Below, piece by piece: positions 1 through 64,000 of a stretch of 64,000 bases of DNA. Position numbers and translations under genes: made by a program. The first letter of the stretch is position 1. Each line of letters begins with the position of its first letter. This DNA comes from Gemmataceae bacterium (GTDB lineage Bacteria > Planctomycetota > Planctomycetia > Gemmatales > Gemmataceae): assembly GCA_025055795.1 (NCBI GenBank), contig JANWVV010000005.1:1-64000 (forward strand), read 5' to 3'. The notes under the pieces are model-generated. The model ran no database searches and was not told where the DNA came from. It saw only the letters and a list, made by a program, of their open reading frames with translations.

Positions 1-1
1 T

Positions 2-70
2 CCGGATGGCAGGCGGATCGTGACAGGCAGTGGGGACAAAACAGCCAAGGTGTGGGAGCTAAGGCGTTAA
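2..70 (+). CDS. C-terminal end of a WD40-repeat protein (5' end outside window)
   Basis: The last 22 codons of a gene that enters from the left edge. The residues read PDGRRIVTGSGDKTAKVWEL and end in RR and a TAA stop. This is the second half of a WD40 blade: the 'S/TGSxDxTxKVW' pattern followed by the WD-like dipeptide WE. WD40 propellers are protein-interaction scaffolds and are abundant in planctomycetes, often fused to kinases. Only one blade is visible, so total length, fusion partner and role cannot be told. Confidence 0.75.
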   Translation, partial: PDGRRIVTGSGDKTAKVWELRR

Positions 71-125
71 GTTACTCTGGTGCAAACGCCTTGTAAGGGG
101 GATCCGACTGTGTTGCAGCCAATGA

Positions 126-314
126 GAAGCTAGCAGAGCAGCGACATCACGAGGCAGGGCGGTATTTGCTGACATTGGAAGCGATCGAGACAGAACAGTC
201 AAGGTGTGGGACACTCGCAAGGACCAAGTACCGCTGATCTTGGGATTACCCCCCTCGACCATTAATTACCACCTCGACACAGAGGTTGGAGTAGTGAAAA
301 GAATGCAATGCTAA
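126..314 (+). pseudogene. Decayed WD40 blade fragment
   Basis: An open stretch without a proper start encodes GSDRDRTVKVWDTRKDQ, a second half of a WD40 blade, and then runs into unrelated residues to TAA at 312-314. The bases at 189-211 match those at 35-57 in the preceding WD40 gene at 21 of 23 positions. That suggests this is a remnant of a formerly longer WD40 array or of a duplicated gene. The upstream frame is closed by a stop at 123-125, and no ribosome binding site is seen. Confidence 0.5.
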
Positions 315-1681
315 CCTGGAGACAGGGTAGCCAGGGCGGCGGTGCAGCGGTCCAACAAAGCTTGACGGCGTTGCGGCTGGGTGAAGCGAGCGGCCGACGT
401 TACCCACTGCTGCAAGCGTTCGATCAGGGGTCGGAGGTACGCGGCGGCCTGAGCACGCCGGGGAAAATGCGGCCGAAGCTGTAGCGGTGGCGTGTGTCCC
501 AAGCGGTGCCCAGCCAGGCGAGCTGCCACCCACCCAGCTTCGGGCACGAAAGCCCGGGCCTGTCCCTGACCGCGGGCCACCACCTCACCATCAGCAATCA
601 GTTCCACTGCTGTGTGCTCTTCCGGCGGCTCGAGCGTCGCGACCACCTCGCTCCCTTCTTGTTGCAGACGCAACAAGGGACCGTCACTGAGGCAACATTG
701 CCGGGCTTTGATGGCACCCACCCAGTTGCCATCCGGGGCGTAGGCATACGTTCGGACTTGCCCCAGCAGGGTGCGGTTGGATTCCTTGCCGGACGCTCCC
801 ACCAGCGGCACGAGCACCCCCGCGTTCCACAAGTGATAGACCCATGGCAACAGAGGTGTGGTGCGAGGGCCGCTGTGGACCTCCAGAGCGTCGATCTGTC
901 CAAGCAAGGCAGCCACGAGAGCCTCACCACCACGAAGTTGCGTCGGGCCTGGCTCAAAGGGATCGACCCACACGGTCAGGCCGCCTTTGCGATGACATTG
1001 ATCGCACCAGTCGCCCACAGTAACATCGTCGCCGGCCTCATCCCCCGCCGTGAGCGGAAAAACCGGGCGATGGGCATGGATCAATGCCACCCGACCCAGC
1101 ACTGGATGTTCATTGAGGGTGTTCACGTACACCTGGGTGTGATCGCGACTAAGCAGGGGTTGCTGGCCGCTGAAGGCGGCCAGGTGGGGGACAATATCGT
1201 AAATCTGACCATCCTGACTGAGAAAGGGGATACGGCGTGCCAGCAGTTGGATAACGTCCAATCCCTCGGCTCGTCCTTCTAGCAGAGCTAGATGCGGGGT
1301 AAGATCATGGCAACGCAAGTCGAGAGCCAGCCAGCCGGCCGCCCGATGGTCCCAACGCCGCTGCAATGTCAGGCGTAGGGTAAGCTGACCAACCCCGAGG
1401 GTTTGGATGGTATCAAACGGTTGGTAATCGGGCCCCGCTACGGCCACTATGCGTAAGGGCTGGCCACCGGGCAAGGGGATCTCGCAACTTCCATCGATGT
1501 AATACCAGCGTTCCATGCCCAAGCGGACCCGGCCCCCCACATCCTCATGCCGCTGGGTGGGGAAGTCTCGGAAGTAACCCAAAGGGACGGCCTCAGTTCC
1601 GTCCGCCTCGACTATGCGCAACCGGACTGCTAATGGCTGCCCAGTGTCGGCTGCTACGATGCGTACATGTACTGGTCGCAT
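311..1681 (-). CDS. CehA/McbA-family metallohydrolase-like protein, metal ligands apparently lost
   Basis: About 456 residues. The N-terminal ~110 residues are beta-rich and carboxypeptidase-regulatory-like. They are followed by a PHP/CehA-McbA-like region: LALDLRCHD where the family has a D-x-H-x-H metal motif, then AEGLDVI, then HRKGGLTVWVDPF where members usually have a His in 'AHP'. Near the C-terminus, GQVRTYAY and SDGPLLRL match the family's closing motifs. Two expected metal ligands are replaced (Arg, Asp), so catalysis is doubtful. The frame is open upstream to 1972, but ATG at 1681 is preferred: it falls 67 bases after the upstream isomerase stop, and the longer version reads antisense-type, low-quality sequence inside that gene. 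It is the second gene of a two-gene minus-strand unit. The family call comes from motif memory. Confidence 0.7.
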   Translation of the reverse strand: MRPVHVRIVAADTGQPLAVRLRIVEADGTEAVPLGYFRDFPTQRHEDVGGRVRLGMERWYYIDGSCEIPLPGGQPLRIVAVAGPDYQPFDTIQTLGVGQLTLRLTLQRRWDHRAAGWLALDLRCHDLTPHLALLEGRAEGLDVIQLLARRIPFLSQDGQIYDIVPHLAAFSGQQPLLSRDHTQVYVNTLNEHPVLGRVALIHAHRPVFPLTAGDEAGDDVTVGDWCDQCHRKGGLTVWVDPFEPGPTQLRGGEALVAALLGQIDALEVHSGPRTTPLLPWVYHLWNAGVLVPLVGASGKESNRTLLGQVRTYAYAPDGNWVGAIKARQCCLSDGPLLRLQQEGSEVVATLEPPEEHTAVELIADGEVVARGQGQARAFVPEAGWVAARLAGHRLGHTPPLQLRPHFPRRAQAAAYLRPLIERLQQWVTSAARFTQPQRRQALLDRCTAALATLSPG

Positions 1682-1748
1682 AGCTGCGCAGACGAATTTT
1701 GGCCGCGGTTGAATGGTTATCTGGAGAACAACATGCTCCGAGGGCGTT

Positions 1749-2606
1749 TCAGCCTTCCTGACCGCCGCAGTCGCGCAAGATGGAGCGGAAGGCTTCGACG
1801 GCGCAAGGGAATAGATCGGGGCCAGTGACGCCGCCGGTCGGCCCACCTCCCCGCAGATGGGGCTCCAGAACGGCAAAGCCGTGATAGTTCCGTTGGACGG
1901 CGTCACGGATGCTATGGGCGATGTTGCCATCGCCATACCCGGCCAGCAGGCCGTAAGCGTGTCCCGCCGCATGACCTCCCTTTTTCCAGTCTTTGATGTG
2001 GAAGTGAGCGGTATACTCCTTGGTCATTTCCCAGGCCTCGACGGGATCGTAGCCGCAGTAGGCATAGTTGGCAGCATCGTAGGCTGCCCGCAGGGCGGAG
2101 TGGTTCACGGTACGCAACAGATCGACAACCCGTTGGGGCGAATCGCCGTAGATGCGATGTTCATTTTCGTGGAACAAGGTGACACCCGCCTGTGCGGCCC
2201 GTTGCGTGATGACTGTCAGGCGGTGTACAACCTCTTGGCGATGTTGAGGCCAGTGGGTGGGATCAAACTGTGGGTCGTTTCCCGGTGGATAAAAGCTGAA
2301 AATCCGAATGTTACGCGTGCCCAATAGTGAGCACAGCTCCAGAGCTCGCTCGAACCTCCGCAAATGCTCCTCGAAGGACGCATCGATCGGTACCTTGCCG
2401 ATCGGAGAACCAATCGCCGAGACACCAATCCCCGCATCGTCGAGCATTTTTTTGAATTCACGTACCTGAGCGTCGTTCAGAGCCAGACAATTGGTGTTAT
2501 ACACTGACCGAAATTCAATGAATCGAATGCGGCATTTCTGCAATACCGCGATCTGTTCCCGCGGATCGGGGGAAATTTCGTCGGCAAACGCACTTAAGAT
2601 GAACAT
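1749..2606 (-). CDS. Sugar phosphate isomerase/epimerase (xylose isomerase-like TIM barrel)
   Basis: 285 residues, the usual size of the AP-endonuclease-2/xylose-isomerase-like TIM-barrel family (COG1082). Family features include the N-terminal SAFADEIS strand, the barrel segments GVSAIGSPIGK and LGTRNIRIFSFY, a conserved Glu in LFHENEHRIYGD, AYDAANYAYCG, the metal-type HFHIKDWK, and the terminal AVLEPHL. Members isomerise or epimerise keto-sugars and inositols with a divalent metal; the substrate is not predictable here. The start at 2606 has an AGGGGA ribosome site seven bases upstream. The CehA-like gene follows on the same strand and is probably cotranscribed. Confidence 0.88.
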   Translation of the reverse strand: MFILSAFADEISPDPREQIAVLQKCRIRFIEFRSVYNTNCLALNDAQVREFKKMLDDAGIGVSAIGSPIGKVPIDASFEEHLRRFERALELCSLLGTRNIRIFSFYPPGNDPQFDPTHWPQHRQEVVHRLTVITQRAAQAGVTLFHENEHRIYGDSPQRVVDLLRTVNHSALRAAYDAANYAYCGYDPVEAWEMTKEYTAHFHIKDWKKGGHAAGHAYGLLAGYGDGNIAHSIRDAVQRNYHGFAVLEPHLRGGGPTGGVTGPDLFPCAVEAFRSILRDCGGQEG

Positions 2607-2931
2607 GAACAGTCCCCTGTAAGCCGCAGATTGCTGTCTAAGGCAGTTGGGCTCGGGCTTTGCTCATCATCTTGAGCAAGCAGATAGCAGAACACACCGA
2701 GGGAAAGTTATAGCTGCCCGACCAGCATAGTGGCAGCCCTTGCCCACTGCGAAGCGTCGCAACTGTCAGCGTCGCAATGGTGACTTGGGACGGAATGAGG
2801 GCATACCCTCGAATAATAATTGGTTTATCGCTAGGGGTTTTAAAAAGTCTAGTGACGCTGTTGGGTATCTACTAAGTGGTTTGCCCGAAGGCTGTGTTCA
2901 GAGCGATCTCCGAGTGAAACCAGGTCAGGGA
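2607..2931. other. Intergenic gap upstream of the isomerase gene
   Basis: 325 bases between the pcrA stop and the isomerase start, both on the minus strand. It should hold the isomerase promoter and the pcrA 3' end. A plus-strand open frame at 2740-2982 lacks a ribosome site and has no recognisable protein features. I see nothing else. Confidence 0.5.
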
Positions 2932-5292
2932 TCAGCGTGGACGACGCGTAATTATCCGGAAGGGGGCCTCGGCCACCAATAACGTTTTTTCCCCATGCGA
3001 GGCAAAACGGACCTTCATCCGTTTAAGGGTGCCATAGCCACTGACAGCCACAACTTGGCCAATGCCAAAATGTTGATGCTGAATGATAGCACCAACTGCC
3101 AAGTCATCGCTGCCGTTTGATGAAACCGAAGAATTGGACTGGGTGGAGGCCGGAGCACTTGCAGACAGGCCGGGAGGGGGTGTTGATGACGATCCATGGG
3201 TTCTGGCCAGGTTTTTGTCGCTAGTTTCAACAGGTGCGGCCCCTACCATGGTAGAAGTGTGTTCACCGCTACTGGCTGTTGGCGTACGGGATTGGTCGCC
3301 GCTTAGATCGTGCCATTCGACCTGGTCACGGGGCAATTCGTCTAAGAAGCCTGAGGGAATAGCGTACAGAATCTTCCCACGGTACTCCCGCAACTGAGCA
3401 TGGCACAGATGCAACTCGCGCATGGCCCGTGTCATGCCGACGAAGCAGAGGCGGCGTTCTTCTTCCAACTCGGCTGGATCATGGAGGGATCGCTCGTGAG
3501 GTAGCAATCCCTCCTCGACGGCCAACATATAGACGACGGGAAATTCCAGCCCCTTGGAGGCATGTAAAGTCATAACGGATACACGGTCGGCTTCGTGATC
3601 CCAACCATCGACTTCGGAGGCCAAGGCTACCTGCTCCAGGAAACCGGCCAGACCGCCTTGCGGGTTCATCTCGTGGTATTGGCGGGCGGCAGTGACCAGT
3701 TCCTGGACGTTGGCCAGCCGCTCCTGATCGTCCGGATCGTTAGAGGATTTAAGCATGTCCTCGTAGCCGCTACGTTGCAGGACCAGGTCGATGATCTCAT
3801 GAGGGGGAAGATGAAGATAACTGCGTAGTTCGGCCAGCAGACGGTAGAAGCTGCTGAGGGCCCGGGCTGCCGCTCCCTTGATGGTTGTGCACTGCCCGAC
3901 TTGTCCTGCAGCGGCCAACAGGGAACAACCCAAAGTGGCGGCAAATTCCCGAAGCCGCTCCACCGTAGCGTCGCCGATACCGCGGGTCGGCACGTTGACT
4001 ATCCGTTCAAAAGCAATATCGTCGGCCGGATTAAGGACCAGACGTAGATACGCCAACACGTCTTTGTTTTCCTTCCGCTCATAGAAGGCAAAGCCCTTGA
4101 CGATCTGGAAGGGAACACCATGGCGCACAAAAGCACTTTCCAGAACGCGGGTGAGGGCATTGATCCGCACAAAAATGGCATGATCGCGATAACGAAAGCG
4201 GCCTGCTTCCACCGTGGCTTTGATTCGCCGTACCACCTGATCGGCTTCTTCCAGCCCGTCGCGGAAGGTCCAGACCCGTACCGGCTCCCCCCACTCGTTG
4301 TCCGTCCGTAATTCCTTCTTTTTACGCTGCCGGTTGTGAGCAATTAGATGATTGGCGGCCGTAATGATCGCCCGCGTGCTGCGGTAGTTACGGGGCAGAT
4401 GGATGACCCGGGCATCCGGAAAGTCCCGCTCGAAATCCAAAATGTTACGAATGTCAGAGCCACGCCACCGGTAGATACTCTGATCGGGATCTCCGACCAC
4501 ACATAAATTGCGGTAATCCTGGGACAAGTGACGGATGATCTCATATTGTGCCACATTCGTATCTTGGTACTCGTCGATGAGGATGTAGCGGTAGCGGTTA
4601 TCCAGTAGGGTCCGTACATCCGGGTGCTCCCGCAGTAGCAGCGCGGGCAGGTAAAGCAGGTCGTCGAAATCAACCGCTTGCATCTGACGCAAGCGGCGGT
4701 CATACAACGGATAAACCTGGGCGACCGCTTGGGAAAAAAAATCCGTGGCTGAACGGGCGTATTCCTCCGGCGAACGGAGCTGATTTTTCGCTTTGCTGAT
4801 GGCAGCACCGATCTGGTCAGGCCGGAACCGGCAATTGTCCCAGCCGACAGCGTCCAGGGTAGCCTTCAGGAACGCCTGGCGGTCGTCCGCATCGTAAATG
4901 GTAAAAGTGGAAGACAGGCCGAGCCGTTCGCCGTACTGTCGCAACAGGCGTACGCCGAAGGAATGGAAGGTGCCGATCCAGACCCGATGTCCTGGGACTA
5001 AACGGTCAACCCGTTGACGCATTTCCTGGGCCGCCTTGTTTGTAAAGGTAATTGCCAGCAACTGCTCGGCCGGAACACCTTGAGTCAGCAGCCAGGCAAT
5101 CCGGCGGGTGATCACCCGTGTTTTGCCGCTACCGGCGCCAGCCAGAACCAGCAGCGGCCCTTCCCCGTGAGTGACGGCCTTTTGTTGCTCCTCATTCAAA
5201 TCAGCTAGTAATTCACCGATGAAAGCGTCGTCTCGACTTCGCTGTGCCATTGCCGGATTGGTAAAACCCCCACCAGTGTGTGCCTGAAACAT
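2932..5292 (-). CDS. pcrA: ATP-dependent 3'-5' DNA helicase PcrA/UvrD
   Basis: 786 residues, a normal length for superfamily 1A UvrD/PcrA/Rep helicases, which act in nucleotide excision repair, rolling-circle replication and removal of RecA or RNA polymerase from DNA. All helicase motifs are visible: Q-motif LNEEQQKAV, Walker A AGAGSGKT (residues 51-58), Ia AITFTNKAAQEM, II LIDEYQDTN, III GDPDQSIYRWRGS, IV RNYRST, V TLHASKGLEF, VI CFVGMTRAM. A poorly conserved linker precedes a C-terminal Tudor-like PcrA tail (HFGIGQVVAVSGYG...MKVRFASHGEKTLL), which favours PcrA over Rep. An internal ATG at 5250 is an alternative start; neither ATG has a strong ribosome site, though GGAG lies 11 bases before 5292. 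Confidence 0.95.
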   Translation of the reverse strand: MFQAHTGGGFTNPAMAQRSRDDAFIGELLADLNEEQQKAVTHGEGPLLVLAGAGSGKTRVITRRIAWLLTQGVPAEQLLAITFTNKAAQEMRQRVDRLVPGHRVWIGTFHSFGVRLLRQYGERLGLSSTFTIYDADDRQAFLKATLDAVGWDNCRFRPDQIGAAISKAKNQLRSPEEYARSATDFFSQAVAQVYPLYDRRLRQMQAVDFDDLLYLPALLLREHPDVRTLLDNRYRYILIDEYQDTNVAQYEIIRHLSQDYRNLCVVGDPDQSIYRWRGSDIRNILDFERDFPDARVIHLPRNYRSTRAIITAANHLIAHNRQRKKKELRTDNEWGEPVRVWTFRDGLEEADQVVRRIKATVEAGRFRYRDHAIFVRINALTRVLESAFVRHGVPFQIVKGFAFYERKENKDVLAYLRLVLNPADDIAFERIVNVPTRGIGDATVERLREFAATLGCSLLAAAGQVGQCTTIKGAAARALSSFYRLLAELRSYLHLPPHEIIDLVLQRSGYEDMLKSSNDPDDQERLANVQELVTAARQYHEMNPQGGLAGFLEQVALASEVDGWDHEADRVSVMTLHASKGLEFPVVYMLAVEEGLLPHERSLHDPAELEEERRLCFVGMTRAMRELHLCHAQLREYRGKILYAIPSGFLDELPRDQVEWHDLSGDQSRTPTASSGEHTSTMVGAAPVETSDKNLARTHGSSSTPPPGLSASAPASTQSNSSVSSNGSDDLAVGAIIQHQHFGIGQVVAVSGYGTLKRMKVRFASHGEKTLLVAEAPFRIITRRPR

Positions 5293-5996
5293 TGGTTCAA
5301 TGTCTCCGTATCTCAGAGTCAGCGTAGTAGCCGGGCTTCAATCGACCGGGTACGACGGATCGCTCATCAGCCCTGGCAGCAATGTCTAAAGACGGTGTGG
5401 TCTGCGCGCTGGCTTCTTGCTGCATACTCCAAACCACACAACAGGTCGGGTTATCACAACCTATGCCTATACCCGGATCAACCAAACAAATTCTACCTAC
5501 ACCGGCTTTGGGGATGCCATGTGAGCTGCAGATATGGTTTGCAACAGTCGGTTGCCTGCTGTACTCACCCGCACCATCTGTTCTAACTGGTCAATCCAGT
5601 CGCGGAACAGGATAACTGCATTTTCGGCACAAATTTACGGAAGCCAGGAGTTTTTCCCACCTTTTACTCCATTTTCCTGCTAATGACCTGACCCAATTGT
5701 TAAGTTAAAAAGTGTTAAAAGATGGGCAAATAATTAACCGCTTTGGTGATGTATCGTCTGTACACCAGAGTTGGCCCTGAAAGTTCTATCCAGAATTTTT
5801 TTGTATTAATCACCACGCACATCATACGTGGAAAAAGGAAGCCAAATGGTACACCAAGCAAAGCAGGAGTACCGCCCCCTCTACTCGCTGCAGGATGAGT
5901 AAACAACTGGGTGCGGTTCACACTGAGAAACTGAGAAAAGGGGCAAAATGCGAGTTGTGCCGGTGTGAGGAATGTGCCGAAACCGGCTCGGTCGCC
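5293..5996. other. Gene-free gap, AT-rich
   Basis: About 700 bases between pcrA and the small zinc-finger gene. The short frames on both strands have no ribosome site or coherent protein features. At 5846 an ATG after AAAAAGGAAG opens an 18-codon frame, too short to call. The pcrA promoter should lie at the left side. Confidence 0.5.
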
Positions 5997-6254
5997 TCAC
6001 ACTCGAGTGGAAGGGAACTTTGCTTTCCAACGGGCCCGCAAAATTTGCTGTAATCGAGCAGCGAATTCGGGTGGTAGAGGATAAGGCTCGCCGGCACGAT
6101 ACAGTTGAATTGTGCCACGAATGGTGTCTACAACAATTTGACAAGGATGACACCCCTCCAAGTGCTCCGCAAACTGCCGGCATTCCACCTGCGATAAATC
6201 GACGGTGCCATCAACATATTCGTTCAAGATCCGTAGTAGTTCATCACATGTCAT
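5997..6254 (-). CDS. Small zinc-finger protein, anti-sigma-factor-like (zf-HC2 type)
   Basis: 85 residues. It starts MTCDELLRILNEYVDG, the typical opening of zf-HC2 anti-sigma zinc-finger domains (Cys3), and continues to HLEGCHPC, giving the H-x3-C-x2-C zinc motif (His31, Cys35, Cys38). Proteins with this fold bind ECF sigma factors and hold them inactive. There is no membrane segment after the finger, so it is soluble. No sigma factor gene is adjacent, so a partner is unknown. The ATG at 6254 is chosen because CAGGG lies about nine bases upstream; a GTG at 6260 would be too close to that site. Confidence 0.75.
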   Translation of the reverse strand: MTCDELLRILNEYVDGTVDLSQVECRQFAEHLEGCHPCQIVVDTIRGTIQLYRAGEPYPLPPEFAARLQQILRARWKAKFPSTRV

Positions 6255-6839
6255 GAGCACTAACCCTGAAGGCGATCATACCAATCAGATCAAATCTTTT
6301 GGAAAAAGATGATCGCTTTCTGCCCTAGGTTACACTCTGAGAGACAAATAGCCAAATACCCTTTGTTGGGTAGCCTCCCGACGACACGTATTGTGGCGAA
6401 AGTTCATCGGGTTTGTAGGGGGGTGCGACTCATTGATGCCTCTGGCAACAATAGTTCATGTTGAGCGTCATTCAACATGACATTTCGATTGACACACTGT
6501 GGTACCCTTTGGCGCTAGGTGCGTCGATAACCTTTCCATCATGTGTGCCATAATAACGTTCCGGAGATTACTCGTGATTGCACGACGGGCAGAGTGACCG
6601 TTTGCTAATTTGATAACACAAATTCGGCTGGGGTATAGCCTAGACGTAGCGGTTTGACTCAAGCGGCGAATTTGGCTAGGGTGCTGCGCCTTTGACAATG
6701 GCCGCAAGGATGCGTTATAGTGAAAAAATGACGAAAGACCCATGGATTTTTTCGGAGCGGCGGCACCGGACAGCGTGCGGTGCGAGAAGGAGAGAATTGT
6801 TCCCTTTGTAGCGAGTCAGGTTCTACGAGGAGGCCGGTC
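6255..6839. other. Divergent-gene gap with a strong inverted repeat
   Basis: 585 bases separating the zinc-finger gene (minus) from the small membrane protein gene (plus), so both promoters should lie here. No convincing gene. The notable element is the inverted repeat at 6456-6480, listed separately. Confidence 0.5.
6456..6480. promoter_or_regulatory. Perfect 9-bp inverted repeat, possible operator or hairpin
   Basis: TCATGTTGA (6456-6464) is followed after a 7-base spacer by its exact reverse complement TCAACATGA (6472-6480); the outermost spacer bases can form one more G-T pair. No T-run follows on either strand, so it is not a standard terminator. Its place between two divergent genes suits a dimeric regulator site or an RNA hairpin. 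Function is inference. Confidence 0.4.
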
Positions 6840-7016
6840 GTGAACCGTAGCATGCGTAAGCAACGGCATGAAGTGGCTCGCAAGCGGCATCGTCAGCACC
6901 TGCACGAATTGCAACGGGAGTTGGAGCGGCGGCAGCCGTCCTCCCTACCGGCGTGGATCTTAGGCATCACCCTAGCGCTGTTTCTGGTGTTTGTCCTGGT
7001 GGTAATTGTGTGGTAG
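6840..7016 (+). CDS. 58-residue tail-anchored membrane protein, unknown function
   Basis: GTG start at 6840, six bases after a perfect AGGAGG (6828-6833); this decides the start over the open frame that extends back to 6780. The product begins with a very basic, helix-prone, soluble part rich in Arg, His, Glu and Gln (MRKQRHEVARKRHRQ, then HLHELQRELERR) and ends in one membrane helix, LPAWILGITLALFLVFVLVV, with only a few residues after it. The positive-inside rule predicts a cytoplasmic N-terminus. The last 50 bases overlap the 3' end of the convergent alpha/beta hydrolase gene. I do not recognise a family. Confidence 0.65.
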   Translation: MNRSMRKQRHEVARKRHRQHLHELQRELERRQPSSLPAWILGITLALFLVFVLVVIVW

Positions 7017-7950
7017 TAACCGCAGCGATGTCAGTGGTAACGTTCACGGCCGTGCCAGTGTTGACCACTGCCTCCAGCCAGTTGGCCAAATGGTCGAACC
7101 ATGGATGATCGGCCGGCTCGAATTCCAGGGTGTGGTGGGCTTCGGGGTACTCGCGGACCGCCAGCCAGGGGGTAAGCACGGACAAGAATTGAAGCGTGGC
7201 GGCATTGTCGACGATGCGGTCCTGACCGGCTAAGGTCAGGTATAGCGGCAGCCGAGCGTATTGGCGTGCGCGTTGCAGATAAACGTCCAGGGCGAAGCTC
7301 TGGAACAAAAATCGTGCCGTGGCCCAATGCAGGCCATAGCGGTCGGAAGCGATAAATTGCTGAGCCGTTGGATTCGCGGTGAATAACTCTGGTTCGTTTA
7401 AGGGGATAGGGAATAGTTTTTGCGGTTGCAACCCGGCGGCAGCCATAACCCGTGCTCGGTATTTAACCGAAGTCTGAACTTGTGGTTTCAGCCCCGGGCA
7501 AAGCAGAATGAGAGCATCGGCGATCCCGGGTTTACGATAAGGAAGTGCCAGGGCAAGTTTGCCCCCCCACGATATTCCGCCAATGATTAATGGGAGCCAG
7601 GAACGGCTGTACCGCCAAGACAAGGCAAATTCGATTACGTCATCTAGCAGACGGCGGAAGCTCGGAGCGTCACCCCGCCAAGCCGTATTCAGCCCAGCCC
7701 CGCGGCGATCCAAAAAGCATGTTTCATACCCAAGGACCGCCCAGCGCTGGCTTGAACGGATGTACCAACCGCTGTGGCTGCGAATACCATGAAGCCAAAG
7801 CAACCGGGCCCGCGGCCGGCCCACCGCAGGGTAATACCGATAGTAAAAGCGGTAGCCGTCCGATGCCGTAAAGGTGCGAACCGTGCTGGGGCTTTCCTCA
7901 GCCAAGCTAAGAGCTGAGCTTAGGGGATTACCCCCACTTTGTCCGCTCAT
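6967..7950 (-). CDS. Alpha/beta hydrolase (lysophospholipase/monoacylglycerol lipase-like)
   Basis: 327 residues from ATG 7950. The fold's elements are in order: oxyanion LWLHGIRSHS (around 52-60), DRRGAG, nucleophile elbow GGISWGG with Ser127, acid residue in LAGQDRIVDN (Asp244), and base in PEAHHTLEF (His272 or His273). This is a complete serine hydrolase triad of the type used on lipid or ester substrates. No signal peptide follows the chosen start. The frame is open to 8103, but that would overlap the enolase-superfamily gene, and the extra residues look non-coding. The 3' end overlaps the convergent 58-residue membrane protein gene by 50 bases. Substrate unknown. Confidence 0.85.
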   Translation of the reverse strand: MSGQSGGNPLSSALSLAEESPSTVRTFTASDGYRFYYRYYPAVGRPRARLLWLHGIRSHSGWYIRSSQRWAVLGYETCFLDRRGAGLNTAWRGDAPSFRRLLDDVIEFALSWRYSRSWLPLIIGGISWGGKLALALPYRKPGIADALILLCPGLKPQVQTSVKYRARVMAAAGLQPQKLFPIPLNEPELFTANPTAQQFIASDRYGLHWATARFLFQSFALDVYLQRARQYARLPLYLTLAGQDRIVDNAATLQFLSVLTPWLAVREYPEAHHTLEFEPADHPWFDHLANWLEAVVNTGTAVNVTTDIAAVTTTQLPPGQTPETALG

Positions 7951-8047
7951 ACTCAGGCCATATCGCTTTGCTGTCCTCAATAAGTTATACACAAATCTTG
8001 TGAAAATTTGCTCAGATATACTATGTTCATCAGCTGGTGGTTGTCTG

Positions 8048-9220
8048 TTAGCCCAAAATAGTGTGATGTTCAAGAGTGACCGCCGCCAGCCGTTGGGGAT
8101 CAATAGTGATTCCTAAACCACAACCGGTTAGAGCAGGAGCACGTCCCCCCCAGCCAATAGTCAGGTCTTCGCGGCTCAGCGGTTCCTCGACAAGGTGTCG
8201 ATCGTAGCTTCCTTCCAGGTAGCGCAAGCCGGACACACTAGTGGCGAAGTGGCGACCGGCCGCAGACAAAATGGCGGTTTCGCCTACCTGACATCCAAGC
8301 TGATAACCCAGACCATAGTGTCGAGCCAACTCCGCTAGACGCAAAGAGGGGATGAACCCCCCACATTTGGATAATCGGATATTAAACAAATCACACCACT
8401 GATGGCGAATGGCCCGTTCGGCGTCGTTAAGACTGCACAGAGATTCGTCTAGCATAATCGGGATATGCACTTGGCGTCGTACTTCCGCTAGGCAGGCAAT
8501 CTCTTCATGTGGTACCGGCTGTTCCACGCAGGAGATGCCGAACGGTTCCAGTTCGCGGATCCGCTCAATCACTTCGCCGGCCGACCAGCCTTCATTGGCA
8601 TCCACGCGTAGGTCGATTTGCCGTCCTAGCCAACGGCGAAGGATCCGCAGTCGGTTCACATCGTCTTGCCCCGGAATACCGACTTTCGCCTTGACATGGG
8701 TAAAGCCGGTTAGTCGATAGACCAGGGGGTAGAGCCGCCGTTTCCAACCGTGGGGGTTGGCGAGAATGCCGCTGTACCGAACGAAAGGTTGGAACTGGTA
8801 CAGTTGGGGACTGATCACTTCCGTGACGCGGCCCAGCGGTTCACCAAAAGCCCGCCCACAGGCATCGAGTATAGCAAGTTCGACGGCACAACGAGCAGCG
8901 TTGCCGAGGATGCCTCGATCATCCTCCGTTCGTGGGCGTAGCTGTAGCTGTTCGGCCAGGCGGACACCGCTGACAAAGTCAGTAATTTCCCGATCGAGTT
9001 GCCGTTCTAGATCGGCCTGACGCAGCAATTCCAGGCTGCTAGTAATATCCTCGCCCGTAACGTATTCGCGAGGAACGCCTTCCCCAAACCCGATCGTGCC
9101 ATCCGACAGTTCGCAGCGGACCACCAAATTGTCCGTTTCTTTCCGCGTGTGGGAGGCATGGGTCACTCGACGTTTCAGAGGGATGCGCACATGGAAGACC
9201 TCGAGTTTGACAACACGCAT
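8048..9220 (-). CDS. Enolase-superfamily enzyme (muconate cycloisomerase / dipeptide epimerase type)
   Basis: 390 residues with the mandelate racemase/muconate lactonising enzyme two-domain layout. The N-terminal capping domain ends near residue 130. The barrel carries the K-x-K motif HVKAKVG (Lys177, Lys179), metal ligands Asp208 in RVDANEGW, Glu233 in VEQPV and Asp258 in LDESLCS, and the second catalytic Lys285 in RLSKCGG. Lysines on both faces fit the muconate-cycloisomerase subgroup, which includes dipeptide epimerases and o-succinylbenzoate synthase. The substrate cannot be fixed from sequence. Start ATG 9220. The metal exporter gene ends 42 bases upstream, and the hydrolase follows 97 bases downstream on the same strand, so an operon is possible. 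Confidence 0.88.
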   Translation of the reverse strand: MRVVKLEVFHVRIPLKRRVTHASHTRKETDNLVVRCELSDGTIGFGEGVPREYVTGEDITSSLELLRQADLERQLDREITDFVSGVRLAEQLQLRPRTEDDRGILGNAARCAVELAILDACGRAFGEPLGRVTEVISPQLYQFQPFVRYSGILANPHGWKRRLYPLVYRLTGFTHVKAKVGIPGQDDVNRLRILRRWLGRQIDLRVDANEGWSAGEVIERIRELEPFGISCVEQPVPHEEIACLAEVRRQVHIPIMLDESLCSLNDAERAIRHQWCDLFNIRLSKCGGFIPSLRLAELARHYGLGYQLGCQVGETAILSAAGRHFATSVSGLRYLEGSYDRHLVEEPLSREDLTIGWGGRAPALTGCGLGITIDPQRLAAVTLEHHTILG

Positions 9221-9262
9221 GGATGACTTTTGCTCTCGCAGGGGGTTGAAACCACCAAATGG

Positions 9263-10951
9263 TTAACCGGAACGTCCGCCGAGTAACGCCAGAGCATTCT
9301 GGCACAACCACAAGCCTAGCCCCACTAGCGCAGCGGCACTGAACATCGGTAGTTGACGGAACCAGGGGGCGTCTTGAAACTGACGGTGGCCTGCACGGAA
9401 AGCATAAACCACTCCAATTCCTAAGGCTACCAGCACGCTTCCTAAACCGGTGCTGAAAGCGATCAATAGAGGGATAGCTGCATCCAGTCTGCCAACGGCC
9501 GAGGCGGCCACCAGCAGGAGAACAGCATCCCAGCACGGAACCAGCCCACCGCCCAATCCCATCAACACCAGGCGCAACCAGCCCACAGTTGAAGAGTCGT
9601 TAGCCGGTTTTGCAGGGTCTATTTGCTCGACTGGGGCACTTACCCGTGAGGGAGTGAGCGATCCTTCGTGAACACCCATCTTTTCAGCGACAGAGGCTTG
9701 ACCAAACGCGGCGGCACTTGAGGATGCAAAATTGTGCGTTGGCAACTTTATGGAACGCTCCGGCGGATGATGGTGATGTAAGGAGTGGGGATGGTTATGA
9801 CCATGATGATGGTGGTCGCTGAACAAATGGAAGTGATCGGCTCGACCGGCCAGCCGTCGGGACAGTAACCAAATGCCTACGCCGACGATCAGGACACCGG
9901 CAAGCAGTTGCAGCAGGCCGTGCGCCACCACAGGGATGTGCGTGCCATAAATCAGCCACAAGGTGATGGATACAATCAGCACGGAGCCGGTATGAGCGAA
10001 GGTGGTCGTCAGGGCTAGCAGGATGGCATGGCGTACGGTGCCGCGCTCGCCGATCAGATAAGCGGCCACCAGGGTTTTACCATGACCTGGTGTGAAGGCA
10101 TGGGCCGCTCCAAAGGCAAAGGCGACCAACAGAAGCAAACCCCATCCCCAGGATGAGTCGAACAGGGCGAGTAGCCCCCGGTCGTACAATTCGGCCCACC
10201 AGTCAGATGGCGATTTTGGTGATTCATCCGATGGGGCCTCACTCGCAAGGGAATTGAACTCTGATGGAGAGCTGTTCTCAGTGGGTATGGGCTTAGGTAT
10301 TAAGGTATCCGTGACGTCCGAGGGTGCGGGCAGACGCACTTCGACCCGTGCTCGACGAGCCTGGATGGCCTCGGGCTCAGTCAATTGTTCGATCGGTCGG
10401 ACCCGTAATCGAGCCGGTGGTTCCTCCACGTCGAGGATTTCCACACCGGCCGATACCTCACGGGTGTCCACGGTCAACTGAACTACCCCTGGGTAGTCAC
10501 CGAAGGTTCGGTCCACAATCTGAACCACACGTTCGCGACCCCCTGCGGGCCAAGCAGCATAGAGCCAGTAGCGGCAACTGGGGTGGTCCGTCAGTGTCAC
10601 CTCCCAATGCCGCAATTGCCATGGTACTAGCTGGGAGTCTATGGATAGTTGTAATTGAGTGGTTACCTCCGTAGCAGCCTTGCGGGCGTAAGCCGTAGCA
10701 TAACCGCGGAGCGTTCGCTCCATACGGGCTACCTCGACTGGGGTGAGTCGTGAAGCTGCATCCAGGTGCATACCCAGCAGGCTAACGTCCAAAGTATATA
10801 CAACCTCCACCCCAGCACGTGACAACCGCACGGCAATGGTCCGATCAAATCGGACGTCTGCCAGTGGATGGGCTTTTGCCTTGGCTAGTACCAGTCCACA
10901 AACTGACAGGATCAAGCCCGCTGTCAGGCGATAGTACCCGTATCGCGTCAT
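9263..10951 (-). CDS. NicO/RcnA-type nickel-cobalt exporter with long periplasmic N-terminal domain
   Basis: 562 residues. A signal-like helix (residues 10-27) leads into an exported domain of about 230 residues resembling those found before HoxN/HupN/NicO-type cores. The membrane core follows with the signature HAFTPGHGKT (about 284-293), several helices, and a cytoplasmic loop very rich in histidine (LFSDHHHHGHNHPHSLHHHH). After a variable linker come the last helices with LGGGLVPCWDAVLLL. NicO-family proteins export Ni2+/Co2+, and the His-rich loop is the expected metal-sensing or binding part. The fused N-terminal domain makes it longer than E. coli RcnA. It may be cotranscribed with the downstream enolase-superfamily gene. 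Confidence 0.85.
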   Translation of the reverse strand: MTRYGYYRLTAGLILSVCGLVLAKAKAHPLADVRFDRTIAVRLSRAGVEVVYTLDVSLLGMHLDAASRLTPVEVARMERTLRGYATAYARKAATEVTTQLQLSIDSQLVPWQLRHWEVTLTDHPSCRYWLYAAWPAGGRERVVQIVDRTFGDYPGVVQLTVDTREVSAGVEILDVEEPPARLRVRPIEQLTEPEAIQARRARVEVRLPAPSDVTDTLIPKPIPTENSSPSEFNSLASEAPSDESPKSPSDWWAELYDRGLLALFDSSWGWGLLLLVAFAFGAAHAFTPGHGKTLVAAYLIGERGTVRHAILLALTTTFAHTGSVLIVSITLWLIYGTHIPVVAHGLLQLLAGVLIVGVGIWLLSRRLAGRADHFHLFSDHHHHGHNHPHSLHHHHPPERSIKLPTHNFASSSAAAFGQASVAEKMGVHEGSLTPSRVSAPVEQIDPAKPANDSSTVGWLRLVLMGLGGGLVPCWDAVLLLVAASAVGRLDAAIPLLIAFSTGLGSVLVALGIGVVYAFRAGHRQFQDAPWFRQLPMFSAAALVGLGLWLCQNALALLGGRSG

Positions 10952-11186
10952 ACAGTTATCAAACAGGAAACCGTCCCCTCTTGCAATGGGGGCGGGGCTG
11001 GTTTTGTCGCCTACGCTACCAAGGGGGACGCAATGAAGTGTTTTGAACGCTGTCGAAGGATTTTCTGCGTTGGAGGCTGGTTGGTCTGCTCAACTACATG
11101 CTGAGGTGAGTAGGCCCAGCTGACTTGTGGTTGCGTCGGCGTGCCCTACCGATCAGTCAAGGCAACCTTCGAGCAGGGCGATAAAG

Positions 11187-12353
11187 TTACTTCTTCGGCT
11201 TACAATACGACAGAGCCATCAGAGCATACCCGGTGACCAGGTTGGGGTCTCCTTCCATCCAACGGTCGTTGTCGTTGACCCAACTTCCGTCAGCGCGTTG
11301 CCGCTTGGCTAAAGCAGCTATCAGGTCGGCACGCCAGTCATGTTTGACACCTTGGGCGTCTGTAAAGGTGTCTTCACCCAAGACATCCATGCATTTGGCG
11401 AATGTATGGTAGTAGTAATACAAGCCCCGTTGACTGTTGGCCGCGGGCATGCCAGGATTGGCATCCAAAGTGTAGTTCTTGGCAACCCATTCCAACGCCT
11501 TTTTCATTCGTGGGTCATCTTTGCCCACACCGCAGTAGATCATGCTTTTGATGCCGGCGTAAGTCATGCTCCCGTAGCCGGCCAGATCACCTTTAGTGTC
11601 GTCACTGCGGCGATTTTCCCCTTGGTTGGCCCCTGTGTAGATAAAGCTACCATCGTTGTATTTAGCGGCCCACTCGGCGGTATTGAACTCACTCTTGAAG
11701 TTCTGGCAACGACTGACAAAAACTAAAGCTTTTTTGAACGCGGGGTCATTTTTGTCGACACCGGCTTCCTTCAACGCTTCCAGGAAAAAGGCCGTGTTGG
11801 ATAGGTCAGGCCGGGACTTGTCGCCTGCGTAACCCGCTCCACCATAATACGTGTGATCAGGCGTAACACCTCGCGACTCATCCCATTGGTACGACTTGAG
11901 ATACTTGACGGCATTGCCGATGATTGCCCGGTATTTGTCGTCCCGTTTGGCCGCCACTAATGCCATAACGTTGACGCTTGTAACGTAATTAATCAGCGTG
12001 GCCTTGGCATCATCGCCGGCTATATGCCCCGATTTGGTGTTAACGAGCGATTCAATGTATTTGAGACCTTTGGCGGTGGTCGGGTCGTCCGGGCCATAAC
12101 CGGTACGGATCAGGCCGGTGACCACGATGCCGGTGACACCCCGGCTCATCGGTTCCCGGCTCCAGCTGCCATTTTCGTTTTGACTTTTACGCAAAAAAGC
12201 GACGGCCTTTTCAACCATGTTCTGCCACGCAGCGGCTGGGTCATTGCTTGTCGACTGGCCTTGCAACCCGCCCGGCAACAGAGATCCTACCAGGGCAAAT
12301 CCAAGTATTAGCGACAGCACCGAAGTTACTTTTCCTGTTGTGCGCATCGGCAT
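11187..12353 (-). CDS. Secreted prenyltransferase/squalene-oxidase-repeat protein
   Basis: 388 residues. A signal peptide (VLSLILGFALVGSLLPGGLQGQ) ends near residue 34. The mature part carries repeats of the alpha/alpha toroid seen in terpene cyclases and prenyltransferases: ENGSWSREPMSRGVTGIVV, a middle repeat around YGGAGYAGDKSRPDLSNT, and RADGSWVNDNDRWM...VTGYALMAL. It lacks the DxDD cyclase motif, so an enzymatic role is not supported; exported proteins of this fold are common and uncharacterised in planctomycetes. ATG 12353 is chosen because AGGAGG sits nine bases upstream; the open frame to 12386 has no ribosome site. Confidence 0.8.
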   Translation of the reverse strand: MPMRTTGKVTSVLSLILGFALVGSLLPGGLQGQSTSNDPAAAWQNMVEKAVAFLRKSQNENGSWSREPMSRGVTGIVVTGLIRTGYGPDDPTTAKGLKYIESLVNTKSGHIAGDDAKATLINYVTSVNVMALVAAKRDDKYRAIIGNAVKYLKSYQWDESRGVTPDHTYYGGAGYAGDKSRPDLSNTAFFLEALKEAGVDKNDPAFKKALVFVSRCQNFKSEFNTAEWAAKYNDGSFIYTGANQGENRRSDDTKGDLAGYGSMTYAGIKSMIYCGVGKDDPRMKKALEWVAKNYTLDANPGMPAANSQRGLYYYYHTFAKCMDVLGEDTFTDAQGVKHDWRADLIAALAKRQRADGSWVNDNDRWMEGDPNLVTGYALMALSYCKPKK

Positions 12354-12776
12354 TTTCCTTTTCCTCCTAACTCCTGGTGTCTCCACACCTGTGGATAGTG
12401 GCTACACGCGTTATTCCAACAAACTGGCCGCCATCGAATGCCATGGACATGCTGCAAATTCCAGGCCATACCCAAGCGGGTCGCTTGGTTTCCTGACCGT
12501 TGATCCATTTTACACTTTGGTCTTCCACCAGTCATGGACTACTTTTTGGCTATCTGATAACCAGCCCTGATCAACTTTTGCCCAGGGCTCGGTGTCAGCA
12601 AACTAGTCGACTAAACCAATTAGACTAGTGGAGGATTGTTATCGTTCCACGAGCCTGCGCGCCATGAGCTTTGACGGTCGCGTTGGGGATGAGGTGTAGA
12701 TGTAAACTATTTGTAAGCTATTTGGACATGTAACCAAACGGCAACAAAGTAAGCTCCCCAGTCACGCCAGATAGAC
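12354..12776. other. Gap with two short inverted repeats
   Basis: 423 bases between two minus-strand genes. AGCCCTG (12563-12569) pairs with CAGGGCT (12583-12589), and ACTAGTC (12602-12608) pairs with GACTAGT (12623-12629). Both are perfect 7-bp arms, but neither is followed by a T-run on the minus strand, so a terminator role is weak. No gene seen. Confidence 0.4.
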
Positions 12777-13880
12777 TCAACTTGGCACAAGCGGCGAGGT
12801 GGCAGCCAGAGTGGCCACGGCCCAAGCGGGGGCCGTTGTGGAAAGCGTAGGGCCCATACACTGACCCAACGAGACTAGACGGGGGCAAGCGGGTAAGCGT
12901 TCTATCAGGCGTTGACAGACCCGCCGGGCCAAAAATTCCCCACTTCCGGATAGCAGAATGGTTTGAGGATGCTGAGCAAAGGCCGGTTGCTGACAGACCT
13001 GCAAGAAGGCGTCGGCTAGCTCCTGTTCCAGCCGTTGGGTTAGTTGGGTAGCCAGACGGTGCAGAAAGTCCGGATGTACAGTTTCGCTATCAGCGCCGAT
13101 CAGGCGAGCCAAACGTGCGTAAGCATCAGGAACAGTAGCGGGCCGACCATCGGCCGTATCAGTGTCGTGAGTATCAGCAGGCAGGTCACCGAGTATCAAA
13201 AACAAGTCCAGCGTGGTGGCAAACCATTCGGCACATGTCTGCTGGGGCATCAGGACGCACAAGGGGGTCCGGCGGATACCCCGGTAGATCAATTCGCCGG
13301 TGCGGAGACGTTCCCAATCCGTCCAACCAGTTGGGCAGGGGCGTCCATTGAGTAATGGGATCAGATCAGTAGTGGTCGAGCCGGTGTCCCACAGCACGGC
13401 AGGGCCTTCCGGGGCCCAGCGAGAAGCGGCCGCAGTAGCCAAAGCATGCCAATTGGCTGCCGCTACCCTCAGGGGATCCTGGCAAGCCATCTCCGGTGTC
13501 ACAAACCGTCCGGTGGTGCTCCAAACCCATACAGCGGCGGACCCGGCTGCTTGTAAAACTGCATCCAGAATAGCGGCCACGCCCGCCCGCTTGGTTGGAA
13601 AGCAATCGCACAATTCCCCCGTCATGGTAACGGCCCAGATGGCCGCCGGGGGAAAACGGCAAGCCAACGCAGCGAGACAAGCCGCCAACTTGTCCGGTTG
13701 TTTCCAGAGGGCAAACGGGTAACAAAGCGCCTGGACGGGGTGTCCAGTTGGATCCAATAGCACCACCTTCAGGTGAGCACCGCCGATGTCCCAGCCCAGA
13801 ACCGCACAGGGTGAGTCGAACCCCACGCTGGGGGTAATCGGGGCGGTCTTTTTGCTGCTCGGATCTTTGTCGAGTTCCAT
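12777..13880 (-). CDS. H4MPT-linked C1 transfer pathway protein (hydantoinase/oxoprolinase-like)
   Basis: 367 residues from ATG 13880. It has an ASKHA-type ATPase fold: LGWDIGGAHLKVVLLD (phosphate 1), MTGELCDCFPTK, and a second phosphate loop WDTGSTTTDLIPL followed by TGELIYRGIRRTPLC. These motifs match the family annotated as 'H4MPT-linked C1 transfer pathway protein'. Planctomycetes are known to carry this tetrahydromethanopterin pathway for formaldehyde oxidation, and archaeal relatives (MfnF) act in methanofuran synthesis. No other C1 gene is in the window. It is divergent from the Hsp70 gene with 106 bases between starts, so the promoters share that gap. The longer open frame to 14210 overlaps Hsp70 and is rejected. 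Confidence 0.82.
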   Translation of the reverse strand: MELDKDPSSKKTAPITPSVGFDSPCAVLGWDIGGAHLKVVLLDPTGHPVQALCYPFALWKQPDKLAACLAALACRFPPAAIWAVTMTGELCDCFPTKRAGVAAILDAVLQAAGSAAVWVWSTTGRFVTPEMACQDPLRVAAANWHALATAAASRWAPEGPAVLWDTGSTTTDLIPLLNGRPCPTGWTDWERLRTGELIYRGIRRTPLCVLMPQQTCAEWFATTLDLFLILGDLPADTHDTDTADGRPATVPDAYARLARLIGADSETVHPDFLHRLATQLTQRLEQELADAFLQVCQQPAFAQHPQTILLSGSGEFLARRVCQRLIERLPACPRLVSLGQCMGPTLSTTAPAWAVATLAATSPLVPS

Positions 13881-13986
13881 ACTATCCAATGTTGTAGTAA
13901 ATCCAGAGCGTCCGCGGTCTGGGAAGTATGGACTGGCAGACGCGTAAACGCCCGGTGTAACGACGCAGAGGGGATGGTACACGACT

Positions 13987-16959
13987 ATGGCACGGTATTG
14001 GGTGGGGATCGATCTCGGCACTACCAACAGTGCTATGGCGTTCATTGACAGTCGTGAGCGTTCGCCGAGCGGTCCCCGATTGCAGACGTTTTTGATTCCG
14101 CAGGTGGTGGCGCCGGGGGAGGTAGCTACAAGGCCGTTGTTGCCGTCGTTTTTGTACTTACCTGCAGCCAATGAATTTCCCGCTGGGTCGTTGGATGTAC
14201 CCTGGTCCAAATCAGCATCGATGGTCGTAGGGGTATTCGCGCGGGATCATGGGGCCAAGGTACCGGGCCGACTGGTCAGCAGCGCCAAGTCATGGTTGTG
14301 CCATGGAGGGGTAGATCGTACGGCCCCGTTGTTGCCTTGGGGGGCAGCAGCAGACGTGCCCCGCTTGTCTCCGCTCGAGGCCTCCGCCCGTTACCTGCAG
14401 CATCTGGTGCAAGCCTGGAACACTACACCTGGTCGGACTCCGGAGGAACGCCTGGAAGAACAGGAAGTAGTGGTTACCGTCCCCGCTTCGTTCGACGATG
14501 TGGCCCGGAACTTGACAGCTGAAGCAGCACGGCTGGCAGGCCTGCAGAAAGTCACCCTGCTGGAAGAGCCCCAGGCAGCTTTCTACGCCTGGCTGGGAAC
14601 GCACGCCCCCCAGGAAGCGGCCCGGCTCAAACCGGGTATGCGGTGCCTGGTTGTGGACGTAGGCGGCGGAACGACCGACTTTACCCTGATTCATGTGCAG
14701 GAAAGTCAGGGGGAAGCAGCGTTCATCCGCGACGCCGTAGGCGACCACCTGCTGCTGGGGGGGGACAACATGGACCTAGCCCTGGCCCGCTGGGTGGAAA
14801 AACAGTGGGAAAGCCAGTTGCCCGGTGGACGACTCGATGCTGTCCGCTTCGGCGCCCTAGTGCAGGCGTGTCGCGCGGCCAAGGAAGCCCTGCTGGCCGA
14901 TCAGCCCCCCTCACAGTTTGCCGTGACGGTCATGGGACGCGGCCGGACCGTCGTCGGTGGCAGTTTGTCTCTCCCCTTGCATGTCGACACTGTCCGACAG
15001 TTCCTTTTTGACGGATTTTTCCCGTCTGTCCCTTATCAGGCCAACCCAACGGACAGCGAAGATCGCCTCGGCTTGCAAGAAATGGGCTTGCCCTACGTCC
15101 GCGATGCGGCCATCACGCGTCACCTGGCTGCCTTTTTGCGACGCCATCTCCCACCGGACGGCCGCATTGACGCCGTCCTGTTCAATGGGGGCGTATTTCA
15201 GTCGGCCGTGCTCCGCCAGCGCCTGCTAGAGGTGATGCATCAATGGTTTGCAACACCGCAACGAGCTTGGGAGCCACTGGTGCTGACCAGTCCATCGTTG
15301 GACCTGGCCGTGGCTTGGGGGGCGGCTTACTACGCTTACCTGAAAGCGACCGGCGGCCGCCGGATTGGAGGGGGCATTCCCCGCTCCTATTACATCCAAA
15401 TTGCTGCAGATAACCTCTCAGTTCCGGCGGAACTAACACCGTCACTATCAGACTCAGTACCTTCGGCTGCTACACCGGAGCCCGACGCGACACGGGTTTC
15501 TCCCGCGTCATCGGATCGGATCTCCGTGCTATGCGTAGTACCGCGACATATGGAGGAAGGTACGGAGATTCACATATCTGAGCCTGTGCTCGAGTTGACG
15601 TTGGGGCAGCCCGTGTTGTTTCCGCTGTACAGTTCCACGATGCGTGGGGACGATCAGCCGGGTCAATTGCTTCGTCTGCCCGCTCAAGCGTTGCTGCCTT
15701 TGCCGCCGTTACACACGGTCCTTCGTGGGGGTAAACGGGCGGGGATGAAGCGTGTTCCCGTCACCCTAGCGGCCCGTTGCACCGAAATCGGCACTCTCGA
15801 ACTGTTCTGCCAGTCACGGGAGGGAAACCGCTGGCGTCTGGAGTTCAACCTGCGGGAAGTGCTCCAGCCACCCGCTCGGGAAAGTGACGAGCAGGCACCG
15901 TCTCATCGCCTGGTCGACGTCTTTCCGGAAGAAAAGATCCAGGCCGCACAAGCGCTGCTTGTTGCTGTCTTTGGGCCCCACCAGTCGGTACTTCCGCAAG
16001 CGACGACCATAGGCGAAACTATTGAGGCAAATAACGTTTCACGGCCGTCCCCTTGCGCAGCCGATCTGACCCGCCGTCTGGAGGAGATATTAGAAACCCC
16101 TCGTGCCGAGTGGCCTACCGCCGTGTGCCGCCGGTTATGGGACACGCTGGAGGCTTGTGCCGCCGGACGCAGCAAATCACCCACGCACCTTAGCCGCTGG
16201 TACAATCTGGCCGGTTTTGTCTTGCGCCCCGGTTTCGGGGATCCGCTGGATCGCTACCGTGTCGAATCGCTCTGGAAACTGATCATGGCCGCGGCCAGCA
16301 TCACCGGCAATACGCCGGGGGGCAAAACCGTAGCCGGCGAAGGGGGGGCCGACTACTGGATTATGTGGCGGCGTGTGGCCGGAGGTCTGAACACCGCTTT
16401 GCAGCAACAGCTTTTCTCCCGGTTGCGTCCAGTGTTACTTCCAGCCAAAGGTAAGGCATTTTCGCGACCACCGGCCAATGAGTATGCCGAGATGTGGCGG
16501 GCAGCCGCTGCCCTGGAACGGCTCGATACCCGTACCAAGGAGCAACTGGCCGAAAATCTGTTGCGTGAACTGAAAAAATCGCCACTCCCATCGTATGTGT
16601 TTTGGTCGCTGGCCCGCTTAGGAACACGTTTGCCCCTGTACGGACCACTCAACACGGTCGTCCACCCTGAGCAGGTAGCAACCTGGCTGGAGATGCTGCT
16701 GGGTTACCAGCCTCCCGACGAGCATCATCGCCGCCAGTGGCTCTTCTGCCTGACACATCTGACCCGCCGGCGAGGCATCCGGGCCCTGGACATCGACGAT
16801 TCCCTGCGTAGACGCGTCCTGGAAACCTTGCAGCGGCATCAGGCCCCGACCGAATGGATTCGCATGGTCGAAACCGCTACCTGGGACAGCCGGGAAGAGT
16901 CTGCACAGCTTTTCGGCGACACCCTTCCCATCGGACTGCGTCTGGCTGCCAGCCACTGA
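13987..16959 (+). CDS. Large Hsp70-family protein with C-terminal helical extension (DUF3731-like)
   Basis: 990 residues, against about 640 for DnaK. The nucleotide-binding part shows GIDLGTTNSAMAFID (phosphate 1), VVTVPASFDD, EEPQAAFYAWL, VVDVGGGTTDFTLI (phosphate 2), and VLFNGGVFQS (adenosine motif). A reduced substrate domain follows (about 510-640). The last ~290 residues are helical and match what I recall of the DUF3731 domain found in association with Hsp70. Such proteins are presumed chaperones; no DnaJ or GrpE gene is adjacent. Start ATG 13987. Two large Hsp70 genes of this type are often adjacent in other genomes, but only one is seen here. Confidence 0.88.
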   Translation: MARYWVGIDLGTTNSAMAFIDSRERSPSGPRLQTFLIPQVVAPGEVATRPLLPSFLYLPAANEFPAGSLDVPWSKSASMVVGVFARDHGAKVPGRLVSSAKSWLCHGGVDRTAPLLPWGAAADVPRLSPLEASARYLQHLVQAWNTTPGRTPEERLEEQEVVVTVPASFDDVARNLTAEAARLAGLQKVTLLEEPQAAFYAWLGTHAPQEAARLKPGMRCLVVDVGGGTTDFTLIHVQESQGEAAFIRDAVGDHLLLGGDNMDLALARWVEKQWESQLPGGRLDAVRFGALVQACRAAKEALLADQPPSQFAVTVMGRGRTVVGGSLSLPLHVDTVRQFLFDGFFPSVPYQANPTDSEDRLGLQEMGLPYVRDAAITRHLAAFLRRHLPPDGRIDAVLFNGGVFQSAVLRQRLLEVMHQWFATPQRAWEPLVLTSPSLDLAVAWGAAYYAYLKATGGRRIGGGIPRSYYIQIAADNLSVPAELTPSLSDSVPSAATPEPDATRVSPASSDRISVLCVVPRHMEEGTEIHISEPVLELTLGQPVLFPLYSSTMRGDDQPGQLLRLPAQALLPLPPLHTVLRGGKRAGMKRVPVTLAARCTEIGTLELFCQSREGNRWRLEFNLREVLQPPARESDEQAPSHRLVDVFPEEKIQAAQALLVAVFGPHQSVLPQATTIGETIEANNVSRPSPCAADLTRRLEEILETPRAEWPTAVCRRLWDTLEACAAGRSKSPTHLSRWYNLAGFVLRPGFGDPLDRYRVESLWKLIMAAASITGNTPGGKTVAGEGGADYWIMWRRVAGGLNTALQQQLFSRLRPVLLPAKGKAFSRPPANEYAEMWRAAAALERLDTRTKEQLAENLLRELKKSPLPSYVFWSLARLGTRLPLYGPLNTVVHPEQVATWLEMLLGYQPPDEHHRRQWLFCLTHLTRRRGIRALDIDDSLRRRVLETLQRHQAPTEWIRMVETATWDSREESAQLFGDTLPIGLRLAASH

Positions 16960-17032
16960 AGGCACGATCTCTCGCCGAGGAATGTTTCAATCCATATCGA
17001 TCCCATGATTCAACCAAGCCACGACTGATGGA

Positions 17033-18001
17033 TCAGCAGCCGAGGAGTTCTGCGATGACACGTAATATGTCACGGTCGGAATCGGGACGTGTCGGACTAC
17101 GGGGATGGGTAGCATCACAGGGTAGCCAGCCACGAATTTTAAGGAACATGGCAGCTGCGTGCTTGTAGGCGGGAACCGGCGGACGGAACACAAACCAGCC
17201 GAGATACTGCAATCGGTCGTTCAGTTCGTAGAAGGCGGGATCGCCCTGCTGCCAGAGTCGGTCCCGGCGTGCAAACAGGTCGGGAGCGCAGGTGCTTAGA
17301 CCCAACAGATAATCGCTACCGTACATGACCATGTCGATCCCCCAGTCGTTGCCGGTGTAGATGCGAAAATCGGGCCGCCGGCGATTCCGCAGCTCCAGAC
17401 GTTGCCATTCCAATACCCGGCTAAGAGAGGAGTGTTTTGCGCCCACACATTGGGGAATGGCCAATAATGCCTCGAATACTTCCAGGGAATAAATCTTGCC
17501 GAAGGGAGCGAAGACTGGTCCCAGTTCGAATGCTACGAATCGACCACTGAATCGACCGAACTCCTCGTAGGCGGCGATTAATTCATTGTCTGGCAGACCG
17601 GTCAGACCGTAGGACTGAAAGACTACTGGAGTACCGCCCGCTTGCAGGATCTCCTCGAGGGCCCGGCAATACGCATCTCGTTGGAACGGGGTTCCAGGGG
17701 TATCGATCACCCAGGCACCCGCGAAAAACGCTCCGTTGCCCAGTGTGGACCGCGTTGCGTTCAGGACGGCCCGGCGTTCGTCTGCCGTCAACAAGTGCCC
17801 ATAGCCCGTGTCCATGTTGACCGCGGGAATCAGCCCCGCCTCGGCCGTACGCTGCAGGTGAGCGGCAAAGGATGGCCAGTCGATCTCCCCGCTGTCCGTG
17901 TACGGTAACAACACTGCGGAGACACCCTGAATGGCTCGGCGAGGACAAATCAGACGTAGCGGATCCACCGACGGCAGTGCCCTATTAGCGGAGTCGTCCA
18001 T
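17033..18001 (-). CDS. Dihydrodipicolinate synthase (DapA) family protein
   Basis: 322 residues from ATG 18001, with the TIM barrel of Schiff-base aldolases and lyases. Visible features are GVSAVLLPYTDSGEIDW, a GxGH segment (NMDTGYGHLL) at the usual TGE position, a Tyr in VFQSYGLTG (131) and the Schiff-base lysine in VGAKHSSLSR (Lys189). The divergence from true DapA (no TGExxTL motif) suggests another keto-acid aldolase or lyase rather than lysine synthesis. An upstream GTG at 18043 would add 14 residues; neither start has a clear ribosome site. It converges on the Hsp70 gene and lies downstream of ffh in the same direction. Confidence 0.82.
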   Translation of the reverse strand: MDDSANRALPSVDPLRLICPRRAIQGVSAVLLPYTDSGEIDWPSFAAHLQRTAEAGLIPAVNMDTGYGHLLTADERRAVLNATRSTLGNGAFFAGAWVIDTPGTPFQRDAYCRALEEILQAGGTPVVFQSYGLTGLPDNELIAAYEEFGRFSGRFVAFELGPVFAPFGKIYSLEVFEALLAIPQCVGAKHSSLSRVLEWQRLELRNRRRPDFRIYTGNDWGIDMVMYGSDYLLGLSTCAPDLFARRDRLWQQGDPAFYELNDRLQYLGWFVFRPPVPAYKHAAAMFLKIRGWLPCDATHPRSPTRPDSDRDILRVIAELLGC

Positions 18002-18180
18002 AACGCCGTTGTAACACAATCTGCCACTGCTTACCAGAGGCACACGTCCCAGAACCGCTCAACAACGTGAAACGGCGTAACTCTGTCCGTGGATTTGCCT
18101 GGAGTATCACCCTCTAGTCGGATCCTGGGGGCTAGGGAGGTAAATGAAATGGGCAGGGGACTTTGCCGCAGGTTGCAGAC

Positions 18181-18205
18181 AAAAAGCCAAGTAAAGCAAG
18201 GGCTT
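18181..18205 (-). terminator. Weak possible terminator of ffh
   Basis: Read on the minus strand, AAGCC at the ffh stop can pair with GGCTT twelve bases later, and the second arm runs directly into TTT. The five-base stem is short, so this is only a candidate. Confidence 0.25.
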
Positions 18206-19658
18206 AGCGGCGTTTCTTTTTGTTGCGGCGTTTGCGTTCTTCTGCCCGTTCCCGGGCACTTTTGCGGCGGGAGGCATCAGCCGGTTTGATTTGGATTTTG
18301 TCCAGACCACCTGGCAGGAAGGCACCCATCTGACCCAGACCCGCAACCATTTTCAGCCGCTGCCAGAGGGTCATTTGTGACATTTGGCGCATCAGTTGCC
18401 GCATCTGCTCGAATTGTTTAAGAAACTGACCGACTTCGGCTACATCCACACCTGCTCCACGCGCGATACGTCGCCGCCGGGATTGATCGATGATTTCGGG
18501 CCGAGCTCGCTCTTGGCGGGTCATGGAATCGATGATTCCCTGCACACGGCGTAAGGCTATTTCGGGGTCCTCACCTTCCGGGATCATCTCGGCCATGCCC
18601 GGAATACGGGAGATAAGATCTTTCATCCCCACCTTGGTCAACAAGGAAAACTGCTGGCGGAACATGTCCAGGGTGAAGTCACCTTTGGCCAAGGCCTCCT
18701 GTTGCTTTTTCAGCTCTTCTTCGGAGATCTGTTTCTGAATGGCCGCGATTTTCTCGACCACTCCCATCAGGTCGCCTTGGCCAAGAATGCGGCCGGCCAT
18801 CCGTTCCGGAACAAACTCTTCCAGCTTATCCAGCTTTTCGCCGACGCCGATGAATTTGATCGGTACGCCTGTGACAGCTTTGATGGACAGGGCCGCACCA
18901 CCGCGGGTGTCACCATCCAGTTTGGTCAGGATGCAGGCGTTCAGTTCCAAAGCGTCGTTGAACGCTTTGGCAACGTTAGCGGCCTCCTGGCCGATCATTG
19001 CGTCCACCACCAGATATATCTCATCCGGCTGGACCAAGGTATCGATCCGCTGCAATTCCTGCATCAGTTGCTGGTCGATCTGGAGGCGACCAGCCGTATC
19101 CAGAATGACACTGTCGCACAATTGCCGCCGGGCTGCAGTGATCGCGTTTCGACACACATCGACCGGGGTGGTCCGCTCACTGTAGACAGGTACCTCGATC
19201 TGGCTTCCCAGGGTTTGTAATTGTTCGACGGCACCGGGGCGTTGCAAGTCGGCGGCCACCAGCATAGGCTTGCGTCCTCGCTCCTTGAGTGTCAAAGCCA
19301 GTTTGGCTGCCGTGGTGGTCTTGCCCGATCCTTGCAAGCCACACAGCATCAGCACGACCGGCCGGTCGGCCCGCTGCGGAATGCGGGGATCAACCGGACC
19401 CATCAGAGCCACCAGCTCGTCGTAAACAATCTTGATGATCTGCTCGGCTGGATCAACGCGGGCCAGTACTTCCTGACCTGTGGCTTTGGCCTCAACGCGT
19501 TGAATGAACTGGTTGACCACATGGAAGTTCACATCGGCCTCCAGGAAGGCTCGTCGGACTTCCCGCAGGCCTTCGCGGATATTATCCGGTGTCAGCCGGC
19601 CTCGACCGCGTAGCTTCCGTAACGCCTCGCTTAGACCCCGTGTAATACCTTCAAACAT
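18204..19658 (-). CDS. ffh: Signal recognition particle protein Ffh
   Basis: 484 residues. Ffh binds 4.5S/SRP RNA and signal sequences and delivers nascent membrane proteins to FtsY. The N domain (1-90) begins MFEGITRGLSEALRKLRG. The GTPase G domain has G1 CGLQGSGKTTTAAKLA, DTAGRLQID (G3) and TKLDGDTRGG (G4). The methionine-rich M domain follows, with RIPGMAEMIPEGE, MRQLMRQMSQM and the RNA-binding SRRRRIARGAGV. The tail is strongly basic (RRKSARERAEERKRRNKKKRR-type), longer than in E. coli. ATG 19658. It shares the upstream gap with the PQQ-propeller gene. Confidence 0.97.
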   Translation of the reverse strand: MFEGITRGLSEALRKLRGRGRLTPDNIREGLREVRRAFLEADVNFHVVNQFIQRVEAKATGQEVLARVDPAEQIIKIVYDELVALMGPVDPRIPQRADRPVVLMLCGLQGSGKTTTAAKLALTLKERGRKPMLVAADLQRPGAVEQLQTLGSQIEVPVYSERTTPVDVCRNAITAARRQLCDSVILDTAGRLQIDQQLMQELQRIDTLVQPDEIYLVVDAMIGQEAANVAKAFNDALELNACILTKLDGDTRGGAALSIKAVTGVPIKFIGVGEKLDKLEEFVPERMAGRILGQGDLMGVVEKIAAIQKQISEEELKKQQEALAKGDFTLDMFRQQFSLLTKVGMKDLISRIPGMAEMIPEGEDPEIALRRVQGIIDSMTRQERARPEIIDQSRRRRIARGAGVDVAEVGQFLKQFEQMRQLMRQMSQMTLWQRLKMVAGLGQMGAFLPGGLDKIQIKPADASRRKSARERAEERKRRNKKKRR

Positions 19659-20047
19659 GCGTTAGTCTCAAACTAGCTGACCAGAAAGTATTGTTGCTAC
19701 CCGGAAAAATCCACCCCGTCAGGCGACGCTTGGCCTCTCCATCGCCGGTACATGTCCGTGGTCACGCCCCTTTATTCTCTACCAAGTTATGCCAATTATG
19801 CCCCTTGCGTCCCCATGGCCTGCATGCCGTTGTTACTGTAAGACAAGCGATGTTCGCCTTCAACCGGAAGTCGGAGCGGACTACCTCAGGAACTGAAACT
19901 TCCGACCGGACCCTTCAGGCCGATCTAAGGGAACGACTCTGCTTTGCCTTGCCGCAGCAGCGTCAACGGTGGTTACCCAAGTCGGCATCGGATGGGTCAC
20001 ACGATTATATACACTTGGACACAATGGGGAAAAGAGGAGCTATCCGA
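19659..20047. other. Divergent promoter region between ffh and the PQQ propeller gene
   Basis: 389 bases between two divergent starts. The frame of the plus-strand gene stays open back to 19691, but those residues are not protein-like and the signal peptide begins at 20048. No further element identified. Confidence 0.5.
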
Positions 20048-21433
20048 ATGTATCGTGGCACTCTGGCAGCGGGTGTGATGGGATGGCTGATCGCGTGGGC
20101 AGTTCAGGCGGACGATTGGCCACAGTGGCTCGGGCCCCAGCGGGATGGCATCTGGCGGGAAACAGGAATTATTGAACGCTTTCCGCCGGAAGGCTTGAAA
20201 GCCCGATGGCGTCGGCCGGTTGGCGTCGGCTATGCCGGTCCGGCAGTGGCAGCGGGGCGGGTTTATGTGCTAGATCTGGTCCCGCAGGATGAATTGCCGG
20301 AAAGTGGCTTTGCCAAGGGGGCCCGTGTCCGTGGACAAGAACGAGTGCTGTGTCTGGATGCCGCCACCGGCAAGGAACTATGGAAACACAGTTACCCAGT
20401 GGAATACCGCATCAGTTATGCGGCAGGTCCCCGCTGCACCCCCACGGTGGATGGCGAACGGGTATATACCCTGGGAGCTATGGGGAACCTACTGTGCCTG
20501 GAATCAGCCAGTGGCCGCGTGGTGTGGTCGAAAGACTTGCTGAAAGATTACAACGCGACGCTCCCTGTGTGGGGTTTTGCGGCCCACCCACTGGTGGACG
20601 GCGATCGGCTCATCTGTCTGGTGGGTGGCGACGACAATCGTTTAGTCGTCGCCTTCGATAAACGGACCGGCCAGCAAGTATGGGCTGCCGAAAGCTGCCC
20701 GGGGGACTTCGGCTACTGTCCGCCCATGATTTATACCTTCGGTGGCCGGCGACAACTGATTATCTGGCATAGCCGGGCCGTTTTGGGCTTGGAGCCGGAG
20801 ACGGGAAAACGCCTGTGGCGCGTCGACTGGGACATTCGCGCTGCCCTGACCGCACCAACCCCCAGGCAGATCGAAAATGACAAACTTTTCCTCACCTCGT
20901 TTTACAACGGCTCTATGCTGCTACGAGTCGATGCCGACCGTGCAGAGATCCTCTGGCGTAGCAAGGCCAAGGGAGAGCGGCCGAACCAGACCACCGATCT
21001 CAGCTCAATCATGCCTACACCGTTGATCCAGGGGGCTTACGTATACGGAGTGTGTAGTTATGGCCAGTTACGCTGCCTGGAGTGGTCCAGCGGTAAGCGT
21101 GTCTGGATGACAATGAAGGCGACGCGAGGCCGATATACCCCAGCCCGTGTGGCGGAAGAGGATGAGCCCGCCGAAACGGAGCGTTGGAGCAACGCCTTCC
21201 TGATCCCTAATGGCGACCGCTGCTTCCTGTTTAACGAACAAGGGGAGCTGATTCTGGCCCGCCTGACTCCGGAAGGGTATCAAGAGATCAGCCGCACCGT
21301 TTTGCTAGAACCCACCAATCGTATGGCCGGCCGAAAGGTGGTCTGGAGCCACCCGGCTTTTGCCAATAAATGCGTTTTCGTCCGTAACGACCAGGAAATC
21401 GCCTGTTTCTCCCTCGCGGCAACTCCGGAGTAG
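20048..21433 (+). CDS. Exported PQQ-binding-like beta-propeller protein
   Basis: 461 residues. A signal peptide (MYRGTLAAGVMGWLIAWAVQ) is followed by DDWPQWLGPQRDG, the opening that planctomycete PQQ-like propellers share. Repeated blades show the A-x-D-x-x-TG-x-x-W pattern: CLDAATGKELWKHSY, CLESASGRVVWSKDL, AFDKRTGQQVWAAE, GLEPETGKRLWRVDW, CLEWSSGKRVWMTM. The family includes BamB and alcohol-dehydrogenase-like propellers; catalytic PQQ ligands cannot be asserted. ATG 20048 has GAGGAG (20034-20039) eight bases upstream and is preferred over the open frame to 19691. Location: periplasm or envelope. It converges on pilT. Confidence 0.87.
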   Translation: MYRGTLAAGVMGWLIAWAVQADDWPQWLGPQRDGIWRETGIIERFPPEGLKARWRRPVGVGYAGPAVAAGRVYVLDLVPQDELPESGFAKGARVRGQERVLCLDAATGKELWKHSYPVEYRISYAAGPRCTPTVDGERVYTLGAMGNLLCLESASGRVVWSKDLLKDYNATLPVWGFAAHPLVDGDRLICLVGGDDNRLVVAFDKRTGQQVWAAESCPGDFGYCPPMIYTFGGRRQLIIWHSRAVLGLEPETGKRLWRVDWDIRAALTAPTPRQIENDKLFLTSFYNGSMLLRVDADRAEILWRSKAKGERPNQTTDLSSIMPTPLIQGAYVYGVCSYGQLRCLEWSSGKRVWMTMKATRGRYTPARVAEEDEPAETERWSNAFLIPNGDRCFLFNEQGELILARLTPEGYQEISRTVLLEPTNRMAGRKVVWSHPAFANKCVFVRNDQEIACFSLAATPE

Positions 21434-21486
21434 ACCGGTTGCCCGCTAGTTGCTTGGACAGGAAATGATCATACCACAAGCGAGCT

Positions 21487-22668
21487 TCACACCAGGCCGG
21501 AGGCCGCCACTTTGATCCCCTTGAGGGCCATGCGTAACTGATCGGGATTGGGTGAAAATTCCAAGGCGGTGGCCTTGTCAATGTCGCCCCGCAGTACTAG
21601 CTCCTCCAGGCTCTTGTTAAAGTCCATCATGCCCTCGTTATAAAAGGCGCGGATCGCATCCAGGAGTTTGGAGTCCTGCCCTTTGAGGATCAAATCGCGA
21701 ATGGTTGGATTGACGATCATGATTTCGTTGGTGGGAACACGTTGGACACCAGGCTTGATGGCCGGTACCAGTTTTTGAGCAATCACAGCCCGCAGGTTGA
21801 AAGCGAGCGATTGCCGTACAGCACTGTGTTGATTTGGTGGGAACAACCCCAGGATACGGTCAATGGTGCTGTAGGCGTTGGAGGCATGGATAGTTCCGAA
21901 GACGACGTGGCCAGTCTCGGCCGCGTGCACGGCGGCCTCAAACGTTTCCGAATCACGCATTTCCCCCACTAAAATTACGTCCGGGTCTTCGCGAACAGCG
22001 TGCTTGAGCGCTGTTTTCCAGTCGCATACATCGATGTAAACTTCTCGTTGGTTTACTACCGACATTTTGTCGGTGAAAACGAATTCGATGGGGTCCTCGA
22101 TGGTCAGAATGTGAAGCGGTTCATGGGCATTCATGTAATCGAGCATAGCGGCGATGGTCGTCGACTTGCCTGACCCGGTTACCCCTGCCAGCAGGATCAT
22201 GCCCATTTCGAAGTGGCAAAGTTTCTCGATGACCGGTGGCAGGCCGAGTTGCTCGAAGGAGGGAATTGTCTGATTGACTAAGCGGGCAACCAGAGACCAT
22301 TTACCCCGTGCCTTCATTAGGTTGACGCGGAAGCGAGCTTCATCTTTGCCGATGACGTGAGCAAAGTCGGCTCCGCCCGTCTCTTCGAAGACCCGCTTAT
22401 CCTTCTCCTTCATGATGGGAGTGATTAGTTTTTCTAGCGTTTCTTGTTCCAGAATAGGGGTATTCATTTTCTGGATGACACCGCGGAGCCGCATCATCCC
22501 GGGCAGGCCGGCCTTTAAATGCAGGTCGGAGCCTTTGTGCATCATCACGGTGCGAAACAATTGGTTGATCGGTGGCTCGCCGGGTACAGCGGGGGCCACT
22601 TTCAAACCCGGCTCCGGAGAGTTAATCGTAATTGGCTTGTACGTATTGGCTGCGGGGGCTGTGCTCAT
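21487..22668 (-). CDS. pilT: PilT-type twitching motility ATPase
   Basis: 393 residues. PilT is the hexameric cytoplasmic ATPase that retracts type IV pili. Motifs: the N-terminal GSDLHLKAG segment, Walker A GVTGSGKSTTIAAML, Asp box TIEDPIEFVF, Walker B DPDVILVGEMRD, and His box TGHVVFGTIHA. The C-terminal region keeps EIMIVNPTIRDLI, with NEIMI in place of the usual AxE in PilT. The ~30-residue N-terminal extension before the PAS-like domain is rich in Pro and Ala. ATG 22668 follows GGTGAAAGGAAGAG by a few bases and is preferred over GTG at 22689. No other pilus genes are nearby. Confidence 0.93.
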   Translation of the reverse strand: MSTAPAANTYKPITINSPEPGLKVAPAVPGEPPINQLFRTVMMHKGSDLHLKAGLPGMMRLRGVIQKMNTPILEQETLEKLITPIMKEKDKRVFEETGGADFAHVIGKDEARFRVNLMKARGKWSLVARLVNQTIPSFEQLGLPPVIEKLCHFEMGMILLAGVTGSGKSTTIAAMLDYMNAHEPLHILTIEDPIEFVFTDKMSVVNQREVYIDVCDWKTALKHAVREDPDVILVGEMRDSETFEAAVHAAETGHVVFGTIHASNAYSTIDRILGLFPPNQHSAVRQSLAFNLRAVIAQKLVPAIKPGVQRVPTNEIMIVNPTIRDLILKGQDSKLLDAIRAFYNEGMMDFNKSLEELVLRGDIDKATALEFSPNPDQLRMALKGIKVAASGLV

Positions 22669-22919
22669 TGCTTCTCTTCCTTTCACCACTTTGGAAACTA
22701 CAGGTACCGCAAAACCACAAGGGATAAAACATTATGAAGCCGTTCTGGCCTCATCACCGGCTGGTAGCCGGAGCATTCTCTTCTGTATGACGTAATTCTC
22801 ATGGATCGAATTGCAACAGTGCTCCTTCAGGACCAGATGGCTATTCGCTTCTTGTTGTACCTTCTTAATAGCTTACTTGCTTTATACTCTTCACAACTTA
22901 CTTAGCTGTATATTTTTCA

Positions 22920-22939
22920 AACCGAGGGATCCTTCGGTT
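22920..22939. promoter_or_regulatory. 20-bp near-perfect palindrome upstream of pilT
   Basis: AACCGAGGGATCCTTCGGTT reads the same on both strands except for one G-T position. It lies about 250 bases before the pilT start. No T-run follows on the minus strand. It could be a dimer binding site; this is inference. Confidence 0.3.
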
Positions 22940-23038
22940 CGCAAAAAGCCCTGAGGAGCACTGGATAATATTGTAACCGACCAGTCCTTCGTCATGGAAC
23001 AGACAGTCTGGAGTATTTAATTTGCGTTGGCATCTAGC

Positions 23039-23061
23039 AGGATTGTACTTAGGATTGTACT
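23039..23061. repeat. Tandem 11-bp direct repeat
   Basis: AGGATTGTACT occurs at 23039-23049 and again at 23051-23061, one base apart, in the gap between hisF and pilT. A third, partial copy (GGATTG) follows at once. Confidence 0.6.
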
Positions 23062-23175
23062 GGATTGCAGGATCGCTACATAGGTTTAGCTTTCTCAGTT
23101 CCGTAACGCTTCTTTTCTCTCACTTTATGCTCCATACCCCTTAGCCCCATAGGTTACATCGTTGTCAGGCTGGCT

Positions 23176-23970
23176 TCAGGCATTAGATGGATATTGACCA
23201 TAGCAATCTTGACGTACGGGGACACCGCGAGCCGCTAGCCAGGCTTTGGTTTCCCCGATGGTGTAATGGTGGTAATGGAAGATGCTGGCTGCCAGCGCAG
23301 CATCGGCCCCGGCCTTGTAGGCCTGATAAAGGTGTTCGGGGTGGCCGGCCCCCCCACTAGCGACCACCGGGATGGAAACCGCTCGGCTGATCGCTTCGAG
23401 CATTTCCAGGTCGTAACCATTCTGGGTGCCATCGGCATCCATGGAGGTAAGGATAATTTCACCGGCACCCAACTGTTCGACCCGTTGGGCCCATGTTCGC
23501 GCCTCCAGACCTGTAGGCACCCGTCCGCCGTTGATGTGGACTTCCCATATGATTTTGCCGTCCCGGTTGACTCGTTTCGGATCAATGTTGACCACGGTAG
23601 CACAGCGGCCGAACTTGCGGGCGACGGCACTGATAAGTTCCGGTGTGCGGACCGCGGCGGAATTCAAACTTACTTTTTCCGCCCCGGCCTGAATTAACTG
23701 AGTAACGTCGTCCAGACTGCGAATTCCTCCTCCTACTGTGAAGGGCATAAATATGCTGTCAGCTACTTGCCGTACCATGTCAAGCAGAATGGCACGGCCT
23801 TCATGGCTAGCGGAGATGTCGAGGAAGACCAATTCATCGGCCCCTTGCTCGTCGTAGCGTCGGGCCACTTCCACTGGGTCGCCAGCATCCCGCAGGTCTA
23901 CGAAGTGGATTCCTTTAACGACACGGCCACGGTCCACGTCCAAACAAGGTATGATCCGGAATTGTAACAT
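23176..23970 (-). CDS. hisF: Imidazole glycerol phosphate synthase subunit HisF
   Basis: 264 residues. HisF is the cyclase half of the HisF-HisH complex that turns PRFAR and ammonia into imidazole glycerol phosphate and AICAR in histidine synthesis. The (beta/alpha)8 barrel is complete: [16 protein letters not shown] with catalytic Asp11, the phosphate-binding [25 protein letters not shown] with the second catalytic Asp, [17 protein letters not shown], and the second phosphate loop [12 protein letters not shown]. The family often has 250-257 residues; the C-terminus is slightly extended ([13 protein letters not shown]). No other histidine gene is adjacent, so the pathway is dispersed. ATG 23970. 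Confidence 0.97.
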
Positions 23971-24313
23971 TGGTCCTCGCTAGCATTTTCCTAGTTAAAG
24001 CGTCAAGGCCCCAGTCTATTTACTAACTATGTTACTAAAGCTTCTGCATCATTGAGCAGTACAGTCTGCCCAGTGTACTATTATGACCATTTTTTCACGT
24101 TGTTTAGTCTTTAAGTCATCATACAACGCCTAAGTCAGGGATACTAAAGTACAGACCTTCAGAAGGAAGGCTTCTGGCCCCTATTGGACAAATGGTTATT
24201 TCAAGAAAAACCGGTTGCTAGACTCGACGAGATATGGACAGGATGTAATTCCGACAAGGCAAGGGGTAGATTAGATACAGTAGCCCACACCATCTGGAAA
24301 CTCAAGCGTGGAA
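23971..24313. other. Gap upstream of hisF
   Basis: 343 bases, AT-rich. Two small inverted repeats: AGTACA/TGTACT at 24058-24079 with a ten-base spacer, and CAGAAG/CTTCTG at 24160-24176 with a five-base loop. The second lies 138 bases past the stop of the small membrane gene and could act as a 3' hairpin, but no T-run follows. Confidence 0.4.
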
Positions 24314-24466
24314 CTAATGAATCCGATGGGCTGCAATCCACAGCATGTAGGCCACACGCTCACGCAACAATTGGCGTTTGCGTCGTGGTACGTACATATC
24401 ACGCCAGAAGTAATACAGCCCTGCAATGATCAGCGAAGAGGCAGAGCAAATCAGCAGAGCGTTCAC
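24314..24466 (-). CDS. 50-residue membrane protein, unknown function
   Basis: GTG start at 24466 with AAAGGAGAG ending about six bases upstream; TAG stop at 24314-24316. The product has one N-terminal membrane helix (NALLICSASSLIIAGLYYFW) and then a basic, helix-prone tail: RDMYVPRRKRQLLRERVAY, followed by MLWIAAHRIH. The good ribosome site, single hydrophobic helix flanked by positive charge, and lack of any competing frame support it as a real gene, although plus-strand frames over the same bases also stay open. No family recognised. It stands alone between hisF and the DtxR gene. Confidence 0.6.
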   Translation of the reverse strand: MNALLICSASSLIIAGLYYFWRDMYVPRRKRQLLRERVAYMLWIAAHRIH

Positions 24467-24867
24467 GCGTACTCTCCTTTCCGAGCGGTCTGGCTGAACT
24501 CCTTGCCAAATAATGCCTTAGGAACTTTTGCCGTGGTCACTGATTCTGACACAATCCTAGAGTGTACCTTGCCCTTGTCAAATGCGCATGCATCAAATTC
24601 TGGCCGTCACAAAGAGAGCTGTAACGGAATAAAGATAGTTTTTTGTCCAGATTCAAGATTTCGGTTTAGAACACGAAAACGACTGTACCATTACATGAAG
24701 CAAAACTACAGGACAAAGGCAGCAACCCAAATCGAGTTATAATTATTAAACATAATTTCGCTTTATCATTCACGCCGGCTTCGCTCTTGGCTACGTAGAT
24801 TACCTACGAAGTGAAGAAAATCTGGTGGGGAACCGCAGCGGAGAGGAGTAATTCAGGGGTGCACAGC
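24467..24867. other. AT-rich gap between the DtxR gene and the small membrane gene
   Basis: 401 bases, low GC. Around 24779-24820 the bases CTTCGCT...CTACGTAGATTACCTACG...AGTGAAG can fold into an imperfect hairpin 50-90 bases past the regulator's stop; it could end its transcript. The promoter of the 50-residue gene should be at the left side. No gene seen. Confidence 0.4.
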
Positions 24868-25608
24868 TTAAGGCGTAGTACTGTCAGGGGAGGAAGGCGG
24901 CTGTGGGGCAGAGTAAGGGGGGGCGGACGTATGGGAGCGTGTATAGCTCTGACCGAACAAGCCAGCTAAGGGGAGCCGCCCTAGACGCAACCGACGTTCT
25001 CCGACTTCCAGCTCGAATACATCTTCCAGTTCGTGGTAGCCAATCAATCGCACGACCGCCCCTGGGACCAACCCGAGTTGCTGCCAATGACGCAGGCGGG
25101 CAGGGTTATCATCTTGGACCTCACGGATGATGATGGTTTGGCCAACACGGAAGGCCGACAGAGGCTTGAGTCGCCGTCGGCGTAACGACCCTGTGCTGCT
25201 CGGAATGGGATGGCCATGGGGGTCTTCCAGGGGCTCTCCTAGGTAGTCGGCCAAGGCCCGTTCCAGCCGGGGCGAAATGGCATGCTCCAGGGCTTCGGCC
25301 TCGGCGTCTACTTCGCTCCAGTCCAGACCAAGCACCTGAGTCAGAAACAGCTCGACCAAGCGGTGGCGACGAATTACACGCCGAGCTGCTCGGATACCTG
25401 CACGCGTCAGTTGGGCTCCTCGCGAAGGCTGATACTCGATCCAGCCTCCTTCAGCCAATCGTTTGAGCATACCGGTGACCGAAGGTCCTTTTACCTTTAA
25501 AGCTTGAGCAATCGCTGTAGGTGTCACCCTCTTTTGGGCACCGCCCAAACGGTGGATAGTCTTGAGATAGTCCTGGATCGCCTTGGTCAGTTGCGGCTGG
25601 TCCGGCAT
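24868..25608 (-). CDS. DtxR/MntR-family metal-dependent transcriptional regulator
   Basis: 246 residues, the long DtxR-like form with three parts. The N-terminal winged helix (1-75) includes AIQDYLKTIHRLGG, PTAIAQALKVKGPSVTGML (recognition helix) and GWIEYQPSRGAQLT. The dimerisation and metal domain (75-140) has RRHRLVELFLTQVLGLDW and AEALEHAISPRLERAL, with the His and Glu ligands expected for Fe2+ or Mn2+. The C-terminal FeoA/SH3-like domain (150-225) has LSAFRVGQTIIIREVQDD and ELEVGERRLRLGRLPLAGLF. It should repress metal uptake genes when metal is bound; none are adjacent. ATG 25608. Confidence 0.92.
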   Translation of the reverse strand: MPDQPQLTKAIQDYLKTIHRLGGAQKRVTPTAIAQALKVKGPSVTGMLKRLAEGGWIEYQPSRGAQLTRAGIRAARRVIRRHRLVELFLTQVLGLDWSEVDAEAEALEHAISPRLERALADYLGEPLEDPHGHPIPSSTGSLRRRRLKPLSAFRVGQTIIIREVQDDNPARLRHWQQLGLVPGAVVRLIGYHELEDVFELEVGERRLRLGRLPLAGLFGQSYTRSHTSAPPYSAPQPPSSPDSTTP

Positions 25609-26311
25609 GCCTGGGGCTCTCCGCCTGTCGACTTGTTACCATCATATCACCGAGTCGTTATACGGCACGCATGAACACCCCTTTCGCCGTTATGGTTTTC
25701 CCTCGGTAACCTCCTCTAAGTTGCTGGCAACCTTGAGCATCCGATACCCTTCACCCGTGTCCGGATAACAGCCCGCTAGGCAACAATCTGTTGAAGATAG
25801 CAATACCTGCTTAGTAATTAGCGGGCCGCCTGCATCGTTGCGAATAGACGGTAGCACTATAGATCATCCAGAGACACAATCCGACCAAGCAAATTCCTGT
25901 TATGCGTCGTAGCCGATGTTACGATGATGTCTTGTAGTCCAGAGATGCAAGGGCGAAAACCCGATGCATCGATTCCACGGTGTGACCAATTTTTAATTTC
26001 ACTAGGTTGTTGTAAGTATTTGTCGTCACGCAGCCATCCACGGAACTGCTAGGTCGTTTAGGACGTCCCGCTATACCTTAGCCGGAGGTGATGACCAGTC
26101 CACAGCCGAGGGCGATGAAAGTCCACAATGGTGGAACACCAGCAAAGGTTATATGTCAACTAACTACGTGACATTTCTGATCAATTGCCAATATCAGGCA
26201 CGAAATTAGGTAATTACCCTTATTTTGAGTTCGTCGAGAAGTGCTCTAAAACGGGGAAGGTCGTTCACTGAAAGACTTGTTGTCAAGCGAGGGCCAAGGG
26301 AGGCCATTTCT
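25609..26311. other. Long gap with short hydrophobic open frames
   Basis: About 700 bases between divergent genes. Two minus-strand frames look membrane-like: 25811-25918 (includes GICLVGLCLWMIYSATVYS), and one ending near 26084 (VPPLWTFIALGCGLVITSG). Both lack an ATG or GTG start and a ribosome site, so they are not called. The promoters of the DtxR and nicotinamidase-like genes should lie here. Confidence 0.4.
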
Positions 26312-26911
26312 ATGAGGTGGTCGCAAACCGGCTTGATCGTTGTGGATGCGCAACAGGGATTTACCGAATTACAGCCCCAAGAACTCCCCATTCCAGGTGG
26401 AGCAGCCATCGTGCCGGCTGTTAACACGTTACTGGCCTTACCGTTTGGTCGGATCGATGCGACCCAAGACTGGCATCCGCCTGATCATTGTTCATTTCTT
26501 GGACAGCGGGACAACCTCTATCCTGCACATTGTGTTCAGGGCACACCCGGGGCGGAATTTTTGCCTGGTCTGCATACGCATCGCTTCCATGCCATTTGGC
26601 GTAAAGGGTACGACCCTGATCGGGACGCTTATGCTGTAACAGCACAACACCCGGGGTTTCCGGAATTGCTGCGGGCCCAAGGGATCACCACCGTAGCTGT
26701 TTGCGGATTGGCCTTGAACATCTGCTGTTTTTTCACCGCGCGTGACCTACGACTGCAGGGGTTTAACGTTTATCTGGTTGAAGACGCAAGTGCTGGCATT
26801 GACGTGCCCCAGGCGGGGCTGTTTCAGCAACAGGCCCGAGCCGAGGCCCAGCGGCTCGGCATCCTTTATGTAGACGTCGCAACCCTGCGGCAATTGGGTA
26901 CACTAGCCTGA
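26312..26911 (+). CDS. pncA: Isochorismatase-family hydrolase, probable nicotinamidase
   Basis: 199 residues, the usual PncA size. Nicotinamidase converts nicotinamide to nicotinate for NAD salvage. The catalytic triad is visible: Asp12 in IVVDAQQGF, Lys98 in IWRKGYD and Cys138 in GLALNICC. The metal-site motif DWHPPDHCSF (Asp53, His55) is followed by the second His in YPAHCVQGTPGAEF (His73), which marks nicotinamidases among isochorismatase-like proteins. The usual Asp before the nucleophile (ATDYC) is Asn here. ATG 26312 has AAGGGAGG eight bases upstream and is preferred over the open frame to 26225. Confidence 0.87.
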   Translation: MRWSQTGLIVVDAQQGFTELQPQELPIPGGAAIVPAVNTLLALPFGRIDATQDWHPPDHCSFLGQRDNLYPAHCVQGTPGAEFLPGLHTHRFHAIWRKGYDPDRDAYAVTAQHPGFPELLRAQGITTVAVCGLALNICCFFTARDLRLQGFNVYLVEDASAGIDVPQAGLFQQQARAEAQRLGILYVDVATLRQLGTLA

Positions 26912-27037
26912 ACAGCGGTTATGTACTCAATCAACTTCAATAGAAAGTGCATTACCTGTCTCTTAGCTTGAACATCTGATGGACAAGAGCAGACGGGTTC
27001 TTGACAGATCATCGGAGCGTAATTAGCATCGGCATTT

Positions 27038-27592
27038 GTGAGTGATACTTCGGTAAACCTGTTAGATCGGTTGTGCCGGCAGGGAGATGCCGCGGCCTGG
27101 GGACGTTTTGTGGAGTTGTACGCGCCGTTGGTACATCGTTGGGCCGTCCGCGCCGGTTTGCAATCGGCGGATGCCGCGGATCTGGTTCAGGACGTGTTCA
27201 TAACCGTCTATCGGGAATTGCCCCATTTTAAGTATGATCCGCAAAGGAGCTTTCGGGCTTGGCTGAAGGCGGTGACGTTGAATCTTTGGCGAACAAAGCA
27301 ACGACGTGCCGCCGCATTACCCCTACGCGACACAGAAGAACTACCCGTAGCGGATCCAGCCGCTGCAGTTTGGGAACAAGAGTATCGCGCATGGCTAGTT
27401 GCTCGTGCGTTGAAGGTGATGCAGACGGATTTTGATCCCCACGTCTGGCAGGCGTGCTGGTTGACAGTGGTAGAGGGCCAAGCGGCGGAAGTTGTGGCAC
27501 GTCAGTTGGGAATGAGCATCGGGGCTGTGTATGCGGCCCGCTGTCGGGTCCTGGCGCGGTTACGCGAGGAATTGGCCGGATTGGATCTGTGA
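27038..27592 (+). CDS. ECF-type RNA polymerase sigma factor
   Basis: 184 residues from a GTG start. Region 2 shows WGRFVELYAPLVHRWAVR, then ADAADLVQDVFITVYRELPHF (2.1-2.2) and SFRAWLKAVTLNLWRTKQRR (2.3-2.4). Region 4 shows VVARQLGMSIGAVYAARCRVLARLREEL, the helix-turn-helix that reads the -35 element. The central WQACWLTVVEGQAAEVV is typical of planctomycete ECF factors. A Ser/Thr kinase gene with a zinc finger follows 90 bases downstream; sigma factors linked to kinases in this phylum are known as the ECF-STK groups, which suggests phosphorylation control. The ribosome site is weak. Confidence 0.9.
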   Translation: MSDTSVNLLDRLCRQGDAAAWGRFVELYAPLVHRWAVRAGLQSADAADLVQDVFITVYRELPHFKYDPQRSFRAWLKAVTLNLWRTKQRRAAALPLRDTEELPVADPAAAVWEQEYRAWLVARALKVMQTDFDPHVWQACWLTVVEGQAAEVVARQLGMSIGAVYAARCRVLARLREELAGLDL

Positions 27593-27682
27593 TAGCCATT
27601 TTTCTTTTAGATTTTGATGGGCCATTGCGTACTACTCCGCGAAGCCTTGGTGTCATAGTTATCCCCTCTGCTGGAGATGCCG

Positions 27683-29935
27683 ATGCCCACCCTGTCTCCC
27701 TGCCCGGATGCCGCTGTATTGCAAAATCTTGTTGATGGCCAACTGCCGTCAGACATTCTGGAGGCTCTCGTCAAACATCTCGATCAATGCCACGATTGTG
27801 CCGAGTTGATTCGTGCTCTGGCTGCGCAGTCAACCCAGAACGTTCGCTTGGAAAACACAGAGGAGTTGTCTGTACCCCCGGAGTTGGTGGCGGTGATCGC
27901 CGAACTCCGTCAGCTACCCAATCAGCAGTCGACGACCTCAGGGGCAGATCCGTTACAAGAAAGTCAACCGGTGGTCCTGGACAACGGTACCAAGCAGTAT
28001 CAACTTCCGGACAAACTCGAACGAATTGCTCATTATCACATCCGCACGATTTTAGGCCGTGGCGGAATGGGATACGTCTTTCTAGCCCATGATACACACT
28101 TGGACCGTCAGGTGGCCTTGAAGGTCCTGCGACCGGATCTGGCAGCCCGGCGTCAGGCTAAAGAGCGATTTTTGCGTGAGGCCCGCTTGGCAGCCCGCCT
28201 CAAAAGTGAACACATTATCACAATCTATCAGGTGGGGGAAGAAAACGGCATTCCCTTCCTGGCCATGGAGTTGCTGCAGGGATGTACCCTTTACTCCTTG
28301 TTGGAACAAGAAGGCCGAATCGGTTTGGAGCGGGCGGTGCGGATCGCTCGGCAGATTGCCCAAGGCTTGGCCGTAGCCCACGAGCACGGGCTGGTACATC
28401 GGGATGTCAAACCCGGCAACATCTGGATTGAGCCCCATAATGGCGAACGGGTGAAGTTGCTAGATTTCGGTCTGGCCCGCCTTCACGAGGAAGGGGAATC
28501 GCTGACGGAAACGGGCGCTATTCTGGGTACGCCTGCCTACATGGCCCCCGAGCAGGCCTGCGGCGAGAAGGTCGACGCTAGGGCTGATCTGTGGAGCCTG
28601 GGTGTCATTCTTTACGAGTTGACCACTGGCCGTAAGCCCTTTACTGGTTCCAATACTCTGGCCGTTTTATCCCGCATTGCTCTGGAGCAGCCGGTGCCGC
28701 CCCAAGCACTGAATCCCGATTTGCCCTCGGAGCTGTCCGCACTGATCTTGCGACTGCTAGAAAAGGAGCCTGCGAAGCGTCCTGCCTCAGCCCGGGAAGT
28801 CATTGCCGTACTTACTGCCATCGAATTATACGGTTCGATAGAGACGCTGCCCAATACAAATACCCCTCCATTGATCCAGACGCCAATGTTCCCATCGCCT
28901 GATCAGAATGAACGCACGCCTTTGGCTCAGCCCACACGACGGCAGCCACGCTGGTGGGCCACGGCTGCTATTGGGCTAGTCTTTGCGCCACTGGCTTATT
29001 TTCTCGGTGGGGCGTTGATCCGCATCGCAACCAATCAGGGCGAGTTGCTGGTGGAGGTAGACGATCCCACCATCGAATTACGCATCGTCCAAAATGGCGT
29101 GATTGTGCAAGACCGCACGAGTCAACGCGAGTTTACTCTCACGGCTGGTAAAGGAGAAATTGAGGTTTATGAGAAAAATGGTGTCGGGCCGCTTACTACT
29201 CGGCAGTTTGTCCTTAATCGTGGTGGCAAGACCACGGTCCGAGTCAGTTGGCAAGAGCTGGCCGATGCGCGTAAGTCCGTGCCAGCACCCCCGCCCTCGG
29301 ACAAAAAGACGGCGGAGGACGATCAAAGTCCCGACCGGCGAGCCGCTCTGTATGTTATTTCTGTCGGCGGCGTAGTCCATGTTGAAGGCATTCCTCAGAC
29401 CATAACTGACGCAAAGCAATTACCAACGGGGAACTTCCGCCTCACGCAGGTTGGGTTGCGGAACTGCTACAGAATGTCAAGTGACGGGCTCGCTGTTTTT
29501 AGCGAATGCCAACATCTCACGCATCTATACATGTTTGAAACGGGGGCGACGGATGCCGGGCTGGCTCACTTCAAAAAATGCAAGAACTTGATCATGCTTG
29601 AAGTATCGGTAAACGCTGGGGTTACAGATGCGGGATTAGCACACTTCAAAGGCTGTCCCCTCAAACATCTTGGCGTGGCTAGCACCCAAGTGACGGATGC
29701 CGGGCTGGCTCATTTCCAAAACTGCAAGGAGCTGGAATATATCGATTTCAGTAATACGTCGGTGACAGATGTTGGCCTGGCATATTTCAAGAATTGTCAG
29801 CACCTAGGCCATCTTTCTCTGCAGAGTACCAAAATCAGTGATGCCGGTCTGGTTCATTTTGCTCAGTTTATACTTGCTCGAGTTGTCACAAACTGCAGTC
29901 ACGGATGCGGGGCTAGCACATTTCAAGGAATGTAA
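27683..29935 (+). CDS. Membrane Ser/Thr protein kinase with N-terminal zinc finger and LRRs, truncated by frameshift
   Basis: 750 residues as read. Order: zinc-finger H-x3-C-x2-C in VKHLDQCHDC (about 34-41), as in anti-sigma domains; Hanks-type kinase (about 118-385) with GRGGMGYVFLA, catalytic VALKVL Lys, HRDVKPGN, DFGLA, GTPAYMAPEQ and DLWSLGVILYELTTG; one membrane helix (about 430-455); then an outer part with leucine-rich repeats of the 24-residue 'TDAGLAHFKxCxxLxxL' type. After DAGLVHF the frame shifts and ends in unrelated residues. ATG 27683 is preferred because GGAG ends six bases upstream; ATG 27677 touches the site. It probably works with the upstream sigma factor. Confidence 0.85.
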   Translation: MPTLSPCPDAAVLQNLVDGQLPSDILEALVKHLDQCHDCAELIRALAAQSTQNVRLENTEELSVPPELVAVIAELRQLPNQQSTTSGADPLQESQPVVLDNGTKQYQLPDKLERIAHYHIRTILGRGGMGYVFLAHDTHLDRQVALKVLRPDLAARRQAKERFLREARLAARLKSEHIITIYQVGEENGIPFLAMELLQGCTLYSLLEQEGRIGLERAVRIARQIAQGLAVAHEHGLVHRDVKPGNIWIEPHNGERVKLLDFGLARLHEEGESLTETGAILGTPAYMAPEQACGEKVDARADLWSLGVILYELTTGRKPFTGSNTLAVLSRIALEQPVPPQALNPDLPSELSALILRLLEKEPAKRPASAREVIAVLTAIELYGSIETLPNTNTPPLIQTPMFPSPDQNERTPLAQPTRRQPRWWATAAIGLVFAPLAYFLGGALIRIATNQGELLVEVDDPTIELRIVQNGVIVQDRTSQREFTLTAGKGEIEVYEKNGVGPLTTRQFVLNRGGKTTVRVSWQELADARKSVPAPPPSDKKTAEDDQSPDRRAALYVISVGGVVHVEGIPQTITDAKQLPTGNFRLTQVGLRNCYRMSSDGLAVFSECQHLTHLYMFETGATDAGLAHFKKCKNLIMLEVSVNAGVTDAGLAHFKGCPLKHLGVASTQVTDAGLAHFQNCKELEYIDFSNTSVTDVGLAYFKNCQHLGHLSLQSTKISDAGLVHFAQFILARVVTNCSHGCGASTFQGM

Positions 29936-31007
29936 CAATCTGAGACGTCTGGCATTATTCGGCACCCGGATCAGTGACGCCGGTCTGGCCTATTTCAAGG
30001 GATGCCGAGAACTGGAACATCTCGATGTGTCCCGGAATCAGATAACCGATGCAGGGCTGGTCCACTTCAAGGAATGTCGCAAGCTAGCGTGGCTCGATGT
30101 GAGTAAAACTCAGATAACGGATGCCGGTTTAGCTCATTTCAAGGATTGCCAAGGATTGACAGGGCTGGACGTATCCTCCACAGCGGTAACCGATCTTAGT
30201 TTGCCCTGGATCTGTAGTCTGGGCGGTCTGCATTATCTTGGTCTGGACAACACGCGTATCTCCCGTGAGGGTTACGAGCGAGTGAAAAGCCAGTATCCGC
30301 ATCTGAACATCAAGTGGTCAGAACGCAATCATACTGCGGCGTTGCAGGTTCTCAAAGCAGGAGGAGAGGGCTGGATTGTCATTCCAGAACTGGGTCACAC
30401 GCAGGCCGTGACCAAGGAGGAACACCTGATCTGGCCACGGTTTCAGTTGCGTCGCGTTAAGCTGCAGGGTATGCAAGATGCAACAGAACTACTCGGACTG
30501 CTAGGGCAGCTCAATGACCAACGCTTTGATCGTTGCGAGAAGCTGCAGATGGCTGGTGTCAAGGTGTTTGATCTAGCACTTCTCAACGGAATACAGGGGC
30601 TCAAGGAGCTGGAAATCCATGGTTGCTGGCTCGACGACGTTAAACTAGGACGCCTGCCGGCGCTGCCCACTCTTCAGCGGCTGGTTCTCGACGCCAATGA
30701 GATCCGAGCTCCCGGCGTCTTCTTCTTAACCCGGACGCAACCCCAACTGGAGGAATTATCACTGGGTTGTTCCAGCATCGACATCACGGCTCTGATTCAC
30801 CTGCCCGCTTTCAAGAAACTGAAGCATCTATCTGTGGCCACGGCTAATATTGATGATTCCGCCGTCCCGCACCTGGCCAAACTGACCACACTGCAAACAT
30901 TGAACTTACGAGGAACCAAAATAACGGCTGACGGCGTAGCCGCCTTGCAAAAGGCATTGCCCCGGTGTCAGATTGTCTGGGACGGCTCGAAAGAACGTAA
31001 GGAATAG
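29838..31007 (+). pseudogene. Frameshifted 3' part of the kinase-LRR gene
   Basis: An open frame of 389 codons in the +1 frame relative to the kinase. It resumes the same repeats at LELSQTAVTDAGLAHFKEC and continues through four or five more 24-residue LRRs. A further LRR-like domain follows, ending with LRGTKITADGVAALQKALP, a common ending for such receptors. The first ~13 residues (from GTG 29838) are not repeat-like, and no ribosome site is present. Aligning repeats, eight bases are missing from one repeat at 29861-29876, which would explain the frame change. An intact product would have about 1,110 residues. It could be a true mutation or an assembly error. Confidence 0.75.
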
Positions 31008-31356
31008 TTTGTACTGGTCTGTGGGCTGCCGTTACTCCCACCAGGTAGAGGAACAGTGTTGACCTTGCCGTCAAAGGGATCGTCTCGCGTCAATCGGATC
31101 ACCTGTTGTGACTTCGCTTAAACGAACGTCAAGGCAATTCCCCCCTTCGGATGAAATGATCGTTATTTGCATCATAACAGCGATTTGACTAGCTTTGCAT
31201 TTCCTTTCTCTTTTGCACCCATCAGTGAGGGATCCAAGGAAGAATGCACCAGGTTGCAAGTACATCCGGAGTAAGGGCATTTTTTCGGCAGCGGTGGTTG
31301 GCTAGGATGGGAGTAGAGCCAGGCGAGCTATGTGACACACCAGGGGTATCAAGTGA
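31008..31356. other. Gap upstream of the CRTAC1 gene
   Basis: 349 bases, AT-rich in the middle. It contains a 38-codon frame at 31244-31360, listed separately, and should contain the promoter of the CRTAC1-TPR pair. Confidence 0.5.
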
Positions 31357-31360
31357 ATGA
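31244..31360 (+). CDS. Possible 38-residue upstream peptide overlapping the CRTAC1 start
   Basis: ATG at 31244 follows AAGGAAG closely. The frame encodes a short basic peptide (MHQVASTSGVRAFFRQRWLA, then RMGVEPGELCDTPGVSSE) and ends in TGA at 31358-31360. That stop overlaps the ATG of the CRTAC1 gene as ATGA. Such overlap is typical of translational coupling, but could be chance for a frame this short. No family recognised. Confidence 0.25.
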   Translation: MHQVASTSGVRAFFRQRWLARMGVEPGELCDTPGVSSE

Positions 31361-33129
31361 AATGGCCGAATCGCCGAGGGTGGTTGCTGCTGGTAACGGG
31401 GTTGATCCTGGTGTTAGGGCTGGGACCTTCTTGTCAACGCGGTTCGGAATCCCCGGAGCAAGCTCAGGAGTTGGCGTCTGCCGGGGATCCACCATGGTTT
31501 GCTGAGGTTGCCACCGCCTGGGGAGTCGATTTTGTGCACGATCCAGGGCCGGTCGGAACCTATTTTATGCCCCAATCCATGGGTTCCGGCCTGGCTGTAT
31601 TCGATTGCGATGGTGACGGCCTGCTGGATGTATACTTGCTCCAGTTTGGGGGACCACAGTCACGCTCGGTCAACCGGTTGTTCCGACAGGTGGAGCCAGG
31701 CAAGTTTGAGGATATTACTGTGGGGTCGGGCCTGGACGTAGCAGGGCATTGCCATGGGGTGGCTGTCGGTGACGTTAACAACGATGGCCTACCCGATGTA
31801 CTCTTGACCTTCTATGGCGGCATCCGCTTGTTCCTTAATCGAGGTCAAGGACGATTTGAAGACATCACCACTGCCAGCGGACTGGTCAATCCGTTATGGG
31901 CGGCGTCTTGTGCCTTTCTGGACTACGATCGGGATGGCTGGTTGGACATTGTCGTGGTCAATTATTTGGATTACGATCCGAAGGTGGAGTGCCGCTCTCC
32001 GGAGGGGAAGCTGGATTTTTGCGGTCCGAATGCATTTGCGGGCGTGCCGAGCAAGCTGTTCCGGCACCGGGGGATAGCGGCAGGGTTGCCTCGCTATGAG
32101 GACGTTAGTCTGGTCTCCGGAATAGGACGACTGCCGGGACCGGGGCTAGGGGTCACCGTCGCGGACTTCGACGGCGACGGCTGGCCGGATATCTTTGTGG
32201 CCAACGACGGAGCGCCCAACCGGTTGTGGATTAATCAGCGAGATGGCACCTTCCGGGATGAAGCGGCGTCGCGGGGGATTGCTCTGACCGTCATGGGCAA
32301 GGCTTATGCCGGTATGGGGGTGGCGATTGGCGATACCAATAACGACGGTCTTTTTGACATCTATGTATCGCACCTGGGGAGCGAGACGCATACTTTGTGG
32401 CGGCAAGGGCCTCGTGGCATATTCCGGGATCAGACCGCGGCCGCCGGCTTGTTGCACACCCGGTGGCGAGGCACCGGCTTTGGCACCTTGATGGCCGATT
32501 TCGACAACGATGGAGCAGTGGATATCGCCCAGGTGAATGGCCGCGTCTTTCGCGGGGGCCCCGCCCGCGACACCGATCTGGGATTCTGGGAAACCTATGC
32601 CGAGCGGAACCAGTTGTTCGCTAATGACGGCACGGGCAAGTTCCGTGACATTTCCGAGGCTAACCCGGCTTTTTGTGGCTATTGGAACGTCGGCAGGGGA
32701 CTAGTAGCGGCGGACCTGGATGGAGACGGTGGGGTAGATCTGGTAGTCAATGCCATCGGTGGACGGACGCGTATTTTCCGCAACGTAACACCCCAGCGAG
32801 GTCATTGGGTTGCCTTCCGGGTCATCGACCCTCAGAAAAAACGCGATGCTTATGGTGCGGAGATACGCGTTGAGGCCGGCGGTCGCCAGTGGGTGCGCAC
32901 GCTCCAGCCGGCGGAAAGCTATTTGAGCAGTAGCAGCCCGTGGGCCCACGTCGGGTTAGGGTCGATCAGCCGCATAGACAGCGTGGAGGTACGCTGGCCA
33001 GATGGTCCGGGAGAGGTGGAGCGCTTTACGGTTTCCGTTATTGACCGTCTGGTTACTCTGCGTCGCGGCGAGGGGACGGTTATTTCGGCACTAGCACCTG
33101 CGTCCGAGCAAAAGGGGCAACAACCATGA
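31357..33129 (+). CDS. CRTAC1/ASPIC-UnbV family lipoprotein with FG-GAP/VCBS repeats
   Basis: 590 residues. A lipoprotein signal (LLLVTGLILVLGLGPSC) puts the lipidated Cys near residue 26. The body is a seven-bladed integrin-like propeller with repeated calcium-type loops: FDCDGDGLLDVYL, GDVNNDGLPDVLL, DYDRDGWLDIVVV, ADFDGDGWPDIFVAND, GDTNNDGLFDIYVS, ADFDNDGAVDIAQVNG, ADLDGDGGVDLVVNA. The C-terminal ASPIC/UnbV domain shows GAEIRVEAGGRQWVRTL and VEVRWPDG. These proteins are surface or periplasmic and are numerous in planctomycetes; their ligands are unknown. The TPR gene starts within the stop codon (ATGA), so the two are coupled. Confidence 0.92.
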   Translation: MKWPNRRGWLLLVTGLILVLGLGPSCQRGSESPEQAQELASAGDPPWFAEVATAWGVDFVHDPGPVGTYFMPQSMGSGLAVFDCDGDGLLDVYLLQFGGPQSRSVNRLFRQVEPGKFEDITVGSGLDVAGHCHGVAVGDVNNDGLPDVLLTFYGGIRLFLNRGQGRFEDITTASGLVNPLWAASCAFLDYDRDGWLDIVVVNYLDYDPKVECRSPEGKLDFCGPNAFAGVPSKLFRHRGIAAGLPRYEDVSLVSGIGRLPGPGLGVTVADFDGDGWPDIFVANDGAPNRLWINQRDGTFRDEAASRGIALTVMGKAYAGMGVAIGDTNNDGLFDIYVSHLGSETHTLWRQGPRGIFRDQTAAAGLLHTRWRGTGFGTLMADFDNDGAVDIAQVNGRVFRGGPARDTDLGFWETYAERNQLFANDGTGKFRDISEANPAFCGYWNVGRGLVAADLDGDGGVDLVVNAIGGRTRIFRNVTPQRGHWVAFRVIDPQKKRDAYGAEIRVEAGGRQWVRTLQPAESYLSSSSPWAHVGLGSISRIDSVEVRWPDGPGEVERFTVSVIDRLVTLRRGEGTVISALAPASEQKGQQP

Positions 33130-34664
33130 AAGCCCGCGGCTTGCCAGAAGTTTCGTCACCTCTACCCGCCTCGTCCCCTGAACCGTCGGCGGGCTTGCAT
33201 GATGCAGCGTCCTCTTCGTCGTGTCCGCCGACGCCAGAATCAGGGCCTGCTGATATTAGCTTATCGCCCCCATCATGGGCTAAGCCAAGAGCAGGGGAAA
33301 AGTTGAGCCAGCCACGGCGTTGGCAGATGAGGTTACTGCTGGCATCCCTGAGTTTACTGGTCCTGGCTGCGTTGGGTGGGATCGCCTGGTATTGGTGGCC
33401 AAGCCGGCTGCCGGAGCCGCCCCTGGTCGATAGCGAAGAGGCGGAGGTTAGTCAGGTTATTCAGGAGCACTATCAGAAAGTGCTTCGGCAAAGGCGGTCC
33501 GCTTCGGCTTGGGGAGAGTACGGAACGATCCTTCTGGCCCATCTGTTTGACCAGCAAGCGGATGAGTGTTTTGCGGTGGCCGCTCGGTTGGATCCACAAG
33601 ACCCACGCTGGCCCTACGCTCGCGCACACATCGCGTTGAAGCGGCGGCCCCTCGAGGCTGTGGCGTTATTGCGGCAGGCAGCGGCCGCTAGTAGACACCA
33701 GCCCCACTATCAAATGGTCTGCGAACTGACCCTGGCGGAGACGTTATTGGAACAAGGGGCCATTGCCGAGGCAATTGAATATTTCCGCCGTTACGTTTCA
33801 CCGCCTCCGGGTGAACCCCGGGCTCATTTCGGGCTGGCCGTGGCTGCCTTGAATCAAGGAGAGATCGACGAGGCCTGGACGCATTTGTGGGCAGTACGGG
33901 ATCATCCCTGTTGTCGCAAGCAGGCCCATACACAGCTGGCTGCTTTGGCCCGCCAGCGCGGTGACCTGACCGCGGCCCGCCAATACGAATCAATCGCCCA
34001 GATGGCTGACCCCGATCCCCCTTGGCCCGATCCCTATCTGGATTACCTGGTCAGTGTGCAGGTAGGACGTCGGGGGTTGCAACGCCGGGCCGGACTACTC
34101 GAACGGGACGGTCGCTTCTTCGAGGCCGCCCAACTCTATTTGCGTGCTCTCCGAGATGAAAAAACGGTCGAGGCCCTGGTAGGAGCTGCCGTGAACCTGG
34201 CCCGGCTCCATCAGCATCCCGAAGCCTTGAAACTGTTGGACGAGGCTGTTGTGCTCGATCCCGCAGACGCTCGCGCCCAATACACGCTGGCCTTGGTACA
34301 GTATGCCTATGCCGAGATTGTCCAATCGCACCAACCGCATCATCCGCAGTTACGAGAGTGGTTCCAGAAAGCAGCAGCTGCTGCCCGACGGGCGGTTGAG
34401 CTGAAACCGGATCATGCCCGGGCGTATCTGTTTTATGGGCTGGCGCTTTTGCAGTTGGGTGATCCACAGACCGCTGTGACGCCTTTCCGTCAAGGGCTGG
34501 CCATCGAGCCGGACAACTTCGACATGCATTTGGCCCTCGGACAGGCCCTTGCACGCCTAGGTCAACATATGGAGGCGGAAAAGGCCCTGCAGACGGCAGC
34601 ACAGTTGCGGCCAGACGATCCCCGCCCCGCTGAAGAACTCCGGCGACTACGCTCCCCCCGCTAG
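33126..34664 (+). CDS. Membrane-anchored TPR protein coupled to CRTAC1
   Basis: 512 residues. A Pro/Ser-rich N-terminal part of about 75 residues precedes one membrane helix (RLLLASLSLLVLAALGGIAWYWW). The rest is tetratricopeptide repeats: FAVAARLDPQDPRWPYARAH, LAETLLEQGAIAEAIEYFRR, FGLAVAALNQGEIDEAWTHL, LLDEAVVLDPADARAQYTLA, RAVELKPDHARAYLFYGLAL, and LALGQALARLGQHMEAEKAL. The C-terminal TPR array should face the periplasm and bind partner proteins. The start overlaps the CRTAC1 stop by four bases, so the pair is probably made together and may act together; CRTAC1-TPR pairing recurs in planctomycetes. Confidence 0.88.
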   Translation: MKARGLPEVSSPLPASSPEPSAGLHDAASSSSCPPTPESGPADISLSPPSWAKPRAGEKLSQPRRWQMRLLLASLSLLVLAALGGIAWYWWPSRLPEPPLVDSEEAEVSQVIQEHYQKVLRQRRSASAWGEYGTILLAHLFDQQADECFAVAARLDPQDPRWPYARAHIALKRRPLEAVALLRQAAAASRHQPHYQMVCELTLAETLLEQGAIAEAIEYFRRYVSPPPGEPRAHFGLAVAALNQGEIDEAWTHLWAVRDHPCCRKQAHTQLAALARQRGDLTAARQYESIAQMADPDPPWPDPYLDYLVSVQVGRRGLQRRAGLLERDGRFFEAAQLYLRALRDEKTVEALVGAAVNLARLHQHPEALKLLDEAVVLDPADARAQYTLALVQYAYAEIVQSHQPHHPQLREWFQKAAAAARRAVELKPDHARAYLFYGLALLQLGDPQTAVTPFRQGLAIEPDNFDMHLALGQALARLGQHMEAEKALQTAAQLRPDDPRPAEELRRLRSPR

Positions 34665-34735
34665 ACCATCAATTGAGATGATAACCGGGAAAAGCGAATA
34701 GTGCCGCAGGCATCAAGGGTGGCCGAGGAGCTCGC

Positions 34736-37700
34736 TCATCCTGCATTTGTGCCAGCGGTTTTCAGATCCTCCATCGCACGGGCCACCGCCAGCGGCAACA
34801 CCTTCCGGATGCGTCGGCCACGGCGGATCTCGGCCCAGTTCTTCAGAATGTATTCAGCCTGACGGCTGCCGGTACGGGCAAAGTACTGGTGCAACAATGG
34901 ATGCATCCACTCGTAGTCGACGTGGGAGCAATCGATGACGGTCACGCTTTTGCCGTGCAGCTTGGCGGGCACTTCGTTTTTAGGGTCATAGATGAATAGT
35001 TCGCCGCCGGTCATGCCCGAGCCGATTTCATTTTCGACGGGTCCCAAGATGAGGACACGGCCGCGGGTCATGTATTCGCAAGCGTACTTGCCGGCGGCTT
35101 CGGCGACGATGGTGGCCCCGCTATTGCGAATCCCCAGGCGGTGGCCAGCTCGTCCTCCAATGAAGATGGTACCGCCGGTAGCGCCATAGCCGACGTTGTT
35201 GCCGGCCACACTTTGGATTTCGCCGCCATAGTCGCTCGCGGAGTAATCCAAGGTTACGACGACCGTGCCGCCGGAAATCCCCTTGGCGACGCCGTCCTGA
35301 GCAAAGCCTCGTAGCTCCAAATCCAGGCCATTAACGCACCAAGCCCCGAAGCTTTGTCCGGCCTCACCTTCAAAACGCACCCGGATTTTGCGGTGATTCG
35401 GCATCCCTTCGCGGCCGTACAGTTGCGCGATCAAGCCAGCGACCGTTGCCCCGACGCTTCGGTCCGAATTGCGTATACGGAACACCAGGTCTGCATTCTG
35501 GGCTGTGTCGATCGCGTCGTAAGCGGCGTCCAGAATCTTGCGGTTTAGACCCAGGTCGATCATTTTCACCCCGTTTGCGGGGGGCGGATCTTGCGGATAC
35601 TTCTGGTCCAGGCGACACAACGCCATGTCGGGCTGCAGGAAGCGGGACAAATCTAGTAGAGCTGCACGGGGGTGTTTGGTCTTGAGATCCGTGCGGGGAA
35701 TCAGCAGTTCGCACCGGCCCGTAATGTCGGACAATTGACGGAAACCCATCTCCGCCAGGATCCGACGCACCTCCTCGGCGACTGCCAGAAGGTAGGCCTT
35801 GGTGTGTTCGGGGTGTCCTTTGAATATTTCCGGGCTACCCGTAATGCCAGTGGGGCAGTTGGGAATATGGCAGCTTTTGCAGACAATACAGCCCACCGAG
35901 ACCATCAGGGCCTGGCCAAAGCTGAATTCGTCGGCACCGAAAAGGGCATATTTGACGATGTCGTAGCCGTTTTTGATGCCACCACCGACCCGCAGACGGA
36001 CGGTGCGACGCAGGCCGTTGACCACCAGGGCCTGATGGGCTTCGGCTAGCCCCATTTCACTGGGCAAACCGGCATGCTCCTTACTGGAAACCATAGCCGC
36101 ACCGGTACCGCCGTCGATGCCATCGATCTCGATGATATCTGCACCGGCCTTGGCCACTCCCACGGCGATTGTACCGATGTTTTCCACCGCCACCAGCTTG
36201 ACAGACACGACAACACCCGGTTTGACCGCCTTCAGGTCGTAAATTAACTGTGCTAGATCCTCGATAGAGTAGATATCATGATGCGGCGGCGGACTGATCA
36301 GGTCGGTCCCCGGCTTGGCAAAACGGATTTCGGCAATTTCCGTGGTAACCTTTTTGCCCATGAGCTGGCCGCCTTCACCCGGCTTGGCTCCCTGAGCCAT
36401 TTTGATCTGGATTTCCTCGGCGTTGACCAGATATTCGGCGTCGACACCGAAGCGGCCACTGGCTACCTGGCGAATGCGGCTGCGGAACCGGCTTTTGCGT
36501 ATGTCACCGTCCAGACAGTAGATTTCCGGATGGGCCTGGCGTTGAGCCCGGACTTTCTCCCAGAACGGTCCCCAGGCTCGTTCCGGAATGTCGTTGCGCC
36601 AGCGGGCTTCCCCGCCTTCGCCGCTGTTGCTGAAAGTTCCCAGTTCATTGAGGGCAGCGGCAATTGTCATGTGAGAAGCCCCTGTGAGGGCTCCATGGCT
36701 CATGGCCGCTCCTCGGAAATGCCAGCGAATGATGTCCAGTGCCGGTTGCACTTGCTCCACAGGCAGGGGCTGGTCCGCCTTGCGCAGGGTAAACAGGTCA
36801 CGCAGAACTGTCGGCACGCGTGTGTTAATCAGCTCAGTGAATTTAGCATATTTACTTTCAATTCGATGGAATACCTCCGGATCACGCTCGGTCGGCGGTG
36901 CCGTGTAGGCCATTTCTCCACCACCTGCATCCGGTTCGGGATGGGCTTCCTTGACCGCTTCACGCAGAGCCATACGTACTTTGGCGTTGAATGCGTGGTA
37001 GTCGCGGTTGCGACCCAGTACGGTCATCTTCTCCGCCTGCTGCACACGCCATTGGGCATCCTCGACGAGCTCCGCCAGACCAATCCCTCCCAGCCGGCTG
37101 GGGAAGTCGCCTAAAAATTCCATCAGTTCCGGGCCAAAACCGACTGCTTCGAACAACTGCGCCCCGCGATACCCTTCGATAGTCGTAATCCCCATCTTGG
37201 AGATCACCTTTTTGATGGTGTCTTCCAGAGCCACAAACAGGTTTTCCAGGGCTTCGCGTGGCTCTAGACGCAGCTCATTTTTGGAGTCGGGGTCTTTGAA
37301 GACCAGGCCATCCTTGACCAGACGCAGCATCAGGTAAGGATGAACGGCATCGGCGCCGAAGGCCACCAGACAGCAGACATCGTGGCCTTCCTGGATGTCG
37401 CCTGCTTGCACAATCAGGCTACAGCGGTGCCGCAGGCCCTGTCGGCACAAATATTGGTGCACTGCACCCAAGGCCAGTAACGAGGGAATGGGATAAATCC
37501 CTCGTTTACAGGCCTCTTTGTCGGAAATGCACAGGACGTGGTAGCCGTCGTGGATCGCTTTTTCCGCACTGCTTTGCAGGGCAATCAGACTGGCTCGTAA
37601 GGCTTCGGCCCCTCCGGAAAGGGGGAAGGTAGCGTCCAACAGCTTGAAGCCCAGCACTTCGTTCTGTCGGATCTCCTCAATGATGGCATCGGAAATGACC

Positions 37701-39454
37701 GGTGACGACAACTCCATCTGACGAACGGGTAGTTCATCACCATTGGGGCATTGTCCGGCCAGACGGGGACCGCGTCCAAGATATGTGGTCAGTGACATCG
37801 CGCCGCCTTCACGGTAAGGATCGATCGGCGGATTGGTTACCTCGGCAAAGGTCTGCTGGAGGTATTTGAACAGAGTGGGGTGATGCTGACTGAAAATGGT
37901 CAGCACACGGTCATGGCCCATCGAGCTGAGCGGTTCCTTTTTGAGTTTGGCCATTTCCTTGACAAACACGGCACGGTCGAAGTCCCATCCGGCTGCTTGT
38001 AACAAGTGATCGAGCGTCCAGTTGCGGTCGGCCAGTGCTGCCTCGATCAGATCCTCGGTTTGACGAGTGTAATCGAATCCTTCGGGAATGATGATGTGGC
38101 GGCGATTCAGTTCATGGAGGTCACCGACTTCGGCCTTGACTTCAGCCACGACACGGGCCAGGATCTGGTGGCTGTCCAAGCGTTCGCCGTTAGTGGTATC
38201 CAGGGCTATCATCTGTCCGGGTTGGAGCTGGCCACTGGCGACAATGGTCGTCGGATCCAAGCCGAATACACCTGATTCGCTGCCGATGTACAGCCAGCCG
38301 CGACGGTCCGAGCACCAGCGTACCGGCCGTAAACCCATGCGATCGACCAGACCGACTAGAACCCGACCATCCGTGCCGATGATTCCCGCGGGACCATCCC
38401 AGGCCGCCAGAGAACCGAAGGTCCGTCGATAGTAAGTGAACAGATCGAACGCATCCTGGCCCCAGACATCGGCTTCCGTGTCCCAAACGGGGGGGATGGA
38501 GATACGCAAGGCGCGTAGAAGGCTCCATCGCTGTTCCAGGACCAGGAACTCCAGCCACTCATCCAGGCTGGCCGAGTCGCTCATTTGAGGGGTGAGCAGA
38601 TCACCGCCCGGTAGCGGGGGTTGCAGGCTGCGCGCAAAGGCGGCCACCGCGTTGCGATTAGTCCGGATGGTGTTGATCTCACCGTTGTGACAAGTCATCC
38701 GGAACGGCTGGGCCAAAATCCAGTTGGGGAACGTATTAGTACTGTAGCGGCGATGAAAAATGGCAATACCTGTCTCGAAGCCCGGCTGGGTCAGATCGGG
38801 GTAATATTCGGCTAGCTGGGCACTTCGGAGTAATCCCTTGTAGGAGATTAATCGGGAGGAGAAGGAAGGAACGTAAGCCTGCAGCCCTTCTTCAGACAGG
38901 CGAGCCCGCAGCGTCAGGCGTGCCCGGTACAGACGGCGTTCGACTTCAGGTTCGTTGTCCAAATGGATCCGAAATAGCCAATGTTCGATGGCCGCCGGGC
39001 GGGTCTTTCGGGCCCGGACCGACAACAAATCGTCCTGGGTGGGTACAGGGCGTACCCCTAGCAAACTAAAAGATTCTGACGGTACACACGACCGTAGCAA
39101 CTCGCGAATTCGTTCCTGACGCGCGCTATCGCTCTCCAGAATAAAGACCACGGCGATGGCTAGCCGGTCTTCCGGCTTGAGGTAGCGGGCGCCATCCAAA
39201 CGCAGACGCTTGGCCTCTTCCTTGAAGAAGTGCTGGGGAATAACGGCTGTTAAACCGGCTCCGTCACCGGTATCGCCACATACTCCCCCCCGGTGCTCCA
39301 TGCAGGCTAAAGCTGTCAGCGCTTTGCGTAACACCTCGTGACTGGGTTTACCGTCTTTAGCAGCGACACCGCCAATGCCACAGGCATCGCGCCCCACCAC
39401 ATCAGTGTACAAAAGTCTGCCTTCCCGCACGCGCTGCCAGCCATACTCGTCCAC
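34736..39454 (-). CDS. gltB: Glutamate synthase (NADPH) large subunit GltB
   Basis: 1,572 residues, normal for bacterial GltB. The enzyme makes two glutamates from glutamine and 2-oxoglutarate. The order is complete: a ~24-residue propeptide ending before the N-terminal nucleophile Cys25 in DACGIGG; class II glutaminase domain (about 25-430, FHRRYSTNTFPNW, TCHNGEINT); central domain; FMN/2-oxoglutarate barrel with ENIGTIAVGVAKAGADIIEIDG and SKEHAGLPSEMGLAEAHQAL; 3Fe-4S cysteines in CIVCKSCHIPNCPTG; and the C-terminal GxGxG helix domain (GGEIQSVAGNNVGYGATGG). GTG start at 39454 with a strong AAAGGAGG eight to nine bases upstream. The small subunit gltD is not adjacent. Confidence 0.97.
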   Translation of the reverse strand: MDEYGWQRVREGRLLYTDVVGRDACGIGGVAAKDGKPSHEVLRKALTALACMEHRGGVCGDTGDGAGLTAVIPQHFFKEEAKRLRLDGARYLKPEDRLAIAVVFILESDSARQERIRELLRSCVPSESFSLLGVRPVPTQDDLLSVRARKTRPAAIEHWLFRIHLDNEPEVERRLYRARLTLRARLSEEGLQAYVPSFSSRLISYKGLLRSAQLAEYYPDLTQPGFETGIAIFHRRYSTNTFPNWILAQPFRMTCHNGEINTIRTNRNAVAAFARSLQPPLPGGDLLTPQMSDSASLDEWLEFLVLEQRWSLLRALRISIPPVWDTEADVWGQDAFDLFTYYRRTFGSLAAWDGPAGIIGTDGRVLVGLVDRMGLRPVRWCSDRRGWLYIGSESGVFGLDPTTIVASGQLQPGQMIALDTTNGERLDSHQILARVVAEVKAEVGDLHELNRRHIIIPEGFDYTRQTEDLIEAALADRNWTLDHLLQAAGWDFDRAVFVKEMAKLKKEPLSSMGHDRVLTIFSQHHPTLFKYLQQTFAEVTNPPIDPYREGGAMSLTTYLGRGPRLAGQCPNGDELPVRQMELSSPVISDAIIEEIRQNEVLGFKLLDATFPLSGGAEALRASLIALQSSAEKAIHDGYHVLCISDKEACKRGIYPIPSLLALGAVHQYLCRQGLRHRCSLIVQAGDIQEGHDVCCLVAFGADAVHPYLMLRLVKDGLVFKDPDSKNELRLEPREALENLFVALEDTIKKVISKMGITTIEGYRGAQLFEAVGFGPELMEFLGDFPSRLGGIGLAELVEDAQWRVQQAEKMTVLGRNRDYHAFNAKVRMALREAVKEAHPEPDAGGGEMAYTAPPTERDPEVFHRIESKYAKFTELINTRVPTVLRDLFTLRKADQPLPVEQVQPALDIIRWHFRGAAMSHGALTGASHMTIAAALNELGTFSNSGEGGEARWRNDIPERAWGPFWEKVRAQRQAHPEIYCLDGDIRKSRFRSRIRQVASGRFGVDAEYLVNAEEIQIKMAQGAKPGEGGQLMGKKVTTEIAEIRFAKPGTDLISPPPHHDIYSIEDLAQLIYDLKAVKPGVVVSVKLVAVENIGTIAVGVAKAGADIIEIDGIDGGTGAAMVSSKEHAGLPSEMGLAEAHQALVVNGLRRTVRLRVGGGIKNGYDIVKYALFGADEFSFGQALMVSVGCIVCKSCHIPNCPTGITGSPEIFKGHPEHTKAYLLAVAEEVRRILAEMGFRQLSDITGRCELLIPRTDLKTKHPRAALLDLSRFLQPDMALCRLDQKYPQDPPPANGVKMIDLGLNRKILDAAYDAIDTAQNADLVFRIRNSDRSVGATVAGLIAQLYGREGMPNHRKIRVRFEGEAGQSFGAWCVNGLDLELRGFAQDGVAKGISGGTVVVTLDYSASDYGGEIQSVAGNNVGYGATGGTIFIGGRAGHRLGIRNSGATIVAEAAGKYACEYMTRGRVLILGPVENEIGSGMTGGELFIYDPKNEVPAKLHGKSVTVIDCSHVDYEWMHPLLHQYFARTGSRQAEYILKNWAEIRRGRRIRKVLPLAVARAMEDLKTAGTNAG

Positions 39455-39913
39455 GGACTGAACCTCCTTTCCTCAAGTGCTATTCCCAATGGCAAGGCCA
39501 TATTACCCATTGCCGGGCAGTAAGGAATGAGACTGCTATATTGTGCTTTACCCCTCTGTCGGCGGGATGGATCACCACGACAATCTTGCCTGAAATTACA
39601 GCCATTCCCTCCCCGCGGAGGTGAGAATAGCAACTTTGCTTCCGAAGTGTTTAGTCTATGGTCCCAACTGCGGAATTGGCAATCAATTTCTGTCGAACTC
39701 TAGAGACTAGTCATAAATCTTCAGTAAATTGCATCGATAAATCGGAATTGCACGCCGCCCACTGTCAGATAGTTGCTACCGCACCAAATCTACTTATTTG
39801 ATTTGGTATATGAAGATTCAGATGGCTAAGGTATAATTCCAAAGACACAGTAAAGTCTCCATTCGATTTTTCGACTTTTTATTAGCTGTTCGATTGCTTG
39901 ACTATACTATGAC
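39455..39913. other. Gap upstream of gltB
   Basis: 459 bases, strongly AT-rich in the right half. ACCAAAT (39783-39789) pairs with ATTTGGT (39801-39807); a shifted alternative pairing, CAAAT with ATTTG, is also possible there. TATAAT at 39831 is the only -10-like string noticed, and it points to the plus strand. The gltB promoter should lie here. Confidence 0.4.
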
Positions 39914-41203
39914 TTAATCCTTATTATCATTGGCAGGATGGTCATTTTTTAGTTGTTTCACATGGGTCAGTAATTCCGGAAGTAGTTGGTGCAGGCGGGC
40001 TTCGCAGGCTTCAGCTTGTTCCAAGTGGCGGGAACGGAGATCGTTTACTTCCCAGCGGTCTTCGGGTTTGGCATAGAGTTGTGGGAGTCGCTGTTCGCCC
40101 TCGGGAATGCGTAGGGGGAGCAGGAAGGCCCAGTCGGGGGTACGCAACGACGCTTCTGCGGCATCAGGCATCTCCCAATAGCTGACCACTTCCTGGCGGA
40201 GCTGATCGGCACCGGTTTGCAGCAAAGGGAGCAGGGACTTGCCAGGGAAGTGCCACAGGATTGGAGTGGCGAACCACTCGGCCAGGGTGGTCCACAAATC
40301 GGCGGCCTGACATAAGGCCCGAACGCGACGGCCCCCTTGCTGAGCTTGTGGTAGGCGGACAATCAACGGCAGGTGAACGACTTCCTCATGAAGCCAAGGG
40401 CGATCCCAGCCGATGCGGCCGTGTTCCCCAAGGGGAAAGCCCAAATCGGCCGTGAGGATCCAAGTGGCTTCCTGACCCCAGGAGGACTGTCGGAGTAAGT
40501 CCCAAGCTTCGCCCAAGGCAGCATCAAGGGTAGTGACGACGGCGGCAAATGAGGCCTGGAGCCACTGCCAGGCAGCATCGTCCTGAGTATCGAAAACACC
40601 GATGGGAGGCTCGGTGCATGGCGGGATTGTCTGGTCGTCATCAGAGTCCACTTCACCTGCTTGCGGAGCAGGCTTGGCCGGTTGTTCGCCGCCGCCCGCA
40701 GCGGCTCGCTGGGCTTCGTCGCGGACATCGCCTGCTGCTGATTCCTCTAAGTCCAAATAAGCGGTGAAAACGTCTTGTGGCACATCCCATGGCGGAAGAA
40801 GGCAGCCTATGTCAATCCACAGCAGTGCACGTTCTTCATGGGCGAGTTGTTCCAGTATCCGGGGCCAGAGGTCCAGAAAGGGGCGAAGGGGGGCATGCCC
40901 CTGCTGCGGACGGGCCTCGAACAAGGTGCTCCAGGACTCGTAGAATAAGGGGGGGAAATCGTACGCTGTTGAGTGGGCCCGGACCAAAACGGTGGACACA
41001 CCAGCAGTACGCCAAGCCTGGAGTAAGGGGATTAGACGTTGCCGCTGGATCCAGGGATCGACCAGATCCGCATAAAAACGATCCCAGACAACCCCTTCAT
41101 AGGCCAACCGGTCACACTGGGGCGTACCGACCCACTCGTTACCGTAGCACCCTAGCCATCCCGTCGAGCAGCCGCGGAGCAGAAAGACAACAACCTTTTT
41201 CAT
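39914..41203 (-). CDS. Sulfatase-fold protein lacking the catalytic motif
   Basis: 429 residues from ATG 41203. The start MKKVVVFLLRGCSTGWLGCYGN and the later segment LTADLGFPLGEHGRIGWDRP...EEVVHLPLIVRLP match the alkaline-phosphatase/sulfatase fold, as does the ending KPEDRWEVNDLRSRH. The formylglycine motif C/S-x-P-x-R is absent, and the usual 'DHG' metal motif is DLG. The leading Asp-Asp is also missing. It is therefore probably not a sulfatase enzyme; it may bind or be a decayed paralogue. A long acidic insert lies in the middle (AQRAAAGGGEQPAKPAPQAG). The frame is open to 41311, but that part overlaps the divergent gene's promoter. Cytoplasmic, with no signal peptide. Confidence 0.72.
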   Translation of the reverse strand: MKKVVVFLLRGCSTGWLGCYGNEWVGTPQCDRLAYEGVVWDRFYADLVDPWIQRQRLIPLLQAWRTAGVSTVLVRAHSTAYDFPPLFYESWSTLFEARPQQGHAPLRPFLDLWPRILEQLAHEERALLWIDIGCLLPPWDVPQDVFTAYLDLEESAAGDVRDEAQRAAAGGGEQPAKPAPQAGEVDSDDDQTIPPCTEPPIGVFDTQDDAAWQWLQASFAAVVTTLDAALGEAWDLLRQSSWGQEATWILTADLGFPLGEHGRIGWDRPWLHEEVVHLPLIVRLPQAQQGGRRVRALCQAADLWTTLAEWFATPILWHFPGKSLLPLLQTGADQLRQEVVSYWEMPDAAEASLRTPDWAFLLPLRIPEGEQRLPQLYAKPEDRWEVNDLRSRHLEQAEACEARLHQLLPELLTHVKQLKNDHPANDNKD

Positions 41204-41385
41204 ATGACTACATTGTAAGCAAAAAGCGGTTCTCTCGCACAGCAACGAATGAAGCGCGTGGCTACCGGCTTGCTGCGGATCTTCAGTAGATGGCATAACT
41301 GAAAGAGCCAAACAGAGCGTCGGTTCCTTCGGCGAAGCGGATCGGGAACGTCACCGGAATTTGGGTAAACGACGTCTCTGATAGA

Positions 41386-43242
41386 GTGCAGGGGGTGACA
41401 ACAGGCGTGTTGGGACCGATTTTTCAGCGTGAAGTAGTCACAGTGCCGCGGCGTAGTGGCCATTATGCCAGCCGCGCTGCTTTAATTGGCCTGCTGACGG
41501 TATTGGGAATCACAACCTGGCAAGCCAGTATTGGTTTTACCCGCGAAGCAACTTTGGGGGAAACCGCGGCTTTTGGCCTGTTATTGTTTCAGATCATTGC
41601 CTATGTGTTGTTATTACTCACCTTATTTTTTGCCACGTTGTCGGCAGCCGGGGCGGTGGCTCAGGAAAAAGATCGTCGCACCTTCGTCCTTCTGTTGGTA
41701 ACCGACTTACGGGATTACGAGATCGTCCTGGGCAAGATGCTAGGAGCATTGCTGCCCATTCTGATATTGCTGGCAATAGCCACTCCCGTGCTCGGCCTGC
41801 TGCTGCTGTTGGGGGGCATTGCGCCGCAGCAGGTGGTGCAGACGGTGGTGATTCTTGTGGCAACCGCTGTGGCTGCTGGCTCATTAGGTGCGTTGGTAGC
41901 CCTGTGGCGCGAGCGCACCTTCCAGGCTTTGGCCTTGTCGGTGCTGTTTGTGGCGTTGTACTTGGGATTGACGCAGGCATGGGGAGTACTCGCCACGTGG
42001 GGGCTATCGGGGACTACGGTTCAGATAGTGCAGGCCTGGCTGGATCCATTTGCTGCCCTGCAAACGGTATTGGCTCCTCCGGCGGCGGGTTGGTCTGGTT
42101 TGCCCCCCACTTACGGCTTTGCCCTGGTTATGCTTGGCTGGACCGTGTTGCTGAACGCAGTGGGCATATGGGGGTTGCGGCGGTGGAATCCCAGCGGTGA
42201 GCCGATTGTCCAGCGGGAGGCACCGGAGGACTTGCAAGAGTTGGACGAGTCGGCGGAGCTGGAAAAGCGAGCCAAGGCACACGCAGCTCCGGGGCCGCTC
42301 CGCCCAGTTTGGCACAATCCAATTTTATGGCGTGAAGTTTGCACACTGGCCTATGGGCGTCGACCCCTGCTAGTCAAGCTCGCTTACACTGTGGTGCTAC
42401 TTTTGATTGTGTACTTTGCCTATATCGAGCTGTATCGGCCAGGCGGACGGCCACCCTTTGCCGCTGCTTATGGTCTGGTGCCCCTGACTATCCTCAGCCT
42501 GTTGCTTGTGGCCGCACAGGCGGTCACTTCCATTACCTCCGAACGCGATGGTGGCACTCTTGATATCCTTCTGGTCACGGACATCTCCCCAAACGAATTC
42601 GTCTTCGGCAAGATTCTGGGCGTCGTATACAACTGCAAGGAATACATTGTCCCGCCCCTCATCCTGGCTTTGTACTACGCCACAGTGGGGGCTTTCGCAC
42701 CACCCAGTCAAGGCCAGGATTGGAGACAAATTCTGGAACTGAACCTGGGTCCGTTTCTGGCAATCGCCGGGGCTTTGACCATCCTGTTTGCCTTTGTAGT
42801 GGTATTAGGATTGCACGTTGCTCTGCGCATTCCCAGTAGCCGGCTTGCGATTGTTCAAACTTTGGGAACTGTTTTTTTCCTGTCGGTGGGCACTCTCATT
42901 GCCATTTATTTGATCATCATCAATGGGGGTAGTTTTGCCAATCAATGGTTGAGCTTTATTGCCTTTTTGGCGGTCGGAATAGGCGGTTTGCTCTATGTGT
43001 TCAGTGCCGATCGCCCTTCAGCGGCTCTGACCTTGGCCAGTGTGGCCTGCCCGTTGGCGATGTTCTATGGGGTGGTAACCGTACTAATCGGAAAACCTGG
43101 CACGGCCGAATCGACCGAGCCGTTGATGCCATTTCTAGCACTCGCAGGTGCCTTCGGATTGGCGATTGCTGCTATGCTAGTGCCGTTGCTCAGTGAATTC
43201 GACGTCGCTTTAGGTCGTACCGTTGCCCCCAATGAAACTTGA
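41386..43242 (+). CDS. ABC-2 type transporter permease, two tandem halves
   Basis: 618 residues with about 12 membrane helices in two similar halves. Each half has an N-terminal FQREV or LWREV segment, then a cytoplasmic loop near the second helix: EKDRRTFVLLLVTDLRDYEIVLGKMLG in the first and ERDGGTLDILLVTDISPNEFVFGKILG in the second. The halves are joined by a charged linker (about 275-300). The gene encodes a complete membrane dimer of the ABC-2 exporter type in one chain, but no ATPase gene is adjacent. GTG 41386 opens the frame; GTG 41407 is a strong alternative because AGGGGGTGA precedes it. Substrate unknown. Confidence 0.82.
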   Translation: MQGVTTGVLGPIFQREVVTVPRRSGHYASRAALIGLLTVLGITTWQASIGFTREATLGETAAFGLLLFQIIAYVLLLLTLFFATLSAAGAVAQEKDRRTFVLLLVTDLRDYEIVLGKMLGALLPILILLAIATPVLGLLLLLGGIAPQQVVQTVVILVATAVAAGSLGALVALWRERTFQALALSVLFVALYLGLTQAWGVLATWGLSGTTVQIVQAWLDPFAALQTVLAPPAAGWSGLPPTYGFALVMLGWTVLLNAVGIWGLRRWNPSGEPIVQREAPEDLQELDESAELEKRAKAHAAPGPLRPVWHNPILWREVCTLAYGRRPLLVKLAYTVVLLLIVYFAYIELYRPGGRPPFAAAYGLVPLTILSLLLVAAQAVTSITSERDGGTLDILLVTDISPNEFVFGKILGVVYNCKEYIVPPLILALYYATVGAFAPPSQGQDWRQILELNLGPFLAIAGALTILFAFVVVLGLHVALRIPSSRLAIVQTLGTVFFLSVGTLIAIYLIIINGGSFANQWLSFIAFLAVGIGGLLYVFSADRPSAALTLASVACPLAMFYGVVTVLIGKPGTAESTEPLMPFLALAGAFGLAIAAMLVPLLSEFDVALGRTVAPNET

Positions 43243-43735
43243 GTGCTGTATGCCAAACCCCCTTTTGATTAGAAATCAGAAATTAATCAGAAATAAGATC
43301 TTAGAATGCGATAGGCGTTAATTGCAGCTCTGTCCAACCAAGTAATGCCCCAGCGTGTTTGTAACCAATTAGCCGCTCTTCTATGGAGTACTAAATTCTC
43401 GATTATGATGATGCTACTAACACGACCAGAAAGAATTTGGTAGCTAAGGCCTGTGCAAAGGTCAAGTACACGTGTATTCAGACGCAATCAACCACCTAAA
43501 GTGAGGGCGTTTAGACATTCTCAGTTGCATAAGGAATGGGGAGGGATAAAAAATAAATCGTGATCAGAGTGCGGTAGATCAACCATCCCATAGTCAGCAC
43601 CCAGACGCGTACTGGGCAAACCTGCTTACATAGCGCAGGTTCGCAGATTGATTGGACACTGCTTGGAATGGTTGGCTGATCTAAATCAGATGCTGTTCAC
43701 AGACGATATAGCCACGATTTATAGGAGGCGGGGGA
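43243..43735. other. AT-rich gap upstream of the DUF1501 gene
   Basis: 493 bases. On the minus strand a frame ending at 43511 stays open for nearly 60 codons and contains a membrane-like stretch (WLIYRTLITIYFLSLPIP), but it has no start codon with a ribosome site. It also holds the inverted repeat at 43619-43641. The promoter for the four-gene plus-strand run should lie here. Confidence 0.4.
43619..43641. promoter_or_regulatory. 7-bp inverted repeat before the DUF1501 gene
   Basis: AACCTGC (43619-43625) and GCAGGTT (43635-43641) are exact reverse complements with a nine-base spacer, about 95 bases before the start codon. An operator or 5' UTR hairpin is possible; this is inference. Confidence 0.3.
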
Positions 43736-45124
43736 ATGCTGCGGATCGATGCAGAACGCGGCGTGCGGTTTTGTGACGGTTGGACCCGCCGGGATTTCCT
43801 GCACGTCGGGGCCTTGGCACCCCTGGGATTAACTCTTGCTGGTTACCACCGCTTGCGGGCCGCCGAGCTGCTCTCCCAGCAGTCGACTAAGGACAAAAAG
43901 GACATTAACTGTATCTTGTTGTTTCTCGTAGGCGGTCCCAGTCAACTGGACACCTTCGATCCTAAGCCGAACGCGCCCGAGGAGGTCCGGGGGCCATTCC
44001 GGCCCATAGCCACCAATGTACCCGGTATTTTCATCAGTGAGATATTTCCCAAAACCGCTCGGCACGCGGATAAGTTTGCCATCATCCGTTCGATTTACCA
44101 CACAGCCACAGCCGTTCACGATACCGGCCACCAAATGATGCAAACTGGCCGGCTCTTTACGGGCGGGGTTGAACATCCGCACATGGGATGCGTGCTGGGT
44201 TACTTACGTGGTGGTCGCGGTGAGTTACCGGCACACGTGGTCGTGCCCCGGCCTATTGGTCGGACCGGTGGCAATCTGCCTCATGGGCATACAGCCGGCT
44301 ACCTGGGACGGGCATACGATCCGTTCATCCTGAACGCAGATCCGAATGATCCGCACTTCCGTGTACCCGATCTGTTACCGCCAGATTACTTAGGCCAGGT
44401 CCGTGCTCATCGGCGACAACGCTTACGGGAAATGGTCGATGGCGCCACCGCAGCCTTTGAAGGCTCCGTGGCCGCCCGCCAACTGGATGAAAGTTTTCAC
44501 CAGGCCTTCCGTCTGATGAGTAGTGCTCGGGCGCGTGCGGCTTTTGCGTTGAACCAGGAACCTGTCAAATTGCGTGACCGTTACGGCCGTACTCGTTTTG
44601 GTCAGTCCTGCCTGTTAGCGCGACGCCTCGTTGAGGCAGGTGTACGCTTCGTAACCGTTAATATGTTCGAGACAGTGTTCGACGAAGTAACTTGGGATAT
44701 TCACGGTTCCCGTCCGTTTACCGACATTCAGCAGATGGCCCGTGAAGTAGCACCCAATTTCGATACGGCTTTCTCTGCGCTACTGGAAGACTTACACGAT
44801 CGCGGCCTGCTGGAAACAACGATGGTGCTGGCCGTCGGTGAGTTTGGTCGGACGCCCAAGATCAACCCGGCGGGGGGACGTGACCACCATCCCGGGGTCT
44901 GGTCCATCCTGGTGGCCGGTGGACCGTTGCGTGGCGGACAAGTCATCGGTGAGTCGGACGCCTTGGCCTACGCCCCCAAAACTCGTCCGGTTACCCCGGC
45001 CGAATTCGCCGCCACTGTTTATAAGGGCCTGGGACTGGACCCCCACCAGGAACTCCCCGGGCCACAGAATCGTCCGCTTCCCCTCGTCGATTACAACGTC
45101 AAACCGATCGAGGAACTTTTCTGA
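43736..45124 (+). CDS. DUF1501 exported protein
   Basis: 462 residues. A twin-arginine-type signal lies near residues 18-45 (WTRRDFLHVGALAPLGLTLAG). The DUF1501 body shows LFLVGGPSQLDTFDPKPNAPEEVRGPF, then HTATAVHDTGHQMMQTGR, HPHMGCVLGYLRG, GVRFVTVN, the WDIHG motif, and the closing VLAVGEFGRTPKINPAGGRDHHPGVWS. The fold is related to alkaline phosphatases and sulfatases. In planctomycetes it is almost always next to a DUF1549/DUF1553 protein, as here; the pair is thought to act in the periplasm, but the reaction is unknown. AGGAGGCGGGGG just upstream is one of the strongest ribosome sites in the window. Confidence 0.92.
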   Translation: MLRIDAERGVRFCDGWTRRDFLHVGALAPLGLTLAGYHRLRAAELLSQQSTKDKKDINCILLFLVGGPSQLDTFDPKPNAPEEVRGPFRPIATNVPGIFISEIFPKTARHADKFAIIRSIYHTATAVHDTGHQMMQTGRLFTGGVEHPHMGCVLGYLRGGRGELPAHVVVPRPIGRTGGNLPHGHTAGYLGRAYDPFILNADPNDPHFRVPDLLPPDYLGQVRAHRRQRLREMVDGATAAFEGSVAARQLDESFHQAFRLMSSARARAAFALNQEPVKLRDRYGRTRFGQSCLLARRLVEAGVRFVTVNMFETVFDEVTWDIHGSRPFTDIQQMAREVAPNFDTAFSALLEDLHDRGLLETTMVLAVGEFGRTPKINPAGGRDHHPGVWSILVAGGPLRGGQVIGESDALAYAPKTRPVTPAEFAATVYKGLGLDPHQELPGPQNRPLPLVDYNVKPIEELF

Positions 45125-45243
45125 CGTTAGGCTGCCGCAGCACGGAGATCGGTCTGGCAGATGACCTAGAAACGTTCCCCTTACTGACTGCCTGCCAGAA
45201 ATCGAACGCGGATGTCCATAGCAACACGAAGGGTGTTACACAA

Positions 45244-47781
45244 ATGTTGGCTGGAAGCGTTCGTTGGCTGCGACTTTCGTCCTTAGCAATCGTGATTGTG
45301 TCAGGAACCATGGGGTTGCTGCTGGGTGGAACCGTATCCCCAGCTAAAGGAGCGGAGTTGAAGGTCTACCCGTCCCAAGTGGTGTTAACCCCCGAGTTTC
45401 CCTCTCACCAGGTGGTGGTCGTCGAAGAAGAGCAGGGACGGGTGTTGCGGGATCGGACCGCGGAAGCTCACTGGACCGTCTCCTCGGATCAGGTTGTCCG
45501 CTGGGAGGACGGCAGCAAAAGATTAGTCGCTCTGGGTAACGGCGAAGCCACCTTGACGGCAACTGTAGGACAGCAACAGGCCGTGCTGCGGGTAGTGGTT
45601 CAGGGCATGGATCGTCCGGCCCGCTGGAGTTTTCAACGGCATGTTTTGCCGACGCTGACCCGCCTGGGTTGTAATTCGGGGGCCTGTCATGGAGCCCTGG
45701 CAGGTAAAGGGGGATTGAAACTGTCCCTGCGGGGTTTCGACCCAAACAGCGACTATTTCGTTTTGACCCGTCAGGCGTTAGGTCGACGCTTGGATCTAGT
45801 GCGACCTGAGGACAGCCTGTTATTGAAAAAAGCAACCAGACAAGTGCCCCATGGTGGCGGCCGGCGTGTGGTCGTCGGTGATGACCACTACCAGTTGTTG
45901 CTCCGCTGGATAGCTGCAGGTGCTCCGGGGCCGGATCCGGCTGAGACGCCAATAGTACGTCTGGAGGTTCTTCCCAAGCAGTTGCTCCTAGCTCCCAAAC
46001 AACAGGCACGCCTGCTGGTGCGTGCTTATTACCAGGACGGCACTGTAGTGGATGTAACGCCGTGGGCCCGCTTCGTCTCCAGTCACGAACCGACAGCCGG
46101 AGTGGACGACACCGGACTGGTTACCTCCCAGGCACCGGGGGTGGCAGGCATCGTTGTTGGCTTCGATACTCTAGTAGCCGTGGCAACGGTGACGGTTCCC
46201 TTTCCTCCCCTATCTGAGGAAGACCAACGCCGGTTACAGCAGGCACCGCGATACAACCTGGTCGACGTGCACATCCAGCGGACGTTGGAACTGCTCCGCT
46301 TGCCACCTTCGCCTCCCTGCAGCGATGCGACTTTTCTTCGTCGGGTGTACCTCGACCTGCTCGGACGCCTGCCCACCCCCGAGGAGGCCCAGGACTTTTT
46401 ACAGACATCGCAAGCTCAACGTCCCGATAAGCGTCAGCGGCTGGTCGATACCTTGCTGGAACGCCCCGAATACGTCGACTACTGGTCCCATAAATGGTCC
46501 GACTTGTTTCTGGTGTCGACACGCAAGTTGCCAGAAGCGGCTATGTGGGCCTATTATCGCCGCATCCGACGGGCCGTTGCCGATAATGAACCATGGGACC
46601 GTTTCGTCCGGGACCTGCTAACGGCCAGCGGCAGTAATCTCCACAACGGCGGCGGCAACTACTTCGTGCTCCACAAGGACGTCAGTGAGCTGGCCGAGGC
46701 CACCGCTGTGACATTCCTCGGTTTTGCCATCGGCTGTGCCAAGTGCCATAATCATCCCCTGGAAAAGTGGACGCAAGACGATTACTGGGCCTTTGCTAAT
46801 CTGTTTGCTCAAGTAGCTCTGAAAAGTGGCGATCGAGCCGCAGAGGTACTGGTCAACGATCAGCCGGAGGGCGAGGCGTTACACCCGCGGCGAGGGATTG
46901 CCTTGCGTCCACGCCCTCTGGATGGCCCACCCTTACCCGCCGACTACCCTTCTACGCGTCGGCACTACTTTGCCCAGTGGCTGACTGCTGCGGATAACCC
47001 GTACTTTGCTAAGGCCATAGTGAACCGTCTCTGGCGTCACTTCATGGGCCGCGGACTTGTTGAACCGGATGACGACCTGCGTGCCTCCAATCCGCCCACC
47101 CATCCGGAACTACTGGATGCATTGGCAGCCGAACTGGTCAAGCATAACTACGACCTGAAGCACATCATGCGTCTGATCCTCAATTCTGCGGCATACCAGC
47201 GGGACTCGCAGCCGCTGCCCGCCAATGCCGCCGATGATCGCTTCTACTCGCGTTACTACCCCCGTCGGTTACCGGCGGAGGTATTGCTGGATGCTTACGC
47301 AGATGTGACCGGCGTGCCGACCCCCTTCCGCTTTGTCAAGTCGGCTGCGGGTGACGCGTTGTCGGCCACCAGCAGCTACCCTTTGGGCACCCGGGCCGTG
47401 CAAATCCCCGACGCGTTGGTGGCCTCCTACTTCCTGGAGGCATTTGGTCGGCCTGAACGCATGGCCGTATGCTCCTGTGAACGCAGCAGCGAGGCTAGCG
47501 TGACCCAGGCGTTGCACCTCAACAACGGCCAGACCCTCAACGACAAGTTGCGTGACCCGAACAACGTAATCGCTCGATGGCTCCGGCAGGGAAAAAGCGA
47601 CGCAGAAATAATCGAACGGCTCTATTGGCACGCCTTGACGCGGCCACCACGCGAGCACGAACGCCAACAATGCCTTGCCCTTTTGGCCAACTTACCCCCA
47701 GGGCCCGATGCACGCCGTGAAATCCTCGAAGACCTCACCTGGGCGCTGCTCACCAGCCGTGAGTTCCTTTTCAATCATTAG
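45244..47781 (+). CDS. DUF1549/DUF1553 exported protein with Ig-like and Cys-His motifs
   Basis: 845 residues. A signal peptide (to about residue 37) is followed by a bacterial Ig-like (BIG2-type) domain, AELKVYPSQVVLTPEFPSHQVVV...GNGEATLTATV. A cytochrome-like segment has LGCNSGACHG (Cys143, Cys148, His149), then GGLKLSLRGFDP. A second Ig-like part follows at about 235-320, then DUF1549 (RRVYLDLLGRLPTPEE...FLGFAIGCAKCHNHPLEKW, with a CxxCH motif), and DUF1553 (VNRLWRHFMGRGLVEPDDDL...CSCERSSEASVTQALHLNNG). The CAKCH motif could bind haem c. It follows the DUF1501 gene by 119 bases; GAAGGGTG lies nine bases before ATG 45244. Confidence 0.92.
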   Translation: MLAGSVRWLRLSSLAIVIVSGTMGLLLGGTVSPAKGAELKVYPSQVVLTPEFPSHQVVVVEEEQGRVLRDRTAEAHWTVSSDQVVRWEDGSKRLVALGNGEATLTATVGQQQAVLRVVVQGMDRPARWSFQRHVLPTLTRLGCNSGACHGALAGKGGLKLSLRGFDPNSDYFVLTRQALGRRLDLVRPEDSLLLKKATRQVPHGGGRRVVVGDDHYQLLLRWIAAGAPGPDPAETPIVRLEVLPKQLLLAPKQQARLLVRAYYQDGTVVDVTPWARFVSSHEPTAGVDDTGLVTSQAPGVAGIVVGFDTLVAVATVTVPFPPLSEEDQRRLQQAPRYNLVDVHIQRTLELLRLPPSPPCSDATFLRRVYLDLLGRLPTPEEAQDFLQTSQAQRPDKRQRLVDTLLERPEYVDYWSHKWSDLFLVSTRKLPEAAMWAYYRRIRRAVADNEPWDRFVRDLLTASGSNLHNGGGNYFVLHKDVSELAEATAVTFLGFAIGCAKCHNHPLEKWTQDDYWAFANLFAQVALKSGDRAAEVLVNDQPEGEALHPRRGIALRPRPLDGPPLPADYPSTRRHYFAQWLTAADNPYFAKAIVNRLWRHFMGRGLVEPDDDLRASNPPTHPELLDALAAELVKHNYDLKHIMRLILNSAAYQRDSQPLPANAADDRFYSRYYPRRLPAEVLLDAYADVTGVPTPFRFVKSAAGDALSATSSYPLGTRAVQIPDALVASYFLEAFGRPERMAVCSCERSSEASVTQALHLNNGQTLNDKLRDPNNVIARWLRQGKSDAEIIERLYWHALTRPPREHERQQCLALLANLPPGPDARREILEDLTWALLTSREFLFNH

Positions 47782-47953
47782 GGTCGACCCTGACCCTCAT
47801 ACAGCAACTCAGCGGCGCCCCTTGGTCCTTGCCCAAAGGGCGGCATCACCTGTGAAGCTAACCGTGAATCCGGAAGTTGCTGTCCGAAGCATCAAGACGG
47901 ATGCCAAACATACTCAACGATGTTTACGGGCCTCTCTAGCACTGGTAACACCC

Positions 47954-50900
47954 ATGGGAATGCCTCAGCAAATCATGGTGGTTGTGGTATGTTCGTTGTC
48001 GATCTGTCTGACTAGTCCTTACTGCCTAGGTGAACAGGATGGGGCTAGGGCCGCAACCACAAAAGACATGGTCGCGGCAAGGGAACGTCCAGCGGCTCCG
48101 ATAACGGCGGTCGCCTGGCATCCCGCCGGGCAGGTGGCAGCAGTGGGGGTGCACGATCGCCTCCTGCTGTTTGACGCTGCAGGAAACCGGCTGGAACCAG
48201 GTGTATCCCTCCAGGGACGGATCACGGTGATCCGGTTTGATGCTGCTGGTCGCTGGCTGGCGGTGGCCCACGGAGAGGCGGGCCGTCAGGGTGTGATCAG
48301 TCTGTTTGTCTGTTCAGCGGAAGGAAAGCTACTTCATCCCCGCCCAATCTACGTTCTGGCGGGTTCTACGGATGCCTTATATGCCTTGGCGTTCCAGCCT
48401 CAGGGACGGTTGCTGGCCGCTGCTGGATACGATCGTGCCGTCCGCCTGTGGCAGCTTCCCGCAGCCGCCGACGTGGAACCAATAAAAGCACCACAAGTGA
48501 TCCAGCCCCAGCATGTGCTGAAAGATCACAGCGATGCGGTCTACGCAATAACTTTCCATCCGCAGGGGTACCTGCTGGCCTCAGGCGGGGCGGATCGCTC
48601 CGTCAAAGTCTGGCGCGTCGCCGATGGCCAGCGGTTATATACCCTGAGCGAAATGACCGATTGGGTTTACACCGTTGCCTGGCATCCAGACGGCAAGCGT
48701 CTGGTCGCCGGCGGGGCCGATCGCACCCTGCGTTTGTGGCTGGCCGATGAAAAAGAAGGCAAATTGATCACCACCGTCTTTGCTCACGAACGGCCCGTGT
48801 GGCGTGTGCTATTCAGCTCAGACGGTAACACCCTGTACAGTCTAGGTGAAGAAGGCGTCATCAAGAACTGGGAAGTGCCTCGTTTGACGGAACGGCGGGT
48901 GCTGCCGGCCCAACCCGAAACGGTACTGGATCTGGCCCTTCATCCCCAGCAGACGCGACTGTTGCTCGGCCGCTTCGATGGCAGGGCCCTGATCGTGGAC
49001 GACGCAGGCCGTCCTGTAACTCAGTTGCTCCCACTGCGACCCCAACCACTGCAGATCGAGGCTATAACACCGGAGGCAGTCCAACGGGGACAGACTATCC
49101 GGCTGACCGTCCATGGCCGGCATCTGGAGCACCTGCGGCAGGTGACCGTCAGCCAACCGAGCGTGAAGGTTCAATGGGAACTGCCCCGGGGACCGGATAA
49201 CCCCCTACATTTGGACCTGACCGTGCCGGCCGATACGCCGTTAGGAGCGCTTCAGCTCCAGTTCCATGGCCTGGTCGGATCACCCGTGACCCGGTCCGTA
49301 TTCGTAGATCGTTTCCCACTTGTAGTAGAACGCGGCACAGGAGATGCCGCCCGAGTAGGCGAGGCCATCCGCTTGCCGGTTACTATCTCGGGCGTGCTCG
49401 ATCGCCCCGGCGATGAGGATTATTATCGTTTCACGGCCAAAGGCGGTGACGCCGTGGGCGTTCAGGTGATGGTTGAGGAAATCGGCTCGAAGTTGGCACC
49501 AGTGCTGACATTGATCGACAACGACGGTAAAGTCCTCGCGGAAGGGGAACGATTCCTGGGTTGTACCTTACCCCGGGATGGGGTCTATGCCCTGGCCATT
49601 CGAGACCAGCAGTTCCGGGGCAGCAAGGATTTTACCTATCGGCTGCACATAGGCCCCATACCGGTGATCACGGGGGTATTCCCGCTAGCGGTGCCTCGAG
49701 GAAAGACCACAGCGGTGCAGCTCCGTGGCGTGCATCTGGGAGCGACCAGTGGTTTAACTGTGCCTGTAACCGTTCCGGCGGAGGCGGCACCGGGGAGTAA
49801 ATGGGCTGTGCCGCTGCCCCCGATGATGGAACGCCCCCTCGGTGCGGCCCAAGTTGTGGTTGATACCCTGGACGGCCGCTTGGTCGATCCACAACAGGAG
49901 ACCCACTTGCACCTAGGAGAGCACGGATACGCGGCCGATGGCATACTGACACATCCCGGAACAAGTCACACGTTCCGCTTTACCGCTCGCGAGGGGGATA
50001 CTTGGGTAGTTGAGGTGTTGGCCCGCCGGGCCGGCTCACCGCTGGATCCCGTTGTGGAGATTCTGGACAGTACGGGCCAACCAGTGCCGCGGGCCGTACT
50101 GCGACCCCTTTCTGTCTTCTATGTCACTTTCCGTGATCACGAAGCTACCTCGCCCGGCATCCGCCTGGAAAGCTGGCATGACCTGGCCATCGACGACTAT
50201 CTTTACGCCCACGGTGAGTTGATGCGTGTGCTGGCCTTGCCCCGCAATCCGGATGATGACTGCCAGTTTTATCAGTTTGAAGGACGACGGCTAGCATTTC
50301 TGGGTACAACGCCGGCGGTCCATCATCAAGGCACGCCGTTGTATAAAGTGGAAATCCACCCGCCCGGTCGCACCTTTCCCCCCAACGGCTTGCCGTTGTT
50401 CACCCTTTACTACCGCAATGACGACGGCGGACCGGAGTACGGTAAGGATGCCTATCTGATTTTCACGGCTCCCGCCACGGGTACGTATCAGGTACGATTG
50501 CGCGATGCCCGTGCTGCAGGTGGACCGGATTATGCCTATCGGTTGCGGGTGCGTCGGCCGCTGCCCGATTTCAGTGTACAGTTGCGACCAGCACGTCCCG
50601 TTTTGTGGCAGGGTGGCGCAGCTGCCCTCAACGTTCAGGTGAGCCGCCGTGACGGCTTCGACGGCCCTGTCTCCATCCAATTGGTTGACCTGCCCAAAGG
50701 TTTTACTTCCGCACCCTCGTTCATTGAAGCAGGTCAGTTCACGACCACGATTGCTCTGGCGGCCGAACCGCAGGCACAATTGCCGCCGCAATATCGGCTC
50801 AAACTGATAGCCCGGGCGCAGATCAACGGCCGCGAAGTGATCCGCGAGGCATTCAGCGAGCTCCTACCAGCGGATGCGTTGCGTCCGCCATCAGACCTGG

Positions 50901-51214
50901 TCTGCCGGCCCCGCGTCCAGGCTCTGACCATCCGGCCCGGCGAAGAAACACGTTTTGTCGTCGACATCGAACGTCTCGGGGGTTTCCAGGGGCGTGTTCC
51001 TTTGGACGTTCGCGGCCTGCCCCATGGTGTCCGTGTACTTAACGTCGGCCTCAATGGCATCCTGATTACAGAACGCGAAACCAGCCGCGAGATTGTGCTT
51101 TATGCCGAACCATGGGTGCGACCGATGGAGCATCCAATTGTCGTATTGGCCCGCCACGAGGCTAAGGGTACCGAGCACGCCGCCCCAGCGATTCTCCTGA
51201 AAGTGGAAAAATAA
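47954..51214 (+). CDS. Exported WD40-repeat protein with PPC domains
   Basis: About 1,086 residues from ATG 47954. A signal peptide (PQQIMVVVVCSLSICLTSPYCLG) leads into a WD40 propeller: AFQPQGRLLAAAGYDRAVRLW, TFHPQGYLLASGGADRSVKVW and AWHPDGKRLVAGGADRTLRLW, with degenerate blades on both sides. The remainder (about 380-1,080) contains bacterial pre-peptidase C-terminal (PPC) type beta-sandwiches: PGDEDYYRFTAKGGDAVGVQV and THPGTSHTFRFTAREGDTWVVEV, each followed by a Ca-type loop. The start is uncertain: ATG 47960 and GTG 47852 (AAAGGG upstream) are alternatives. It is third in the four-gene plus-strand run and probably works in the envelope with the DUF1501/1549 proteins. Confidence 0.85.
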   Translation: MGMPQQIMVVVVCSLSICLTSPYCLGEQDGARAATTKDMVAARERPAAPITAVAWHPAGQVAAVGVHDRLLLFDAAGNRLEPGVSLQGRITVIRFDAAGRWLAVAHGEAGRQGVISLFVCSAEGKLLHPRPIYVLAGSTDALYALAFQPQGRLLAAAGYDRAVRLWQLPAAADVEPIKAPQVIQPQHVLKDHSDAVYAITFHPQGYLLASGGADRSVKVWRVADGQRLYTLSEMTDWVYTVAWHPDGKRLVAGGADRTLRLWLADEKEGKLITTVFAHERPVWRVLFSSDGNTLYSLGEEGVIKNWEVPRLTERRVLPAQPETVLDLALHPQQTRLLLGRFDGRALIVDDAGRPVTQLLPLRPQPLQIEAITPEAVQRGQTIRLTVHGRHLEHLRQVTVSQPSVKVQWELPRGPDNPLHLDLTVPADTPLGALQLQFHGLVGSPVTRSVFVDRFPLVVERGTGDAARVGEAIRLPVTISGVLDRPGDEDYYRFTAKGGDAVGVQVMVEEIGSKLAPVLTLIDNDGKVLAEGERFLGCTLPRDGVYALAIRDQQFRGSKDFTYRLHIGPIPVITGVFPLAVPRGKTTAVQLRGVHLGATSGLTVPVTVPAEAAPGSKWAVPLPPMMERPLGAAQVVVDTLDGRLVDPQQETHLHLGEHGYAADGILTHPGTSHTFRFTAREGDTWVVEVLARRAGSPLDPVVEILDSTGQPVPRAVLRPLSVFYVTFRDHEATSPGIRLESWHDLAIDDYLYAHGELMRVLALPRNPDDDCQFYQFEGRRLAFLGTTPAVHHQGTPLYKVEIHPPGRTFPPNGLPLFTLYYRNDDGGPEYGKDAYLIFTAPATGTYQVRLRDARAAGGPDYAYRLRVRRPLPDFSVQLRPARPVLWQGGAAALNVQVSRRDGFDGPVSIQLVDLPKGFTSAPSFIEAGQFTTTIALAAEPQAQLPPQYRLKLIARAQINGREVIREAFSELLPADALRPPSDLVCRPRVQALTIRPGEETRFVVDIERLGGFQGRVPLDVRGLPHGVRVLNVGLNGILITERETSREIVLYAEPWVRPMEHPIVVLARHEAKGTEHAAPAILLKVEK

Positions 51215-51276
51215 ATTAGTTTACCTGTCGGTGGACCCATATCAGCACTCTCCCCGGGTATTAGTCGAGGCCTTCC

Positions 51277-52629
51277 ATGACCGTTTATCATACGTGGTCT
51301 TCTGTCAACTGCTTGGCTTTACTGACGTTGATCACAACAGCAACACTAATGGCAACTGCTCAGCGTCCTCTGACAGTTTTTTGTGGTTGCCACACCACTG
51401 TAGAGACCACAGGAGAATCTGGTGCGATGACTATGGACAACCCAGCCGATCCAGCATCACCCAAACGAAGAGCGATTATCCTGACCGACCAGGCCCGGGC
51501 TATCCACCGTGAAGCACTTCTCATTGATGGTCACAATGACTTGCCCTGGGAGCTTCGCACCAAGGACGGACCGGGGTTCCGACACATCGATCTACGTCGC
51601 CCACAGAAGCAGTTTCACACGGACATCCAGCGGCTTAAACAGGGAAACGTCGGGGCCCAGTTCTGGAGTGCCTACGTCCCGGTCAGCTTTGCTCGAAAGG
51701 GACTGGCTGTCAAGGCGACGCTGGAGCAGATCGATGTCATCCACGAGTTGGCCCGCCGCTACCCGGACGTCTTCGCCATGGCCTACAGCACCGCAGACAT
51801 TCGTCGCATCCACCAACAAGGCAAAATTGCCTGTCTGATCGGTATCGAGGGTGGGCATGCCATCGATAACTCCCTGGAACTGCTCCGTTGTTATTACCGT
51901 CTAGGCGTACGGTACATGACCTTGACTCATACGGAGTCGCTCGACTGGGCAGATTCCTGCTCCGACGTTCCGAAAGCTCAAGGGTTGTCCGCTTTCGGCG
52001 CACAAGTGATTCGCGAAATGAACCGCCTGGGAATGCTAGTTGATTTGTCCCACGTGTCGGACGCTACTATGAAGGCGGCCTTGCGGGTCAGCAAGGCGCC
52101 GGTCATTTTTTCCCATTCCTCGGCTCGGGCTGTTGCCGATCACCCTCGCAACGTGCCTGATGACGTCTTGCGACTGCTGCGGGACAATGGCGGTATCGTT
52201 ATGGTCAACTTTTACTCCGGTTTTATTGTTCCCGAGGGAGCTCGTGCCACTCGGCGCATGTTCGAGACGCTCCGTGAACTTCAGAGAAAATATCCCGACG
52301 ATGAGCAACGGGTCCGCGAAGCCTACCAGCAATGGGCTAAACAGAATGACTATCCTGCGGGTGATGTCCACACGATAGTTGATCACATCGATCACATCGT
52401 ACGCGTTGCCGGCATCGACCACGTCGGCTTGGGTTCGGATTTCGATGGCGTGTCCAAGTTGCCCTATCAGATGCACGACGTATCCTGTTATCCCTATCTG
52501 ACTCAGGCATTGCTGGAGCGAGGCTATTCGCGCGAACAGATTCACAAGATTCTGGGCGGCAATCTTCTACGGGTTTTCGGAGCAGCCGAGGCCGTCGCGG
52601 CACGTTGGCCCGAGGGTTCCACCCCCTAA
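51277..52629 (+). CDS. Membrane dipeptidase (peptidase M19)
   Basis: 450 residues. A hydrophobic signal region (SSVNCLALLTLITTATLMATA) suggests export. The M19 barrel has its binuclear zinc set: HxD in LIDGHNDLPW, bridging Glu in GIEGGHAIDN, His in VDLSHVSDATM, His in IFSHSSARAV, and Asp in GLGSDFDGV. The dipeptide-binding HTESLDWAD and the C-terminal QIHKILGGNLLRVF are typical. Renal-dipeptidase homologues cleave dipeptides, including L,D or D forms; the exact substrate is unknown. It follows the WD40/PPC gene by 62 bases and closes the plus-strand run; the ERF gene converges on it. The first ~80 residues are poorly conserved, so a start further in (ATG 51427) is possible. Confidence 0.9.
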   Translation: MTVYHTWSSVNCLALLTLITTATLMATAQRPLTVFCGCHTTVETTGESGAMTMDNPADPASPKRRAIILTDQARAIHREALLIDGHNDLPWELRTKDGPGFRHIDLRRPQKQFHTDIQRLKQGNVGAQFWSAYVPVSFARKGLAVKATLEQIDVIHELARRYPDVFAMAYSTADIRRIHQQGKIACLIGIEGGHAIDNSLELLRCYYRLGVRYMTLTHTESLDWADSCSDVPKAQGLSAFGAQVIREMNRLGMLVDLSHVSDATMKAALRVSKAPVIFSHSSARAVADHPRNVPDDVLRLLRDNGGIVMVNFYSGFIVPEGARATRRMFETLRELQRKYPDDEQRVREAYQQWAKQNDYPAGDVHTIVDHIDHIVRVAGIDHVGLGSDFDGVSKLPYQMHDVSCYPYLTQALLERGYSREQIHKILGGNLLRVFGAAEAVAARWPEGSTP

Positions 52630-52734
52630 GGCGGAGCAGGCCCGTCCTCGGTACAAGCCGTATTGCTTGCCATCCGACACAGACAAGGATAACGCCGAGC
52701 AAACCAATATGCGTCAGCAGTCTATTAGCTCCAT

Positions 52735-53451
52735 TCACGCAGCAGCGGGAAGGCCTTGGCTGGCATTACTCGACGACGCCAGCGAGGCGAAAAAGTCGCT
52801 AGCGGGTCGGCCGGCCTTCAGAGCCAGGGCAATTTCCCGGAGACGCCGCAAGTGGGGTTCGTCGATCTCTTCCGGGTGCTGCACTCCAGCCGCTCGGCAC
52901 ACTTGTTCGACGCTGATCTGATGGTTCAGACGGAAATAATCCAGCATTTTGCGACGGCTCTCCTCGAGGCGATCGTTGAGACGACGCCGTCGGGGCACGT
53001 TGCCACTGGCGGTGTTGCCATCGTCGTCGTCTTCACCGGCCACTCCGGCAATGGCCTGGAGGGCATACCGACGAGCATAGGTCAAAGCAGAGCCCATCCC
53101 CTGGGGATCATCTTTGACGGGTCGTAAGGGAACACACGCCCCAACGTATTCCCCCGATTCGTGCAACAGCAAGGTGAATAGGGCGGGTCGGCCGTCACGC
53201 TCACAGGGCAGCTGGATCACACTCAACCCGTGCCGGTTCAAAACGGGTAGAATCCAGTCCCGCACCGTCGCCAGATCCGCATACTTGGAACGATAATGGG
53301 GATTGATCCGGTCTTTAGGCGGATTTTTCATCTCAGCCTGCGCACGGGCCAGGGCTTTAGCCAGAGCAGATAAACTGGCACTGTGTTGAAGCGTTGTTAT
53401 TGGTGAATCAGCAGGTTCAGCGAAAGTTGTAACATTACGTGTCTCGCTCAT
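52735..53451 (-). CDS. ERF-family single-strand DNA annealing protein
   Basis: 238 residues. The ERF (essential recombination function, phage P22-type) core spans about 28-140: LAKALARAQAEMKNPPKDRINPHYRSKYADLATV, then GLSVIQLP, HESGEYV, and the hallmark GMGSALTYARRYALQAIAGVAGEDDDDGN. ERF proteins form rings that anneal complementary single strands during recombination and are mostly phage-borne. The C-terminal ~90 residues form a charged helical region (ESRRKMLDYFRLNHQISVEQV...) that may bind DNA or SSB. ATG 53451 has AAAGGAGAG six bases upstream. No phage genes flank it, so it is either a phage remnant or a domesticated repair gene. Confidence 0.88.
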   Translation of the reverse strand: MSETRNVTTFAEPADSPITTLQHSASLSALAKALARAQAEMKNPPKDRINPHYRSKYADLATVRDWILPVLNRHGLSVIQLPCERDGRPALFTLLLHESGEYVGACVPLRPVKDDPQGMGSALTYARRYALQAIAGVAGEDDDDGNTASGNVPRRRRLNDRLEESRRKMLDYFRLNHQISVEQVCRAAGVQHPEEIDEPHLRRLREIALALKAGRPASDFFASLASSSNASQGLPAAA

Positions 53452-53892
53452 GATTGCACTCTCCTTTAGAGGATAGCAGTCCCCACGAGAGAGCCGGGAG
53501 ATGTCCCCAGGCTTCAGGGAATGTCTTAGTCAACGACACAGTCGACAGCCTAGTTGGCAGATTCCGACTTCTGTTTGACTTATTTCGCTTTGTTGTACTT
53601 GTTGCCATTATGAACAAAAACTTGAACCAGGGAATGTCAGTAGTAACAAAAACCGCTCTACGGACGGGGCATCTCAATTTCGACAGTTGTGACCTCAAGA
53701 GTAGGGTACGGGATAAAAATTTAACTCCAGGACCTCCTCTTGGGGGAGGTCCAGCCATGGCTTTACGCAACTTAAACTGCGGTCTTATTTAAGTGTCTTT
53801 TTGTGTGTGGTAGTGGAGTCTTGTGATCATCCCTTCGGCTTTAAACCTAGACGGGCATTCGACAGACAACGCTTAATTGTGAGAGGAGAACG
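53452..53892. other. Gap upstream of the ERF gene, with a hairpin
   Basis: 441 bases between two minus-strand genes, which should hold the ERF promoter. It contains the 8-bp inverted repeat at 53730-53752. The short frames on both strands have no ribosome site or coherent protein features. Confidence 0.4.
53730..53752. terminator. 8-bp GC-rich hairpin
   Basis: GGACCTCC (53730-53737) and GGAGGTCC (53745-53752) form a perfect stem with a seven-base loop. It lies 141 bases past the stop of the minus-strand glycosylase-like gene. No T-run follows on the minus strand (an AAATTTTTATCC tract comes about a turn later), so it is a possible but not typical terminator. Confidence 0.35.
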
Positions 53893-54840
53893 TTAAGGCA
53901 CATGGCAAGGGTTACGAGGGGACGGGCTGCGTGTTGCGGTGATGGCCTCGGCGGCGGGGTGCATAGTTAAGCGTTCGTTCAACAACCGGCGGTATAGGTG
54001 GAGTAGTCGGAGCCGCAAGGGTTGGGCCATGGCGGACAAGTGACGTTGTGCTTCAACGTATTCCGCACGTCCAGCGGCTGTTTCGATGGGGATTGGCTCC
54101 AAGCCGAATGAGCGTAGATCATATGGGCTGGCCCGCATGTCGATAATCCGTGCTTGACAAGCCAGTTCCCAGGCATCGGCCAGCACCTCGGAAGGACAAA
54201 ACGGCGCAATCTTATAGGCAAAGCGATATAAATCCATGTTGGCATGGATGCAGCCGGGCTGGTCGAACAGGAAGGATGTCTCGCGTGACAGATGCCAGCG
54301 GTTGAGGGGTCGAGCGGCGGGGGTAAAAAACCGAAACGCATCATAGTGGGTGCATCGCAGTGACTGCGATTCAACCACGGCCTCGATTTGCCTACGATCG
54401 AGACGGAGTGGAACGCAGGTGTGCCGAACCGTTGACGCCTTGTAAACCATCGCCCATTCGTGCAAACCCATGCAGCTGAAGGATGGCTCCCGTAGAGCTA
54501 CCGCTTCCAAATAAGTGACTGCCCAGCGGAGATACTCCAAGCGATGTTCGGGAAACGCCCCGATAGGCAGCACAATTCCTGATTCATGGGGGACAAAATC
54601 CTTCCAGCCTACGTCCGCTCGTGTTGCCCCCTCCAGGAGAACCCCCCATCCTGGTGACCAACGCAACAGATGTGCCGGACGAAACGAATAATACTCAAAC
54701 AGAAAATCGTAGACCGGGTGCTTCCGATGCTGACTGGAACGGTTCAGACGGTCCTTGACCCAAGGCTCAAGCCGAGACAAATACTCCCGTCGTTCCGCTT
54801 CCCAACGTTCCCGTGACCATACCTGCTGATAGCTCTCCAT
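53893..54840 (-). CDS. Conserved protein of the family annotated '3-methyladenine DNA glycosylase'
   Basis: 315 residues. Motifs that I recall from the actinobacterial and planctomycete family carrying this database name are all present: HPVYDFLFEYYSFRPAHLLRW...PGWGVLLEG, SCMGLHEWAMVYK, the RHTCVPLRL strand, THYDAFRFFTPAARPLN, DQPGCIHANMDLYRFAYK, and IIDMRASPYDL. It shows no helix-hairpin-helix or AlkA/Tag-type catalytic motif that I can see, so the enzymatic label should be taken as inherited annotation. Many conserved His, Asp and Arg residues suggest an enzyme, possibly metal-dependent. ATG 54840. It is upstream of the ERF gene on the same strand, 441 bases away. Confidence 0.72.
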   Translation of the reverse strand: MESYQQVWSRERWEAERREYLSRLEPWVKDRLNRSSQHRKHPVYDFLFEYYSFRPAHLLRWSPGWGVLLEGATRADVGWKDFVPHESGIVLPIGAFPEHRLEYLRWAVTYLEAVALREPSFSCMGLHEWAMVYKASTVRHTCVPLRLDRRQIEAVVESQSLRCTHYDAFRFFTPAARPLNRWHLSRETSFLFDQPGCIHANMDLYRFAYKIAPFCPSEVLADAWELACQARIIDMRASPYDLRSFGLEPIPIETAAGRAEYVEAQRHLSAMAQPLRLRLLHLYRRLLNERLTMHPAAEAITATRSPSPRNPCHVP

Positions 54841-55493
54841 ACCCTCGCAATCCCTTATCGATCACAATCAGCCAAGACTCACTGCGATGAAATTATTACC
54901 ATTCGTCGAAACATCAACTCTCGCTAAAAAACTGCCAGCAGCATTAAGACAAGTCGTTGCGGAACGATGTGGACGCCGGTTTTTATCGAATAACTTCCCA
55001 ATGCCTTAGTTTGTAATATCGTCTCGCGCGAGCAAGCACAGATGATGGCGATATGAGGACGCGAATAAGCGCAGAGGACACATCTAGGCCACGGAATAAT
55101 TAGTCGACGAAAACGAAGTGTCCCGCCAAAGGCTGTCGCTGTGTCGCCCATTCACAGCAACCACCTACTTGACGGGACAATAGAATCATAACATACTTCC
55201 GGGTCAAAAGCAAAAAAAATTTGCAATTGCCCCAGCCTAGCGTTGTCGACTTTTCGGACAGATCGATAGAGTCGATATAGCTGCGATCCGATTACCGAAC
55301 TGGCCATCAGCTACGCTTCGAAAGTCCTCATTGCTTTCGGTTTTAGTGATGGATGGTACCAGCTAAGTCTTTAGTTACAGCTATCTGCCAAAGTTAGGAT
55401 AGTGAAACGGAGGGTTGTATATCAAGTCTCCAGAGTTCAGCACTACCGCCAGAAATTCCGTTCGCGCATTTTTATATATCGCTATTTCGCTTA
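54841..55493. other. Large AT-rich gap
   Basis: 653 bases between the glycosylase-like gene and the GntP gene, both minus strand. One frame (54924-55151) starts plausibly but has no ribosome site and no family features. Nothing else recognised. Confidence 0.5.
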
Positions 55494-56897
55494 CTATATC
55501 ATAGGGAACACTATAGACAAAATGACAGTGGTAATCATTCCGGTTATTCCCAAGACGGCTAACAACGGTGTCCAAGAACGAAGGGTTTCTACCTCCGTGA
55601 GTCCACCCATCTTGGCAAAGATCCAAAAGCCTGAATCATTCATCCAGGATCCGACCAGAGAACCAGCACCGATGGCTAAAGCCAAATAGACGGGATGGCA
55701 TCCTAGTAGAGTAGAGGAGGGAAGCATGGCACTGACCATAGAAGCAGTGGTAATCATGGCCACAGTGCTGGAGCCTTGGGCAATCTTGAGTACTGAAGAG
55801 ACGGCAAATCCTAAAAGAAGATAGGTTAGCCCCGTGCCACCAGTGGGATGAAAGTATCTTTCGATCGCCGGACCGATTTGGGCTGCCTTGAGCATTGCTC
55901 CAAAAGCACCGCCGGCAGCAGTAATCAGAATGATTACTCCGGCGCTCAATAATGAGGTTTCCACCATCTGCAAGGTTTTATGGCGGCTGGCTCGTTTTTG
56001 CCGGCGGTAAAGAGCGACAGCAATCAGCATAGCGAGAAACAGGGCCAGATTCGGATCGCCTAGCAGGCGGCTCCACGGAGCCAAGTGGGCCAATCGGTCT
56101 GCCCCATGCGACTTCAGGGCTGCTTCGACGACTGTATTGAAACTGATCAGCAACACGGGCAGTACAATCGGTAGCAGCGAAACCACTAGTGGTGGCAACC
56201 GCTCATCCGGTAACGGTTCAGGCATTGTCCAGCCGGTCACCTCACGCATTGGTATGGGCAGGCGAAGATCAACAAAGTGGGAATAGGCTAGACCCGCCAC
56301 GGCCGCTGGTACAGCCACCACGATACCCATAACGATCATCAAGCCAAGATCGACGTGTAATTGGGCAGCGATGACCAAGGGCCCTGGGGTTGGAGGGACG
56401 AGGGTGTGGGTAATAGCTCCGCCGGCTGCTATTGCCATGATTGACAACAAGTAACGACGCTGCGTCTGCTGGTACAGCGAGCGGGCTAACGGTACCAGTA
56501 GATAAAACACCGTGTCGAAAAATACGGGAATAGCCAGCACATACCCACTGGCGGTCAAGGCAACAGCCGCTCGTTTTTCCCCAAACCAGCGGAGAAAGGC
56601 CCGGACGATGCGGTCAGCCGCTCCGCTTTCCATCATGCAGGTGCCAATGATCGAAGCAAGGGCAATCACAATCCCGAACTTACCCGTGGCCGCACCGAAC
56701 TGAGTCGCTACCTCGCCAATAGCATTTTCCAGGGTCAGCGAAGCTTGCGAGTCACCATGCGGTGGCACCACGCTGGTGGCGAGTAAGCCCACAAGCATCG
56801 CCGCACTAATCAACGCCACAAAAGCATGCACCCGCAATACCGCAATCAGAATGATGATGGTGACCAACCCAATCGCTAATACCAACAAAGGGGACAT
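55494..56897 (-). CDS. GntP-family gluconate/organic-acid:H+ symporter
   Basis: 467 residues with about 12-14 membrane helices. Family motifs include the N-terminal VLRVHAFVALISAAMLVGLL, GTCMMESGAADRIVRAFLRWFGEKRAAVALT, SGYVLAIPVFFDTVFYLLVPLARSL, GAITHTLVPPTPGPL, and the C-terminal KIAQGSSTVAMITTASM and GAGSLVGSWMNDSGFWIF. GntP carriers take up gluconate or related hydroxy acids with protons. No gluconate kinase is adjacent. ATG 56897 has GGGAG about six bases upstream. A symmetrical site lies 45-64 bases upstream (56942-56961), where a repressor could act. Confidence 0.9.
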   Translation of the reverse strand: MSPLLVLAIGLVTIIILIAVLRVHAFVALISAAMLVGLLATSVVPPHGDSQASLTLENAIGEVATQFGAATGKFGIVIALASIIGTCMMESGAADRIVRAFLRWFGEKRAAVALTASGYVLAIPVFFDTVFYLLVPLARSLYQQTQRRYLLSIMAIAAGGAITHTLVPPTPGPLVIAAQLHVDLGLMIVMGIVVAVPAAVAGLAYSHFVDLRLPIPMREVTGWTMPEPLPDERLPPLVVSLLPIVLPVLLISFNTVVEAALKSHGADRLAHLAPWSRLLGDPNLALFLAMLIAVALYRRQKRASRHKTLQMVETSLLSAGVIILITAAGGAFGAMLKAAQIGPAIERYFHPTGGTGLTYLLLGFAVSSVLKIAQGSSTVAMITTASMVSAMLPSSTLLGCHPVYLALAIGAGSLVGSWMNDSGFWIFAKMGGLTEVETLRSWTPLLAVLGITGMITTVILSIVFPMI

Positions 56898-56941
56898 GCA
56901 CCACTCCCGCCTAGCCCCGTCACATTATGGGTGCTCGATAA

Positions 56942-56961
56942 GCCGATTTATCGCAATCGGC
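56942..56961. promoter_or_regulatory. Inverted repeat upstream of GntP, possible operator
   Basis: GCCGATT (56942-56948) and AATCGGC (56955-56961) are exact reverse complements six bases apart, a 20-bp symmetrical site centred about 55 bases before the GntP start. The size and place fit a LacI/GntR-type operator. No regulator gene is next to it, so this is inference. Confidence 0.4.
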
Positions 56962-57114
56962 CTCGTTGCTTCTGACCCAAATTCCGTGCCAATCTATCGA
57001 TCCTGCAAGTAGTTGACGAGTGTAGTTCACCCCTTTCTGAGTTACAAAGCAGAGGGGGTTCCCAGCCCTTTTATCTTCTCCCCAAACAAGCCGAGAAGGC
57101 GTATGCTAAGCCGC

Positions 57115-57141
57115 ACGCTTGCCGAAATATGGTGCAAGCGT
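57115..57141. promoter_or_regulatory. 8-bp inverted repeat between the small secreted gene and GntP
   Basis: ACGCTTGC (57115-57122) and GCAAGCGT (57134-57141) pair perfectly with an 11-base loop, about 60 bases past the stop of the upstream minus-strand gene. No T-run follows. It could be a 3' hairpin or a regulator site. Confidence 0.35.
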
Positions 57142-57199
57142 AGGAGGAAAGGGATGTTGTGACGTGTTGAATCAGGCAATTCTGGACTAGCTCAGAGGC

Positions 57200-57553
57200 C
57201 TACTTTGCCGCGGGCTGGACGATGATCTGGCCGTTCATGGAGGTAATCACATACGTTTGCACGTCGTTTTTACAGGAAAGTTTGCCACTCCAGAGGGGAC
57301 GCTGGGGATTAGTGGGGTCATAGATTTCGACCGTTTTCACCGTCGGTACCGGCAGGAATTCGCGGACTGTTTCACCAGCTACCAGTTGTATGGGTTTGCC
57401 TCGCCGTGGTTGACCGGCTACGACAAAGGTTTCCTGCAAGATGACCGTTTGGCCCGTCTGGTTTTTTATAGTAATCCACCCTGCTACAGCGATCTCCGCA
57501 CATAGCAGCAACACGCAACTGCCCACCAGCGGGAGACCGAGGTTACGTTCCAT
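57200..57553 (-). CDS. Small secreted protein, unknown function
   Basis: 117 residues. A signal peptide (LGLPLVGSCVLLLCAEIAVA) is cleaved near residue 24. The mature ~93 residues are predicted all-beta: GWITIKNQTGQTVILQ, QLVAGETVREFLP, KTVEIYDPTNPQRPLWSG, and KNDVQTYVITSMNGQIIV. The single Cys of the mature part (Ser-Cys-Lys) may be free. The beta-sandwich-like pattern with an early 'N-x-T/S-G-x-x-V' strand is seen in small planctomycete exported proteins, but I do not recognise a named family. ATG 57553 has AGGAGT nine bases upstream. It stands alone upstream of GntP. Confidence 0.75.
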   Translation of the reverse strand: MERNLGLPLVGSCVLLLCAEIAVAGWITIKNQTGQTVILQETFVVAGQPRRGKPIQLVAGETVREFLPVPTVKTVEIYDPTNPQRPLWSGKLSCKNDVQTYVITSMNGQIIVQPAAK

Positions 57554-57962
57554 GTGGGGGTACTCCTGCAGGGCGATGCACCAGGGGTAACCGTCGCGAT
57601 GGAGGGATCTTATATCTCTGTTCAGTAGTCGTATTCAGCCAGCTTCCCCAAAGCCTACCGGTGCATCTAAAGAACGCCTCCGCTCACGGGAACTTGCGCC
57701 TTGATAATTAGCAAAAATGCGAAGATTTGCGCTAATTCGAAACAAGCTCCTAAAACCAATCGCTCCTCGACAATATCTTTGTACAGTTGTAGCAACAAGG
57801 CGCTATTGGAATCGCTTGGAAGATTCACCGCCTGCAGTGTTTAAGTATGATTTTGTACGGACGTATATATTGTTTGTCCTTGGATCCCTGTTGACTCTTT
57901 GCGGTCAGCTTGGCATAAGCAGAGGAATGCCGTATGCAAGGGAAGGGGGTAGGGAGAGGGAT
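57554..57962. other. Gap before the lipoprotein gene
   Basis: 409 bases between divergent genes. The plus-strand frame stays open from 57717, but those residues are not protein-like and the ribosome site decides for 57963. Promoters for both flanking genes should lie here. Nothing else seen. Confidence 0.5.
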
Positions 57963-58643
57963 ATGGCATGCGGCAAAACGGACCCTGATATGACATGCAG
58001 CCGCTATATTTCCGATGGGGGTCAAGCCGGGCGGTGGCGGGTGGTCCATCCCCTCGTACTTGGATTGCTGCTAGGGATTTGGGGCTGCGCGACGGCGCCC
58101 CCCTTGGATAACCCCTTGCCGCTGGCCATGCCTGTGGTTGCCGAATGTGCAGCCGTGGAAAATCCCGTGCTCGTCTCACCGGGGATGCCCACGCCTGAGG
58201 CATATCGTGAAGTGTTCGAACGTGTAGTCGACATACTGAGCGATTACTTCGAGTTACTGCCCCCCAACCCCTACGACGGTCGGGTTGTAACCCGTCCGCG
58301 GATCGCTCCGGGTTACGAACAGTTTTGGAAACCGGGCAATCCGGATCCACGCAGCCGCTTGTTGGCAACCTTTCAGACGGTTCGGCAGCGTGCCGTGGCC
58401 GAAATCCGCGCCGGCGAACGCGGCGGTTATTGGGTTCTGGTCGTGGTCGAGCGGGAACTGGAAGATTTGCCACGCCCTACCCAGGCTCGTATCGGCAACC
58501 CGATCTTCCAGGAGGGCCCCACTGTCGAACGTCGCTTGGAAGTCGTCAGTCCCGACCACGCTCCGGAACAAGGCTGGTTTGCCATCGGCCGCGACTATGC
58601 ATTGGAACAACAGATTCTCCGCCGCATCCGCCAAGGCCGATGA
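57963..58643 (+). CDS. Lipoprotein of unknown function, upstream of an MCE gene
   Basis: 226 residues from ATG 57963, with GGGAG six bases upstream inside a purine-rich tract. A hydrophobic stretch (VVHPLVLGLLLGIWGC) ends in a lipobox Cys at about residue 42; the ~26 residues before it make a long n-region, so a later start (GTG in WRVVHP) is possible. The mature domain (about 70-226) is alpha/beta: EAYREVFERVVDILSDYF, then TRPRIAPGYEQFWKPGN, RSRLLATFQTVRQRAVAEI, and a strand GYWVLVVVERELEDL, ending in ALEQQILRRIRQ. I do not recognise a family. The neighbouring MCE gene suggests a role in the outer envelope. Confidence 0.75.
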   Translation: MACGKTDPDMTCSRYISDGGQAGRWRVVHPLVLGLLLGIWGCATAPPLDNPLPLAMPVVAECAAVENPVLVSPGMPTPEAYREVFERVVDILSDYFELLPPNPYDGRVVTRPRIAPGYEQFWKPGNPDPRSRLLATFQTVRQRAVAEIRAGERGGYWVLVVVERELEDLPRPTQARIGNPIFQEGPTVERRLEVVSPDHAPEQGWFAIGRDYALEQQILRRIRQGR

Positions 58644-58653
58644 AGGGGCTGCC

Positions 58654-58818
58654 GTGAATAGTCAAAATAGATTAACGTATAAGATGCGTGAAGACAGTGC
58701 CACTGATGCTGGTATAAACGCAACAATAGACACGGCACCAATTACGATCAGTATTATTTGCAAAGACACACGAAAAATGGTTGTTAACCGGTCGGCGCTC
58801 AGGGAGCCGACTTTATGA
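58654..58818 (+). CDS. Possible 54-residue frame overlapping the MCE start
   Basis: GTG at 58654 follows AAGGGG by five bases, and the frame ends in TGA that overlaps the MCE gene's ATG as ATGA (58815-58818). The peptide (MNSQNRLTYKMREDSATDAG, then INATIDTAPITISIICKDTR) is hydrophilic and AT-rich, unlike its neighbours. The opposite strand of the same bases is also open and reads membrane-like. The evidence is the ribosome-like site and the stop-start overlap only. Confidence 0.3.
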   Translation: MNSQNRLTYKMREDSATDAGINATIDTAPITISIICKDTRKMVVNRSALREPTL

Positions 58819-60449
58819 ATGAACGCAATTTGCGTTTGCGACTAGGCCTATTTGTGGCCAGTCTGTTGGCCGCTTTGGCAGGACTCATTCTGTTTTTCGG
58901 TCATACGCCCCAACTGTTTTCACGTAAGGTCAGCTACGTTATTACCTATCCCGAGGCTCCGGACATTGTTCCAGGTACACCCATCCGCAAGTCTGGGGTA
59001 CGGATCGGGGAAGTTGAAGCGGTCGAATTGGACCCTGAAAGTGGCGAAGTACAGGTACACATCCGGGTGGATCGACGCTACTTGCCGCGGCAAAGCGAGG
59101 AGGCATTCGTATCAAGGGGCATTCTGAGCGGCGATACGTCGATCGAATTTGTGCCTAGATTGGATGAAGCGGGCAAACCGTTGCCGCGTGGAGCACCCTG
59201 GCCGCCCGGTTCGGTTATACCGGGTACTCCTCCAATCACTGCCCGTACGTTGCTGACGCCAGCCACCGGTGTGCTGGCCAATGCCCAGCAATCGCTGGAC
59301 CGGATTGTTGCGGCCTTTGAGAAGCTGGAACGGTTGGAAAAATTGGGTCCGAAGGTAGAGGCAGCCCTGGATGAATTCACTCTTCTGGCCCGGGATGCCC
59401 GCCAGCTTATCCCGGAGTTGCGTCAAACGGCCCAACGCTTGCAGAACCTTATCGGAGCGGATCAGCCGGTTCCGCCTCTCGACCGACCTTCAGGTCTATT
59501 CCTTCTAACTCAGGGAGTGCACTGGACCGGCCTGCAGCCCCCCGCAGCCCTCCAGTTGGGCAAGGACGACGTTACCCTCAAAAACCTCATCAAAGAGATC
59601 CAAGAGCTGGTCCGGGCCATCCGCCCCGCAGCGGAGGACCTGCGGGGCACCCTGAAAAAACTCGAACCGGAGGTGACCGCGGCCGTGCAATCGGCCCGAC
59701 GCACCTTCGAGGAAGTCCAGGAGCTGCTTAATCCGGAAAACCGCAAGCAGGTCACTGAATTGCTCAAAAACATCAACACGGTTTCGGGATATGTGGTGCG
59801 GATTTCCAACTCGCTGACCAATCTGCTGGAAACAGCCGAGAAGACGTTACGCAACATTGATCAGCAGATAACGGCCGCCGGGGCCATCGTTGGGGACATT
59901 CGCGCAGTAACGCGGCCGCTAGCGGCTCGTGCCGAAGCGATTGTTGCGTCCGTATCTGAGTCAGCAGAACAGCTCAGCCGTACGTTGGCCGAGGTGCGCA
60001 CCTTGCTGAGGATGTTTGCTCGCGACGAGGGAACGCTGCAGAAATTACTGGGGGATCCGTCCGTTTATCAGAACCTGGACGCAGCCGCCCATGCCCTGGC
60101 CCGCGTGATGCAGCGAGCGGAAAAAATCAGCCGGGACTTGGAAGTGTTCGCAGACAAAGTCGCGCGTCGGCCCGAGCTAATCGGCTTGGGCGGCGTATTT
60201 CGCCCTAGCAGTGGTTTGAAGGACTGGCCTCCGGCGTCCTCGCCTATTCCGGCCGCCCCGCCGTTGGGTGTGACTCCCGTCCCGCTGACCGAACCCGTAT
60301 ATCCTCGTGCGCCCGTGGGGGAAAGCGGTCAACCGCGGTACCGACCGGATAGTTCAGGAAGCCCCGTTTCTCCCGTAATACAACCTTCACCGCCTGCTAT
60401 TCTGCAGCCGCCAGCGGCACCGCCGCCTATCCAGGGGTATCCGCCCTGA
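58815..60449 (+). CDS. MCE/MlaD-family lipid-transport protein
   Basis: 544 residues. One N-terminal membrane helix (LGLFVASLLAALAGLILFF, about 10-28) is followed by an MCE domain (about 37-115): SYVITYPEAPDIVPGTPIRKSGVRIGEVEAVELD...SGDTSIEF. A long helical region (about 160-450), with many heptads and TLAEVRTLLR-type segments, is likely a coiled tube. The C-terminus is Pro-rich (from about 460), like tails of MCE proteins. MCE hexamers anchored in the inner membrane shuttle lipids across the periplasm. Permease (MlaE) and ATPase (MlaF) genes are not adjacent. ATG 58815 has AGGGAG eight bases upstream. It converges on lpxB. Confidence 0.9.
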   Translation: MNERNLRLRLGLFVASLLAALAGLILFFGHTPQLFSRKVSYVITYPEAPDIVPGTPIRKSGVRIGEVEAVELDPESGEVQVHIRVDRRYLPRQSEEAFVSRGILSGDTSIEFVPRLDEAGKPLPRGAPWPPGSVIPGTPPITARTLLTPATGVLANAQQSLDRIVAAFEKLERLEKLGPKVEAALDEFTLLARDARQLIPELRQTAQRLQNLIGADQPVPPLDRPSGLFLLTQGVHWTGLQPPAALQLGKDDVTLKNLIKEIQELVRAIRPAAEDLRGTLKKLEPEVTAAVQSARRTFEEVQELLNPENRKQVTELLKNINTVSGYVVRISNSLTNLLETAEKTLRNIDQQITAAGAIVGDIRAVTRPLAARAEAIVASVSESAEQLSRTLAEVRTLLRMFARDEGTLQKLLGDPSVYQNLDAAAHALARVMQRAEKISRDLEVFADKVARRPELIGLGGVFRPSSGLKDWPPASSPIPAAPPLGVTPVPLTEPVYPRAPVGESGQPRYRPDSSGSPVSPVIQPSPPAILQPPAAPPPIQGYPP

Positions 60450-60498
60450 TAAATCAAGCGGGAGACTCGCCACGGTGACCTATGTGAAAAAGTTGGTT

Positions 60499-61644
60499 TT
60501 AAGCCGCCAGACGAGTGCGTCCCTCTAAGACATGCAGTAGAAACGCCGCGGCGCGATGGCATGCCCCGGGTTGTGCCACTTTTTCGCGCAATTGGCGTAA
60601 GCGCTCGCTGAGCCGGTGGGCGCCGTCGGGATCGTTCAGCCAAGTGAGAATCTGAGTCGCAATTCGCTCCGATTCGTCCCGACTGGTCACCACGTCGGGA
60701 TAGAGAATTTCACCGGCCATGAGATTAACCAGGGTGATGCTTGGCAAATGAACCAGTTGGCGGGCCAGCCACAAAGCAGGTGCACTCATGCGGTAAATCA
60801 TCACAGCGGGCTTGAGCCGGTAAAGCAGTTCCAGACTGACTGAGCCGGAAACGGCCACACAGGCTTCGGCCAGTTCGATAATTTCCGGGGTGCGGCCAAC
60901 GTGGATTTCGACGGGAATAGATCGGCGGACCGCTTCCCGACGCAAAAGCGTTGCGTGTTCTGGGCGGTAGGCGGCCACGAGGAAGCGGGTGTCGCGTCGT
61001 TGCTCCTTAATACGCTGGGCGGTACGTAACAGCATCGCCCCGTTTGCGATTACTTCCTGGGTCCGGGAGCCGGGTAGCAGTCCGACTATCGTACCGTTGC
61101 GTTTCTGGTGCTCGCGTAGGAACGAGGCATCCAATTCTTGTCGCACCAACGCATCAAAATAGGGGTGTCCCACATGGTAAGTGTGGACGCCCCGTCGTTG
61201 ATACCAAGGTTCCTCGAAGGGCAACGCAGTTAGAACCGTATCGACCCAGCGACGGACCTTCCGGACGCGTCCCTGTTGCCAGGCCCACAATTGAGGGGGG
61301 ACGAACCAGTAGGTGGGAATCCCACGGAGCCGGGCCCGACGGACTAGTTGAAAATGAAACCCCGGGTAATCGATGACCACCAACGCATCAGGCCGGTGAC
61401 GTCGCCAGTGCTGCTCGGCAGCGTCTAGCAGATGGAAGAACTTAGGCAGATGCCTAATGACACGCCGGACCCCCATGACCGCCAGATCGGTCAATGGATA
61501 GTGCAACTGTACGCCCGCTCGGGCCATCTGCGGTCCCCCGAAACCCTCGACAATAGCGTGGGGTCGCAACTGGAACAAGGCCCGAGCCAGGTTGGCCCCG
61601 TGCAAGTCGCCGCTGGGTTCGCCTGCACTCACAAAAAGACGCAT
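60499..61644 (-). CDS. lpxB: Lipid-A-disaccharide synthase LpxB
   Basis: 381 residues, the typical LpxB size. LpxB joins UDP-diacylglucosamine and lipid X to make the lipid A disaccharide at the inner membrane (GT19, GT-B fold). Motifs: MRLFVSAGEPSGDLHGANL, GFGGPQMARAGVQL, DLAVMGVRRV, VVIDYPGFHFQLVRRA, YWFVPPQLWAW (catalytic platform), VGHPYFDAL, VGLLPGSRTQEV and ACVAVSGSVSLELLY. ATG 61644 fits the conserved N-terminus; CAGGAAA lies about ten bases upstream, and the extra open frame to 61686 is not conserved. It indicates that this organism makes lipid A and hence has an outer membrane. The other lipid A genes are elsewhere. Confidence 0.95.
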   Translation of the reverse strand: MRLFVSAGEPSGDLHGANLARALFQLRPHAIVEGFGGPQMARAGVQLHYPLTDLAVMGVRRVIRHLPKFFHLLDAAEQHWRRHRPDALVVIDYPGFHFQLVRRARLRGIPTYWFVPPQLWAWQQGRVRKVRRWVDTVLTALPFEEPWYQRRGVHTYHVGHPYFDALVRQELDASFLREHQKRNGTIVGLLPGSRTQEVIANGAMLLRTAQRIKEQRRDTRFLVAAYRPEHATLLRREAVRRSIPVEIHVGRTPEIIELAEACVAVSGSVSLELLYRLKPAVMIYRMSAPALWLARQLVHLPSITLVNLMAGEILYPDVVTSRDESERIATQILTWLNDPDGAHRLSERLRQLREKVAQPGACHRAAAFLLHVLEGRTRLAA

Positions 61645-62059
61645 CGCTGAGTTTCCTGAACCTGAGGCGGGTGCCTTAACAATCACCGTTGGCTACGTGT
61701 GCTGCAGGTAGCCATCCGGGCCAGATCCGGACGCCCATTTTGCTCTCACCTGCAAGCAGGAAGCAAGGCCGGTTTCGACCTATGAAATCAGAGAAAAAAG
61801 ATGTCTCTGAAGGGAGTGAGTGGAATAGCTCAGGAAATAATCACATTCGGGTCAGGTCCCCAACATCCAGCACGTCTATCGCCTGGATAGAGCTAGTAGA
61901 CTGAGCTTATTTGTGTGAAGGCCTGATCGTACTAGACAAAAGTTAAATAACTCTGCATGTCTGAGTCGTTCGATCAGACCTTGAAGCAAGTCATAAACGA
62001 GGACGTGTATTAAACATGTTTCGCAGAGAAGATAAGGGAAATAACGGTGCTGAAGCAAC
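61645..62059. other. Gap downstream of the small charged gene
   Basis: 415 bases between two minus-strand genes. CCTGCAAGCAGG near 61749 is a short palindrome. The lpxB promoter should be at the left. No gene seen. Confidence 0.45.
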
Positions 62060-62479
62060 TCAACCTTTGGGCGGTAGAGTTTCTGTCGATGGAGTGGAGC
62101 CTGGAGAAGTACGTTCACGCTTGCCGGTAGGAAGCGGTGCCGGTTCGGCAACACGGCGATAACCGAGTGAACGGAGGACTTCCAGAACCTCGCTCCAAGT
62201 GGGGAAGGGACGTCGATTTTCACGCTTGTAGCGTTCCATGGCTTTCATGAATTCCAGTTCTTCTTCGGTGTAATCTCGCTCGCAGGTGGTCGGATCGATC
62301 AGACGTCGGCGCTCGCTGTTTTTTCGTTTTTCCGCTGCGTTTTTGGCTCGCCGGTCCAATGCGACCGGTATGTTGCGTTTTCGCCGTTCAAAGGGTACCC
62401 CCGGTGCCGGACCTTCCATCGCTGTGCTCTCGCCAGTTGACGCATCTGTTGCAGTAGATACCACAGGCGATTCATTCAT
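62060..62479 (-). CDS. Small charged cytosolic protein, conserved-looking core
   Basis: 139 residues. A disordered, Ser/Thr/Pro-rich N-terminus and a basic stretch (FERRKRNIPVALDRRAKNAAEKRKNSERRR) lead into a compact core: CERDYTEEELEFMKAMERYK, then RENRRPFPTWSEVLEVLRSLGYRR. A disordered tail ends in TLPPKG. The core pattern 'YTEEELEFMKAMExYKRExxRPFPTWSEVLxVLxSLGY' resembles short uncharacterised proteins I recall from planctomycetes, and the basic arm may bind nucleic acid. No named family. ATG 62479, with GAGG nine bases upstream. CCGCTG/CAGCGG (62531-62551) forms a short inverted repeat just upstream. Confidence 0.72.
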   Translation of the reverse strand: MNESPVVSTATDASTGESTAMEGPAPGVPFERRKRNIPVALDRRAKNAAEKRKNSERRRLIDPTTCERDYTEEELEFMKAMERYKRENRRPFPTWSEVLEVLRSLGYRRVAEPAPLPTGKRERTSPGSTPSTETLPPKG

Positions 62480-63022
62480 GGCCGTAAGCCTCAGCTTATG
62501 ATGACGGTTATGACAACCAATTCCAGTTGTCCGCTGCGACGGTTTCAGCGGCCAACAGGCTTACATCCAAGGTGAGAATTACACGGGCTGTGATAAACCT
62601 ACCCGACATTCGGAACGTGTCAACCGACTTCTTGTCTTATCTCACTTTCTGGCTACTTTTTCTCATGCCAATATTGGCGAGTGCGAAAAATTAACAAAAT
62701 GATAGAAATAGTCGGATCGTGGCAAATGGTTATTTGGTGGAACCTGTAAGGTCATTCGTTCCAACGCACTGACAGCGTTCACCAAAACATTCATCCAGAA
62801 AAGTCGTCCAACCGGACCACTCATGGACACTTAAGGTTAGGCGATAACGTACGTTGGCAGCGCAATGGGCCAGCCGATATGCACTAAGAGCGTGAGCCAT
62901 GCACACGAGTCTCGACAGAGGAAATATGGGCGCCGTAGGATTTGCTTGGCATTGTGGTTAAGGTCGATAATGAGGATGCAACCCTTGGATAGTTGTAGCC
63001 GCCTTGGGATGATTGACGGTTT
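62480..63022. other. Gap between divergent genes
   Basis: 543 bases, AT-rich in the middle. It holds the promoters of the small charged gene and the membrane protein gene. CCGCTG (62531-62536) pairs with CAGCGG (62546-62551). No RNA gene or reading frame that I can support. Confidence 0.45.
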
Positions 63023-63706
63023 ATGATGCCTTCTGCCGATCCGCCTCTGAATTTGATCCGCATCTTTGATTTTTACTTGGCGATGATGTTTTTGTTGAGT
63101 TTAATGCGGCGGTGGCGGGTTTACTATGATGCGATCCATCTGTTGCTGGTGGTACGGGGTCGTTGGCCCAAGTTGCTGCAACGTCTGGCCGAGCATCGCA
63201 GTGAATTGCTTAACTGGTCGTTCTTCCGGCCCATGCTGGCAGCGGGACTGACCCTGACCGCACAGTTGATTGCGTCTCGCCTCATCTGGCCCCAAGCCTT
63301 ATTGACCTGGGAACAATTGCGGAGTGAGTGGTGGTTAATTCCGCTTCTGCTGATACCCCTACTGCCGATGCTGATCGTTGACACCTACTTTCTGATTCGT
63401 GTGGGGCGATTCGACCGTGACGAAACGGTCCAGTACCTGAGTCTGGCTGAAAACTGGCTTGGCTGGCGAGGACGTTTGGTCCGGACCGTTACATTAGGTC
63501 TGGTAGATCCGCATCAGATGGTTGACGTGGAACTGCGTAAAACGTTGCAGCAGGCCCGCAGTATCTTTTCTTCCGCTCTGTGGTGGGTGGCTTTACAAGC
63601 AGCTTTGCGTGTTGCTTTTGGTCTGACGCTGTGGATTATCTGGGCCATGCATAACCAAGCATTGCTGTTGGATCCTGGCAGCATGAACAATGCGGTGACT
63701 CACTGA
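63023..63706 (+). CDS. Multi-pass membrane protein, unknown function
   Basis: 227 residues with about four membrane helices: near residues 14-27 (FDFYLAMMFLLSL), 68-90 (FFRPMLAAGLTLTAQLIA), 104-122 (WWLIPLLLIPLLPMLIVDTYFL) and 190-212 (ALWWVALQAALRVAFGLTLWIIW). The cytoplasmic parts are basic (RRWRVYYDAIHLLLVVRGRWPKLLQRL). No transporter or enzyme motif is visible and I do not recognise a family. The start (ATG 63023, or ATG 63026) has only a weak ribosome site. No neighbour suggests a role. Confidence 0.72.
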   Translation: MMPSADPPLNLIRIFDFYLAMMFLLSLMRRWRVYYDAIHLLLVVRGRWPKLLQRLAEHRSELLNWSFFRPMLAAGLTLTAQLIASRLIWPQALLTWEQLRSEWWLIPLLLIPLLPMLIVDTYFLIRVGRFDRDETVQYLSLAENWLGWRGRLVRTVTLGLVDPHQMVDVELRKTLQQARSIFSSALWWVALQAALRVAFGLTLWIIWAMHNQALLLDPGSMNNAVTH

Positions 63707-64000
63707 ACCACCGCTACCGACGGATATCTTAACTTACTTGGTTTAGAGTATGCGTGCTCATACCGCCTGAACCCCATCCGCGGGTCAGCCACACGGCCCC
63801 CATCGATAAATTGGCTTGGTGATATTCTCCTTGCGGAATGTAATGAATTTTATCGTGATATTTTGGTTAGCGTTCCTTGCGAAGGCCCGGAAAATCCTGA
63901 CCACTTATTACAGCGCGCCTTTGGTAACCGAAACACCCATCCTACTCCAGTGGGCTGTGAAGGTGGTCTCAAGACGGGAACTTGGTACACATCAACGATT

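Follow-up and report, generated by a model that had tools for sequence, protein, structure and literature searches.

A planctomycete ECF sigma factor gene lies beside the gene of a probable single-chain anti-sigma, kinase and LRR receptor that is split by a frame break

Within a 64,000-nucleotide stretch of DNA from a Gemmataceae genome (the window), an ECF sigma factor gene is followed by the gene of a transmembrane receptor that appears to unite an anti-sigma domain, a Ser/Thr kinase and an LRR sensor on one chain. We consider it fairly probable that this receptor gates the adjoining ECF sigma factor and that its gene has been split here by a probable deletion. The locus sits on contig C223 of a 4.41-Mb assembly in 267 contigs, and its relatives were found in Gemmatales/Planctomycetota. 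The initial annotation had described an ECF gene, then a kinase with an H-x3-C-x2-C finger, a membrane helix and LRRs, and domain matches and hydropathy bore out this arrangement. The ECF product matched TIGR02937 above the family cut-off (E 2.8e-17) and Pfam Sigma70_r2 (E 9.9e-14), and 84 bp separate its gene from the first receptor reading frame, ORF1. The features of the locus are as follows.

27038 to 27592, + strand: ECF sigma factor gene, 184 aa, GTG start, with the acidic sigma2.2 motif DAAD intact
27677 to 29935, + strand: ORF1, finger-kinase-TM-LRR receptor, 752 aa as it stands
27683 to 27925, + strand: predicted N-terminal zinc-type class I anti-sigma domain (ligand pattern, profile homology, three predicted helices)
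27701 to 27703, + strand: putative ligand C9 of the anti-sigma domain
27776 to 27778, + strand: putative ligand H34 of the anti-sigma domain
27788 to 27790, + strand: putative ligand C38 of the anti-sigma domain
27797 to 27799, + strand: putative ligand C41 of the anti-sigma domain
28034 to 28795, + strand: PknB-like Ser/Thr kinase domain with motifs GRGGMG, ALK, HRDVKPGN, DFG and APE
28964 to 29026, + strand: single transmembrane helix, residues about 430-450 (hydropathy maximum 2.05 at residues 430-448)
29030 to 29260, + strand: juxtamembrane extracytoplasmic segment (NQGELLVEVDDP...TTVRV), conserved in the orthologues L031 and L195
29500 to 29860, + strand: in-frame portion of the LRR array, 24-residue units (LRR matches, repeat spacing)
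29861 to 29876, + strand: break inside one LRR, 16 bp present where 24 are expected, junction unique in the genome
29877 to 30317, + strand: continuation of the LRR array in the +1 frame, within the second reading frame, ORF2
30318 to 31004, + strand: conserved C-terminal LRR-like region, now in ORF2 (identity to L031, G035 and G001)

The Pkinase match spans ORF1 residues 120-373 (E 4.8e-52), and in a fold search the receptor kinase matched the PknB fold. Upstream of the ECF gene, a sigma70-like match lies 9 bp ahead of the start codon in the window, at a frequency that equals chance. An ECF-type autoregulatory promoter was considered and dropped, as its motif occurred in 4 of 33 regions upstream of window-type ECF genes, against 1.9 in shuffles, and was not found in the window. 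An Rfam scan of the window returned no family.

The finger of the window receptor reads HLDQCHDC. We aligned 25 N-termini with MAFFT, chosen by the H, C and C of the finger and with the upstream Cys forming no part of the selection; C-x24-H-x3-C-x2-C was invariant in all 25, and no other residue was. Past the finger, at about residues 45-60, lies a Ser/Thr segment in which roughly half of the relatives have a recurring T or S. The fourth ligand of ChrR has the same spacing as C-x24-H. When compared against PDB, a profile of the 25 fingers matched DdvA (E 6e-7), RslA (3hug, E 4e-6) and RsiW (E 4e-4), with ChrR as a weak match (E 0.1). Pfam zf-HC2 matched 24 of the 25 finger domains, the window finger on its own falling below the curated cut-off (20.4 vs 22.2 bits). 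Three helices were predicted for the finger, with pLDDT of about 71-82. H-x3-C-x2-C is a literature marker of zinc-binding class I anti-sigma domains, and class I domains without zinc are also known (PMC7406223). Because the ligand spacing is conserved and there is family-level homology to solved anti-sigma factors, assignment of the finger as a zinc-type class I anti-sigma domain is supported at the level of sequence. Established zinc anti-sigma factors of class I (ChrR, RsrA, RslA, RsiW, DdvA) likewise carry H-x3-C-x2-C and an upstream fourth ligand in a helical domain, and their genes likewise adjoin an ECF gene; the window domain, which presumably binds its sigma factor, differs from them in being fused to a kinase and a large repeat ectodomain. 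We also modeled the ECF, an in-frame read-through linker, the finger and the kinase jointly with AlphaFold from 14 sequences. Two alignments in which MAFFT had set the finger rows onto the ECF were left out of the analysis. The joint model had a pTM of 0.50 with the contact not readable, and the best 50 fold-search matches obtained with it covered only the kinase.

An anti-sigma domain on the chain has to be weighed against a more direct arrangement, in which the kinase would phosphorylate and thereby activate the ECF, in the style of PknT-EcfP and PknS-EcfK, while the finger merely docks. The ECF and kinase genes are adjacent, and mirror-tree analysis gave a partial r of 0.44 for kinase and ECF divergence (p 0.0008) and 0.22 for finger and ECF (p 0.03), so that it did not single out the finger as the ECF partner. 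Phosphorylation-activated ECF groups have moreover been predicted in planctomycetes (PMC8999054), and the ECF43 pairs EcfP-PknT and EcfK-PknS, like the predicted planctomycete groups ECF59, ECF61, ECF62 and ECF217, likewise have an ECF gene beside a Hanks-type kinase gene. However, the acidic DAED motif is missing from those ECFs for which activation through a kinase has been shown, and ECF43-type pairs also lack an anti-sigma factor (PMC8999054, PMC8103513), whereas the window pair has DAAD and a built-in domain homologous to inhibitory anti-sigma domains. We rejected an ECF43-like assignment on both counts: DAAD is kept rather than replaced by uncharged or phosphorylatable residues, and the adjoining STPK, which in such pairs comes with no anti-sigma factor, itself carries an anti-sigma domain. 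Each of the 23 ECFs that pair with finger kinases belonged to the window type; at sigma2.2, 22 of these finger-linked ECFs had D-x2-D and the remaining one read DAEN. By comparison, of 17 more distant ECFs, which all lie next to finger-less kinases, 11 had xTALVH at sigma2.2. These motifs would separate two ECF classes, finger with D-x2-D and no finger with xTALVH, and on the basis of this split we favor a finger that inhibits the ECF; that phosphorylation activates the ECF directly we regard as unlikely.

We then considered how regularly finger kinases and ECF genes occur together. The finger was present in 43 of 260 surveyed kinases, with several kinds of sensor; the finger-kinase fusion that had been singled out at this locus is therefore present, but not peculiar to it. 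The window genome has about 40 kinases in all, and 2 of the 39 with enough upstream sequence carry the finger. In this genome, which has two window-type ECFs in total, a window-type ECF lay upstream of both finger kinases and of none of the 37 others (p 0.0013). A window-type ECF accompanied 6/6 finger kinases and 0/80 others at loci of other genomes (p 2e-9) and, in relatives, 15/34 finger and 10/87 finger-less kinases within 1.3 kb upstream, or 21/35 and 12/93, respectively, within 3.5 kb on either strand. These counts include related loci, and their p-values are indicative only. The finger kinase adjoins an ECF gene in the window, on contig C206 and in most but not all relatives, where 14 of 35 finger kinases had no window-type ECF within 3.5 kb. 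Ten window-type ECFs adjoin finger-less kinases, and several of these kinases (L196, L200, L207, L214, L229) keep an N-terminal segment that resembles, by eye, the finger domain without its ligands. In one genome (G024) three kinases carry the finger, and no window-type ECF was found there at E ≤ 1e-12, so the finger cannot always serve this ECF class and may have other partners in some genomes. The idea of a one-protein receptor controlling its own sigma factor nevertheless remains a good model, because finger and neighboring ECF gene are found together far more often than chance would give; the homology of the finger also speaks for it, and both sigma binding and phosphorylation in cis are inferred.

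Among finger kinases that lie beside an ECF gene, ten were scanned with Pfam, which identified LRR, WD40 and DUF1559 ectodomains on the shared finger-kinase part, alongside laminin-G with a 3-keto-disaccharide hydrolase domain, Tudor/SH3-like barrels, or nothing recognized. The second finger kinase of the window genome (L155) carries WD40 repeats. As these varied ectodomains stand on the same finger-kinase part, the locus represents a shared receptor chassis whose sensors are exchangeable.

Signaling through such a chain can be modeled on Mycobacterium tuberculosis, where ECFs are freed when PknB phosphorylates their anti-sigma factors, which are proteins of their own (PMC8999054, PMC13147305). 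PknB and the anti-sigma factors of zinc-regulated ECFs, such as RshA, likewise involve a PknB-fold kinase, but as two proteins rather than one polypeptide, and by analogy a single-chain version of this relay would be the simplest model for the window. The cytoplasmic N-terminal anti-sigma domain would bind and silence the DAAD-bearing ECF, which would be intrinsically competent, with the PknB-like kinase linking this domain to the membrane helix, and the extracytoplasmic LRR ectodomain presumably sensing a signal. The signal would most likely reach the anti-sigma domain via the kinase, through autophosphorylation or a change of conformation, and this relay would release the sigma factor. Extended further, and only tentatively, planctomycetes might widely possess one-protein receptors whose ectodomain, be it LRR, WD40, DUF1559 or lectin-like, frees the cognate ECF through phosphorylation in cis of the receptor's own anti-sigma domain. 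If true, this would merge anti-sigma control and ECF-STPK control into one type of signaling. The usual assumption is that direct phosphorylation activates kinase-adjacent ECFs, and our comparisons suggest instead that a sizeable share of planctomycete ECF-kinase pairs use built-in anti-sigma control with the kinase on the same chain, that two ECF-kinase classes can be distinguished by simple sequence features, and that the receptors are modular in design, the ectodomain alone being exchanged. Anti-sigma domains, ECF-kinase pairs and repeat-bearing planctomycete kinases are each already known. In Gemmataceae, Ser/Thr kinases and ECFs bear WD40 and other repeats, and the kinase families are similarly expanded, with repeat domains of various kinds (PMC11032199, PMC8567305); a term search of both papers turned up no reference to an anti-sigma domain. 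The single-chain combination with a distinct ECF class was likewise undescribed in the literature we covered, which stops short of the principal studies on ECF re-classification and on planctomycete comparative genomics, and the finger-kinase fusion may have been described before.

The frame break, on its own of minor interest, divides this receptor within its LRR array. Its LRR copies follow one another at 72 bp or a multiple of that distance, the one exception being the 64-bp step from 29819 to 29883. Direct reading of the bases places the end of HF at 29860 and the start of LELSQT at 29877, so the earlier reading of 16 bases out of 24 at 29861-29876, an 8-bp loss, was exact. The last ~24-25 codons of ORF1 are consequently out of register. 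ORF2 is open in the +1 frame from 29808 to 31007, runs for about 380 codons without a further stop, and carries more LRRs (LRR_6, E 2.1e-20), in agreement with the initial annotation, which had the repeats carrying on in that frame. Its C-terminal 229 residues are 61% identical to L031/G038 (E 3e-91), 47% to G035 and 46% to G001. The LRRs and the conserved C-terminal region of ORF2 therefore indicate that the downstream frame reflects real coding history rather than chance.

Given an assembly of 267 contigs, a well-conserved ORF2 with no further stop and relatives that are in frame, we give serious, though less than even, weight to the break being an artefact of assembly or strain mixture, with the real receptor a single chain of about 1,110 residues. 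An 8-bp loss is, however, unlike a homopolymer error. In the window, matching LRR copies shared just 61-73% identity with the reference copy, 11 nt was the greatest length of any k-mer that overlaps the break and recurs in the window, and the junction 21-mer had a single occurrence in the genome when up to 3 mismatches were tolerated. As the junction is unique in the genome, collapse of repeats during assembly is unlikely. A tandem-repeat finder reported nothing at the break, and searches found neither a local source copy for the junction bases nor a plasmid homologue of the LRR part. A frame broken in mid-ectodomain could also mark a degrading pseudogene, a receptor on its way out whose LRRs no longer matter; we find this somewhat doubtful, since every domain and motif upstream of the break is preserved, and ORF2 is still open and conserved, so that any loss would be very recent. 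On these sequence features we favor a recent, real 8-bp deletion, or a minority strain variant, as the best fit to the break. Such a deletion would spare the anti-sigma-kinase-TM part and the first LRRs while the distal LRRs and C-terminal region are lost. Because the LRR ectodomain, if it is the sensor, is lost distally, the truncated receptor is probably signal-blind or stuck in one state, with the ECF still tethered.

Intact homologues were found in related genomes. The receptor of the Gemmatales MAG SKYG27 (L031, identical in sequence to L112 and G038 C174) has finger, kinase, TM, LRR and the same C-terminal region in one frame, with 988 codons from the finger methionine; its kinase is 73% identical to that of the window, and an ECF gene, cut by the contig end, lies directly upstream. 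The L195/G035 receptor is also continuous (1,212 aa stop to stop), so the expected uninterrupted homologue of ~1,110 residues has two counterparts in one frame, and L205/G001 is continuous at 1,124 aa and lacks the finger ligands. As uninterrupted relatives exist, the break is, by this comparison, private to the window genome or its assembly.

It is highly improbable, in our assessment, that the break is a functional switch, acting by slippage phase variation or programmed +1 frameshifting. Most homologues have continuous frames, and we rejected a programmed +1 frameshift because L031, L195 and L205 show no frame change at the same site and thus no conserved programmed shift; a shortened repeat would, moreover, remain even after a +1 shift. 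Variation by repeat slippage, as initially suggested, did not hold up either: the relatives are in frame, and the window has no slippage tract or near-identical tract, with recurring k-mers that overlap the break reaching no more than 11 nt. A phase-variable gene was rejected in the absence of a hypermutable repeat tract at the break. What speaks for a switch is a second LRR receptor, L197/G036, also broken within its array, by what appears to be a partial duplication (insertion) of about 14 bp among nearly identical repeats; the two breaks are, however, unlike in site, sign and size. Together they interrupt the array in 2 of 31 surveyed kinases with at least three LRRs, compared with 1 break in about 260 kinase domains, in a sample picked by similarity search and biased accordingly, which weakly hints that LRR arrays may be fragile.

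Not every ECF sigma factor found beside a kinase in the surveyed loci is of the window type; the window ECF itself carries DAAD at the sigma2.2 position. The ECFs adjoining finger-less kinases in L198, L225, L255, L278, L285, L287, L296, L298, L304, L310, and L311 have xTALVHE/D in common at this position, and the kinases paired with such ECFs frequently carry a different N-terminal segment, ALE...ERAAYLDEAC...LR..VE.LL..H...G.FL. The xTALVHE/D ECFs and their finger-less kinases make up a second, separate ECF-kinase class. Genome G024 had no window-type ECF at E ≤ 1e-12, yet it encodes three kinases with the N-terminal anti-sigma finger (L224, L238, and L289), and because of this absence the finger in G024 must have a different partner.

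Gene arrangement and ectodomain also vary among finger kinases. At L222, a single window-type ECF lies between a tandem pair of finger kinases, and at L242, a finger kinase is encoded on the strand opposite to an ECF-linked finger-less kinase. At L037 (5599–8469), the finger kinase is fused to two further domains, one laminin-G-like and the other a 3-keto-disaccharide hydrolase, a composition that suggests a role in carbohydrate sensing or processing.

Interrupted kinase genes were observed elsewhere. Another ECF-linked finger-kinase-LRR gene, in L197 (~4200–4250; G036:C360), has its frame broken within the LRR array, apparently by a partial duplication of ~14 bp among near-identical repeats. 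In L218 of genome G028 (~5750–6471, minus strand), two frames share one split kinase domain.

In the window, an ATG at 29841 in the +1 frame would give ORF2, the LRR continuation, the N-terminus MPVWFILLSLYLLELSQT (29841–29900). This stretch would be a hydrophobic leader only by chance, through the shift of frame; export of ORF2 on its own as an LRR fragment is conceivable but unsupported. Finally, the region contains sigma70-like matches as often as expected by chance. One of these, TTGACA-17-TAGCAT at 27001–27029, ends 9 bp upstream of the ECF GTG start and, if used, would make the ECF message nearly leaderless.
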